DNA from: Xestospongia bergquistia
Lineage: Eukaryota; Porifera; Demospongiae; Haplosclerida; Petrosiidae
Length of the DNA stretch: 64,000 bases
Direction of reading: 5' to 3'
Assembly (NCBI GenBank): GCA_963965975.1
Contig: OZ014416.1
Span: 6,076,001-6,140,000 of the forward strand
Shown piece after piece: positions 1 to 64,000 of this stretch. Under the pieces are notes generated by a model. That model worked only from the letters and a program-made list of their open reading frames with translations. It ran no database searches and was not told the origin of the DNA. A program made the translations under genes and the position numbers. The number at the start of each line of letters is the position of its first letter. Position 1 is the first letter of the stretch.

Positions 1-2777
1 TCATCTCAATGACTATAGCTTTTTCACTGGAAGAAATCCATTGGTAAGTTACAATAGTATATTAAAATTAATAGTTAATACTTGTCTTCATTAGTATATG
101 ATATATGACCCTATACATCTTCATATATAAACACAGTGAAATACTGTAATTTATATTTTATGATTACCCTTTAGCCTCTTCATTTCAAATATAATTATAT
201 TTAATTGACTTTTAGGATCTATTGACTCAACCTTTAACATGTGATATGATACTGAGTATCTCAAGAGATTGCCTTCAATCTAGAAATATTTCAACTCTAA
301 AAGGTTTGTTTTTCATGTTTGTTTGCATATCTAAAAACACTATATATACTCTATTTTGTTCTCATTGTTTTCTTTTTGATTATTCTATGATAATTTGTTA
401 GAAAATGCTCCTGAGAAGAGTGACCTCCTAAGTCTAATGTCTGGAATTCATAACAGGTGGTACACTATTGGTATATGTCTTGAAATTGAAAATGGAGAAC
501 TTGACTCTTTGTATAATTATCAGTATGATGATGTCAAACTTTCTAAAGTACTACAACTTTGGATGGAGAGAATGACTAAACCTGTTACTTGGAATACCAT
601 TTTAGAAGTAATAGGAAGTCCACCTATCCAAAATAAATCTGTTGTGATGGAGATTGAGAATTTTTTAGAATGTGAGTACTTATATAATAATTATTACTAG
701 TAATCCAAGGTACTTGAGCTTTTGTTAAATTGTGTATTTATGGCTTCACTTATAAAGACAATGATACGTAAAGTACCACTATTAAGCAATTTCAAAATCT
801 CTTATTAAATATCACAAAAAATGTATTTTTGTATTTTTTAAGTGAGTAATCATCATCGCTATTTTATGCTATTATTTATGTAGCCATGACAAAGGAAAGT
901 AGTGATATTTATGGTGATCTATTGGAGCTATTGACCACTACTGGTAAGATATTGTTAAAATATACTGGTTCACTACAGATCCTCCACATATAGTGATGAC
1001 TTAGAAATACTCAGCCAAAACACTTTGTCTGATAAATGCTCAGATATATACTATATCTAATAATTAGTTTATTAACAAAGCAATATATTCTTTTATACTA
1101 AAGTTTAAATTTAGTTATTAGATGTACTGTATAGAGTTTAGTAATTTTCTGATCCACTTTAGTATCAACATAATAAAGGTACATATATATAGTATAATTA
1201 TTGTAATTATGTATATTTTTGTGTTATAATTTTATAGAAGATGTAACACAAACAGACAAAAACATAATTGAGCAGCAAAGTGATGGCAAATAAATATTAC
1301 TTAACCTATACATGATTACACAATGATTGTTAAATGACTAATTATATCCTTTACAATATAGATGTGAATGAAAGTGTTAATGAGACTTTTACTGATACTA
1401 TTAATTGTAAGTTCATTATGACTATAATTAGTGGAAAGATGATGTATATTAATTTTATTTTATTAAATTTGTGCATACTTCATTCCAATATATTGTATTA
1501 AATTTAGCATTTTATTAAAGCCAGACCCAAACTGACTTGATATTTTTATTCATAACATTAAACTTTTAGGGCTTATTATGATAGTTAGTAAATTACTAGT
1601 TATTTTATGCCTTTCACTTACAGCAGTTACCCTGGAAGAAAATAGAGGTGACAGTAGTAATACTATTACTGGTAAGTTGATGTCATTATGTTTGGTTAAA
1701 TATATAATGTATATGTTAGAGAAAGAGGACTTTAAAGCAAACTTACTACATTTAGCATAAATAAAGCATTCAAGTTTAGTATGTACTTGTAACATTGTTT
1801 CTTATCATACGCACCAAAGTAAAAATATATACTGCTGGATTGAGTGTTCCAGTTACAAGGTTTGATAACTAATAAAACCTGTACATAGTGAGGTGCATAA
1901 CCAGTTTATATCGTAATGAATTGGCTTTATTCTTCAGAATGTTGCACAACATTTTATTGGTCAGTAATCCTTTCCTCTTCTTACAACAGTAGTATAGTTA
2001 ACTTTTCCAGCTGACAAATTTCAAAATATAGTCATATATGACACAAATGTTTGGTACAACATTTAGCCTTGTCTATATGCCTTACATTTTCTGTTGAAGG
2101 AGAAGCTATATTTAGATATCTGTTTACTATGTTGGGAAGTAATGTTTTACTGAAAAAAGTTAAAATCATGGATTTTCCATTATCTATTTAGTCATTGTCA
2201 TTAGTACACTAATTAAAAATTAATAATGAACCTTCTATGAGGTTTGATATCTTCACATTATTTTAGACGTTATTACAATAGTTTGATAAATTCATATGTT
2301 TCCTAAATTACTATAAGTTATAGTTACTTTATGTCCTTCAATTGAACCATTTGCTCTAGAAAATGAAAGTGTTGATAAAACAATCATTGATGGTAATAAG
2401 TTGATGTTATTAAATTTGAATTATGCATACATTAGAGAAAATGGATGTTTTATTTACTTTAAGATAAACTTACTGCATTTATTATACAGTATAGAGCTTA
2501 ATGTACATAACATGCTCCTGTAGACTAACATGAATATAAATAAAATTGGCTTTGTTATTTGCAGAGAGTCTGAAGTTCACTAAAACTCTTCCAAGTGGAA
2601 CACAGGAAACTGCAATAAGAAGAAGGACATCTTTATTTAGTAGTCGAGTAAGTTAATAGAGAATTTAGCTTTATTTATCCATTGATGTTACTGTTTATCT
2701 ATCATTAGAATAATAAGGATCCTTCAGAAGTTTCCAAACACACCCAAAGCCGTAGTGCTTTTTGTATTGTATTGTGA
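1..2777 (+). CDS. Gene 1, 3' part: ROCO-Death domain protein with CaaX end
   Basis: Partial gene entering from the left edge. Exons by splice sites and phase: 1-43 (end of the ROCO C-terminal region, reads FFTGRNPL, as in gene 2), 216-303, 402-671 (Death domain, 270 nt), 884-943, 1238-1285, 1362-1406, 1624-1671, 2360-2392, 2565-2647 and 2709-2777 (TGA stop). From exon 402-671 onwards every exon starts and ends in phase 1 until the phase 0 junction at 2647/2709. The Death exon has the usual core (RWYTIGICL, VLQLWMERM, VTWNTILEVI). The last exons encode a basic RRR stretch and end SAFCIVL, a CaaX-like box with X=Leu that would suit geranylgeranylation and membrane anchoring (inference). Exon 1238-1285 has a GC instead of GT donor; if it is not spliced, a TAA at 1291 ends the protein early. 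The 5' part (ankyrin, GTPase) lies outside the window. By family it would be a DAPK-like ROCO signalling protein. Confidence 0.68.
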
Positions 2778-3180
2778 TTATAGTAATTGACTTCTATTTT
2801 AAACTTAACTAACTCCAGATAGTAATTACAATAGCCAATAATAATTATAATACTTATACAATTGATACACAAGACAGTCTCACATAATTAACCACATTCC
2901 ATAAATAATAACAAATATAATTATAAATAAAATGTAGTCACCAATACATCTCTCCTTTTAAGTCCAACTCTTGGTAGCCTCAACACTCTAGCCACTTCTA
3001 GCAATTATTAGACATTCGTTCTTACAGTTCAATATTGTCTTTTTCAACCACATCAGGATAACTAATTAAATGCTAATAGTCCTTTTGAGATGTTAATTAG
3101 ATTATTTACTTTATGACCAGTTTTCAACTTGCTAGAATTTAGATGCTTCAAGTCTTTAGCTTAAGGATGTATATCATATC
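2531..3180 (+). repeat. Direct duplication, copy 1 (terminal CaaX exons)
   Basis: This stretch recurs at about 5592-6395. Both copies carry the two last exons of gene 1, the intron between them, the stop codon and several hundred bases of 3' flank, including the shared word gcttcaagtctttagctt at their right ends. Copy 2 carries roughly 130 extra bases. Identity is high in and around the exons and lower in the flank, so the duplication is not recent. Confidence 0.8.
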
Positions 3181-3542
3181 TATATCACTATTAGACTATT
3201 TGATAGAAAGTTTTCTTCTTATCTACTCTATGCTTAAAACATCTAGGAACGCCAAATCTATCTCTTACAAAGAGCAACTTTTGTTTGTTGAAGCTATATA
3301 TGACGGAAAAGATGTCTTCGTGTGGTTTTGTATTCCAACAGTACTGAACAAGTTTATCGCTCTTTTTGCTTTCATTAAATCTCTGCAGAACCGACTACCC
3401 ATGCCTAAACTCAGTAATGAATGAAACGTCACCAATATAAACCCAGCCCATTTCTCGTCATTTAATTTAAAATGTTGTGGCTTTGATATCAGTATATTGC
3501 ATAAATTACAAAATAATTACGTGCATGCGCAAGCAGTAGTTA

Positions 3543-3573
3543 CCAGGCTTTCTTTTCTATCGCGAAAGCCTGG
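3543..3573. other. Hairpin, 10-bp perfect stem
   Basis: CCAGGCTTTC at 3543-3552 pairs with GAAAGCCTGG at 3564-3573 across an 11-base loop, and TA/TA extends the stem beyond one bulged G. The surrounding 60 bases are less AT-rich than the rest of the window. It could be a transposon end or an RNA hairpin; nothing in the sequence decides. The overlapping 113-codon minus-strand reading frame shows no recognisable domain and was not called. Confidence 0.4.
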
Positions 3574-3964
3574 GTACGAGATTAACATCGATGGTGTGCT
3601 GCCTGCATCAAAATTATATACAACACTGCCATAATGGAAGTGGCTCACTACTGGCTGTGTATCGTATACTAAAGTATTAGGACGGGGTCTAGTGATAGTA
3701 ATATAGTATAACACTGATGATACAACTCTCACAATCATAAGAATATATATTTGGACACACACAGTCCAAATTTTATAAGCTGCCAATATGGCTTCCCAAA
3801 CATTATTAAGAGGCAGTATTTCATAATACAGCATAAATGTATTATTACATGTATACACATGTACTTTTGGGGACCTACGTATACCACTTCATCTTACAGC
3901 AGTTAGTACCTGATGTAGGACATCATTTTTTCAAGAACACACACAAAATATAATAACAGGATAA

Positions 3965-5292
3965 CTAATCAAAAAAACACCCAAAGTATTGAAGTCTACA
4001 ATCATTAAAAGTGACAAATTCTTCTGCTATTTCTTCCAAGTTTATCTTATCTTTGCAATTTTTGTGAGTATGTAAAATGATGACATGGTTCAAACGCTCT
4101 TGTGACATATTTGGATGTAAGTAGTTCTTCAGTCTTCTTAAGGTCAAAAATGTACGCTCAGCTGAAGCGGAAGCCATGGGAATAGTTAAATATAGGCAAA
4201 GAAGTTTATAAATTTCTGAAAACATTGCCTTTCGAATTGATGTAGTGTTCGTTAATTCACATATGGTGCTGATAACAGTCACCTCTTTGACTGTAATTGA
4301 ACTGTCCCTATTCACACCTTTTACCAGTTCTGGTAGCATTGAAAGCTGTGGCATCAATCTCTCAAAATCTACATCCCCTTTGTACATGTCATTTGATGAT
4401 TTTGTAAGAATGCCATTGCGCGCAAGACGGTATTAAAATATTTTCTATCTCATTAAGAATCCTCAAGCCCTTCTGTTCAAACCGTCGTGAAATTTCATTG
4501 CTGTTATATCTATGGCCTCATAATACAAATGGCGAAAGAATTCTCGTGGTGTTTTTGGATGGAAACCATCGGATTCTCCCATCTTTTTAGATGGTTGTCA
4601 CTTGCATGGGAGTTTTGGTTCTTTTGTTAAGTCTTGTGATGCAGCAACAATGGCATCATAAAAAGAATTGAATTCAAATGCTTGTACATGTAGTTTCATC
4701 AATAGAAATAAATTGCCTTGATTGTCATGCCCTCTAACAGCCAGCCCTTGTCGCATCAAAAAACGAAGAGAAGTTGTATTAAAAGCATTTTTCTTCTTAA
4801 TTCCTGATCTTTCTTCAAACATGAAATAGTTAAAGTCATAATACTTGGCCGTTGTAGTGACTCATACTTAAAAATGGCTTCATGATGAGTTTGGCTTGCT
4901 TCATGTTCTCGAAACTTTTCTTTTGCCTTCTTCCAATTACAAAATTCTTTTGTAATGAAAGAAGAATCACTGCGTTTATTGAAAGTTACTCCTCCCAATG
5001 AATTAATCTTCTGGCAATAAAAGCAATACACAACATTGCGTTTTAATTTAAGCAATATGAAAGCCATTTGTGCTCAGAAAACCACTTACTTTGAAAATAC
5101 ACGATGCTGTTTACCTTGCTTCCTCTTATTTGACCCAATACTCTTGTTAGTCAGAGATTGTAAATGGGCATTTCTATCAGTGTCACAACATTCAAGGTCA
5201 CTAACACTAGAATTAGCTACTGGTTGGTCTTCCGTCCCTGTCACAGTACTAGCACTGTCATTATTAAGCATTTCTTGGTTTTCCTCATTCAT
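3965..5292 (-). pseudogene. Decayed hAT transposase (TTF zinc finger / HAT dimerisation)
   Basis: Minus-strand fragments in the right order for a ZMYM/TTF-type hAT transposase. A Ser/Asp-rich N-terminal piece (5292-5086) is followed by a TTF-type zinc-finger piece around 5067-4800 (VVYCFYC, FCNWKKA, EHEASQTHHEA), a fragment at 4822-4598, a short piece near 4590-4440 (PREFFRHLYYEAID), and the C-terminal HAT dimerisation segment at 4387-3965 with the hallmark ASAERTFLTLRRLKNYL. The pieces are in different frames with stops between them, and most of the catalytic core is missing, so the element is dead. It sits between the two copies of the gene 1 terminal exons. No clear terminal inverted repeats were found by eye. 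Confidence 0.8.
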
Positions 5293-5591
5293 CAGTTTAT
5301 CTGGATCATCATCATCCTTATCATTACATTGGTCATTAGTACTCTATTATGGAGTATTCATATAAAAATATCAATAAAAAATGCTATAATGAGTTGTGCA
5401 TCAGCACCATGACTCTATTTGCATCTATCCTTTATTTGTGAAAACTCACTCAAATTTGTCAGTATCAGTTTCAGATTCACTAATTTGGGAAGTTTGCTTG
5501 ACCACTTTGGTTGTTTAAGGTGGGATTCTTCAATTGCAACTTCATCATTAGTAGTGAAAAAAAGATTTAATGTCAGCTGCTTAGAAGTCAT

Positions 5592-6395
5592 TAAATATAA
5601 ATAAAATTAGCTTTGTTATTTGCAGAGAGTCTGAAGTACACTAAAACTCTTCCAAGCGGAAGTCAAGAGACTGTGATAAGAAGAAGGAGATTTTTAACTT
5701 GTACCCGAGTAAGTTTAGAGAGAGACTGAGCTTTATTTATCCATTGATGTTACTGTTTATCTATCATTAGAATAATAATGATCCTTCAGAAGTTTCCAAA
5801 CACACCCAAAGCCGTAGTGCTTTTTGTATTGTATTGTGATTATAGTAATTGACTTCTATTTATACTCAGCTAGATCAAGGCAGTAACTATAATAACCAAA
5901 AATAATTATAATGCTTACAAAATTATACTCAAGACAGTCTTACATAATTAACCACTTTTTATAAATAATAACTAATGTAAATATCAATAACATCTAATCA
6001 CCAGTACATCTCTTCTTTTAAGTCCACCTGGGATTAATAAAAGTAGGTGGCCTCAATACTCTCCCACTTTTATTAATGATAGTATTAGAAGGTAATGCAG
6101 GATGATTAGTTTAAATACTTCCCCTCTTGGTGATACAGGTGTGGTTGTAGAGTGATTGGTGGTTGTTTTGTTATTAGCCATACTTTCTTACAATACAATA
6201 TTATAATATCCTTTTCAACCATATCGGGATAACATGATTAAATGCAAATGGTTCCTTTTAAGATGTTGTTTCAATTATTTACTTCATATGACCTATTTCA
6301 ACTTCCTGTGTAGCATTAATCTTACTCTCTGGTAACCAGACTGTTTCTCTAGGATTTAGATGCTTCAAGTCTTTAGCTTAAGGATGTATATCATA
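5592..6395 (+). repeat. Direct duplication, copy 2
   Basis: Second copy of the block at 2531-3180, containing the duplicated CaaX exons and 3' flank. It has an insertion of roughly 130 bases around 6040-6190 relative to copy 1. Confidence 0.75.
5626..5839 (+). CDS. Duplicate terminal exon pair of gene 1 with CaaX box
   Basis: Exon 5626-5708 (83 nt, the same length and phase as 2565-2647) and exon 5771-5839, ending in TGA. They read the same as the gene 1 tail with substitutions: basic RRRR, then the same SAFCIVL end. Splice acceptor and donor are intact in both. They could serve as an alternative 3' end of gene 1 if splicing skips the first pair and the hAT relic, or they could be unused remnants. 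The complete CaaX box in both copies suggests selection, or too little time to decay. Confidence 0.5.
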
Positions 6396-6984
6396 TCTTC
6401 TCACTGTTAAAAATGAGAACATTTGCTTTGACCTGAGCTGGAGCCATTAGAATGGTAGTACATATTTTCCACTCATTGCTTCAGAAGGTAAATATTAACC
6501 ATTTTGTAAAAGTATATATCTGTATGTAAATAAATCTAAATATGGATCAGGTTGCTTGCTCAAAGTTGTTTGTGATTGGTTGTTTTAATGATTGTACTAC
6601 CTCACCATTACTCTGTGTAAAATGATTAGTATTTGTGATGAAAATAAATCTGTCATTAATATCATTAGCAAACTCACTGAACAAATGAAATGAATACTAT
6701 AGACATTTTCAGACAGTACTTTGTAAGTAAAGTGATGTCTTGCATGTACATTCTTTAAGTAAGTAATCATGTCTTCTGAGGTAGAACGAGTCACCTCTAT
6801 ATATATATAGACCCATTGCAACCCCTCCTACTTCCTGAATATAAACGTAGCAACCGTTGCTAACCAGCCATGTTGGTGAACCAACGCGAGTAACTTTCCA
6901 CGTGGAGTATGGAAGCACCCGGCTATTATTAAGCGATAACAGACTTCCTGTTGAAAAGAAGATTCAAAGAGAAGCTCTAGTTAG

Positions 6985-7140
6985 TGAGCAACATTGATCC
7001 ATATGAACTGAAGAGAATTGTGTGGCAAGACAACGTGGAAGTTTGGCCTGCAGTCAGTGCAGTGACTCATGTATTTACATATTTATTATGTACCTGTTCC
7101 CATTATTATATTACTATATATTATATATCATTATTTATTA
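6985..7140 (+). pseudogene. Possible YqaJ-type transposon protein fragment
   Basis: Frame starting at 6990 reads NIDPYELKRIVWQDNVEVWP followed by AVSAVTHVFTYL. This resembles the DPY-L---W-DD--LWP---Y--I--YL segment I recall from YqaJ/SWIM proteins of invertebrate DNA transposons. Nothing recognisable continues beyond about 7140. Together with the minus-strand THAP-like relic immediately downstream, it could be the second protein of a two-gene ISL2EU-type element. The family match is from memory and the piece is short. Confidence 0.35.
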
Positions 7141-7361
7141 AATGGTACAACTGAATCACAAATATTACAGGCCAAACAATCAAAAACTTGAGCCTCTCGT
7201 ACAATACATGAAGTACATTAGAGAATATGCGAGAAATGATTAAGGAATGGACTCCAAATTGATATGCTAGATTTTGTCCTGAGAGTGATAGTCAGAGTCT
7301 TATTAAAGTGTGGATCAGCTGTTGAAAAGGTGAAATGGCTAAGTGGCCTTGGGATATAATA

Positions 7362-8115
7362 CTAGCTTGAAGCAGTGCTAACTGTCCAGTTTGTTAATCC
7401 AGTATAATATCTAACTTTCTTGTCATCATATCTGAATGTATCTTGGTCAAAAGCCACAGACTTAACTTTCTCCTGAAGCAATTTATTTTTTTCCAGCAAA
7501 TCTGCATTTTCAGCTTTTAACTGTGAACAGCTAGATCTCAGGAAATCATTATCCACTTTTAACAGCTCCATATCCAATATTTTACAAGAAGTTAGATCAG
7601 TTTGACTGGAGGATGCTTCTGCCTTTGAAGACGAGCAATCATGTTCTAGTGAAAGCTAAGTAAGAAATCAATCAGATCATTATACTACATATGTACTTCA
7701 ATCTTATATTCAGATCAATAGAATCTACTCTCCTTCACTTAGCTTCTTTGACCTTTGTCCTTTCATACCTTGCAGTAGATGACTCAGTGCTATGAGCTGT
7801 AGACTCAGCATAACCAAGAATAAGTGTTGGAGCCCAATCTGGGTTAAGATTATCATAAAGTGGACTTGGTTTACCTGTTTATTGAAATCGCAACAATAAT
7901 ATAACTGTTAGAGTGTATAAAGTTACCTGATATAAAATGTTTAGAACAGACACAAAAGTTGTGGCAATGATCTGGTGTCACATCAGCTCTGCGTATTCTT
8001 TCTATCTACAACTCTTGGTGCTCTTAATTCAATTCGAAAATAGTTTCAATGGAATATATGTTAGCAAATTCTTTAGCTTCTTATTACCTACAAGCCTAAA
8101 TAACAAACTTATTGT
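7362..8115 (-). pseudogene. THAP-domain DDE_Tnp_4-type transposase fragment
   Basis: Minus-strand exon remnants. About 8115-7927 reads the second half of a THAP zinc finger (HNFCVCSKHFIS) and ends at a GT donor. It joins in phase to an exon starting at 7874 that continues with GKPSPLYDN and DWAPTLILGY, the usual THAP-to-linker transition. A further exon from about 7660 to 7362 is coiled-coil-like (Leu/Asn/Lys-rich) and ends with DKKVRYYTGLTNW, as seen just before the catalytic domain of HTH_Tnp_4/DDE_Tnp_4 transposases. The DDE catalytic domain is absent. Call: truncated transposon of the ISL2EU/IS4EU or Harbinger-like group. Confidence 0.55.
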
Positions 8116-8351
8116 ATTGCTGTAATACACAAGGAATTACACCATGTCTTTCATCAACAAAGTCACTGCTTCATCTGTGTACACATATATTTCTAAGTTG
8201 TTACTAACTGTATAGTATGATGTCAAACATTGATATGATATCTTCACTATAGTGTAACTGATTACCAGACTTAGTTATACTTCTTACTGTAATATTTTTA
8301 TAATGTTGTAGTCATATCTTCATTCACATTTTTTGCTGTTTTATTTATCAG

Positions 8352-8801
8352 GAACTGAATTCAGCTTTACATTATGCTTCACTTTTTGGTCACACTGAGA
8401 CAGTCCAGTTTCTCTTACAATCAAATGCAAATCCCAATATTTGTAACAAGGTCAGTGTGCATTGTGTATAGTTCGTATTTTATTTGCTGTGTCTACTACA
8501 TGTAGTACTACCTGTCTAGTAGGACAGGATGTAGATCAAAGCTAATTTGACAAGTATAATTTTGAAAACACCTATGTTCTTCCACTGTACAACAGATCTC
8601 TGAGCTTAAGCTTTGAATTTGCTTGCCAAATATCCACCATTTTTACACATATCACATCTATTAAGCCATAATAATAAATATACTGTAAAATTTTTAAGAT
8701 AGCTTGTTACAACTGGAAATGTTGGATATGATCACCATCAATATATATTTGCATGTTTGGCATGCAAATAGTTTAAATTTTCACATGTATGTGTGCATAT
8801 A

Positions 8802-8833
<32 letters not shown>

Positions 8834-11800
8834 ATTGCTTTCATAATTTTAATCTACCATTATTATAAAGTAATTTATTTCATTTTGTAGTGGGGACAAA
8901 CTCCACTACATATAGCATATTGGTATGATCACAACAACATTGTTAAGCTGCTATGTTCTTTTGGAGGTGATCTGGACCAAGTTAGAAATGTAAGTGATGA
9001 ATGTAACAATATATTAGTGTATATGTTGACATGGACATAGTGATCTTATATGTTATGATATACTATAAACATGACCTAATTATATGTGGGTACATGCCAC
9101 AGTTATAATATATTATTTATTTTAACAGGATGACCTACTTTTGACTTCAGCTAAAAACAGTGATATGAAAAATGTAAATTTAGCACTTACATCAGGTGCT
9201 AATATCAATGTTCACTATTCTAAGGAGGTTAGTACACTGATTAAGTAGTAACAAATTATTGTTGCTTGGTAATGGTAACGTTTTAATGTAATATATTCTA
9301 TAACAAAGGAAATCAGTCACAGGTATTCAAGAGATATTAGCCCCACCCACTCATAAGCTTACAGATAATACTTTATTTAAAAAACACTTAGGCTATTTTT
9401 TTCTATTTCCACTAGGCTACCATTTTGCTTTGTTGACATTGTCATGCAATTTTAGTACACAAGAAATTATTCTACTGAAATTTTTATTAATGTGTTTATA
9501 TAAAAGTTGTTGACATTTTGGCAATTAGCTTTGCATCAGAATTAGCATCACTATTTAAAGGCCAAGTGTTAAGAAATTAAAATTGTACAGACAAAATATT
9601 CTTACAAATTTAGCTTCTTTAATCTTTAATAATAAAATATCTCTACTATTTTATTATACATTCTTCAAATTTCCAAACAACTGCAACACCAAAACACCCA
9701 AAAAATTCATAGAACAATTCTTTACCATTTGTTTGTATTGTAATGTTCTGTATATTTTGTACTATTATAATCAACAATAAATATTTGTGTATTTGCTGCT
9801 TTTCTTCTAGTATCAGCAAACAGCTCTACATCTAGCCTCAGAAGGAGGTCACTGTGATATTGTAAAGCTACTGTTAATCTCCAACGCAGATCCCAGTATT
9901 TGTGATGAAGTCAGTGTATATTTTGTGTAGAGACTACTGTGTTTTACTATACTAAATCAGTATTTAATAGGTATAGAATGTTATGGAAAAAAGAGTTGCG
10001 CATATAAGAAATGAATTGAAATTCACAATCTGGAAAATAGCATGACTTATGTGTTTGTCTCTGCTAAAAATTGAGAAAGAAATGACTTAAAATATAGTCT
10101 TAAAGCCATATTTGACTAAAGTTATATCATGCTAATAAAGTTGATAATTAATGTAAGTACAGTTGTTACAAAAATAACACAATTTGAGATCCCATAGTAT
10201 AGACACTTTTTGCCTGAATATTAAGTAATGTTTGTGTGTAGGTGGTTGCTACATAGATATCTAGTATTTGAACTTTTAGGCTGTCTGTAGTAGGTTCATG
10301 AAAATGTTAAGGAAATCCTTAAAATGCACTTTCCAGAATTGGGTGTTACATGTCATTAGTGAAAATATTTCGAAGTGACAATAGGAAAAGTTGTATCATA
10401 CAATTACACTTTAATTCCTGATTTTGATGGACAAACAAAATGTCATATGCCATCTGGGGCTGCCCCTATCATATATTAATTGCATGTGGTTACTAATATA
10501 AGAAAGCCTCTCTGCTAAAACATTAAAACTTAACAATGATGGTGATACTGAACATATATTGCAATTGCTTACCAACAGCTTTAAATTCCTGGAGAATAAT
10601 TTCTTTGCCTGTAAACAGGGCTAGTACTACATTACATGTCATTGAGTGTGGTTTATAAAATTCATATGTTCTAAGATTGCATATAGAATACAGTAAATAC
10701 ATCTGTTTTGTTATATAAGAAAAGGTAATATTGACAAAATTCATGATATGGCATGGCATGGCATACCTAATATAGTTTATATCAAGTGTACATTTGGCAA
10801 GATAATATAATTATTTTGATAATTATTAGTGTGAATTTGTAATTAAATAAAATTTCCAATTTTATCTAGTATCAACGAAAACCAGCACATTATGCAGCAG
10901 ATAAAGGTTATGTTGATACTCTAAAGTTATTAATTGAGGTGGGACAAGCTGATGTAAATGCTAGAGATCAAGTAAGTAATATTACAGTTACTTATGAATT
11001 ATTTCCACTGTAGTATCACAATTTAATGTGGTATTTAAAAGTGATACCAACCTGTTTTATACCCAGAATGTCCATTACTTCAAATATTTTGATAACATTT
11101 TTTTACAAAAAAATTCCGAGAATAATTATTCAAAATCTTTAACAGTTATAAGCAAACTAAAACCCAATTTAAATGGCAACAAGGCTACAATAGGAACAGA
11201 TTAATTGTGTTAGTGACTGTCACTCATAGATCTGTTTACTTGAGATAAAAGTTTGTGCATAAACTATATCTAAAGTGTACAAATTCATTGTTAAGTAATT
11301 AATTAAAATAATTAAAATTTAGTTCATTATTTGGATATAGTACTTGGGAATATGGCAGTAGACCATAATTTTAAGTAAACCAAATGAAAATGTTAGGGAA
11401 ATCCTTAAAATGCAGTTTCCAGAATTGGGTATTACATGTCAGTGGTGCATATATTTCGAAGTGACAGTAGGAAAAGTTGCATCATGCATTGTTGACTAAG
11501 CTTGCGCCATTCAATGCATGCATGTTTATTCCTTAGACCTTAGACCTCTTTGAAATCTGAATATAAAAATTGATGTTACTTTTTTTTCAATAAATCTGTG
11601 GTTACATTGAGAAAAAACAATTACACCCAAATTCTTCATATTAATGGACAAACAATAATGTCATGTGCCATCTGGGCAGCCCCTAACATGAATTACATGT
11701 GGTTACTAACATCTCTCCTTAAACATTAAAACTTAACAATGATGGCAATACTGGACATATATTGCAATTGCTTACCAACAGCTTTAAATTACTGGAGAAT

Positions 11801-14800
11801 AATTTCTTTGCCTGTAAACAGGGCTAGCATTACATTACATGTCATTAAGTGTGGTTTATAAATGTACGAAGATCACATATAGAGTACATTAAATCATTCA
11901 ATGTCTGTTTTGTTATTCAAGAAAAGGTAATGTTAACAAAAATAATGATTGCATGGCATGACATAGCTAGTTTGTTGTGATAATGCCTTATATTTTAGCT
12001 ACTGTTTTCAGTTTATATCAAGTGTACTATAGATGTAGTCACAATAATTATTAGATTTGGCAAGATAATATAATTATTATAATAATTATTACTGTTATTA
12101 TAAATTTTCCAATTTTCTTCTAGTATCAACGAAAACCAGCACATTTTGCAGCAGAGAAGGGTCATGTTGATGCTATAAAGTTACTAATCGAAGTGGGACA
12201 AGCTGATGTAAATGCTAGAGATGAAGTAAGTCACATTACAGCTACTTATGAATTATTTCCATTTAAGTATGACATTTTAATGTGGTATTAAAAATTGATA
12301 CCAAACTGTTTCATGCTCAGGATGCCATTACTTCAAATATTTTGATAACAATGTTTTGACACAACAATTCTGAGAACAATTACCCAAAATCTTTAACAGT
12401 TAGAAAAGAACCAAAACCCCATTTAAATAACAACAAGGCTACAATAGGAACAGATTAATTATGTCAGTGACTATCACTCATAGATCTGTTTACTTGAGAT
12501 AAAATTTGTGCATAAACTAAAAACAACGTCATTGTTAAGTTATTAATAATAATGATTAAATTAAATTCATTATTTGGATATAATACTTGGGAATATGGCA
12601 GTTGTCATCATGCCATAACAAATACATCAAGATAATTTTTATATAAAAAAGGAAACACTCTCAAAAGTCTTTTATTCATCATTTTAATGAAATAATGCTT
12701 TCTTCAGTTCATATTTAGTAAATACAATAATAATTGTTAGACTTATACTCCTTCTCCTGAGAGGCTACTTCTAAGCTCTGTTAAATCACTACTTTCACAG
12801 TGGAACTGATCCAAACTACAATAGATGTTACTCATGTAAAAACATAATGATTTTGTGTAAAATTAATCATTGCAAACCTTCTAGTTTTATAGTTATCATG
12901 GTTCAAACAAAATTATAAAATAAGAAAGAACATTGTGTTATATCTAAATAGATAGTGCTATTGACCACATGATTGTTGCTCTTAAAACACAACAGTTATG
13001 TAAAATAAACATGTGATGCTAAACAATCCTAGGACCACCTGTTGATATGCAACATGCCAGATAATTAAAGCAAACTAGCCATAAAAGCAAGATATTTCCT
13101 CTTATTAAAACACATGACAACACTAGTAGTCAATAGAAGTATGACTAATTAAAACAACATTATCTTTCAGTCATTATTGTAACTGTTATATTATTATCAA
13201 TGATAAGGAAATAGATACAGCTAATTTGTGTTATTAATATTTTCAGTTTTAATGTCTTAATATCTTTCTTACTATCTTATTAAGAATCTTTTATCCATGA
13301 GATATTAATAATGACATTATTATAAAATATAATATTATAGCAAATTATTTTGCTCCATGTTCTCTTCTAGACCTATGTGTTATGTGTTTACTTCTTTCTT
13401 TAGGATGGCAATACTCTATTGCATTCTGCCTGCTCATGTGGTAGTAAGGACACAATACAATATCTGCTAAATGATGTGAAGTTAAATCCACTGGCTGTAA
13501 ACAATCGTCAACAAATACCATTAGAAGTTATTCCACCAAATCTCAATGACAGATTCCAATTACTAAAATTGTTTCAACCATTTCTTCAACATAATATAGA
13601 GTATCCAGTAGATTCATATGCCAAACTATTCCTTTGCGGAAAAACAAATACTGGTAAAAGCTCTTTAGCTGCTGTTATATCTTATCGTGCTGACAAGTGG
13701 TCTTTTCATGACTACAATCCAGAAGAATGTGTTGAAGGTGTTGTATTACAAAACACTGGAATTGACTACCACAGCATTCGTAGTTGGGAAATAGGAAACG
13801 TTGTAATTTTTGATTTTGCTGGACATGCAGAATATTACAGTAGCCATGCTGCAGTATTGGAAACTCTTTTGTTGAGGTCACCAGCTGTCTTTGTAATTGT
13901 AACTAATCTTACTGATGAGAAAGAGATAATAAAGAGGGACCTGTACTTCTGGTTTAATTTTATTGAGAATGTTAGCACGAATTTAAGTAACCCTAGTCAA
14001 GTTATCATTGTTGGAAGCCATATTGATCTTTTGCCACATGAAAATGATTACGAATCCTTTATTAATGAAATTGCAAGTAGTGCCATTCGTGATCAAAATT
14101 ATACTGGTTTCCTAGCAATGGACTGCCATAGACCAGGAGGTAAAGGTGTTAAAGAATTTATGACTAAACTAAAGAAGAGCTGTGAAGCTGTTATTGACAG
14201 AGAAGATAAAATAAGCTACCATTGTCATTGTCTACATGCTTTCCTTCAACAGCTTCAACTTGTTGCTATTAGTTTAGATGACCTCTGCTCAATAATTGAG
14301 AATATGAATGAGTCATGTCTTTTGTCAGACCGATCAACTGTGTTGAAGTTCTTGACCATTCTTGGAGAAAAGGGTCTTGTCTTACTTTTAGGAGATTGGT
14401 TAATTATCGACAAAAAAGCTATGTTAACTGAAGTAAATGGTATTCTTTTTAATAAACGCATTGATAGTGTATGTAAACCCATTACCAGTAACACTGGTAT
14501 CATGCCAGTGTCCACATTAGCTAAACTATTCCCCAACCACAATACAAAAATACTAATTCGTTTCCTAATAAGTCTACAATTATGTCACCAAATCAATTCT
14601 CTTTCCGTTAATAACATCGCAAACAATATACCATCTGAAGAACCTCCTGTAAATGAAGATGCCAAATATTTATTTTTTCCTGCACTTATTAAAGAAGATA
14701 GGCCCTCACCAGTTTTCACTACAACAGATGGATTTGGTTGGTGTTTATGGTGCCCAGATCCTCGGCAATTTCTACCTATACGATTCCTTCATACTCTACT

Positions 14801-16101
14801 TCGTCACTTGGCCTATACTCGTTGTCTTCCTTCTAACAACGCTGGCATTATGGAAACCCACATTGAAGTCGAGGAACTCTATCGTGATTGTACTATGTGG
14901 AAAAATGGCATATATTGGAAAGACGAGAATGATATTTAAGTGATGGTGGAGGTTACTGAGCACAATAGATGTGTTACAATTCTAGTTTCTCACAGTGGTT
15001 TCTTGAAAAGTTATGAGATTCGTACATCTCTCATTAAAGAAGTGCTTAGTCTTAAGAACAAGATATGTTCATGTGAAGTGCAGCAGTTTGTTATTCCTCC
15101 TTGTAATATGAACGATGTTGTTGACAAGGAGATGAGACACCGTATACTCTATTCCCTTAGAAAAGTAGCCCTTGGAGTTATTACCAAATGTCCTATTGGT
15201 GATGCAAACAATAAAACTGCTAAAAGAGTTGATGTCAGGTCTGTTGTTGGTGAGAAAGAACCTTACCTCTGCATTGCCCCCATTGTCATTGCGGCTCTCT
15301 TCACAGACAGCAACAACGACATACTATTACCACATCACTACATCCGACATATAGAGGAAGCATGTAGGAAGATAATGCCATTCTCATCTCATTGGACACA
15401 TCTGTCAGTGAGGAAACGTCTTAATCAATTTAGTATTTTTACTGGCCGTAATCCTTTGGTAAGTTAAGAATTTAATAATTTTTAATTGTTTGAATTTTGT
15501 ACATAGACTATATCATCTCGACCTATTAGAGAGGAAGAGATACAATGTCTGTCTATAGATGATGTTTATATTACAAAGAAAGGTAGTTTATCATGTCTGT
15601 TTTGATTAACATTTACTTATTAATGTTTGTAGAATCTAGTACCACTAACTCTCATCAACAGATGCAATCATCAAGTGCATATGATATATCAGGTATGCTT
15701 GTCAAATTCATTTTGTTGGTAAGTAATGTTCCAGTGTAATAAGGTGTTAATATTAGAGATATGTAATAGGTTTACTTTGGACACTACCTCAAGCTTATAT
15801 ACTATAATTATAAAGAATACTATACACTGGAATGTATTAACTGATATTTTGACCATTTATGTCCAAATTTATTCAAAGTTTAGTTTAGCTTTTTTTACTT
15901 TAGTTACTAGCAATAATAAAAGATATTTGTGATTATTTTATATTTTATGAGATTCCCTTTAAATCCTATAGAACCTGCTAAGGAATCAGGTACTGCTACT
16001 ACAACTGAAGGATATAATACTGACAATCTACTTCTGGAACATCAGGTATGATTATCTTCCTATTATGTAAGTCATGTTAATTTTGGTCATTTACAAATTC
16101 A

Positions 16102-16148
<47 letters not shown>

Positions 16149-16999
16149 TATATATAGACAATGGTTACACCATCAATCTTTCATATTATAAAAAAAAATA
16201 CTATCCATTACATACTTATATTCTACTCAACAGCAACAATCCTCACAAGAACTTTCAAATGAGCCCAAAAAAGAGACTGTCCCTAGTGATAGTACACATC
16301 AAGGTAATGTATATAAGACAATAATAACCATTTCATATAATATTATATGTGATGACATCAACTAATAAATTGTGCCACCTATGCAATCTATGTTATTATA
16401 GTTGACATAGTGATATTAAGCAGTTTACTTGGGTTAATAAATGTTGCATTACTTTTTGTTGAGATCAAAATTCGTTTATTCTTTTTTGTATTTTCTAAGT
16501 AACCTTTAACTCAGTTACTTTTCCTTTTTTGTCATATTATGTAGGCACTTCTGAGCCATCAGAAATATTTCTGGATTATTATGCTGATATGTGTGATGCC
16601 ATTGAAGTTAAACCTCTTTCCATTGTTAACCGGCTTGTTACTGCTAGATTGATACCATCAAATTTTAAAGATGATGTACAAAGTATGAGTGGTGATAATT
16701 ATGACAAAGCAGACAAAATACTTAATGAACTGCAGCGACAGGTTAAGGAAAAAGGAATTGATTTTTTAATGGCTATCTGTGATTTCCTTCTGAACCAGAA
16801 CCATACATTAAAAGACATTGGGATAAGAATGAAACATCAACTAGAAAGTAAGAGATTATACTGTAAAAATCTAGTATGACTGGCTGTTATTTTACAGTAT
16901 ATATACATATGTATTATATAATGTAATTGCTTGCTTTAAATGGCATTATGCTTATTGTATGTCTTTCTTTCTACTGCAGGCATAACTCTACCTAATTAA
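8352..16999 (+). CDS. Gene 2: ankyrin-ROCO GTPase-CARD protein with one in-frame stop
   Basis: Exons: 8352-8450, 8891-8989, 9129-9227, 9811-9909 (33 codons each), 10870-10971, 12124-12225 (34 codons each), 13404-15458 (685 codons), 15507-15582, 15633-15692, 15972-16045, 16234-16303, 16545-16847 and 16980-16999 (stop 16997). All join in phase, giving 1,085 sense-or-stop codons after a missing start exon. Residues 1-200 are six ankyrin repeats, one per phase 0 exon. The big exon starts with a seventh repeat, then a Roc-like GTPase with P-loop GKTNTGKS (about residues 279-286), switch II DFAGH and a GSHID guanine-specificity motif, then a COR-like region. The 16545 exon is a death-fold domain best read as CARD. 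TAA at 14937-14939 interrupts the COR-like region, and the frame stays open for 173 codons beyond it. No start codon exon was found upstream, where a transposon relic lies. By family (DAPK/ROCO) a signalling switch; function inferred. Confidence 0.75.
8797..8833. repeat. AT dinucleotide microsatellite
   Basis: Nearly pure AT repeat in the first intron of gene 2. Confidence 0.85.
10295..12240 (+). repeat. Intragenic tandem duplication of an ankyrin exon plus introns
   Basis: Sequence around exon 10870-10971 and its left intron (from about 10295) recurs from about 11385 to 12240 around exon 12124-12225. The exons differ at few positions, and intron words such as the gaaatccttaaaatgca block recur about 1.1 kb apart. 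This is how the gene gained an extra ankyrin repeat without breaking frame. Confidence 0.75.
12640..13400 (+). other. Long intron before the ROCO exon
   Basis: Intron sequence between exons 12124-12225 and 13404-15458 of gene 2. AT-rich, no coding exon or repeat recognised beyond the decayed flank of the duplicated block on its left. Confidence 0.5.
16103..16143. repeat. AT dinucleotide microsatellite
   Basis: Pure TA/AT run within the intron between exons 15972-16045 and 16234-16303 of gene 2. Confidence 0.85.
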
Positions 17000-17090
17000 T
17001 TAGTGTGCAGTCCCTCTCTCCCTTTACTTTGCACATTTGTTACTTTATATATTTCATTATTATAGTTAAGTTAGTTTATGTACACTTTAA

Positions 17091-17365
17091 AGGGTAACAG
17101 AAATGAATTTTTGTCATACTGTTTTTGTTATCTAATTAAATTGTTTTGTTTCCCAAATGAAGAAAGCAAAATGCTTTATTATTCTGACGTCACGGAAGTA
17201 ACGCCCACGACACTGGGCAATATAATTATTTCACCAATACATTTTGTTTTGATAATAGATTTCTGCAATAGCATGACTAGTATTGCACTAATTTTTTTAT
17301 ATATTTGTATGTTACTACAAGGTCTTTCATTTTAATCAGAATTTGAAAACCATTTCTGTTACCCT
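17091..17365. mobile_element. 275-bp MITE with TTAA target duplication
   Basis: The left end AGGGTAACAGAAATG at 17091 is matched by the inverted right end CATTTCTGTTACCCT ending at 17365. Each end is flanked by TTAA (17087-17090 and 17366-17369), the target duplication of piggyBac- and Kolobok-type elements. There is no transposase, so it is a non-autonomous element. It lies 92 bp past the stop of gene 2, and the 85-codon reading frame across it is just element sequence. It contains a palindromic GACGTC next to CAC, which resembles a CRE site but is probably incidental. Confidence 0.7.
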
Positions 17366-17846
17366 TTAATTGTCTAGAATGTTTTACCATTAGTTTTTGA
17401 TTTTATAGTTGCTGCTTTTTTATAAAATATAATTGCTAAATCTATTAATGTCATTTATAATCTTTGAAGGACTCTAATTCCTGAGATAACAATGCTAACA
17501 ATAAACACTCATTCAATAAAATACTTTGGAAATTGATTTACTAGCTCAAAGAACTGACCCTGCGGTATTAAGTCTATAGTTGTTTGTTCTTCCTAACTAA
17601 TAACTAAATTATCAGATTGAATGATAGTAAAGTCAACAGTTGGTGAAATGGAGATGATAGAAGAATGTCATCAAATTCATTAAGGGAGAAAGAGGGAGTT
17701 TAGTGATCTCATTAATTAATATAGAATAAAATGTAGTAGGCCCAGAATTTAATCCGGGAGAATAACATATATATAAAAGAAGCAAAAACTAACATTATAT
17801 ATTATCTGTTCAGAGATACATATTCATATACGGGTTTCGTTTCAGA

Positions 17847-20082
17847 AATATAAGGGATACCTGGCAATGGAATCAGAAGGTAATTAAGAGAGAGCTGTGA
17901 AGCTGCTGTGGACAGGAATGATAAGATGAGCTATGCTTTTCTACAAAATCTTCAGGTTGTCGCCATTAGCTTAGATGATTTCTGTTCATTATTAAAGGAA
18001 AGAAACGAACCCTACCTTTTGTCTGATAGATCTTGTTTGAAGGAGTTCTTAACTATCCTTGGAGACAAAGGTCTCATTTTGTACCTAGGTGAGTGGTTAA
18101 TTGTTGACAAGAAAGCCCTGTTGACTGTAATAAATTAATGCTCTATTCAATGAGAGTATCAATCATATTCAAAAACCTGTTGCCAGTAATACTGGGATAA
18201 TGCCTGTATATACCCTAGCTACACTTTCTCCAACTACTTTTGATATGTTAGTCCATTTTTAACTAGTTGACAGTTCTGTCACTAAATGGACATGCATGCT
18301 GTCAATACTATCATTAACAATGTAGCACCTGAAGAATTATCTATAGAGATTTTTTATTTTTCCTGCTCTTATAGATGAAAAGAGGACTCCTTCAGTGCTT
18401 AGTATGAAGCATGGATTGGGTTGGTGCTTGTGGTGTCCTATCTTCATCAATTCTGTCTCCAAGATTTTTACACATCCTTCTCTTTCATATAGCTTACAAA
18501 TATTGTCTTCTTCATAATAAAGCTGGCTATGTAAACACCTGTCCAGCAATTCAAGAGTTACAATGTGACTGTACTATGTGGAAAATGGGATACTATGGAA
18601 AGATGAGAACAATACCGAGGTGATGGTGGAAGTCTCTGAAGACAACAGACATGTTACATACTTGTGTCTGACAATGATTCAATACAAACTTGTCAAGTGC
18701 ATACATCTTTTGTTAAAGATGTCCTTAATCTTGAGAATGAATTATGTTCATGCAAAGCTAAGCAGTTTGTTATTTCTCGTGGAAATATTAAGAATGTGAT
18801 TGATAAGAAATTAGAAATTAGACATTGCATTCTTTATGCTCTGGGAGAAATAGCACGAGGTGTTATACTTAGGTGTCATGTTTGTGATAACAATAGACTC
18901 TTCTTACCTGAAGCTCTTGATGTAAGGCTATCGTTAGTAAAAATAAGCCATTCTTATGCATTGAGTACCCAGGTGACCATTGCTCTTTTTGATGGCAATA
19001 ACAGAGACTTATGTGGAAAATTTAAGCAGTTTAAATAAAGTAGATTGTATTCTACCTGCAAACATAGATATTAGCTATAATATTACCAAATAATTTTCAT
19101 TATTATAAGTGGGAGCCCACAAACTTAAACAAATGGGGAACTACATGGTACAGCATGAAGCAAGAACAACCAGACAAGGAACAATTAAAATACATTCATA
19201 ACATAATTGCCAACCTCCAAGTATACTAATGTTGTTTTTCTAATGCTATACCAGCTTTCTAGTAGGAGTCACATGATTGTTTGACTGTTCATTACTACTC
19301 TGTCACAAATGTTTGCGTAGCTTTTATTGTTATTTAATTTTATGTTACAGGTAATCAACACTTAAAGAGATTATACATCATATATCATTAATTTAGTAAA
19401 ATTATGTAAATTAATAGAGCAATTCTTGACAGTTGTTTAATTTAATTTCCCTTAAGTTGTCAAATCTACAAGACATGAAGTTTTAATTCAACTAGCATGT
19501 ATGGATGCTACATGGCATGAAATTGGAGATGGCCTTGGAATGAGTTATAATATAATTCGAGGTTTGGCTCAACCTGCATTCAAAAATCAAACACGACTTG
19601 GTTGGAAATGAATGGTGAAGGTGAAGGTGCTCCTATCACATGGATCACCATTTTAAAACTTCTAAATGATCACTTGTTAACAACAAAGCCCTAGCTATGA
19701 AGATATACCAAGAAGAATGTTCTAAAGAACAAATAGTTCCGAGTAAAATTTAATATACAATTGACTCATGAGGTTCACTTTATATCCTATAGAACCATCT
19801 AAGAAATCAGGTACTGCTAATACAATTGAAGGATATAATACTGACAACCTACCTATGGAATATGATTTATCTTCTTATGTTGTAGGTCATGTTAATGTTG
19901 GTCAATCACAAATTCAGTTCTTTTACAACATAATATAAACAATGTTTACATCATCAATGCATAAACAAACATAAACACTATTTATCACATATACTTATAT
20001 TCAACTAAACAGCAACAATCTTCACAAGAACTTTCAATTGAGCCACCAGAAGAGACTATAGCTAGTGATAGTACACATCAAG
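17847..20082 (+). pseudogene. Decayed third ROCO copy (COR-like region, Death domain, linkers)
   Basis: From 17847 the sequence parallels gene 2 from about 14100 on, but in several frames: 17908-18138 (LQVVAISLDDFCSLL), 18411-18623, 18578-18799 and 18664-19038, with stops and indels between them. At 18614 it has GAG GTG where gene 2 has TAA GTG, which exposes the gene 2 stop. A Death-domain exon remnant follows at about 19457-19720 (TWHEIGDGLG, then a frameshift after RLGWK). Linker-exon remnants lie at 19793-19860 (donor destroyed) and 20013-20082 (intact donor), homologous to gene 2 exons 15972 and 16234. The CARD exon expected next is missing. This copy carries both a Death domain and gene 2-type linkers, which shows that the domains are exchanged between family members. 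Confidence 0.8.
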
Positions 20083-20099
20083 GTAATGTAAGACAATAA

Positions 20100-21580
20100 T
20101 AATGACTGCATATAATATTATATGTGATGACATGAACTAATCAATTGTGCCTACCTAGATAGTCTACATCATCATAGTTGACATAGTAATAATAAGTAAT
20201 TTATGTATGTTGATAAATGTTGTATTACTTGCTTGTTGATATCAAAATTCATTTATTCTCTTTTGTGCTTGCAAAGTAACCTTTAACTCGTGTTAAGTCA
20301 GACACAGCTACTGCCAGATATATCATATATTTAAAGGTGTTCACTAATAAACTAATAGCATTAAGATAATGCACTATTGTAGTGAATGCGACACAATATA
20401 ACAAGTTAGCTGACTTGATCTAGAGTAGGAGAAATAACAATATCAAAAAATGATTATAAAACGAAAGCACTAATACAGAATGCTTGCCACAGCTATAGTA
20501 TGATACTACAGTGTTAGTTAGGTTCATATTTAAGTCAGCAGATTTTCATGCATAATGGCAGTGATCACTGCTACTATACATGAAAATATGCTGAATAAAA
20601 TAGGTGACAGAGGTTGCTTCAAACTGATGTAACATCAAAATATGCAAGTTATGATCACAGCTATACCACAGGTGTAACAATTTACAATAGTGTAACCACA
20701 ATGGATGTGCATATAAGAGGACAAGGAAGGTCAGCCTATCACCTACTAGATTGAATTAGCTGTAAAACTTGAAATCACTTATTAAATAATCCATTATCAG
20801 AAGCAAGCCATGTCCTGTCAAAGTCTACAATAGTCAGATGAACTAAATGAAGACTATGTCCAATGGAGGGTATGCATTCTATGAGGCTATACATGTATTT
20901 ACAGTATTAACATGGCTTGTACATATAAAAGGTTCAGAACAAAAGATTATTTAACTTGATAATACACTGTAATTGATATTATTCCTTTTCTGATTAGAAG
21001 CCTTTGTCATTCTAGATGGTAAAACACTATTCGAACTTACAAATTATGATTCATCCGGTAGTTAGTGAAATTAAGATTATGCAGGCTAATGAATTGTAGT
21101 CTTAGATTTTTCTTTTAAGCTTTTCTGTTTTTTGTTGCTTTGCTTCAGTTATTGTTGTTTTAAGACACTATTTACTGTCATTTTGACAGTTTGTAAATTA
21201 CATAGTCAATATTCATATGCATACTGCATAAGCCAATGAACAGTTGCAGATTATCACTTATATAGAATATTTGTTAAATATTGTTCAAGTATTTGATATG
21301 TTAAGTGATATTTCAAGATCATGTATTGATGTAGGTTAGTTTACTTTTAGCTCAAGAGATATCCCTGAGTCAGATAACAGTTAACACTATGTTAAAGATG
21401 TTCCACTTGATATAAGACTATTAATGATATTCAATGTTTTGTATAAATCATATGACCACAAAAAAATCATTGAAATAAATTAACTAAAAGGTTGCTGGCA
21501 ATATTTATTTTTAAATCTTTTTAGATTTATGTAAATCCTGTCATACATTTACTAATACATTTAATATTTCCGTTTTATAA
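20100..21580 (+). other. Gene-free stretch
   Basis: AT-rich sequence after the decayed third copy. It begins with intron sequence similar to that before the gene 2 CARD exon (to about 20300), then diverges. No coding exon, repeat or transposon end was recognised. Confidence 0.4.
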
Positions 21581-21583
21581 TAG

Positions 21584-21676
21584 AATATGTGCCTAATTGA
21601 ATCTGTTATGAAAGGAGACTTGTCAGGAGTAAAGGATACTCTAGCTAGAGGAGCTGACGTAAATACTACAAATAAT
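21584..21676 (+). CDS. Isolated ankyrin exon
   Basis: A 93-nt phase 0 exon between a TAG acceptor and a GTAAGC donor. It reads MCLIESVMKGDLSGVK and then LARGADVNTTNN, a typical first ankyrin repeat (variable start, then G-AD-VN). In this family it would follow a short start exon, but none was found upstream, and the recognisable start exon at 23809 lies downstream. Probably part of a broken family member; the exon itself is intact. Confidence 0.55.
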
Positions 21677-22092
21677 GTAAGCCTATTTCATATTAATGTG
21701 GTTATTATAATATATTTATGAGGGATCTACTCCAGTCATGTTAACTGTAAAGAATGGACATAAAGATGTCGTTTGATTTTAAAAGAGAAAGGCGTCAATC
21801 TAAACCTTGTAAACTTTGCTAATATAGAAACTTTAGGATGCCATTAAATTGAGATATTGCAACATTAAGTAAAAGTAGCCATACATTGAAATGAAGCATT
21901 TTAACAAAAATCCCAACAGTGAAATTATAGATAATTGTATTCTGCACCACTTGAATTTTTATTGGAACAAACACTTCTTCCATCATGCCTGCTTTTTTTG
22001 AAATGGTACTTTTCAAGTTTTATCTTCCATTGACAGCCTTTGTCAATAATTAATATGTGATTACTAAGTAATTATAATTATAATTATAACTA

Positions 22093-22128
22093 TAGGATGT
22101 ACTTTACATGCATGTAAAGTACATCCTA
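22093..22128. repeat. 36-bp perfect palindrome
   Basis: The 36 bases are a perfect palindrome centred on CATG|CATG, with half-site TAGGATGTACTTTACATG. It can form a cruciform. It stands 85 bases upstream of the minisatellite at 22211 and could be an end of the same mobile unit. Confidence 0.8.
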
Positions 22129-22210
22129 ATTACTTCCTTCTTAAATGTTTATAATATTTACATTCTTGATCTCTCCTTGTATTAACTTTGTAACTCTTTC
22201 CCTATAGTTA

Positions 22211-22672
22211 TAACCAATACTACTGGTATTGTTGGTATCACTGGTATTGTAAGTAATACTGATATTGTAAGTAATATTGGTTTTGATGGTATTACTGTTA
22301 TTGTTGGTAATACTGGTATTGTAGCCAATATTAATACTAGAATTATAGATAATACAGGTATAGTGAATATTACTGGTATTATAAATATTACTGATATTGT
22401 AGGTAATACTGGTATTGTTGGTATTACTGGTGTTTTATGTAATACTGGTATTGTGAGTAATAATAGTATTGTAAGTAAGATTGGTATTATAAGTAAGATT
22501 GGTAGTGTGGGTAATACTGGTTTTGTTGGTAATACTAATATTGTAGGTAATATTATAATACCAGTATTACCTACTGTACCAGTATTACCTACAATACCAC
22601 TATTACCTATAAGACCAGTATTACCAACAATATCAGTATTACCAACAATACCAATATTACCCATTACACTAA
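22211..22672. repeat. 18-bp minisatellite that flips orientation midway
   Basis: Degenerate tandem copies of GGTAATACTGGTATTGTA. From 22211 to about 22556 the unit reads in this orientation; from there to 22672 it reads as its reverse complement (CCAGTATTACCTACAATA). The array is therefore a large imperfect inverted repeat. Both strands lack stops over long stretches (160 and 109 codons, Gly/Asn/Thr or Ile/Pro/Val-rich), but this is repeat periodicity, not a gene. Confidence 0.85.
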
Positions 22673-22735
22673 TATTACTTATACAGCAATAGTATATTTA
22701 ATATTGACATTTATTATTTAATTTCAGTAGCGATG

Positions 22736-22775
22736 TCATCATGATGTCATCATAGGCAAGTTACACCAAGAACCA
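22736..22775. repeat. Minisatellite flank shared with the 49.09-kb locus
   Basis: The word gatgtcatcataggcaagtt with its neighbours recurs at 49087-49112, also just past copies of the same 18-bp minisatellite. This marks the pair as copies of one dispersed element. Confidence 0.7.
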
Positions 22776-23289
22776 CAATTAACAGATTAAAGATAACAAT
22801 TAACAGAACCATAATTAACAGATAACAGAGGTCTTCAGTTTTGCTGAATTCATTGTCTCACAAAGATGAGTTAACCTTTGGAGAAGAGCTCATAGATGAA
22901 TTTGATTGTTCTCATCTAGAAATGAAAGACAAACTTAAGACTATTAAAATAGTATATGAATGTATTGAAACACGTGTCTTCAGAGAAAATAATGAACTAC
23001 AAACAAATAGACCCAACATTTAATAGAGTGGAAACTTCTAGGTAGGCATTAAGTTACTTTTGTGACTTTTATAATGAGATGCTATTCAAGATACAGCATT
23101 GTTCCACTTTGTAGTCAGTTAACTGTTACTTCAAAGTAAACGTAGCACGGGAAGACATTCTCTTTTGTACGTGCACGAATTAGTATCGTCTTAAATAACA
23201 CTTACATTTTGAATTTCATAGATAATTTACAGGTCCGTTTTTATCCGTGTTATATTCTTGAAACGATTCAAAGTGTGAAATATTCTTGA

Positions 23290-26200
23290 TTGTGTAGGTG
23301 CTCTTTTCTTTTAAGAAAGGAATTCGGTGTACCAATGAAACAGCCTTGGTAAGCTTATAAAATACAAGTTATTCAGTAGTACAGTGTGTTCATAAAAGAT
23401 CATATTACCATTGTGGTATTGCAGATATGTAACTTCTTATAAACACGTGAGATGTTGCCAAGGCTGTATATGATATCCATTTGTTTTTAAAGTGTAAAAA
23501 TATCTATTATTAAGTGTCAATGTTTGAAATGATACTTTAAAGTTAGAACGTTAGAAGCAAGGTGTACACAAATTATATTATAAGTTCCAAAGTTTACTTT
23601 ATCCTGGACAGACTAAAGAAAGAGATCAAAGTTATATTGGTCATTAATGTAGCCTATCACTGCACAAAACAAACCCTATGTATTCACATATTTCTAATAT
23701 TATATAAAGTGGTCTATTAATCAAACATTATTGTATAACTGATGTATGTACATTTACACCTAATGTTCTATTATAGGTTGAGTTATTAGTAACAAATTTC
23801 TTGGCAAAATGGCAACTCAGCTTTCTGAAGAAGAGCAAAAGAAAATTGTAAGTATATTAGTAAAATTACAGTATAGTACATGTGCTAGTGCACAATAAAA
23901 ATAGTACTTGTTATTAATAGGGAGAATAGTCCTTAATTTTTAGAGATATGGCAAGAAAAAGGACTACAACATTTAATTTATTACGATACTTTGTATTCCA
24001 AGGACTGTTATAATTGACTCATAGGTTTATTCGAGCACCTACTTGTCATTATTGATTGCTTTATGGCTAATTACATCTTCTCATAGCTAGTATGTCCTTC
24101 TCTAAATAAAGAGCTAGGTAGTAGCCAAATGATCAAAATGTTAACTTTTTCCTATACTAACATGTACACAGTTTCTTCATAACTCAAATTGTTTATATAA
24201 TGATAATTTCTTACAACCTATAGACTTTTAGTTGAGTGACATTCTATCTGATTATCTGTGATAATAATTGACTCAATATAATATATTAACATGTAGTAAT
24301 TTACAACTGATCATGCTCATTACCATATGGTAAATATTATTAGTTTGTAAATAATACTTGTATCTACTATTATCTATGGACCTGTTCTATGTATTGTAGT
24401 ATTCACTTTAACCCTATATATACAACAGACATAAAAAACGTCATGTAATTAAATAAGTGCTTGTTAATATAGTAGACACATCCAACAAGTTTGCTGTCTC
24501 TTTCAATAGACAACTTATAGCTAACTGACTAACTAACATTACAGGACAAGTATAAAGCTTAACATAGGCACAGCAAAATCTCTAACACAGCACAGACGCA
24601 AGCTTCTGTGAAATATCTTAGTCAATTATTAACAGGGATGTCCACAATAATTATTTTTTTAATATGAAAGGGGTTAATTTTTGAATAGTATCCAGATATT
24701 ACTATTACTAGATGACATCACATATGAAATGAACATCAACAACAAAAGAATGACAACAAGTTTGCTAAAAACATTTTTAGAGAATATATAGGGATGGCAG
24801 TACCCAACATTATATTGAAACAAGGTAGGGATGTAGTAATCTCAATATAACTAGCAGTGACAAAGATTGATTATGTTACTTTATTTTACATTAACCGTTT
24901 ACATGTTGAAAATACATTTCTGCATTGATTTCCTACCAGTGCTAAGAATGCATAAATGTGTCATAGACTTACTCTCTTTCTTTTTGTACTGTCTTTTTCT
25001 TGTAAATGTCTCTACAGATCTGAAACACACCTAAGATGTCTATTATTCAATTTTACTTGATTTATTTGTTATTCTAGATCCAACTCAATCAATAGTTATG
25101 GAGTTGTGAATAAGATACCTAAACATATCATATCACATGTGAAATAAACAGTAGCAATAGAAAAATGGGAACAAGTTTGATATGTTGGAATGACAATGCC
25201 AAGATTTATTGAAACAATATATAGGACTGTAGCAATCCCTATACAACTAGAGTGACAAAAATAGATTATGTTTAATTTATATTTAAAATGAGTAAGACTG
25301 CACTGCAAATAGTGTAGTATATTGTTTTAACATATCAATTTGTTATTTCATGTCATTCATTACTTATGTAGTAATTAATAAGATACCTAAACATATCTAT
25401 AATGTACTTATACACATAATAGTATCCTCATAATTAATTGCTCATTATTTGTCAAGTCTAATTTGGACTGTACGATATAAGCATTAAATTTGATGGTGTT
25501 TGTTAGTATGTACTCATATACAGGTAGCTTTAATATACAAAAGTCTATGCATACACATGTCTAGTAAATCCAAGTGTTTTACAAAACTCAGTAAATGTAT
25601 TAAACAACCTGCTAATATACATTACCATTTTAGAGTTATGTACATAAATAAAACTCATTTCACAAATTCATATGTTAAGTGTCATATTAGTTTTAACAGT
25701 GTTCTAGTTATATAGGGATTATTGCATGTCTAAACTATTTCAATAATAATTATTTCTTGACATTGCCATTCCTGTTTTCTTTCTGTTTTTAAAGTGACTT
25801 TCTTTATACTTGCTTTAACAAATATTTTGGATAATGTATTTGATGGTACTCCAACTACTGATTATAGTACTATACTCTGTCTGAGTTGAGAAGAGCCACC
25901 CAGACACATGAATAACTTTGCCATTTTACGTCCTATCCACATGGGATTTGCACCCATTGATTCAACTTGCAAATGCGCATGTTATATATAAAATTTGGCT
26001 CTCTAGTGCCATGAGAAAGTTGCAAACTACAAAACTCCATACATTTTCATTGCCATACCTTTGACATACTTCATCTTGCACACCTTCAAAGATTTAATAA
26101 ATAACAATTTTCACCTTGAGAAGTCAGCCATCTGTCAAGTGAAAATTCTAAATTACAATTCTAATTATATATGTACAGATGTTCTATTATAACAATTATT

Positions 26201-27254
26201 ATTATTAAAATTACAACCAGGTATTGTCTTGATGGTCATGATGATATTGTAAAGCTATTAATAAATGTGGGCCAAGTTGATGTAAATGATACAAACGAAG
26301 TAAGTCATACTATAGTTACTTATGAATTTTTCCCTTTCACATGTGACGTTTAAGATTTTGATAACATGTTTTTGACTAAAGATGTTCTAAGAACAATAAT
26401 CCCAATAATTCTTGTTGCCAGCAATTTTTCAAACAAATATTGTCTTTACATCAATTGATGACAAAAATTAGTAGTAGATCAACTAATATTCAGGAATAAT
26501 GATTAATATACAAAACTTACAATGGTCTATGTGGTTGTTAATTCACCTTCCTTCCTTCCCAAATGCATATTCATGTACTAAAAACTTGTCTATACTATTT
26601 TGATATACCTTTCTGTTTGGTGCTTGGATATAATGGATTCTACATTGATTGCACATGCTGCATCAGAATGGGGTCATGTTGATTTTCTAAAGCTATTAAT
26701 AGAAATGGGACAAATTGATATAAATTCTAAAGACAAAATGAGACATGTTACAATTACTTATGAATTATTCCCTTAAAGTATGACATTTTAATATGGTATT
26801 GAAAATTGATACCAACCTGTCTTAAATCTGGAGTAATTCAAGCATTTTGATAATATGTTTTCATAAACAATGTTCAAAGAGCAATAATTCAAAATATTTC
26901 AATGTTGACAAAGTAATAAACCTAAATAAATGACAAAATATGTACTAAAGGAACATTATAATATTTAAAGTACTACTAATAAAAAAGGAAATGAATTTTT
27001 TTCTTATTCTTGTCCTTTTTAATACTCTTGATAATACTGAAAATTTGAAGTTTATTTGCTTTTTAAAGTGACATATTACTCATCTGTTGTTTTATACACC
27101 TTTACAATATCAATGTTTCTGTATTAGTAAAAATACTTATGTCTTTCCTCTAGTATCAGGAAACAGCTTTATATCTAGCCTCAGAAGGAGGTCACTGTGA
27201 CAATGTAAAGCTACTGTTAAACTCCAATGCAATCCTAATATTTGTAACAAGGTT
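23290..27254 (+). pseudogene. 5' exons and decayed ankyrin exons of another family member
   Basis: Non-coding first exon ending at 23348 (CAGCCTTG then GTAAGC), then exon 23777-23847 with ATG at 23809 reading MATQLSEEEQKKI to a GTAAGT donor. Both match the 5' exons of the minus-strand CARD gene (54493 and 53471-53509). Downstream ankyrin exons are damaged: 26220-26300 has lost its first part but reads GHDDIVKLLINVGQVDVND; about 26650-26740 has no GT donor; 27155-27251 carries a one-base deletion near 27230 relative to the gene 2 exon at 9811. The start exon is intact, so a short transcript is possible, but the ankyrin gene is broken. Confidence 0.65.
24640..25420 (+). repeat. Intron repeats matching 52.5-52.9 kb in inverted orientation
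   Basis: Two tandem versions (about 24640-24880 and 25090-25270) of a segment that reappears on the opposite strand at about 52540-52870, with words such as cacatgtgaaataaacagta and tagcaatccct. Together with the matching 5' exons this is one arm of an inverted segmental duplication. Confidence 0.65.
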
Positions 27255-27299
27255 AGTATATTGTGTGTAGATATTACTACATGACACTAGACTAAAATC

Positions 27300-29260
27300 A
27301 ACATGTAATGGTTTTAGGATGTGACTATTATAAATTTCTTAATTGACGTAGGTGTCGATAGCAGCTAATTGAAAGCTTCTTGGTATTTACAGAGATATGA
27401 ATAGTACAGAATAACATTTGTGTCAATATATTTTAATGATTGTAGGAGCTATATCATCAGGATTATAATATACTTTTTTACTGTTACTAGACTCCTACCT
27501 AAGACCTAAGAATAAACACTTGAAGTTTATACTATGTATAACATCAATGTGTTGCATGAAATAATCCCAATCAGTCCTAAGATTGTTTTGGACTGTGTCC
27601 ATATGTATACTTTTGTACATATCCACTTTAACAAATTTAATCTATTGTTATTATTACTTGGATTTTCATTTTACAAATTTCACTTCATATAGCATACTGG
27701 AATGATGAACATAACATAATGTAATTCAGAATGTATGTTATTCCCTAGACCCTGAATATCACAGTAACCTCTCCTTCACGAACAAAAGTATATAGAAATC
27801 ATTGATAAACAAACATTATATAATGTCAGGGCTACATAACAATGACATGTTAAAATGTACACAAGTAATGTCTTAGACAGCCATATCGTCTCTATATACA
27901 TTCAGGTCTATATCATTACATCATTACATTGATATAACCTTATTGAATTTATATAGAGAGTATGTTATTGCTGTTTTATTATTTGTTGAATAGAAAACAT
28001 AAACCACACTTTTTTCTTGACAGTTAGTCACATTCCTTTCCCAGACAGCCTTGTTATGGGATACAATTCTATTCTGATGATCTGATGGTTGATTCTTTCT
28101 ATTAGATAGAGGTACATTTCACTGTTCTTCGAGAAAACTGTCCAATTCTCTGTTAAGTAACGAGTGAGGCCATATCATCTTGTGGTAAATTATTAAATTA
28201 TGACGTAAAAGCAGTAGAGATTGAAGTAACTCTACCTTGTCCAGAGAAGCACAAAAAGAATGGGAAAATACATGATATGATAATCAAATATAATAATGGC
28301 CAGTTGGCCACTATATCCTGTTGAGTCTGAAATCACATATGAAGTGACTGATAGAAGATATATAGCTTTGCTGGTCTAAAGGTAAATTGTCATTTGACAT
28401 TCTTGTCAAGTTTGTACTTTGTGTATTTGTTCATATATCAAGCTCACTAGTTCTTGTTAGCTTGCCTGATGGACATTTAGTTAAAGATCTGTCAACAATC
28501 AAATCTATTATTAATTAAGCTAATCAATAATCTCTTTATTTCTTTACACAGATGATGGTCTAGGCTACTGTATGCTGTGAGAGAGGTTTATCAGTGGAAT
28601 GCAATCTTAGGTATCCTTGATTAAATCCTTCAGACCATTAAGGTCATTAATCACTATCATGTGGAGCCATCTCATAAAGATATATGATACAGTGTGTGAA
28701 TGTTAGTAAGGCAAGTAAATCAGCTTTGATTGAGGCACTTAAGAGGATGAAATTGCAAAGTATTGTTAGTGAACTGGAGTCAACAACTGTATAACTAGAT
28801 GTATTGTTATCTAACTCTTGTAATAAATAATTGTTTTCATCAGTTTTTCAGACAATTTTACATAAAATTATTAGTTATGTTACAGACGTAACTAGAAATG
28901 AAATACCAAACACTACAGATCCTCCCTCTACATCAAACTTCTTAAGTTTGTGTGCTGCATTCTAACTTCGTTTAAGTTTGTGTGCTGTATAATGTCTGTG
29001 CTTACTACTGACAAAGATTTATTGTAATAATAACACAAAGACACAGACACAAAATAGCCTCTAGAAAAGCATGAGGAACCAACACAACTGAGCATGCTCT
29101 AACCATATTAATATTCATACATAATTATTAGTAACACAATTAAGATCCACTACACTCCTTTCTTCTTACAAAAGAAATGAAACAACAATACATGATAGAA
29201 TGTATAATAAATTCACTGAGTATTATCCCATAACTACAATTGTCAAAAGTATCAATCTGG
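27300..29260 (+). other. Gene-free stretch
   Basis: AT-rich, no convincing exon. A short tandem word (aagtttgtgtgctg) occurs twice near 28950-28990. Otherwise nothing was recognised up to the Gypsy relic. Confidence 0.4.
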
Positions 29261-29266
29261 TGCTCA

Positions 29267-30850
29267 TTAAGGGTAGTGTCGAGTAGTGTTGGTGGCACAA
29301 TCATCTGAATTAACTGTCTCAGATTCACTACATGACCGATTAGGACCAGTATTCTGATCTAACTGAGATTGAGGTTCTGGAAAGGTAACATGACTAGGAT
29401 ATTCCCAGGTGTCATCAAGTTCAGCACTTTGACCTTTAGTCAGTAACTGGTCCACATGACATTTCCAAAATGATCCCATATTCAATTTCAAAGATAAACG
29501 TAACATAACCCTTCTTCTCCACTATTTTGCCACTAATCCATGAGGGGTCGACATCACAATAACTACGAACCATGACTTGCTGCTCTACTTCAACTTGCCT
29601 GAACTATGTATGAGTGTCATGATTACTCTTCTGTAGACCTTGTTGGTTACGAACTTTAGTTTCTGTATTAGGTTTTAGTAAGTCCAGTACAGTTCTTAAA
29701 GGTCTTTTTAGCATTAGTTCAAAGGAGGTTTGCCAGTTGTTTAGTGTGGAGTTGCATGGTAAAACAGGAGAAAATTCGAGAGTGTATACTGACTAGTGTG
29801 ACCTTCTTTCTTTCCTTTCTTAAGAGAATTTTTTAGACTTTCGATCAGTCTCTCTACAGCACCATTTGTCGACGGTTGATATGGGGCTGACTTGAAATGT
29901 TTAATGCTGTTGCTATGAAGAAAAATAGCAAACTCATTAGAGGTAAACTGCGGGCCATTATCAGACACCAGCTGTTCAGGTAGGACAAAAACAGAGAAAA
30001 TGTGTCTTAGAGCTTCATTTGTTGCCGTAGCAGATGTAGATGATACTTCCCAGATCTCTGGCCATTTGGAGTAACTATCAACTACAAGCAAATATGTCTT
30101 AACCGAACAGTGGTCCAGCAAAATCAACATGCACACGTTGCCATGGCTGGCTTGGCCAAGACCAAGGGTGTAATGGTGAACGAGATGGAGCATGTCAAAC
30201 AAATAAACATGCATCACAAGATTTAGCTTACTTTTCAATTTCTTTATCAATTGAGGGCCACCACACAAATCCTCTAGCTACTAGTTTCATCTTATTCATA
30301 CTCATATGGCTGATATGCAATTCATCAAGAACTCGAGCTCTAAGTTTCTTGGGTACAACTACACGAATTCCCCACATGACACAATTAGACTCTATTGTTA
30401 GCTCATTTGACCGGTGGTAGTATGGTTTGAGGTCTTCCGAAATATCGGCTGGCCATCCATATATATCTTGTATAATGTAGAACTTTATTTATAATAGGAT
30501 CAATACGAGTGACAGTCTGCAGCTCAGTACACATAACAGGTAAGGTACCGATTTGAGCAAGACTAAACATTCCTGATGCTCCTTCACTTAAGGAAGACTC
30601 ATCTTCAGTAACTGATAATGGAAGGTGAGATAGCCCATCAGCATTTCAATAAGTAATAGTAGATCTGAAAATAATGTTGTGATGATAGGTTGACAAAAGT
30701 ACAGCCCATCTCTGTAGTCGAGCAGCAGTGAGAGAAGATATACCGTTATGAGATCCAAATATGGTAGTCAGTGGTTTGTGGTCAGTAATTAAGGTAAATT
30801 CCCTACCATACAAATATTGATTAAATTTCTGTGGTATGGTCATTTAGGTG
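29267..30850 (-). pseudogene. Decayed Ty3/Gypsy retrotransposon pol fragment
   Basis: Read on the minus strand: an RNase H piece (30843-30646, with the TLITDHKPL motif), then an interrupted zinc-binding region (about 30290-30190), then the integrase core within 30268-29741. The integrase still shows the Asp-Asp-Glu signature contexts LVVDSYSKWPE, VSDNGPQF and GAVERLIESLK. The post-integrase segment (29506-29267) has the usual WK-HVDQLL. Stops and frame changes separate the pieces. The reverse transcriptase, gag and LTRs were not found, so this is an old 3' pol remnant. Confidence 0.8.
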
Positions 30851-31639
30851 AACGTAGACTTGATTCATGAATTCTATCGTGTATCAGGTGTAACAGTTGT
30901 ATTGAGGGAATATATGAAGAATGTAAGAATTGAAGAATAGATGGATGGATCATGGATGTACCTAACAACTGGCTTGATTACTTGCTGCTGATATTGATCT
31001 GGCAGTTTACAGCTGATCCTTAAACCTGTACCATTTCCTCCTGTATTGGATGAACTTTTTTGTCAATGTTAACTGAATGGATTGGTGGGGAATCTTATCA
31101 GGAGAGTCAAGCTAACATGTTCAGAGTAGCACAAGTAGAGATGTAATATTTAGTTACACCTTGACTATCTCTTACAGGGAGTAGACCTACTTGTTGGATT
31201 CCTTTGTGAAATTAATGATCTTAAAAACAAAGGGTATGTTTTCTATATTTAAGATGTTGTTTTAACAATTGTCATTGTGTTGTTGAAGTTGTCTAAAAAA
31301 TATCAGCAGTATTACAACAACACGTTGAGTCTTCTAATAAAATGTCACTTCTTTATTTAGCAGAGAAAAGGTTTATGGATGTCTTATTTGGCAAGGTGAG
31401 GAATTAATGGACAATTAGAATGACATAAAAATGGATACATGAATGCATGGTAAAAGGAATGGACAAACAAATGGACAGACGGAGAAATGGGCAGATGATT
31501 ACCAAATAGACAGATGATTACAAAACAGATGGATGTGTATGTAAATGTTGTAGATAATCAAATAAAATTCTTTTTTGACAGATTGATCATGGTTTGGATA
31601 TAGAAAAGGTCTTAATTGCTTTAGTGAGAGATGAAAGGT

Positions 31640-32400
31640 GAGATAGTTATCTTTAAAATATACATTACATATTATATCATCAGCTATCTTTCACATGTAT
31701 GACATGGATCTATGAAAATTAGAGTATACATACATATACATAATATATTTCCTAAGGTAGTTTTACAAAGTATAAGCTGCCAGAGACTTCTTCAGAGGGT
31801 CTTCTAAGACACTAATGTCACTGAAACGGGTTCATTGTAAACTGGTTCTATTGTCAGCTCAATTAACTATATATCGAAGTTAAAATAGATGGTTGTTTAA
31901 CTCACTCAATAGTAAATAACTAATTGTCTGGTTTATAACATCTTTTTCTTTATTTGTCAAATTGTGAGGACAAATTTTTGTGATTTAAGTTATATTGCAT
32001 AATATAATAAGATGAATGTTAACCAAATGTTTATTGTTATGATAATTAATTCAGTATTGACTCTCAAACATATATTTTAGAAATAACAACAGTGTGACAT
32101 CTTATCCTACATTATATGTAATTTATATGACTATGGATTGGTCAATCAAAAAAATTAATTTTTAAAGTGAAATACTAACTATTTATAATTCAGCAAACAG
32201 CAAACATGCCAATTACAAAAACGAGAGTGCTTGCAACCATGATTTTAATATACTACACCTTAAAACTATAGTATGACAAAATATCGTTTTAAACTGAGTA
32301 GTTTTTCATACTAAATATACATAAAATTCATTGAATTGTGGCGTTTACATACATTACTTTGATATATAACAATATCACCACTTTCATGCATGTTCAGTGT
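31640..32400 (+). other. Gene-free stretch
   Basis: AT-rich sequence with no recognised gene, up to the start of the terminal inverted repeat at about 32406. A few splice-like short exons just to the left (31180-31637) do not join in phase. Confidence 0.4.
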
Positions 32401-32405
32401 ATGTT

Positions 32406-33638
32406 ACAGTGAGATTGTGTATATAGGGATTTTGCAAAATCCCTGAAACTTTCAGGGAGTTGGTGAAATTACTTTTTCACTTAGGGACTTCATAAATTCA
32501 CTAAAAACTCTAGTGATTTCGTGAAATCACTGAAATGAGGTTCCAGTTATTTCGCAAAATCACTGAATGTGATATATTCGTAGAAAATTCATCATTGTTT
32601 AAGTGTTGTAAGGAACTTTATTCATAAATGATTACAATCATAAAATTACAATGTGAAACACACTTCGATTATTTTTAATATATGTAATTCTTTATTACAC
32701 ATTTTCATACACAATCACCACAATGAGACATCTTTGATGAAAATTAAACAGTAATTCGGCTAACTCTTATTTTGACAACTGAGACTGCTGTGACACCTGC
32801 TGTTACAAAGTCTCTTTGCTTTATGACACTTGCACCTGCTTGTCTGACACTGTTTCTTGCGTTTGGTGCAGTCACACCGGATGAACCCTTGTCCGCCAGA
32901 AACTGTAGACTTGAGAGCTTGACGAAGTGTGATGGTACATTCTGTGTTGACATCAGAATCATTCAAAAGTCGCTGCGGACAGAGATCAAACTGATTCCTG
33001 GAATAGTTTGTGCTCAGAATCCCAGCTTTCACCTCAATTTTGCACAAGATGTTTCAGCATCCTGTCACAACCACTGTGCAATGTGAGCTATGATTTGCTA
33101 TGGTATCCTATTTGTCTTCTATGTTGTCATAGTAGACGGGGCGATCTTCTGGTGACTTTCTCTTCTTGATAAGCTTCTCCACATCACCACAATGAAGTAC
33201 TTCATACTTTTTAGGATGTAGTATTGGTAGTACTAGTGGAAACTTCAGCTGCTGTTTTCAGATTGTCAATGGTCTTGTAGTACACCTCTTTAGGAAAGAG
33301 ATATTTTGCACATTGAGAATATTTCTTAAACAAAGCCTCTTCGAATTTTGTCTCAAAATTATGCTGCATCATTTTGTTTCAAATGCAGAAATGAAGTAAA
33401 TGATCATGGTGTAGCTGCATGCCTCTTATATAGTGACAGCTGAGCTAAATTGCAATTACAACACATTAAAGGAGCTGTGAACTGCTCTGAACTATGATAA
33501 AACCTCAGAGTATATACTCATCAAAGCTATGGTATTATTTCCAGTAATTTCATGAAATCGCTAGAGTTTTTAGTGAATTTTTGAAGTCCCTATGTGAAAC
33601 TCCCTGAAAGTGTCAGGGATTTTGCAAAATCCCCAATC
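32406..33638 (-). mobile_element. Deleted KRBA2-like transposon with long terminal inverted repeats
   Basis: Left end CAGTGAGATTG (32408) and right end CAATCTTACTG (ending about 33636) open inverted repeats of roughly 110-130 bp, which include gggattttgcaaaatccctg and ttcactaaaaactctag. TA flanks both ends. On the minus strand, 33372-33211 starts MMQHNFETKFEEALFKKY and, after a frameshift, continues KKYEVLHCGDVEKLIKKR. Then most of the integrase is missing and 33047-32760 encodes the Cys-rich tail (GGQGFIRCDC, KKQCQTSRCKCHKA, LCNSRCH). N- and C-terminal parts match what I know of KRBA2-like/Ginger integrases, so this is an internal-deletion derivative. A second copy, truncated at its left end, lies at 37887-38846 inside the tandem duplication. 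Confidence 0.7.
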
Positions 33639-33646
33639 TTACTGTA

Positions 33647-33647
<1 letters not shown>

Positions 33648-33694
<47 letters not shown>
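33648..33694. repeat. AT microsatellite beside the transposon end, copy A
   Basis: Pure AT run immediately outside the right terminal repeat. Its copy in unit B is at 38856-38902 and has the same length. A second short run at 37258-37281 (copy 42466-42489) is also unchanged. Confidence 0.85.
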
Positions 33695-33698
<4 letters not shown>

Positions 33699-33907
33699 GG
33701 TCAACCAAATGCTAAACAATAGTTAACACATATAATGTAATATAAACTGGTAAAGAAGTAAACAACAGAGAAAATGAAAGAAATATACCTACGTTATTAT
33801 CAATATACATGTATACATGTATTATATTTATCTGCAATCAAGACATGTGCCTCAGAATATCATTCTATTAGTCATTATACATGTTGTATTAGTGCTATGA
33901 ATAACTG

Positions 33908-34575
33908 TTAGTGGTTTCTGTCATGATCTAAACAAACAAAACAATAATGTATGAATTGTATGAAATTATATCAAGTACCAATGCATTTAAAGCAAGGGTA
34001 CGTACATTTATTCATAAAATAATATATAATTGTGGTATAGCCATTACTATACATACTTGCAAGAGTATTGCGAATCTTATTAGCTATTGATTTCTCCTTT
34101 AGAGGTCCCTCTAAAACACTGATTATGTTATGCCATGTCACTGCAGTTGGTGCATTATCCAACCAACTCTGTAATATCTTGGACATCTTAACTTGGTTAG
34201 ATAAGTTTGAAGTATGTAATCCCTCAATAATATCAGAATCTACTCCAAGTAGATCACCAATCTCATGCCACTTAGCACTGACAGAAGTAAGTAATGTCAA
34301 TAATGTATGTTTTTCTGGTTTAGTAGCTAAAATGAATATTACAAATAATAAATATTACATATTTTATCTATACTATTATATATTCATACCTTCAAGTAAT
34401 AGTAAATCAACTTCATTGGCAGTAACTATATAATTTACAAAAAATAATAAACACACACACACACAGACACACACACACACACAGACACACACACAGACAC
34501 ATACACAAACACACACAGACACACAGACACACACACAGACACAGACACAGACACACAGACACAGACACACACACA

Positions 34576-34614
<39 letters not shown>

Positions 34615-37600
34615 GTTACAAAGTTAATGTTAATAACCAGTTCTATTATAATATATTAATTATAAATCTATACATAGAGCAAACTCACTTTTTTCATTAA
34701 ACCACAGTTGTTCTTGAGGTAATAGGTATGCTGTAAGGCTTCGCTTATGACTACAAGTTGTATATTTAGGAGAATTATTATTATTACATATAGCAGGATG
34801 ATCTTCTATAGAACTGTTCTTATGTCCCTTACAATAAAAGCCAAAGAAATGTTCTGCAGTAGCTGTGTAGTTAAGCCGATTCTTCACATAACTTAGACAA
34901 CAAGAAATATAATGTTTGACAGAGACATAAACATTTTCATCACTAATTGTGCTAAAGCCACGAGGAGATTTCACAACAATCTCAAGAAACCTAAAAAAAT
35001 TGGTGATAGTGACAATATGTCCTGACTTAACAAGATTAAATTCAATTTGATCTCTGAAGATTTCTTCTGACGAGAGTTCCCACTTGTCTTTACCATCAAG
35101 AAGAATTTTAGCAATGAGTGAACTAAAGATACCTCTTGGAGTGTAGTGACATTTGAATGTAATAAGAAGGGAGGTTATGTAACCATCATTTTGTGATAAT
35201 GGAGTAGATGGAAGAGAAGCATGTACTAAAACACAAGGGAGAAAATACTCCTGTTCATTAGACTCATTTATACCTACAGGAGCAATGATAACAAGATGTT
35301 CTAGAACAGCTATTACTTGTTCTACTGATAATAAGGTTTCTTTAACAACTTTACACTGCTCTAAATGATACTTTGTAAAACGGCCTGATAAACGAAACCT
35401 GTCATGTTCACTTTTCCTATGAATACGTTTGCCAAAGGAAAATGTATTCACAATAATGTCTGTTACAATATCAAAGAGTACCTGAGGGTCAGTAATAACT
35501 ACATCCTTCAGTTCAGGTATGATATTAAAATATCTTATTGTTCCTACTTTATTGTGAAGGAACCAGAGTGCTGCATGGAATTCATCTCCAAGAGAAATGT
35601 TACAGTTAAGAGCAAGATCTTGACAGTCTTTCAGAGACATAACCTTTTTTTCCAATTTTCGAATACAAAAGTCTAGTGCTAGCCATGGCACAGGAATCTT
35701 TACTTGATAATCACCATTTAAAGCAACATCAATAACCATACTTTTAACTAATTTTATATCATTTGAATTGAATGAGTTAATTCCAAGAAGAACCATACCA
35801 CTTTCAGTTGGTATAACCATATCTTGTGAGTACCAGTCAGTGCCTTTAAGCTCATCTTCTAATTGATCGTTGATCTGCAAAATTTTATCTTCAGTTTCTC
35901 CTTTTAATAAAAGCTCATCTTTGTGTGTGCCAATGATTATTACTTTTGAAATGGGCAATTCCAGACTTTCTTTAAAAAAGTGCGTAATTTTCTCAGAAAG
36001 TAACTTTACAATTGACTCAATTTTAGTTGTGCTCGGTTTAAAGTACTTTCCAATCGAGCTAATACTAGCAAGACATTGTAGAAGAGCTTCTTTAACTGTG
36101 AAACTACTCTCATATGGAACAGATACATTACCATCACTGGTTTTATAAGTGACTTTGTATCGATTGTCAAGACCTCCAGTAAGGTTAAATACAAAGATGA
36201 ACAAGGTAGAGTGTGACACTAGTGCAGGAAGCACCTCATGAAATTCTGGTTGTCCTCCACAATCTCTGAAATAGATATTAAAATTTTGATCCAATTCAGG
36301 TTGGATTTTTTGTATATCATTCCTTTCAAGAGATTCTCTAGCTACAGTCTCTGCACTAATGCCTTTGGTTGACTTAATTTGTGAACACTGACCTTTTAGC
36401 CCCAAAAAAAATCCAAATAAGATACCTAATAGGCTACCTACTAAAAAAAGCATAAATGCTAATGATCTTAAAAATTGTATGTTGTCGTTGTCTTCACTGA
36501 TCAACATTCTTTCTTGCATATAAATATCAGCTAGAGGTGCTACAACAATAATTATGTACATGATCATAACTAACACAGAAAGAGGCATTATTATATCATC
36601 ACTATCTATCACATCCTTTGATGATAACCCTTTTAAACGCGCAATAAATTCTTCATCTGGTGTGAGAGATTTCCAAGTGTAATTATCTACTGTAAATGTA
36701 GAATATGATTGCTTATTGTCATTTAATGTAACTTCAATTTTCATTACACTCTCACAAACTGGAGTACTAGGGGGACGATGTTTAACTGCTCTTACTGATT
36801 GTCTTTTCTTCTTTTTGAATTTGCATTTTGAATTAGTAAGTAGTTGTTCTTTAAGTGTGGTTTTACCAACAGTAGGTGGACCAACAGTCATACATTGAAT
36901 AATATTTACTTTTAATGATCCTTTTTTTTTTAATTGCGTTTTGTAGATGTTAAACAAATCGTGTTCATTCTTTGATTCTATACAAGGAAAGTAAAACAAA
37001 GTAATGAACAATTGTTAATTGACTAACTGATCATTAAGTAAGGTTTTCAGACATAGAAAGCTAGCTGTGCTAAAATAATAGTATTAGCATCAGAAAATAG
37101 AATAAAGGGAAGAGGCTAGATTTAGTCTTTCTAAAGGGAATAATTTGTCACTTAAGTATTGTGAACAGTTTCTTTACTACTGTCTGGCATGAACACAATC
37201 AACTGAAATTTTACAATTAAAATCTAAAGTGATCATCTTGGGAGGTGTGACTTTAGTGTGTATATATATATATATATATATATTATTATTATTAAGTGGT
37301 TGTGTAGATTGAAGTTAGTTAACACATGTCAATACAATATCATATAATACACCTGTATTTGTAGTTATTTTCCACAGCTTTACTGTTGCATATTTAACTA
37401 ATTCACCAAAAAGTACTAATGGAATTTCCAAAATGAAAAGGCCAATCAGAGCAATAAGTATACCATATCGAATACCATTTCCACCAATTGGAAATCTTGA
37501 TAAAGTGATCAGCAGTATAAAACCCATTATGGCAAAGAGCAGTGCACCACCTATACACAAATTCCTAACAGATGTTCTATTGCAGACTCCAACAACAATT

Positions 37601-37779
37601 GATATAAACAGGATCAAAGAAATTGAGGAGAAGATAAGAGAACAAATAGCGCCAAAGCTACTTAAGTAGCTAGTAATATTAGGAACAACTACCACAGGAC
37701 TTGGTACATAGTTTGGCGCAAACAATGAGACAAAATATATACAGAGCAATAATATTGCACGCTTCATCAAATCTTCCAT
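33908..37779 (-). CDS. Transmembrane P-loop GTPase with Death domain, copy A
   Basis: Five exons on the minus strand: 37779-37353, 36977-34689, 34425-34390, 34326-34057 and 33927-33908 (stop TAA). All phases fit, giving 1,013 residues. Residues 1-142: Met start, hydrophobic segment 5-21 (signal or TM), then TM segments near 43-63, 72-93 and 103-125. P-loop GPPTVGKT about 175-182; basic stretch KKKKR; two TM helices about 272-294 and 313-336; switch II DCGGQPEFHE about 381; GTHKDE about 494, in the place of NKxD. A COR-like region follows. The 270-nt exon (about residues 918-1007) is a Death domain (KWHEIGDLLGV, VTWHNIISVL), the same length and phase as in gene 1. The donor at 37353 (GTGTAT) is weak. 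Inference: membrane-bound GTPase switch signalling through Death-domain partners. Family assignment to ROCO-like GTPases is moderate. Confidence 0.78.
34450..34612. repeat. AC-rich microsatellite (ACACAGAC variants), copy A
   Basis: About 160 bp of CA repeats with regular CAGACA variants in the intron between exons 34689 and 34425 of the GTPase gene. The copy at 39658-39820 is identical in length and variant pattern. Confidence 0.9.
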
Positions 37780-38854
37780 TTTGATGACACACCTACATCA
37801 TGTTATGTATGAATATTAATATTATTACTTAATTAAATTCAATGATAATCTTATTGAAGATAAACATCAAATGTTTTGAATACTTTTATATGTAATTCTT
37901 TATTACACATTTTCATACACAATCACCACAATGAGACATCTTTGATGAAAATTAAACAGTAATTCGGCTAACTCTTATTTTGACAACTGAGACTGCTGTG
38001 ACACCTGCTGTTACAAAGTCTCTTTGCTTTATGACACTTGCACCTGCTTGTCTGACACTGTTTCTTGCGTTTGGTGCAGTCACACCGGATGAACCCTTGT
38101 CCGCCAGAAACTGTAGACTTGAGAGCTTGACGAAGTGTGATGGTACATTCTGTGTTGACATCAGAATCATTCAAAAGTCGCTGCGGACAGAGATCAAACT
38201 GATTCCTGGAATAGTTTGTGCTCAGAATCCCAGCTTTCACCTCAATTTTGCACAAGATGTTTCAGCATCCTGTCACAACCACTGTGCAATGTGAGCTATG
38301 ATTTGCTATGGTATCCTATTTGTCTTCTATGTTGTCATAGTAGACGGGGCGATCTTCTGGTGACTTTCTCTTCTTGATAAGCTTCTCCACATCACCACAA
38401 TGAAGTACTTCATACTTTTTAGGATGTAGTATTGGTAGTACTAGTGGAAACTTCAGCTGCTGTTTTCAGATTGTCAATGGTCTTGTAGTACACCTCTTTA
38501 GGAAAGAGATATTTTGCACATTGAGAATATTTCTTAAACAAAGCCTCTTCGAATTTTGTCTCAAAATTATGCTGCATCATTTTGTTTCAAATGCAGAAAT
38601 GAAGTAAATGATCATGGTGTAGCTGCATGCCTCTTATATAGTGACAGCTGAGCTAAATTGCAATTACAACACATTAAAGGAGCTGTGAACTGCTCTGAAC
38701 TATGATAAAACCTCAGAGTATATACTCATCAAAGCTATGGTATTATTTCCAGTAATTTCATGAAATCGCTAGAGTTTTTAGTGAATTTTTGAAGTCCCTA
38801 TGTGAAACTCCCTGAAAGTGTCAGGGATTTTGCAAAATCCCCAATCTTACTGTA

Positions 38855-38906
<52 letters not shown>

Positions 38907-39115
38907 GGTCAACCAAATGCTAAACAATAGTTAACACATATAATGTAATATAAACTGGTAAAGAAGTAAACAACAGAGAAAATGAAAGAAATATACCTAC
39001 GTTATTATCAATATACATGTATACATGTATTATATTTATCTGCAATCAAGACATGTGCCTCAGAATATCATTCTATTAGTCATTATACATGTTGTATTAG
39101 TGCTATGAATAACTG

Positions 39116-39783
39116 TTAGTGGTTTCTGTCATGATCTAAACAAACAAAACAATAATGTATGAATTGTATGAAATTATATCAAGTACCAATGCATTTAAAG
39201 CAAGGGTACGTACATTTATTCATAAAATAATATATAATTGTGGTATAGCCATTACTATACATACTTGCAAGAGTATTGCGAATCTTATTAGCTATTGATT
39301 TCTCCTTTAGAGGTCCCTCTAAAACACTGATTATGTTATGCCATGTCACTGCAGTTGGTGCATTATCCAACCAACTCTGTAATATCTTGGACATCTTAAC
39401 TTGGTTAGATAAGTTTGAAGTATGTAATCCCTCAATAATATCAGAATCTACTCCAAGTAGATCACCAATCTCATGCCACTTAGCACTGACAGAAGTAAGT
39501 AATGTCAATAATGTATGTTTTTCTGGTTTAGTAGCTAAAATGAATATTACAAATAATAAATATTACATATTTTATCTATACTATTATATATTCATACCTT
39601 CAAGTAATAGTAAATCAACTTCATTGGCAGTAACTATATAATTTACAAAAAATAATAAACACACACACACACAGACACACACACACACACAGACACACAC
39701 ACAGACACATACACAAACACACACAGACACACAGACACACACACAGACACAGACACAGACACACAGACACAGACACACACACA

Positions 39784-39822
<39 letters not shown>

Positions 39823-42800
39823 GTTACAAAGTTAATGTTAATAACCAGTTCTATTATAATATATTAATTATAAATCTATACATAGAGCAAACTCACTTTT
39901 TTCATTAAACCACAGTTGTTCTTGAGGTAATAGGTATGCTGTAAGGCTTCGCTTATGACTACAAGTTGTATATTTAGGAGAATTATTATTATTACATATA
40001 GCAGGATGATCTTCTATAGAACTGTTCTTATGTCCCTTACAATAAAAGCCAAAGAAATGTTCTGCAGTAGCTGTGTAGTTAAGCCGATTCTTCACATAAC
40101 TTAGACAACAAGAAATATAATGTTTGACAGAGACATAAACATTTTCATCACTAATTGTGCTAAAGCCACGAGGAGATTTCACAACAATCTCAAGAAACCT
40201 AAAAAAATTGGTGATAGTGACAATATGTCCTGACTTAACAAGATTAAATTCAATTTGATCTCTGAAGATTTCTTCTGACGAGAGTTCCCACTTGTCTTTA
40301 CCATCAAGAAGAATTTTAGCAATGAGTGAACTAAAGATACCTCTTGGAGTGTAGTGACATTTGAATGTAATAAGAAGGGAGGTTATGTAACCATCATTTT
40401 GTGATAATGGAGTAGATGGAAGAGAAGCATGTACTAAAACACAAGGGAGAAAATACTCCTGTTCATTAGACTCATTTATACCTACAGGAGCAATGATAAC
40501 AAGATGTTCTAGAACAGCTATTACTTGTTCTACTGATAATAAGGTTTCTTTAACAACTTTACACTGCTCTAAATGATACTTTGTAAAACGGCCTGATAAA
40601 CGAAACCTGTCATGTTCACTTTTCCTATGAATACGTTTGCCAAAGGAAAATGTATTCACAATAATGTCTGTTACAATATCAAAGAGTACCTGAGGGTCAG
40701 TAATAACTACATCCTTCAGTTCAGGTATGATATTAAAATATCTTATTGTTCCTACTTTATTGTGAAGGAACCAGAGTGCTGCATGGAATTCATCTCCAAG
40801 AGAAATGTTACAGTTAAGAGCAAGATCTTGACAGTCTTTCAGAGACATAACCTTTTTTTCCAATTTTCGAATACAAAAGTCTAGTGCTAGCCATGGCACA
40901 GGAATCTTTACTTGATAATCACCATTTAAAGCAACATCAATAACCATACTTTTAACTAATTTTATATCATTTGAATTGAATGAGTTAATTCCAAGAAGAA
41001 CCATACCACTTTCAGTTGGTATAACCATATCTTGTGAGTACCAGTCAGTGCCTTTAAGCTCATCTTCTAATTGATCGTTGATCTGCAAAATTTTATCTTC
41101 AGTTTCTCCTTTTAATAAAAGCTCATCTTTGTGTGTGCCAATGATTATTACTTTTGAAATGGGCAATTCCAGACTTTCTTTAAAAAAGTGCGTAATTTTC
41201 TCAGAAAGTAACTTTACAATTGACTCAATTTTAGTTGTGCTCGGTTTAAAGTACTTTCCAATCGAGCTAATACTAGCAAGACATTGTAGAAGAGCTTCTT
41301 TAACTGTGAAACTACTCTCATATGGAACAGATACATTACCATCACTGGTTTTATAAGTGACTTTGTATCGATTGTCAAGACCTCCAGTAAGGTTAAATAC
41401 AAAGATGAACAAGGTAGAGTGTGACACTAGTGCAGGAAGCACCTCATGAAATTCTGGTTGTCCTCCACAATCTCTGAAATAGATATTAAAATTTTGATCC
41501 AATTCAGGTTGGATTTTTTGTATATCATTCCTTTCAAGAGATTCTCTAGCTACAGTCTCTGCACTAATGCCTTTGGTTGACTTAATTTGTGAACACTGAC
41601 CTTTTAGCCCCAAAAAAAATCCAAATAAGATACCTAATAGGCTACCTACTAAAAAAAGCATAAATGCTAATGATCTTAAAAATTGTATGTTGTCGTTGTC
41701 TTCACTGATCAACATTCTTTCTTGCATATAAATATCAGCTAGAGGTGCTACAACAATAATTATGTACATGATCATAACTAACACAGAAAGAGGCATTATT
41801 ATATCATCACTATCTATCACATCCTTTGATGATAACCCTTTTAAACGCGCAATAAATTCTTCATCTGGTGTGAGAGATTTCCAAGTGTAATTATCTACTG
41901 TAAATGTAGAATATGATTGCTTATTGTCATTTAATGTAACTTCAATTTTCATTACACTCTCACAAACTGGAGTACTAGGGGGACGATGTTTAACTGCTCT
42001 TACTGATTGTCTTTTCTTCTTTTTGAATTTGCATTTTGAATTAGTAAGTAGTTGTTCTTTAAGTGTGGTTTTACCAACAGTAGGTGGACCAACAGTCATA
42101 CATTGAATAATATTTACTTTTAATGATCCTTTTTTTTTTAATTGCGTTTTGTAGATGTTAAACAAATCGTGTTCATTCTTTGATTCTATACAAGGAAAGT
42201 AAAACAAAGTAATGAACAATTGTTAATTGACTAACTGATCATTAAGTAAGGTTTTCAGACATAGAAAGCTAGCTGTGCTAAAATAATAGTATTAGCATCA
42301 GAAAATAGAATAAAGGGAAGAGGCTAGATTTAGTCTTTCTAAAGGGAATAATTTGTCACTTAAGTATTGTGAACAGTTTCTTTACTACTGTCTGGCATGA
42401 ACACAATCAACTGAAATTTTACAATTAAAATCTAAAGTGATCATCTTGGGAGGTGTGACTTTAGTGTGTATATATATATATATATATATATTATTATTAT
42501 TAAGTGGTTGTGTAGATTGAAGTTAGTTAACACATGTCAATACAATATCATATAATACACCTGTATTTGTAGTTATTTTCCACAGCTTTACTGTTGCATA
42601 TTTAACTAATTCACCAAAAAGTACTAATGGAATTTCCAAAATGAAAAGGCCAATCAGAGCAATAAGTATACCATATCGAATACCATTTCCACCAATTGGA
42701 AATCTTGATAAAGTGATCAGCAGTATAAAACCCATTATGGCAAAGAGCAGTGCACCACCTATACACAAATTCCTAACAGATGTTCTATTGCAGACTCCAA

Positions 42801-42987
42801 CAACAATTGATATAAACAGGATCAAAGAAATTGAGGAGAAGATAAGAGAACAAATAGCGCCAAAGCTACTTAAGTAGCTAGTAATATTAGGAACAACTAC
42901 CACAGGACTTGGTACATAGTTTGGCGCAAACAATGAGACAAAATATATACAGAGCAATAATATTGCACGCTTCATCAAATCTTCCAT
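39116..42987 (-). CDS. Transmembrane P-loop GTPase with Death domain, copy B
   Basis: Same five-exon gene as copy A: 42987-42561, 42185-39897, 39633-39598, 39534-39265 and 39135-39116. The predicted protein is identical to copy A. Copy B keeps the original upstream sequence (beyond 43098). Copy A has only about 110 bp of shared 5' flank before running into the 3' end of unit B, so if both are real, copy B is the one more likely to have the native promoter. Confidence 0.78.
39658..39820. repeat. AC-rich microsatellite, copy B
   Basis: Identical partner of the array at 34450-34612. Confidence 0.9.
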
Positions 42988-43098
42988 TTTGATGACACAC
43001 CTACATCATGTTATGTATGAATATTAATATTATTACTTAATTAAATTCAATGATAATCTTATTGAAGATAAACGTCAAATGTTTTGAATACTTTTATA

Positions 43099-44750
43099 AT
43101 AAGATCAATAGAGTCAGCTATTGTGAAACTAACAAATTTATTTATATGACGTAGCTTTGCAGACAAGTATCCCTATATTACAAAGTTAGCTAATACAGTT
43201 ATTAAAAGCATATGACTATGCAAATTATTTTAATGGAAATAATATAAACATTAATAACATTTCCTGTATATTTCGATACCTTTCCTTTCTTTTCTACTTT
43301 GGTTAATTATAAACATTAGGGAATCTGATCCTTCTTGTCATTCCAAAAAAATAATGGTCGAGTATTTTGCAAAATTAATGTGTGCCTTAAAGCACCCTGT
43401 TTAATGTTTAATGATTTGTACAGTAATTAGTATATAAACCAGTACTATGACATATGCAATCTCCTTTTAAAATACGTGTATGTTCATATCCATTTTGTGT
43501 ATTAGGTACCCATTATGTATATTTAAACCCTATAAACTGTCATCATAGATATATCAATCATTTGTGTATACTATGTTACATTATTTGAGAAAAAGTTTGA
43601 AACAGATGGCTCACTATAATGTTCTTCATCAGTAACCCTTTTTCTTGTGTCTTAAGATCAGATTTTTCTTGTCTTTTAACAAAAAAGAAACAGATATTCT
43701 TACAATACATTATCATTGATTTAATTATCTATTTCTGGTTTGTTTATTCACATATATACATAAATCATTCTTTCTGATACATCCATTATATATTATTGTT
43801 AGCCATTATAAAATTTAATAATGCCTTTATATACAGTATATAATTATTCTAAATACAGTCATTTCTCCTTTAATAATAAACAAACACATTATGAATATAC
43901 AATTCAAATAAACTAGCACAAAAAAGTATATAATTTATTTAGTGTAGGAATGGTAGTTAAAACATTTCAAACAAGCTCAAAATAGGAAGATGCACTGTGG
44001 ATATTCTACATAATGTATGAGTATGCACAGCCTGGATATCATTTATTTGTACAATTAGAAATGATTAAAAAGCCAAATATCTGTCATTAGTATATCATTA
44101 TGTTATACATGTATATTGTAAAATACACTATTCAATTGAGGAAATTTATGCTTATAATTCACAAGTTAATATTATTATAATTATTAATTATTAACAGATT
44201 TCTCTAGAAAAATATCCAATAAATTAAAAAAAGAAATAGACACAAAAATCATCAGAAAACTTTAAATCTCATTGTGCGAAACAATTTGATGAAAGTAATT
44301 TTTAAAAAATAAAACACTTTTTGTTGAACAGAAGATAATGTACAAACTATAAAATGATTTCAACAGACAATCTGTGCCAGCTTGATATCACACACATACA
44401 CATATGTACATGTACATGAAAATACAGATATATATACAAGAACTACTAACACACATATAAACTTTACTAAATGTTAAACAAAAGAATATAGTAATAGAAA
44501 AATGATATTATGAAAACCAAAAGATAATTATATTTATTTTAATATAAAAAGGCTATATATTATATAACAAATATATTTAATATTGCGTTGTTTACATGTA
44601 CATAATACACATATTTGTCACACAGTTTGCTTATTGCCAAGTCTTTGATATGACTTGGGATTTTGATCATGCTTTTATAATTACACAGTGACCATACTTA
44701 ACTTTCTTTAACTATAGGAACATATGGGACTATTAAGTAAAATATTAATC
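43099..44750. other. Gene-free stretch upstream of GTPase copy B
   Basis: AT-rich, no coding exon recognised. It should contain the native promoter of the GTPase gene close to 42990-43300, but no clear core promoter element could be singled out in this base composition. Confidence 0.4.
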
Positions 44751-44756
44751 GAAGAA

Positions 44757-45863
44757 CTTTTGTGGAGAAAAGCATTAGCTCAAACTGTGAGAGACAAAAA
44801 AAATCAAATAAAAATATACCATGGACTAAGTATTTTATTCAGTGTGAAAGATGAAGCTAAATTTAGAGCTACATTGTAGACTTTTCTCACATACCTACAC
44901 ATAGAGCGTGCTCATTTTTTGCCTACTTTACTTCAAATTACAGCTCATGATTACGACAATGGGCAACATGTTACCATACTCAAACAACAATCAACACTAA
45001 CATGTACCTTGAATCATTTCATAGAGTCCTAAAAATATTGTACTTAAACCACAAAGCAAAATAGAAGAATTGACAGTTTACTTGTTCCTTTATTAAAAGT
45101 AGCAAGAGATAAGGTGAACATGTTTACATACACTTGCTTAGATTCTATCTTACATGCAACAGTATATGTAAACATGTTCACCTTGTACAAATGAAATATA
45201 TGGCAAAGGACACAAACAATATTTCAGAAGATCCTACTATGCTAGCTGATACTTACTCCTACTTTACCAATGTGGTAACTTAAATAAACTTATTATGTAT
45301 TGTTTATATAGAATGTTCTGGAACTCAATTTGTGCACTATATATTTTGTTTAGTTAACAGTGTATCATTATATGTGTTGTACTAATACTAGGAGAATTAC
45401 AACAACCAGTTACTTGTTATCTAATAATTAAGAAACATGACACATCTTTGATACAAACTAAAACAAGCTTGTTAAAGAATTCAAGAACTTGAAGCAACTG
45501 TCTAAATATAGATGCTATTCTGACTGGTAACAGGTACATTAAGCTATGATCTCTGTAAAGCTATACCTGTTAAGCAAAAGGTGTCAACAAAACTGTGAAC
45601 ATCAAACTTTTTTCCTACAAGAAAAAAAAAGATACATTTCTACTCCAACTCTGTCGATGCCTACTGTTAAAGAAATAAATAAAATTGAAAAAGACTTAGA
45701 GAGTAGTGACATAAAATTCTGTGGTAGCTGTTTGAAAGAAGATGACAAAACTATTATTGATGTTGTTACATGGATACAATATGACAGATGTACAATATGG
45801 TTACATCTCTGTTGCACACAACCACAACTAACTACTATATACCAGCTAATGTCATTTTTATAA
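44757..45863 (+). pseudogene. Decayed MULE transposase with PHD-like finger
   Basis: The plus strand reads, in shifting frames, the C-terminal half of a Mutator-like transposase: SVKDEAKFRATL near 44850, then INTNMYLESFHRVLKILYL near 44995-45045, then RRIDSLLVPLLKVARDKVNM near 45065-45125. The open frame 45546-45863 follows with INKIEKDLESSDIKFCGSCL and WIQYDRCTIWLHLCC, a damaged PHD-type finger (one expected Cys is Tyr). Stops and frameshifts show decay, and the catalytic N-terminal half is absent. The NTN-ESFHR-LK signature is from my knowledge of animal MULE proteins. Confidence 0.65.
45111..45184. repeat. 20-bp perfect inverted repeat inside the MULE relic
   Basis: aaggtgaacatgtttacata at 45111-45130 is repeated inverted at 45165-45184 with a 34-base spacer. 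The left arm is part of the decayed transposase frame (ARDKVNMF), so the right arm looks like an inverted copy of coding sequence. Confidence 0.75.
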
Positions 45864-46345
45864 CATCAAAGAAACAAAATGAATTTAAAGTGTATAATAT
45901 TTCTTTCTTACCTTTGATTAGTGTTGTCATATCCTCTCAGATCCAAGGCATAAGACTCTTTTTCATTATCTTTGGTCCCTTGGTTACAACAGTCTTTTTA
46001 GCTACTTCACAGATCCTTAGCATTTGCTCTTGACAGATTCTCGGTATCCCTTAACTACTTAAGTGGCTCAATGTGGTTGATCATGTGGAAACTGAGAAAA
46101 TAAGGGTTTAAATTTTTGTATAACCTCCGGCTAATGGCTATCTTGACTTAGTAACAGACACCCGTTTGCTTAAAGGAAGAAAATACTTTTCCTGTGTATA
46201 ATATAAACATGCAGAAAAATGACATTGCTCAAATATTTCTTCAAAGCCTCTAAGAGAATTGCCTTTCCTGGTTAAAAGGAGTGTGCATCTTTATGATCCA
46301 AAAAAGTATTTTCTTTTTGATAAAAAGATAACAAGAGGTTGATAT

Positions 46346-46560
46346 TCACCATGGAACGTGTCCTACAACAAAATCTTTTGTTATAGACTCTACATATTGT
46401 TCTTCAATGTCATGCTCCTCATTTATACATTGTGACTCTCCATCAAGTATGGGTGTCCAGATCCTTTTATAGATATGGTGACCTTGTACACAACTAACTA
46501 TCTTGTGAGAATGAATTAGTAACTGTATCACTTTATTTGACATGGTACGTCCCACAATAA
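46346..46560 (-). pseudogene. HIRAN-like transposon-associated fragment
   Basis: The minus frame contains CVQGHHIYKRIWTPILDGE and ends DFVVGHVPW. This resembles the HHVYK-VW-P-(C/L)-RE ... VVGHVPR module I recall from mobile-element proteins of sponges and cnidarians. About 70 codons, with no neighbours in frame. Short, and the assignment is from memory. Confidence 0.35.
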
Positions 46561-46902
46561 TACCACCCACTCTTTATTAACCTTTTTTATGAAACCCTAA
46601 ATTAAAATTATGGCAATTTCCATTTTTTGCATGTTCCCTTATTGTCTTAAGTTAATCAATACTAAACATTATTATTATTGAAATGTTTTGAAAAATTATA
46701 TTAAAAGAATCAAGAACTGGTAAAGAACAGTTGTTGTAGAGTACAGGTTTCTTATTAAATCAGTAATACACTTCAAATTATGTGTCTTATTGATTTATTA
46801 ACCTGATTTATTAACCATTAACCAAATGAAGTAATTTCATTTACTTCATTGGTCATAATTTGGTACAATGATATGTCTTGTAATACAATTACTGTGACTT
46901 AC

Positions 46903-47004
46903 ATCATCCTTAGTGCAAATATCAGCTTGTCCAATTTCAATTAACAGTTTTACTGTGTCAGTATGTCAATTCTCTGCTGCATAGTATGCAGGTGTACGTC
47001 CATT
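46903..47004 (-). pseudogene. Isolated ankyrin exon with a nonsense codon
   Basis: A 102-nt exon with intact acceptor and GTAAGTC donor, the same 34-codon size as gene 2 exons 10870 and 12124. It reads NGRTPAYYAAEN, stop, HTDTVKLLIEIGQADICTKD. The TGA stands where the family has a glycine codon (GGT/GGA). No partner exons were found nearby. Confidence 0.65.
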
Positions 47005-47214
47005 CTAGGAACATAAGAGACAAAGTTATTTAATTACAAAACATAAACTATTAGACAGTAAACTATATAATCAATGTAACTAAAGTCCATTCACGTTCAC
47101 CAGGCGCTTGATTTTTTGCTGTAACTTCCTTATTACTAGTCAGATTTCAAAATTATGGCAATTTTTAATTTTGCTAATTTTCATACTAATTATAAACCGT
47201 CAATTATTTTAACC

Positions 47215-47565
47215 AACAATAAAACCCGCTATTTAGTCAGTAATCTATAGCAAGGTTCAGAAATAATTCTGTTTTCTGCAGCTTTTGATTATTAATTTGT
47301 TTAAATTTCCTGCAAAAAGCAGGTTTCCTGTTTTTGAAAAATATGAAATAAATGTGTATTATTTATATAAGGTAATACAATAGTTTCATTTAAATAAAAT
47401 TATGTGCCTATAAAGACCCAACAGAAAATACAATATTTCAATGTAAAATTAATACTATACCCTAGACTCTAAACCTTAAATCTTGGAAGATATCTGTATT
47501 AATTTTCCATTAAAGTATGGCTTTTTTTCCTCCAGGCCTCTAGCATTAAATTAAAGTTAACTAGA
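47215..47565. repeat. Dispersed duplication, copy 1
   Basis: Diverged direct copy of 51655-51995, sharing words such as ctatagcaaggt and aatactatacccta/gtccta, and ending with tccaggcctctagcattaaa. Non-coding. Confidence 0.65.
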
Positions 47566-47629
47566 CAATAATTTTGCTGACTCTGTAAAAATGGAATGGT
47601 TGATAGTTTGTTTGCTAATTATGCACAGT

Positions 47630-48190
47630 TTGTGTAAGGACTGTCATTGTATTCTGTGGTGGTTTTGCCGTGTATTATGTGTTTTGTATATAAAGGCTGT
47701 CACTATGGAAAGTAAAATAAGAATTTTCCGCATAATGCATAATGTATGAAGTCAAACTACACAGTTCCATAGTGATTTTGGTAGCTTTGCTGTACATTAT
47801 TTATAAGAAATGAATGCACATTATCATAGTGGAATTCTTTACACATAATACACAGCAAACTGACTGTTGAATAAATATAGTGCCAGCCCTTACACACAGT
47901 ACACTGTAAAACTACAATGCATGGACAGAATACTTACAATGCCAGTCTTTATACATAAAATACACAGCAAAAGTACAATGCACAGAATACTTACAGTGCC
48001 AGTCTTTATTCATAAAATACACACCAAAAGTACAATGCACAGAATACTTACAATGCCAGTCTTTATACATAGTAAAAGTACAATGCACAAAATATATATA
48101 ATACACAGGAAATTAAACAACGATGTGCGGAATACATATGGTACCAGTCCTTAGCACAATACAAAGCAACTGACTATCATGGAATACCTA
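47630..48190. repeat. 57-bp satellite with inverted early units
   Basis: From about 47880 to 48120 there are direct units of about 57 bp containing ATGCACAGAATACTTACA and CCAGTCTTTATACATAAAAT. Degenerate units continue to 48190. Between 47630 and 47720 related units read in reverse complement (ACTGTCATTGTATTCTGTG), so the array changes direction near 47800. Open frames across it (for example 95 codons at 47867) only reflect the 57-bp period. Confidence 0.8.
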
Positions 48191-48959
48191 TAATGCCAAT
48201 CCTTATAGCATCTGTCTAGCATATGTGACTGTTCTGAAAATTAATTATATGACAAATTAATTTACTATATCAAAATGGAAGACATGAATGAAAATCCACC
48301 TGCCAAATGGAGAAAACTGATTGTTAATCCTTGTGATTCCATTAGTGAAATTTTAAACATACATTTTCAAATGTTTAAAGAATTTTTTTACCGCAACATC
48401 CACGCATGCATTAGAGTGAACACATGCTTAATGGCAATGTTTCTAAGGCAGTCCAAAAAAGAACATGCATTTGGTTTTTGAGAACAGTCTTGAGCCATGA
48501 CAATATTTGATAAATTATTAATAAGTATGAAAACAAATTTTTGTTTTCATTTCTTCTTATGTTTCTAATATAAGCACCTGTGTTTAGTGTTTTAGATAAA
48601 ACACATAGACTAGTGAAGGGCAGCCACTATTAATATAGTTATTATATATTCGAAGAATGACTATTACTCATCAAGACTTCTTGAATTATTAGCAGCTGTT
48701 GTTCTAATCTCAGGGAAAAAATTTCTTCAGTCCAATTACAATAATCTTCTTAGGTAAAAACTCATTGTTCTTGTGCTTTAAGGGGTTGTTATAAAATATA
48801 CTTAGAGAGAAAATCCTTTTTTCATGGAAATATAACCAATATAGAGGTTTATGACAATAAAGCTAGATTTAGAACTAGAAGTAGACATACAAAAACACCT
48901 AAAAAATACATTTTATGAGATATTACATCCATAACTAACAAGATTCAAAAGTGCTATAT

Positions 48960-49112
48960 AACACTCATATTACCTACATTACCAGTATTACCTACATTAC
49001 CAGTATTACCTACAATACCAGTATTACCCACAATACCAATATCACACTACTATTATTAACCCTAGATGTCATAATGATATCATCATGATGTCATCATAGG
49101 CAAGTTACAACA
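48960..49112. repeat. Second locus of the 18-bp minisatellite and its flank
   Basis: About four to five units of the CCAGTATTACCTACAATA type (48965-49045) followed by the same gatgtcatcataggcaagtt flank seen after the 22.2-kb array. A short dispersed copy. Confidence 0.75.
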
Positions 49113-49429
49113 AGAATGACCCACTAAATACCTCAAAAAACAGTTTTGAATACATACAGTTACAATAAGTAGTTGTACATATATAGCAACTGTATGTATC
49201 AGAGTTGTTTTGGATGTGTTTTAACAGTGGTCCCATTTCACAAATAAGGTCACAAATGCTTTGCGAGAAGTGGTTTCTTATTGGAAATCAGGTTAAAATT
49301 AATCACATTATTATTGAGTATTGTATTGATAGAATGTACAGGTAATTGTTGTCATGTGAATGTGGTTCTCATTTTCAATGTCTTGTTCACTTAAAGGCCA
49401 CACCCATCAGTTTCCATGGTGAAAATTTA

Positions 49430-49905
49430 TTAAATTGTTAATATCAAGAGTCATCAGGATTACAGCCAACTAATGCAAAAAATCATTTCCAAAACCGCAT
49501 ACTAATGTACCAGGCAGAGGTTTTATATTGATAACACATGTATCTGAAATGCAATTTGAATTTGAGATATCTCAAAAAACGTGTTTGCTTGATGGGAAGT
49601 AAATAGTACACAAACTTGAACATAAGAAAAATCAAGGACTATTAAAATAAAAGGCCTGCAACCATTAATTCATTATATATCTCCATTTCTAATTTATGGT
49701 ACTGGTATGATTCCTTATGAGTCTGATCCTCCCTGTCTCATACCTATACTAGATTTGGCAACCAATGATTTTATGTCAATACTACATCATTATGTAGGAT
49801 ATAATGAAGAAGATGTCAAAGATAAGACATTATGTAATGTAATATAAAGTGTAACGATTCATTTATCCATCCATCCATCAATTGATCTATAAATGTATGC
49901 ATCTT
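49430..49905. repeat. Dispersed duplication with a coding-like core, copy 1
   Basis: Recurs at 56850-57310 in the same orientation. The shared core includes taccaggcagaggttttata and actacatcattatgtaggat. In copy 1 a frame near 49700 reads CLIPILDLATNDFMSILHHY; a related word LIPTLDLTTNGDSLKII occurs near 56805. No domain recognised. Confidence 0.7.
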
Positions 49906-50542
49906 TTGACTTAAAACAACTTATTGATCAATCTACTTATATCTAAAAACACTACATTAGATAACTACCCACTGCTGTTAGTAATATTATATAGACAATT
50001 ACTAATTGTTGTTTGATATAAAATTAATTGTTGATTATGAAATTTGTTTCTATCGATTGTATGTGGTCATACATTTAAAGTACTTGCACTTTTTTAAAAA
50101 AAAAATTTAATATATATAAGCAGCAAGAGGTATTAATAGTCTTGCATTGTACAAAAGATAAGGAGTTTGATACATAATGGACATCATCAGTATTCAAACT
50201 GGATTACTCATGAAGTAAATGTATACCTATGAGAAATAAAAACAGATTAATGAACTCATTATTTTGTTGAAACTACAGTTTATAATACAGAAATAACATG
50301 TATTGTATATCAAGAGAATGCAATATGCCAAATTATTGTCCCTTGAAAGGTTAGTGCTATATATTTCTCTTAGATGGGCTACAATGACACATATTGTGCT
50401 ATGTAATTTTTTAAGTGAATTCCTTGGCTTCTAAATTTCTGATATAATTAATAATTTATTTGTTATATACTTTAGTAAAAATATTAATAAAAAGCAGCAG
50501 CCATACATAACATTAAAAACAAATGATAGTAATTCTTCTAGA

Positions 50543-53500
50543 CTATCTAAGTTTAAGTACATTTACTAAAATCTTAAGTTAGAGTTGTACAATAATTAGA
50601 ACCTCTTACTTTCTAGTTGGTGTTTTATTTCCATACCAATGTCTTTTAACTGATTCTGCTTTAGAAAAAAATCACAGATGGATTTTAAAGACTCAATTCC
50701 CTTGTCAATAACCTGTTGTTCTAGCTCATCAACTACTTTGTCTGCTTTGTTATAATCATTAATATGTTGTAAATCTATCTTAAAATCGAGTGATATAAAA
50801 TTAGCAGAATAGAGCCGGTTAATAATGGGGAGGGGTTCAACTTCAATGGCTTCACAAATATCAACATAATATTTTCGAAAAATTTGGGATGGCTCAAAAT
50901 TACCTATACAATATAACAAGAAAAGGAAATGTAACTGAGTTGAAGAATAGTAAAAAATTGTCAAAGACAAGTAATGAATTAATGTATCTTAACATCACAT
51001 GGTATCAGTAATCAAATACAACTACTTATGTCAACATTTTACCTGGCTGTGTAGTATCACCAGTGTGAGTATCTATTTTGTTTTCATTTGATCGTTTATC
51101 AGTATAATGTTCCTAGGACAAGTGATGATATATGAGGTGTAAAGTATTTCAGGTCGACAATGTAAGTATTGTTGATGTAACAATTGTTTATGTTATTGCT
51201 AAGACTAGAGTTGAGGAATTATATATAATTGTGATTTGCAATCATTGTCACAAAGTGAAACTATCAATCTATCATTTTTAATTTAGGAATGCTTCTCAGA
51301 ACTAACTCAAAGAATGCTTCATTAATGTGGCTACACATATATAATGATTTGATTGCTCAGTTAAGTTAGTAACAGGCACCACTTGCTTAAGGCAAGAAAA
51401 TACTTTTTGTACTATTGGAGCAAATGACTGAGATATCTTTTCTTGTCTGTGACTACACCAAAAGCTCTTTTAACATTAAGCTAGTAAGCATCTGGACAAG
51501 AGACTCGTTTGAGGTAATGCAAATAGTTAGGATAGCTCCTGATTACTGAAAGAAACTATATTATTATTCACTGACATAATGAGTTATTGAGTAATTATTG
51601 AATAACTGCTATTGATCCTAATATATTATTAAATACTGGCTCTATAATTATATATAAGTTTTCAAGATATGCTTGTTAGCATTCTATAGCAAGGTACAGA
51701 GATAATTATATTTTTATCACCTTTTGATTATTAATATACTTAAAAGTTGCCTACAAGTAGTAGATTTTCTTCTTGTTGAATAATATTGAAATAAACAGTG
51801 TAGCATTAATACAAGGAAATACAATAGTTTTGTTTTAATAAAAACTGTGCCTATATAGTCTGGCAGATAATGTAATACTTCAATGTAAGATTAATACTAT
51901 GTCCTACACTCTAACCCTAAATCTTGGAACAAAACTATATTAATTTTGCATTAAAGTATGGCATTTTTCCTCCAGGACTCTAGCATTAAATTAAACATCA
52001 ACAAGATGATTAAGGATACCATTATAAGTAACAATACTAGTCACTTGCAATTCAAATAACCTAGTGTCATAAGATAATCATAATAAATTGTAACACAAGT
52101 ATGATAAAAGTCATTATAAAAATTAAAAAGAAATATAAGAGTTGCAGTATCAAAAAAATTACTTAAACAATGCAAAGATGTAGTAATTCTACATAACTAG
52201 TTCACTGATAAAATGATCATGATACTTTAACATATGAATTTGTCATGTCAGTTTCATACACTCTGTATATTAACAGGTTGTTCAATATGTTTACTGAGTT
52301 TTAGAAAACATGGATTTGCTAAAGATATCTATGTACAGACTTGTGATACACTGTAGTATAGGAAACACCATTAAATGAAATGCTTATATACTTAATGTAT
52401 TAGCACACATTACATATCTAATATATAGCCATATTATGGATAGAATTGAATTTAAATGGATCGATGATTATTTGTATAGTTCAAATCGGAGTCATTAGTC
52501 TTGACAACTAATGAACAAATATGAGGATCCTATTATGTGTGCATGTACATTATAGATATGTTTAGGTATCGTATTCATTACTACATAAGTAATGAATGGC
52601 ATGAAATAACAAATTGATATGTTAAAACAACACTACACTATATGCAGTGTAATCTTACTCATTTTTAATATAAACTAATGATAATCTAACTTTGTCACTC
52701 TAATAAATAGGGTAGCAATCCCTACATAAATAATTTATGTAGGGATTGCCACATTCCTACATTGTTTCAATAATTTTTGGCATTGCCATTTATACATATT
52801 CTTAAAATGATTTTTATCAAACTTGTTTCCATTTTTCTGTTGCTACTGTTTATTTCACATGTGATATGACAAATAATAGTATTAACTGGTCACTATTCAA
52901 GTATTAATGTGAGTACTAGGAACATATAGAGACAGGTCCGTACAATGATAGTAGATATGACCATTGTTTACATTTCAAATAGTATTTACCATGTGGTAAT
53001 GAGCATGGTCAGTTATAAATTAATAAATATTAGTGTGAATAAACATTAGAGATAATCGTATAAAATATCACTCAACTAAAAAGCTCCATTTTGTAAGAAA
53101 GTCTAACTTCATGAACAATTTGAGTTATATATGAAGAAGCTGTGTATATGTTAGTATAGGAGAAAAGAAGAGGAACAATTTTGTTTGATTAGATAGTTCT
53201 CATTTCTCCATTTAGAGACTGACTTACTAGATATATAAAGATCCAATAGATTGTAAAAACAAATAATGAGTAAGTGGGTGCTGAAAAAACATATGAGTCA
53301 ACTTTAACAGTTATTTGAATGTAACGTGTTGTAATAGATTGAATGTGGCAGTCATTTTTTTCTGTCCACATTTTGACATATTAAGTAGTACTATAATTAA
53401 TAATAATATGTAATATATTGATTGTACACTAACTTGTATAATATACTGTATTATTTAGCAATAAACTTACAATTTCATCGTGCTCTCTCTTTGAAAATTG

Positions 53501-54560
53501 AGCTCCCATTGCCAGGACAGGGTTGGTACTACTAATTTGATCTCTAAACATTAAATATCAATATAGTTATACTATAATATACATATATCAGTTATACTAT
53601 AATGTCTTATATGTATAACAGCATATAATACTAGGAATATGTGGATGCACAAGGTTTGTCTTGTCCAGTGATAGTTTAGATTTAATGAAAAATGTGACTT
53701 TTATCTCTTTTTTTAGTCTGTCCAGGATAAAGTAAGTTTTTGTAAGTATTTATAGAACCGTGGGTATGCAAAAGCACATGATCAGCTATGTTCACAGTAA
53801 AGATGTTTTCTAGATGTTTTCTAGATGTTTAGCAATGAAATAAACTTGAAAAAAGGAAAAAAACAGACATATTAAAAACAACTAATTAAAAGATGTCTAT
53901 AAGACGTCTAGAGCAGTGTGAAGATCAAATAAGATCAAAGACTAAGTTAGAAACAAGGTAAACAAAAATTATGCCAATAAAACAATTATCACATTTCTAA
54001 GTGTGACCGAACCATGTGTTGAAACTAATGTGCTAGATTAGTTCCCTTGTGCTAAGAATAAACTAAATGTTCTTTATTTATTGTCGTTGTAAAACCATAT
54101 ACAACATGATCATGACAACATCATGTGAAGCAAAATAATTTAAAATGAAACAAATAAATGGACTATCATTTTAAAAAATAACAGTTAATAATGCAAATTT
54201 CACACCATGAAAACAAATGGATATAGTATAAGTTTATACAGCCTTAACTCTACAAGATTTGTAACTGTTGTAAACATTGTATTGCTGCCAAAATTAGCTA
54301 AAAATATGCTAAGTTATACAGAGATGTATTTCCTCTCCTGCGTATCCACTCAGACGTTTATAGAAATAAAACATCGATCTCGTGTATGTAGTCAAAAAGT
54401 AAACACTGTAATACTGCAAGCATTAATATAATATAGGACTCATATTATCCACACACAGTACTACTGATTAACTTCTACTTTATATTACTTACCAAGGCGA
54501 TGTCACTGGTACACCGAGTCTCTTTCTTGCTGGGAGAGAACACCTACACGACCAAAAATA
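50543..54560 (-). CDS. CARD-only protein gene (141 residues predicted)
   Basis: Minus-strand exons: a non-coding first exon ending at 54493; 53543-53471 with ATG at 53509 (MGAQFSKREHDEI); 51112-51043; 50903-50610 (CARD); and 50565-50543 (stop TAG). All splice sites are GT-AG and all phases fit (0, 1, 1), giving 142 codons including the stop. The CARD exon matches the last domain of gene 2 (YYVDICEAIEVEPLPIINRL versus YYADMCDAIEVKPLSIVNRL), and its donor sits at the same place (CAACTAGAAA/gtaag). No stop or frameshift is seen. The 5' exons match those at 23.3-23.8 kb. By analogy with vertebrate CARD-only proteins it could compete with or bridge CARD partners such as gene 2; this is inference. 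Ankyrin or ROCO exons may have been lost between 53.4 and 51.2 kb. Confidence 0.65.
51655..51995. repeat. Dispersed duplication, copy 2
   Basis: Partner of 47215-47565, same orientation. It lies in the first coding intron of the CARD-only gene. Confidence 0.65.
52540..52870 (-). repeat. Inverted partner of the 24.6-25.4 kb intron repeats
   Basis: Reverse-complement match to the intron downstream of the start exon at 23.8 kb. A near-perfect palindrome (16-bp arms, 3-base centre) lies at 52715-52749: gcaatccctacataaa, taa, then its complement. Confidence 0.7.
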
Positions 54561-54641
54561 TTTCACACTTTGAAACCTTCAATAGCGTAATAAGGATCAA
54601 AACGTCCCTGTAAATTAACTATGGAATTCACAACATTAAGT

Positions 54642-55191
54642 ACGGAAGCCGAAGGCGGACATCCAGTAATTTCATATTCTACTTTGGAGGTTTCGATTTC
54701 TAATTACAAATTTCCAAAAAATATTCTAATTTTACGCACAAAGCCTAATTTCAGATTATTTGGACTAATGAGGTACTATAGTTGGTTTGCTGTAGCTATC
54801 CAGCCGTCATTGGAAGCACATGTTATCATCAGTGTCTAGGGATCTGTTGTTGAGGAATCGAGTCTGCAGTACCTACGGAAGCCGCAAACGAACATTGCAA
54901 TTTCTATTTCTTATTTCTTTTGCGAATGTTGAATATTCCATTGAAGGATAGAAAATAGAATTGGAATTGGAATATTTTTTGAAAACTTCAACGCAAAATA
55001 TGAAATTACGAAGTAGAATTGGATGTTTGCATTTGTCTTCTGTAATAATGTTCATAACCTTCCTGTGTAAAATTTGAAAATCCTTTTGAAAATTTCCATT
55101 TTTAAATAGAAAGTACAAAATAAAAATCAAGAACTGCATAGTATAATATGAAATTATGAAGCAGTACTGGATGTCCACCTTCGGCTTCCAT
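54642..55191. mobile_element. 550-bp foldback/MITE-like element
   Basis: Ends are inverted: ACGGAAGCCGAAGGCGGACA at 54642 and its counterpart ending at 55191 form 27-bp arms (through CATCCAGTA) with two mismatches. A further partial copy of the end word lies at 54874 (TACGGAAGCCG). No reading frame of note. The right end abuts the decayed Death-domain exon exactly where its homology to gene 1 stops, so the element either inserted there or marks the breakpoint. Confidence 0.6.
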
Positions 55192-55194
55192 AGC

Positions 55195-56340
55195 TTTTTG
55201 GATAGGTGGACTTCCTATTACTTCTAAAATGGTATTCCAAGTAACAGATTTAGTCATTCTCTCCTTCCAAAGTTATAGTATTTGGAAAGTTTGACATCAT
55301 CATGCTGGTCAGAACTATTCAAAGAGTCAAAGTCTCAACTTTAGATTCCAAGGCGAACATCAATAGCGTACCACCTGTTATTAATCTTAGACATTAGCTT
55401 TAGGAGGTCACTATACTCGGGAGCTTTTTCTAATGAATTAAAAATGATCAAAAAGAAAAGCATAAGAACATAACAGAGTCTATATGAATGCATTTAGTCT
55501 ATCATAAGATTCAATTAAATTGATTATCTGTCCTCACATATAAAGATGTATAGGCTCATATAATAAAGATGTGTATTAGGTTTAATATAGTACTGTAACA
55601 TACCAAAGAGTTTTGCCCAGTAAAAAAGCTACAGTCATTGAGAGAACTGGAAATATCACCTCAGAATAGGTACTAACTTTGGATGTATTATAAGGTGACA
55701 TTATACTGCTGGGAGCAAGTTCTTGAATGTGTTTAAGAAATCCATTTGGAATGACAACGTTGGCTTTACTATTGGAGAATAAGACATGGATGACTAATAG
55801 TGCAAGGGAGATGTATGGCTCATGTGGACAAATGTGTTTGACATTGCCTTGAACTCCATTATGGTCAAGGATTTCTTCATTACCTATTATTCCTTGAGCC
55901 ACAGCACTTAATGGATAGAGTTTATGGACAAACTGCTTTTGAAAAGAAAAAAAACAGTTTAATAACAGAGGAAAATATTTTTTGACTTTCAAACCATTTA
56001 CATTCGAAACAAATACAGTGACACATCTATTATCATCTACATCATTGCTTAGTTTCCAATACCATTCTTTCAGATTGTACAATAATGATTCAACTGCTCT
56101 ATATAAGACTCTGCATGCGTTTAATTCATCAGCTATAGGGTTACAAATAGGACAATAATCATAATATGCTAATCAAAGCCAAAAAATGTGAAGAAAGCGA
56201 ACAGAGAGGAATTGAAATGGACTAGGACAACACAAGCACCAACCAAATTCACTTTTAAAAGTGCTGGAAAGGAAAGAATGTCAACATTAGAAACGTGATA
56301 TGACGAAGAGAGGTTGGTAATAATAGCATTAAGTGTCTCT
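55195..56340 (-). pseudogene. Decayed ROCO-Death copy on the minus strand
   Basis: From about 56330 the minus strand reads the C-terminal ROCO region in several frames: FPALLKSEFGWCL near 56250, then the long open stretch 56082-55604 (NLKEWYWKLSNDVDDNRCVT, AQGIIGNEEIL, HEPYISLALLVIHVLFS). It ends FFTGQNSL in another frame before a GTATGT donor at 55603, matching the first 43 bases of the window. A Death-domain exon remnant at about 55432-55195 matches gene 1 exon 402-671 (SDLLKLMSKINNRWYAI, VTWNTILEVI) but has stops and frameshifts and is cut off at the foldback element. This is the closest relative of gene 1 in the window, inverted. Confidence 0.78.
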
Positions 56341-56509
56341 GAATTGATAACATGACAAAATTCCGTGCTTTAATTTTAAAAAATTAATAAGCATATTTGT
56401 TTCATATTTTGGAAAGAGCTCTCGTTAATATGACCTATAACTCACATTAACTATATAAGTAACTTATAAAAGTATTAACTTGTAGTTTATATTGCTTACC
56501 AACTAAGTC

Positions 56510-56565
56510 ACTTCTCCTCACTTTCGGAGAGAGCATCTATCACGCAATGTTAAAGATGTCAGTGA
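56510..56565 (-). other. Possible non-coding first exon
   Basis: The minus strand reads GATGCTCTCTCCGAAAGTGA up to a GTAAGC donor near 56503. It resembles the start of the non-coding first exons at 54.5 and 23.3 kb. No matching coding exon follows before the decayed ROCO copy, so the evidence is weak. Confidence 0.3.
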
Positions 56566-56849
56566 CGAGTGGGCGGGGCTCAAATTATCTCCAATTACTA
56601 GGCTAAGTCAATTTTCTCATTAAGAAGTGAATATATTGACTTATGTATTAGTCTGGTAAACAGACTTTTCAACTCCACTTTTATTTTGGGATGACTTCAA
56701 CTCTGTAGTTGAAAACAGTAACATTGCCTCATCTTTTAAGACCAATTAATGGTTATTATGTGTCCCTATTCTCTAAATCCCAATGATACTAGTCTGATAC
56801 CTACACTAGACTTGACTACAAATGGAGATTCATTGAAGATAATTGAATG

Positions 56850-57310
56850 TTGATATCAAGAGCCATCAGAATCACAGCCAATTAATGAACAAAATCTAGT
56901 TCCAAAACCATATATTAATGTACCAGGCAGAGGTTTTATATCAACAACATAGGTATCTGAAATACGATTAGAGTTTTTTGTTTTTCAAGAGTCACTGATG
57001 ATAGCAGAAAATGTGTTTAGTCTAAAGGAAATAAAGATTACAAACGTGAACACAAGAAAAATCAAGAACAATCAAAAACAAAGGCCAATAGTCATTATAT
57101 ATACCTCCATTCTCAGTCCATTGTACTGGTATGATGAGTCCATTTGTGTCTAATCATCCCAGTCTCATATCTATACTAAATTCAGCAACCTATGATTTTA
57201 TGTCAATACTACATCATTATGTAGGATATAATGAAGAAGACATTATGTAATTTAATGTAATGTAAAGTGTATACCCATTTATCCATTAAGCCATCAATAT
57301 ATGGATCTAT
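56850..57310. repeat. Dispersed duplication with a coding-like core, copy 2
   Basis: Partner of 49430-49905. The frame is more damaged here. Confidence 0.7.
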
Positions 57311-59598
57311 AAATCTATAATGCAATATATGGACTATGCATCAATTCTTTCTCTACTAATATCACTTACACAGTATGCCATGCATATTATTGTACATGTT
57401 AGTTTTAATATCTCTAACAAGTCAGTAAACATGGAAAAACAGGTGTATTGATTTTGTTTTTAACCATTTACAAAGTACCAACCTAACTTGGATACACTTA
57501 CTTGTAAGCCACTGGTGAACAATATAACTAGAAACTGTCTTCCCTTGAAAATCTTTACTTCCATTGGAGACGCACTGTCACTTGCAAACAATATACAACA
57601 TCAAAGTGAACATTGGCCATTTGTTGCTTCATGATGGGCAAATGTGAGCATTAAGAGCAAAGCAGACATGGCTAGTTCAAAGCATCAACTACATAGAAAT
57701 GCTCAAACAAGGACACCTCACAATGCTTTAAAGCTGTAACTGCTAAATGATAGTTGCAGATTCATGGCTACAAATTAAAGCAAGTTAGAGAAATTAGTTT
57801 TATAAAAGTCCTCTTTTCAGTGAAAGTTCATTGATGAGGTGGGTAATTTATTAGTAAACAGTATCATTGACACTGTTTATTTGTTGTCAAGAGAAATATG
57901 TGTGTTGTGTTCATGCATGTATAGAATATGAGGTTATCAAGATCGAACAAGTCCTGAATTAGTTGTTAAATGACATCAATCACACTTGCTTCAGTTTGTG
58001 CGTGTGAAATAAATATAGAATCCTTTCACTGTGAGGTGACCTCTAGATCTTTTGTTAACTTTTGTTATAGTACAATGAACGTAAACTTGTATAACTGGTT
58101 TAAATTGTTTACTGTTGACTTACTTGTCAGTGTAAATTCCTGCATGCAACATGTAATCATAAAAAGCTGTTTTTTCACTGAATGTGACTGTATATCTGTC
58201 CATCTGATGTTTAAAAGGAGTAATTTAATTGCCGCTCAACTACAGTTTTGTCTTCAAATAATAAACAGTTTATATTGATACATGTAGTGTTAATGAGACT
58301 TGAACAAGTTGATAAAAGAGTAGTCAGAAGGAACAATTACAGATTTAGTAAAACAGGGTCATCTCTCAGGTCACTGTGGTAAATACTGATATTAACTAAT
58401 CTATAGAGCTTACTAATGTTAGATGTCCTAGGTCACTGTAGTAAGTACTGATAGAGTGTTTATTACTTATTGTTATATACAGGTATTAAGGCACTGACAG
58501 AAGATGAAATAAGTGTACTTTCAAATGAAGAATGAGATATTTGTTGGTTCATGTATTGTTGGTACATTCCTCAATATGGCTCAAAAAACATGTAATCTTG
58601 ACCATATTTTAAAAAGAGAAATTGGAAATATTCCACTTAACAATATACATAAATCTAAGTATAATTGATATAGCATGTACTAGTAATAATAATAGTATGT
58701 ACTGTTAACAAAGAACAGCTTCCAATTAAAGTCCAATTTTTTATTAACTTTATGACAGACAAACCAGAACTAACAGACAGTAAATTTTAATATATACCTA
58801 AATAGTCTATATTGTTCCTTTTCTTCCACAGTAGTGCTCTATCTATGTACTTTACATCCTATATCAAGACAAGTATGCTGATGGAAGTGTTATGGCTAAT
58901 AAGCCATGTGTGTTTGTTATATCAACTTGTATGATCAGTCCATGGGAATACCAGAGTGAAAATTTCTATTAGCTATGTCTGTGGGCACTGGTATATGGTC
59001 ATGAGCTGGGCAATAGTTCCTTCTTTAATTAACTTTCTAACACCACAAGGATCTTCCTCTCTAATGTTGTATTTCAGTGTTCATAACTTGTACTATATAA
59101 ACCTGACATTATCTTTGGTACCATAAAACAGAAAATATTTTCATTCTTAGCCCTATTAATAGTGTACTGTAATATTGGGACATTCTGTTATGACACAGTA
59201 TAGGGCAACAATACTTTGCGAACAATACTGTAAACTATAATGTAAACTCAAGTTTACATGATAGTTTACAATGCTTGACACTTGGCATTTCTACATCTGT
59301 AGACTACAGTAGATGAACTGATTTGGACAAAGCATGTACAAAGCAGTGTACACTTGACATTAACTTCTTTGTAAACTCTATGTACATTAGATAAAGGTCA
59401 TCAGGATAGTGTCAATAATCAATTAAGATGCAATGCTGAGTTCTATACAGTTTTACACCAAATTTGAGCCTCAAGCACAACAGTATAAGAGATGAAAATA
59501 AACAGCTATGATATATCAAGTAACCTACAAGTGTATCATAATTATGATTGTGTAGCTACAAAGGAAAAACGTTTTAGTGAGTATAGAAGATACATACA

Positions 59599-59678
<80 letters not shown>

Positions 59679-60830
59679 AGTAACGAGTGCCAATAGATGA
59701 TAGATATTGTAATTTTCATAAATGATCACATAAGAGGTTACATTTGTACAATAACCTGTAAACATTATAAAAAGTATGAATCTAGTAATATACCTTAATT
59801 GATTTCAGAGATATATGTAGTTCACACAAACAGCTACATTAAGATGTAATGACTACCATAAATATAAATTACATGTACCTTAATGAGTGGGAGTTACACT
59901 TCTGGCAATCTAAGAGTACAAAGTGATGATTATATAATAATTATTATGTTCACCAGTATCAGTTTTATTACCCATTTTGGTGTATCATTAGGTGGAACAG
60001 TAGTAGAAGGTGATCATTCCTTTCTGATCTTCTTTGCAACTAATGCACTAGCAGGACACTTAGCTTGCTTGTTACTGAATCAATCATCTAGAATTTTCAT
60101 AAACTCATTAAGTTATACAACAACATAATAACAGTGTACCAGTGTACATAACTGATTCTTAATACTTATTATCAGAACACTACAATAATTTGTGTTCAAT
60201 TATTCCATTAAGGTTTTCAAGATTATCTGATTCTTCAGTTATGTATAACAAGTTCCATTTCAGTTGTTACTGATCCTCATCTCTAGAATCTGTGTAAAAA
60301 AATTAATTATACGGTAGCACACAATCTCAGCTTTTAGCATAATATTCTAAAGTTAATTCATAATTATTACAAATACACGTTCATGTCATGATTTGTATTT
60401 CTCTGTTTTGATTGATTCTCCACAAAACCTCCCTTGCAAGACTGATGCTCAAGGAAAGCACAGCGCAGATTTTCATAACAACGTCTTACTGCCTGCCACT
60501 AAAAACATGTTGAAAATGCTCAGATAGTTACTTCAGCTAGTCTTACCTTTATTTCTTTTTATGAAAATTTGCAGCTTGGTTGACTTTGAATTTGTTCAGT
60601 AATAGAGACTTAAATAGTTTTGGTGTAATCAGATGAAAATCAAGGAATACAACTTATAACAATAATTATTATTTCAATTACCTACCCTTCTGATTCCTTA
60701 AATTGATTTTCTAATTTTTTTATGGATGGAATACACTTTGTTCTGAAAAAAGTGCTTTTTAACAACTCTACACAGCAATTAAGTAAACCTACAGATAATG
60801 TACAAGTTACTACTCATTTTCTTTTTCAAT
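57310..60830. other. Gene-free stretch
   Basis: No domain-bearing frame recognised. Short open frames at 57970-58278 and 59883-60128 have no recognisable content. A 20-nt inverted repeat (ATGTAAACT, CA, AGTTTACAT) occurs near 59250, and the word GTTTACAT recurs between 59220 and 59400 and again at 61400-61640. The 59591-59678 segment is a long TA/AT microsatellite. Confidence 0.45.
59591..59678. repeat. TA microsatellite
   Basis: TACA then pure TA repeats for nearly 90 bases. Confidence 0.9.
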
Positions 60831-60836
60831 CACTGC

Positions 60837-61266
60837 TGATTATGATGACAGTTTGTCAATTTGTGACTGCAAAGTTGTCAGTTTATCTTCTAGTTGATTT
60901 TGTCTTAGTTCAAAAGCTTTTGACCCTTAACAACCTGCTGTAGCATCACTTGTTGTTGTTGTAAGATTGCTACAATATCACTATTGTCCAGAATTGATGG
61001 CATTGAATCATTAGTAACAAATTGAGTGTATGTTCTCAGTACTAGTGGAATGTCTTCAAAATTAAAACTATCATCATCACAATTTAAATCTTCATTACTA
61101 GAACCTCTTCTCCACTATAATCCTCTGCTATGGCTCCTAGTTTCATTCCTGGGCTATATACTTGTACCTGGTTTACTTGTCCAGCTGGCGGACCGTTGAA
61201 CATCAATTGACAAAGTTGTAAAACTCGAGATCGCTTGACAGAAGAACATCTCTTGATTGCTGCCAT
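60837..61266 (-). pseudogene. Frameshifted unknown coiled-coil reading frame
   Basis: Starting at an ATG at 61266 the minus strand reads MAAIKRCSSVKRSRVLQLC and GPPAGQVNQVQVYSPGMKL. After one frame change near 61110 it reads SSNEDLNCDDDSFNFEDIPL and AILQQQQVMLQQVVK. After another near 60930 it reads FELRQNQLEDKLTTLQSQID and stops. Joined like this it would be an acidic protein with a Gln/Leu-rich coiled-coil end. The two frame changes suggest a pseudogene or missed introns. I do not recognise the family; a mobile-element accessory protein is one possibility. Confidence 0.4.
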
Positions 61267-61649
61267 TTCTATAAACAGGATCAGTATAGTACGAAGAGTG
61301 TTTTGGACCACTATGAGATCTATACGAGCTACAGCCATCCTTGCCTAGTTAAGTAGGTGGGACAACAAGTTTAATTCAGTACAGTAATTAAATGTAAATA
61401 AGTTGTAAACCTCACATGGATGCCTTTTGTAAACGATGAATGCCTGGTAAATTCATGTAATTAAATACATTGTACATATGAAGTTTACACATTTTGTATA
61501 CTAATGGATCAAGCTGTGTCAGTACACTACATGTAAACTAAATGTAAACCTCAAGTATTGTATGTGGTCAATTATTGATGGTAAATCTATGTTAATGTAA
61601 TGTAAATTTGAAGTTTACATATTTTGTACACTGTTGTTTACTACTGCAT

Positions 61650-63150
61650 TTGGAGCTGTGTATAGGCTAACATTTAGATAGTACATTAGAACATAGTAAA
61701 GTATAAAATTGTAATGTTACATTAAAGCACAGTATAGTATATTATTGGTTACATTAGGACACATTACAGTGTACGGTATAATTATGTCATAACACAGTAT
61801 CAACTAACATTGGGACATTATAATATTATTAATTGACAGTAGTAGGGTAAAATTAAGATGTTTCTTTTAGGAAATAGTACAAGGCAAAGTTGTGATGTTA
61901 CTACATTAGGGCACAGCAGGTTAACACAATATAGGTAACAATGATAACCTGAAGACACAGTAAAGGGTGACATTCATATATTACATTAGGATACGAGATA
62001 GGGTGTCATTTGTATCTTACAACTGACATTCAGCAGGATAACATTGAAAAATATGGTAACATTGGGATATTAAAATAGGACACAATAGAGTAACATTAGA
62101 ACATTACATTAGGACACAGTAAGGGTAACATTACATTAAGACACAAAATAGGAACAGTAAATAGATAGCACAATAATAAAAAAGGTTGCATTAATGTATT
62201 AGGACATAATGATCAGGAGACTCAACATTACAGAGAAATATTGAATAGTAGGATTACTTATGTATTAGAATAAAGTTAAGAGGAATGTTATATAAGATAA
62301 CAGGTTAGGGAAGACTGCTCAATGCATATAAGACAAATCGAACAAGAGCAGACATACATTCTTGGATTATAGAGTACCATAAAGACGAGGATTACATTAA
62401 TGACACTACAATGCAGTAAATTATGAAATGAGGATTATATCATGATGAAGTGGACATTATCATGCCATGAAAAAGAGGATTACACTCATTCTGGGCCAGT
62501 GATAATACATTAGAACATTATGACAACTGGTATATTGAGGGTAATGGATAGGAGAGGTACATTAACACACATAGTAAAATACATTGGATAGCATTATGAC
62601 ACAACTATTATGAGGATTATATTAAAGGAATAGGGCTACACAAGGACAGAATAGAAAGGAATACTATATTATGGCCATGGTATGGACAAATGTAACCAAC
62701 ATGTTTTCAACAGTGAATTACCATATGACAATAGATTCTACCTTGAAATAATGCGAATATAACAACAGTGTTATTTTTGGGACAGTGAACAGGAGGATTG
62801 TATTGGGAGGAACACAGTGACCAATATAATTACACTAACACTCACTGGATCACAGTCAGCAGGAGGACATACTAGACAATACATGTAAATGTGGTTAAGT
62901 AGACATGAGGTTACATTATAAATCAGTAGAAAAAAGGACTACACAAGTACATAAAAAAAGAGCGGATGTGTGGATTTTACAATGGAAGAGTCAAAAAAGA
63001 ATGAAATTAAGGGACAGTGTATGGGAATTAGAAGTGAACAAATAAGAGGATATTATATTATTATGTAATAATAAGAAGGGTCACATTAGGAAAACGAAAG
63101 AAATATTACATATAGAATAGTGGATAGGAATGCAATACACTGTGCATAAA
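61650..63150. repeat. Degenerate minisatellite-like region
   Basis: Loose, irregular recurrence of words such as ACATTAGGACACA, GGTAACATT and AGGATTACATTA over about 1.5 kb, purine-rich on this strand. The units are too diverged for a fixed period by eye. No coding potential seen. Confidence 0.5.
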
Positions 63151-64000
63151 GGAAACACAGTGAACAGGATAATTATGTTATGACAATGTTATATTAAAAA
63201 CACAACAGCTTTACAGATGTGAATGAGAGCTGGGGTCATATCAAAATAAATTGAAAAGGGGTCAAAGAGAAGTACAGTTGTTTATTACTATTTGTGTATT
63301 GTCATAACATATTATAGGTTATATATAAGACTTAGGCAGTAAGGGATATACTACTTAGTAGATATATTACATACATACAGAAGGTCATAGGGAAAATAAT
63401 TTACATCAGAAATACATGTACTTGTATAAGATGTGCCTACTAATAATACAAAACTACAATGCTAAAAGTAGGTGATTACAAATACCTGTTGTTAAAATTA
63501 CTCAAAAGACTCCTAAGCTAACTAACTTAAAAATATATTGACTAAGCAGTTTTGTACATACTGTTAAGAGCATTTTTCAGTAGTTAAACTTCAATCACTC
63601 AGTACATGCAACAGAGATACCAATGTGCTATTAACAAAACTTCTAAACATAAAGGCTTATTCCATATTCTAAACATGTCAACTAAACTGTAGAGTATTCA
63701 TATGTGTACCAACTCAAATAAAACTAACAAGCTCCTTAAAAGCTGAAATAAGGCTTTGTTGTTAATGCATGCATATATAATTAAGACTACAGTTACTATG
63801 AACAAACTAGTAACTGTCTGTCTTGTAGACAGTACAACTTTTTTTCTACTGGCATCATTGTAGTGCAAAATATCCTATCAGATCTTCAGTAATAAATAAC
63901 ACTTTATTAATAGTCTGTAAGTGTGATATATTATAATGTAAATTTTGAGTGTATTGAATGCAATTTTGTCATATATATTGTTTTTGGTTACCACATTTAT
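63150..64000. other. Gene-free right edge
   Basis: AT-rich, nothing recognised. Confidence 0.4.

Follow-up and report, generated by a model that had tools for sequence, protein, structure and literature searches.

LRRK2 and other ROCO proteins are recruited to membranes via partners, and in CtRoco, LRRK1/2, DAPK1 and MFHAS1 a Roc G domain is followed by COR. A ROCO review (PMC6337361) assigns to the DAPK1 group a Death domain and a kinase preceding Roc; its main text does not contain the word "transmembrane", and the partial text of a paper on brown-algal ROCO proteins (PMC11378527) mentions no membrane insert of the kind described below. The gene analyzed here is encoded in a 64,000-nucleotide stretch of DNA from Xestospongia bergquistia (contig OZ014416.1, positions 6,076,001 to 6,140,000), hereafter the window. 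Its predicted product shares the Roc-COR order of the ROCO proteins and adds to it a putative membrane hairpin in the interswitch and an N-terminal hydrophobic exon; like members of the DAPK1 group it bears a Death domain, but no kinase was found. The inserted helical domain of G-alpha proteins is soluble and precedes switch I, whereas the insert of the window protein lies after switch I and is hydrophobic. The KAP P-loop NTPases, which reportedly were the subject of a study by Aravind in 2004, include PifA and ARMS/Kidins220; they are ATPase-type proteins of another P-loop class than the GTPases. They represent the nearest precedent, in that the predicted placement of the membrane segments in the window protein is analogous to theirs between the two Walker motifs, although in comparison with the ATPase-type ARMS and its four segments the window protein has the G3 and G4 motifs of GTPases, a COR domain and an insert of two helices. 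In ARMS/Kidins220, Walker A and Walker B are separated by four transmembrane segments (PMC10707181). The Arf relatives SR-beta and Arl10 have a Ras-like domain on a transmembrane helix that is N-terminal and outside the G domain (PMC8358228), and the predicted hairpin of the window protein is instead inside the G domain. An earlier note on this DNA, made from the letters alone, knew of no ROCO protein or small GTPase with a membrane hairpin at this point. Among the matches listed from the open-access literature we likewise found no GTPase that carries a membrane hairpin in the stretch from P-loop to switch II. The novelty is narrowed by the known Walker A-B transmembrane segments of ARMS/Kidins220 and by a long spacer that is present family-wide.

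The ROCO-Death gene occupies positions 34057-37779 of the window on the minus strand and is predicted to contain four exons with consistent phase-1 introns, encoding 1007 residues, or 1013 if a possible last exon of 6 residues is included (Table 1). The predicted order is N-terminal hydrophobic segments, P-loop, switch I, strand 2, hairpin, strand 3 with switch II, G4, COR and Death, with a distance of 206 residues from P-loop to switch II. The order proposed in the earlier note (P-loop, two hydrophobic segments, DCGGQPEF, GTHKDE, COR, Death) is borne out in the 1007-residue model, and its placement of the hairpin between P-loop and switch II holds in a more precise form: after switch I and strand 2, at the interswitch turn. 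On an approximate Hessa-type scale (our own implementation), the hairpin helices score -2.0 and -2.6 and N-terminal segments 2, 3 and 4 score -2.6, -2.9 and -0.8; of the four N-terminal hydrophobic segments originally proposed, these three have negative scores, and the first is marginal (+0.3).

Table 1. Predicted features of the ROCO-Death gene, in window positions
Feature	Position	Strand	Evidence
Exon 1, with hydrophobic helices at aa 8-26 (marginal), 48-66, 75-93 and 107-125	37353..37779	-	Homologous exon in two other loci, 92% and 71% identity
Exon 2, Roc G domain divided by the hairpin, followed by COR	34689..36977	-	Profiles, model, fold matches
P-loop GPPTVGKT (G1), residue 175	36859..36882	-	
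Putative hairpin helix 1 (TM5), residues 271-291, IIMPLSVLVMIMYIIIVVAPL	36532..36594	-	Hydrophobicity score, model
Putative hairpin helix 2 (TM6), residues 314-336, SLAFMLFLVGSLLGILFGFFLGL	36397..36465	-	Hydrophobicity score, model
Switch II DCGGQPEF (G3), residue 381	36241..36264	-	
G4 motif GTHKDE (THKD), residue 492	35914..35931	-	
COR-A match	35353..35694	-	E about 2.7e-6, under Pfam's cut-off
Exon 3, 36 bases	34390..34425	-	
Exon 4, Death domain	34057..34326	-	Pfam E 0.0094, under cut-off; homologous exons in other loci
Possible last exon (stop codon after 6 residues)	33908..33927	-	Weak: splice phase and pyrimidine tract only
Identical second gene copy, within perfect tandem duplication	39265..42987	-	

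Pfam searches with the window protein produced Roc, COR-A and Death matches that are all below cut-off (Roc at 4.2e-4, with 21 bits against a cut-off of 27), and the match to the Roc profile starts past the hairpin. After in silico removal of the 145 residues that separate strand 2 from strand 3, the Roc match began at the P-loop (positions 3-88, 25.9 bits); the undeleted protein in the same test gave a match at 31-88 with 22.9 bits, beginning after the insert, so that the gain from the deletion is only 3 bits. In the deletion control the match was lost both times that the P-loop half was shuffled (2/2), and smaller deletions of 125 and 71 residues gave no continuous match (23.4 and 23.7 bits). 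The Roc profile matches 19 of 28 family members and the COR profile is also found in the family, and these profiles, together with the modeled fold, uphold the initial reading of a GTPase with a COR-like region. Motifs G1 to G4 are present: GPPTVGKT, an invariant serine (S71, PPST) that is taken as switch I, DCGGQPEF and GTHKDE. COR is directly C-terminal to Roc, as in ROCO proteins, and the C-terminal Death domain, a feature of the DAPK1 group, was detected below cut-off (E 0.0094). Matches in NCBIfam were limited to weak GTPase matches. An exon homologous to the Death exon was found in 10 of the 16 other loci on contig C6, the contig of the close relatives, and in 4 of 19 distant loci; six of the 16 C6 loci yielded no Death exon of their own, a count that excludes the Death exon near L030 because it belongs to the adjacent L017 gene.

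We detected neither an LRR nor a kinase in the window ROCO-Death protein, and no kinase was matched before Roc by Pfam in the three frames scanned, where the model has only hydrophobic exon 1. No match to the KAP family was obtained at E <= 1 in the profile search of the window protein, nor was anything retrieved by PDB sequence searches performed with the insert and without it. Nothing was found for this protein in viral contigs and plasmids; the pattern DxGGQPxFxE gave three genome and three viral-contig matches, which were judged unrelated by their frames (13-246 aa).

According to the earlier note, transcripts that splice out the hairpin codons would speak against the architecture. None of the six GT sites from strand 2 to the hairpin exceeds 5/9 matches to the donor consensus, the four donors of the gene model having 7-8, and in silico we found no plausible intron that would take the hairpin by itself. 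A donor-like TCAGTAAGA ahead of switch I, at codon 74 of the open frame, would allow excision of 408 in-frame bases, removing switch I along with the hairpin; this longer excision is possible on paper, but it would leave a broken G domain. T is found at position 2 in 58% (40/69) of hairpin codons versus 26% (18/69) at position 1 and 35% (24/69) at position 3 (p = 0.0004), and this concentration fits coding for hydrophobic residues, unlike unspliced AT-rich DNA. Intron retention of the hairpin alone was rejected on the absence of a consensus splice pair and on the frame-specific base composition. Chance hydrophobicity due to AT-richness was rejected on the codon-position T, on shuffles and on a neutral drift simulation: when the exon-2 protein was shuffled (n = 2000), the best segment scored <= -2 in 35 shuffles and the second segment <= -1.5 in only one. 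As a frame control, stop-free frames of at least 69 aa were scored, and 9 of 102 contained two strong hydrophobic segments. Four of the nine are exons 1 and 2 of both gene copies, four are CA-microsatellite frames (34.4-34.6 kb and its copy), and the ninth is a repeat frame at 22.2-22.7 kb, indicating that low-complexity frames are able to mimic the two-segment signal. A contrary result came from synonymous codon choice, which scored -0.12 bits/codon in the hairpin, -0.14 just upstream and +0.08 in the remaining exon, in a small test in which the remaining exon itself belonged to the training set. With the splicing and AT-richness artefact tests negative, the observation of a predicted hairpin is confirmed as genuine at the level of sequence.

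A single-sequence AlphaFold model was too poor for use (pLDDT 39.7 overall). The AlphaFold model built with paralogs has a Roc-COR fold, with CtRoco and LRRK2 as best PDB matches over about 450 residues, and in it two long helices are inserted between strands 2 and 3, at the interswitch turn, with modest confidence for the hairpin helices (pLDDT about 45-68). The other outcome that would have counted against the architecture, that the segments are buried core strands, did not materialize in this model. The flanks of the hairpin have a net positive charge and its loop is net negative (acidic), which under the positive-inside rule would leave both P-loop and switch II facing the cytosol; the flank charges fit the proposal that both halves of the G domain are on the same side of the membrane. 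Together, sequence and model show a Roc domain in which a predicted helical hairpin, hydrophobic and conserved in kind, comes between strands 2 and 3; the exon ahead of it encodes two to four hydrophobic helices. We consider the architecture described here very probable, and true membrane insertion only slightly less so.

To place the gene among its relatives, the sponge's own genome (146,460,797 bases in 21 contigs) was searched with the window protein, giving 66 matches. A close clade is found on contig C6, comprising loci L015-L030 and the two window copies, the larger matches being 58-94% identical; the hairpin-ROCO order, whole or partial, is predicted in 16 further loci of this contig. 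The order is thus present in close paralogs of the same genome, where the earlier note had suggested searching other sponge genomes, and as far as found the putative tandem hairpin family is limited to one contig. Several C6 members are damaged: L017 has lost the P-loop lysine (GET), L022 has GKK, and L019, L023 and L027 contain in-frame stops or frame breaks. Distant paralogs are encoded on C1, C2, C3, C4, C12, C13 and C15, and for most of them the alignment starts only at about switch II. With a distant paralog as the second query, 70 matches were obtained, many of them on additional contigs, indicating that the family is large, and eight further loci from these matches were taken into the distant sample. 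Many distant paralogs on C3 and C15 are within very long open frames of up to 3,356 residues, and ahead of the GTPase of L033 (C3, 2.08 Mb) copies of the motif DKDGER are spaced by multiples of 138 residues.

The distance from P-loop to switch II is 150-275 residues in all 27 sampled distant paralogs, and the most hydrophobic 19-mer between the two motifs scores 4.4 or worse; the statement that distant paralogs have no hairpin refers to these 27 loci, one of which, L043, is interrupted by a stop in that interval. In an alignment of 27 of 34 locus rows together with the window protein (seven rows were left out), 18 distant paralogs share the common G domain and COR, and their hydrophobic fraction at the hairpin position is 0.12-0.27 (polar, variable) versus 0.43-0.53 for the ten rows with a hairpin. 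A long spacer is therefore a character of the whole family, and the hydrophobic hairpin alone is new. A tree of the 28 rows was limited to the part after switch II, so that the hairpin is unable to bias the grouping, and the ten hairpin rows were found on one side of a branch with 100/100 support. The predicted membrane hairpin is a novelty of a single clade.

Within C6, the hairpins are only 12-19% identical to that of the window protein in 14 rows and 80-85% identical in the two closest copies. Both hairpin segments nevertheless score <= 0.5 in 10 of 17 C6 rows, <= 2.5 in 15 and <= 2.6 in 16, the exception being L028, a broken locus with a weak first helix; the second helix is weaker in L022, L026 and L027. 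Excluding the window and the two close copies, both segments score <= 0.5 in 7/14 rows and <= 2.5 in 12/14, compared with 3/300 and 22/300, respectively, when the window hairpin was allowed to drift neutrally to 20% identity without indels. The C6 rows are related (L018 and L019 are the same in the hairpin), so these counts are not independent tests; short frames had been dropped before the C6 alignment and six short or partial rows before hairpin scoring. A frame with at least two hydrophobic segments is found upstream of the GTPase exon in 16/16 other loci, a count made without a chance control, and in L022 and L027 the upstream hydrophobic stretch and the P-loop are in one open frame.

Values of dN/dS in 12 locus pairs, which overlap and are therefore not independent, were 0.65-2.04 for exon 1, 0.23-3.70 for the hairpin and 0.27-0.82 for the remaining exon 2. 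Exon 1 exceeded the rest of exon 2 in 12/12 pairs and the hairpin did so in 11/12, and the difference between exon 1 plus hairpin and the remaining exon 2 was significant by Fisher's test in 8/12 pairs; the pair L024-L029 runs counter, with a hairpin dN/dS of 0.23. For hairpin and exon 1 together, dN/dS is greater than 1 in several pairs but at p < 0.05 in 0/12, which limits the claim to faster evolution than the rest. The fast tempo common to exon 1 and the hairpin fits, although it does not prove, a single membrane bundle formed by the two.

The gene is contained in a 5,187-bp tandem duplication in which 32679-37865 is repeated at 37887-43073 with zero mismatches, microsatellites included; a duplication this perfect is either extremely recent or an assembly artefact. 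Inside the duplicated unit is a cysteine-rich CXC-like frame (32760-33047, minus strand, with its copy at 37968-38255; E 0.09). The window's other ROCO gene, an Ankyrin-Roc gene 20 kb away (13404-15467, plus strand), matches the Roc domain of LRRK2 (E 2.6e-5) and has 58 residues from P-loop to switch II; membrane segments are absent from the two frames scored, and the window thus encodes at least two ROCO types. A search of viral contigs for the Ankyrin-Roc gene gave six pattern matches, of which none was confirmed. Further Death-like exons resembling that of the ROCO-Death gene are found at 410-673 (plus), 19462-19599 (plus) and 55281-55421 (minus), close to pieces at 18640-19038 and 55582-56172 that we read as ROCO-like C-termini and that have no Pfam match; our reading of these exons and pieces is a ROCO-Death cluster. 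A hAT transposase dimerisation region (3965-4432, minus) and a retroelement-type integrase core (29741-30277, minus) are also present.

The explanation that we favor, and hold to be reasonably probable, is a membrane-integral ROCO (Roc-COR)-Death receptor with a membrane-tethered interswitch. The N-terminal helices and the interswitch hairpin would share one membrane; G domain, COR and Death domain would all be cytosolic, and the interswitch would be fixed to the membrane bundle. In Arf-type switches the interswitch moves between the GDP and GTP states, and a move of this kind against a membrane anchor could couple membrane and nucleotide states in either direction; whether the hairpin is in fact coupled to the nucleotide state we regard as slightly less than an even bet. 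A membrane event (a partner, lipid, ligand or clustering) might be sensed by the fast-evolving helices and shift the interswitch. This would in turn affect which nucleotide state prevails and how Roc-COR dimerises, and the Death domain may then be exposed or clustered and recruit death-fold adaptors.

The main rival holds that the hairpin is a passive second anchor in an already long and tolerant loop, which along with the N-terminal helices keeps the protein at the membrane and has no switching role, its fast evolution reflecting relaxed constraint with hydrophobicity as the sole requirement. The 27/27 distant paralogs with a long spacer and no membrane-type segments there are what such a loop would predict, and because the spacer is polar and variable in the 18 aligned distant paralogs, an insertion at that point would cost the fold little; nor does the dN/dS of hairpin and exon 1 go beyond 1 by the standard of chance (0/12 pairs with p < 0.05). 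Yet the N-terminal helices would make such an anchor superfluous, and still two segments are retained in 16/17 rows (both <= 2.6); the hairpin is moreover placed in the interswitch, which is the moving part of Arf-type switches. We consider the passive anchor unlikely, while recognizing it as a serious competitor. That the hydrophobic helices are outside the membrane, as a buried protein interface or because they are absent from the mature mRNA, would accord with the modest standing of the hairpin in the single-sequence and shallow models, with its atypical synonymous codon use and with a longer in-frame excision including switch I, which is compatible with the sequence. It is made improbable by the segment energies of -2.0 and -2.6, the positive flanks and acidic loop, the lack of a consensus splice pair for the hairpin alone, the conservation of hydrophobicity without conservation of sequence, and the presence in 16/16 other loci of an upstream frame that has two or more hydrophobic segments (again without a chance control). 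It is scarcely credible that a KAP-type NTPase, an ATPase whose Walker A and Walker B are separated by membrane segments, has been misread here as a GTPase: KAP proteins do carry transmembrane segments at that place, four in the case of ARMS (PMC10707181), but the GTPase motifs, the Roc and COR profiles and the fold contradict it.

The coupling of membrane contact to the GTP switch is a central ROCO question. In this putative membrane-integral receptor the interswitch is apparently continuous with the hairpin, and the soluble paralogs that the genome also encodes offer natural controls. A more speculative extension, which we think rather doubtful, is that the clade consists of G proteins with a transmembrane interswitch that are thrown by bilayer events and that serve as fast-diversifying immune or self-recognition receptors triggering death-fold signalling, the N-terminal bundle and hairpin acting as sensor and Roc-COR-Death as executor. 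If the membrane-integral reading is true, threading through a membrane, known for another P-loop class from the KAP proteins, is possible for a G domain too, and a membrane-receptor type would be added to the ROCO-Death proteins.
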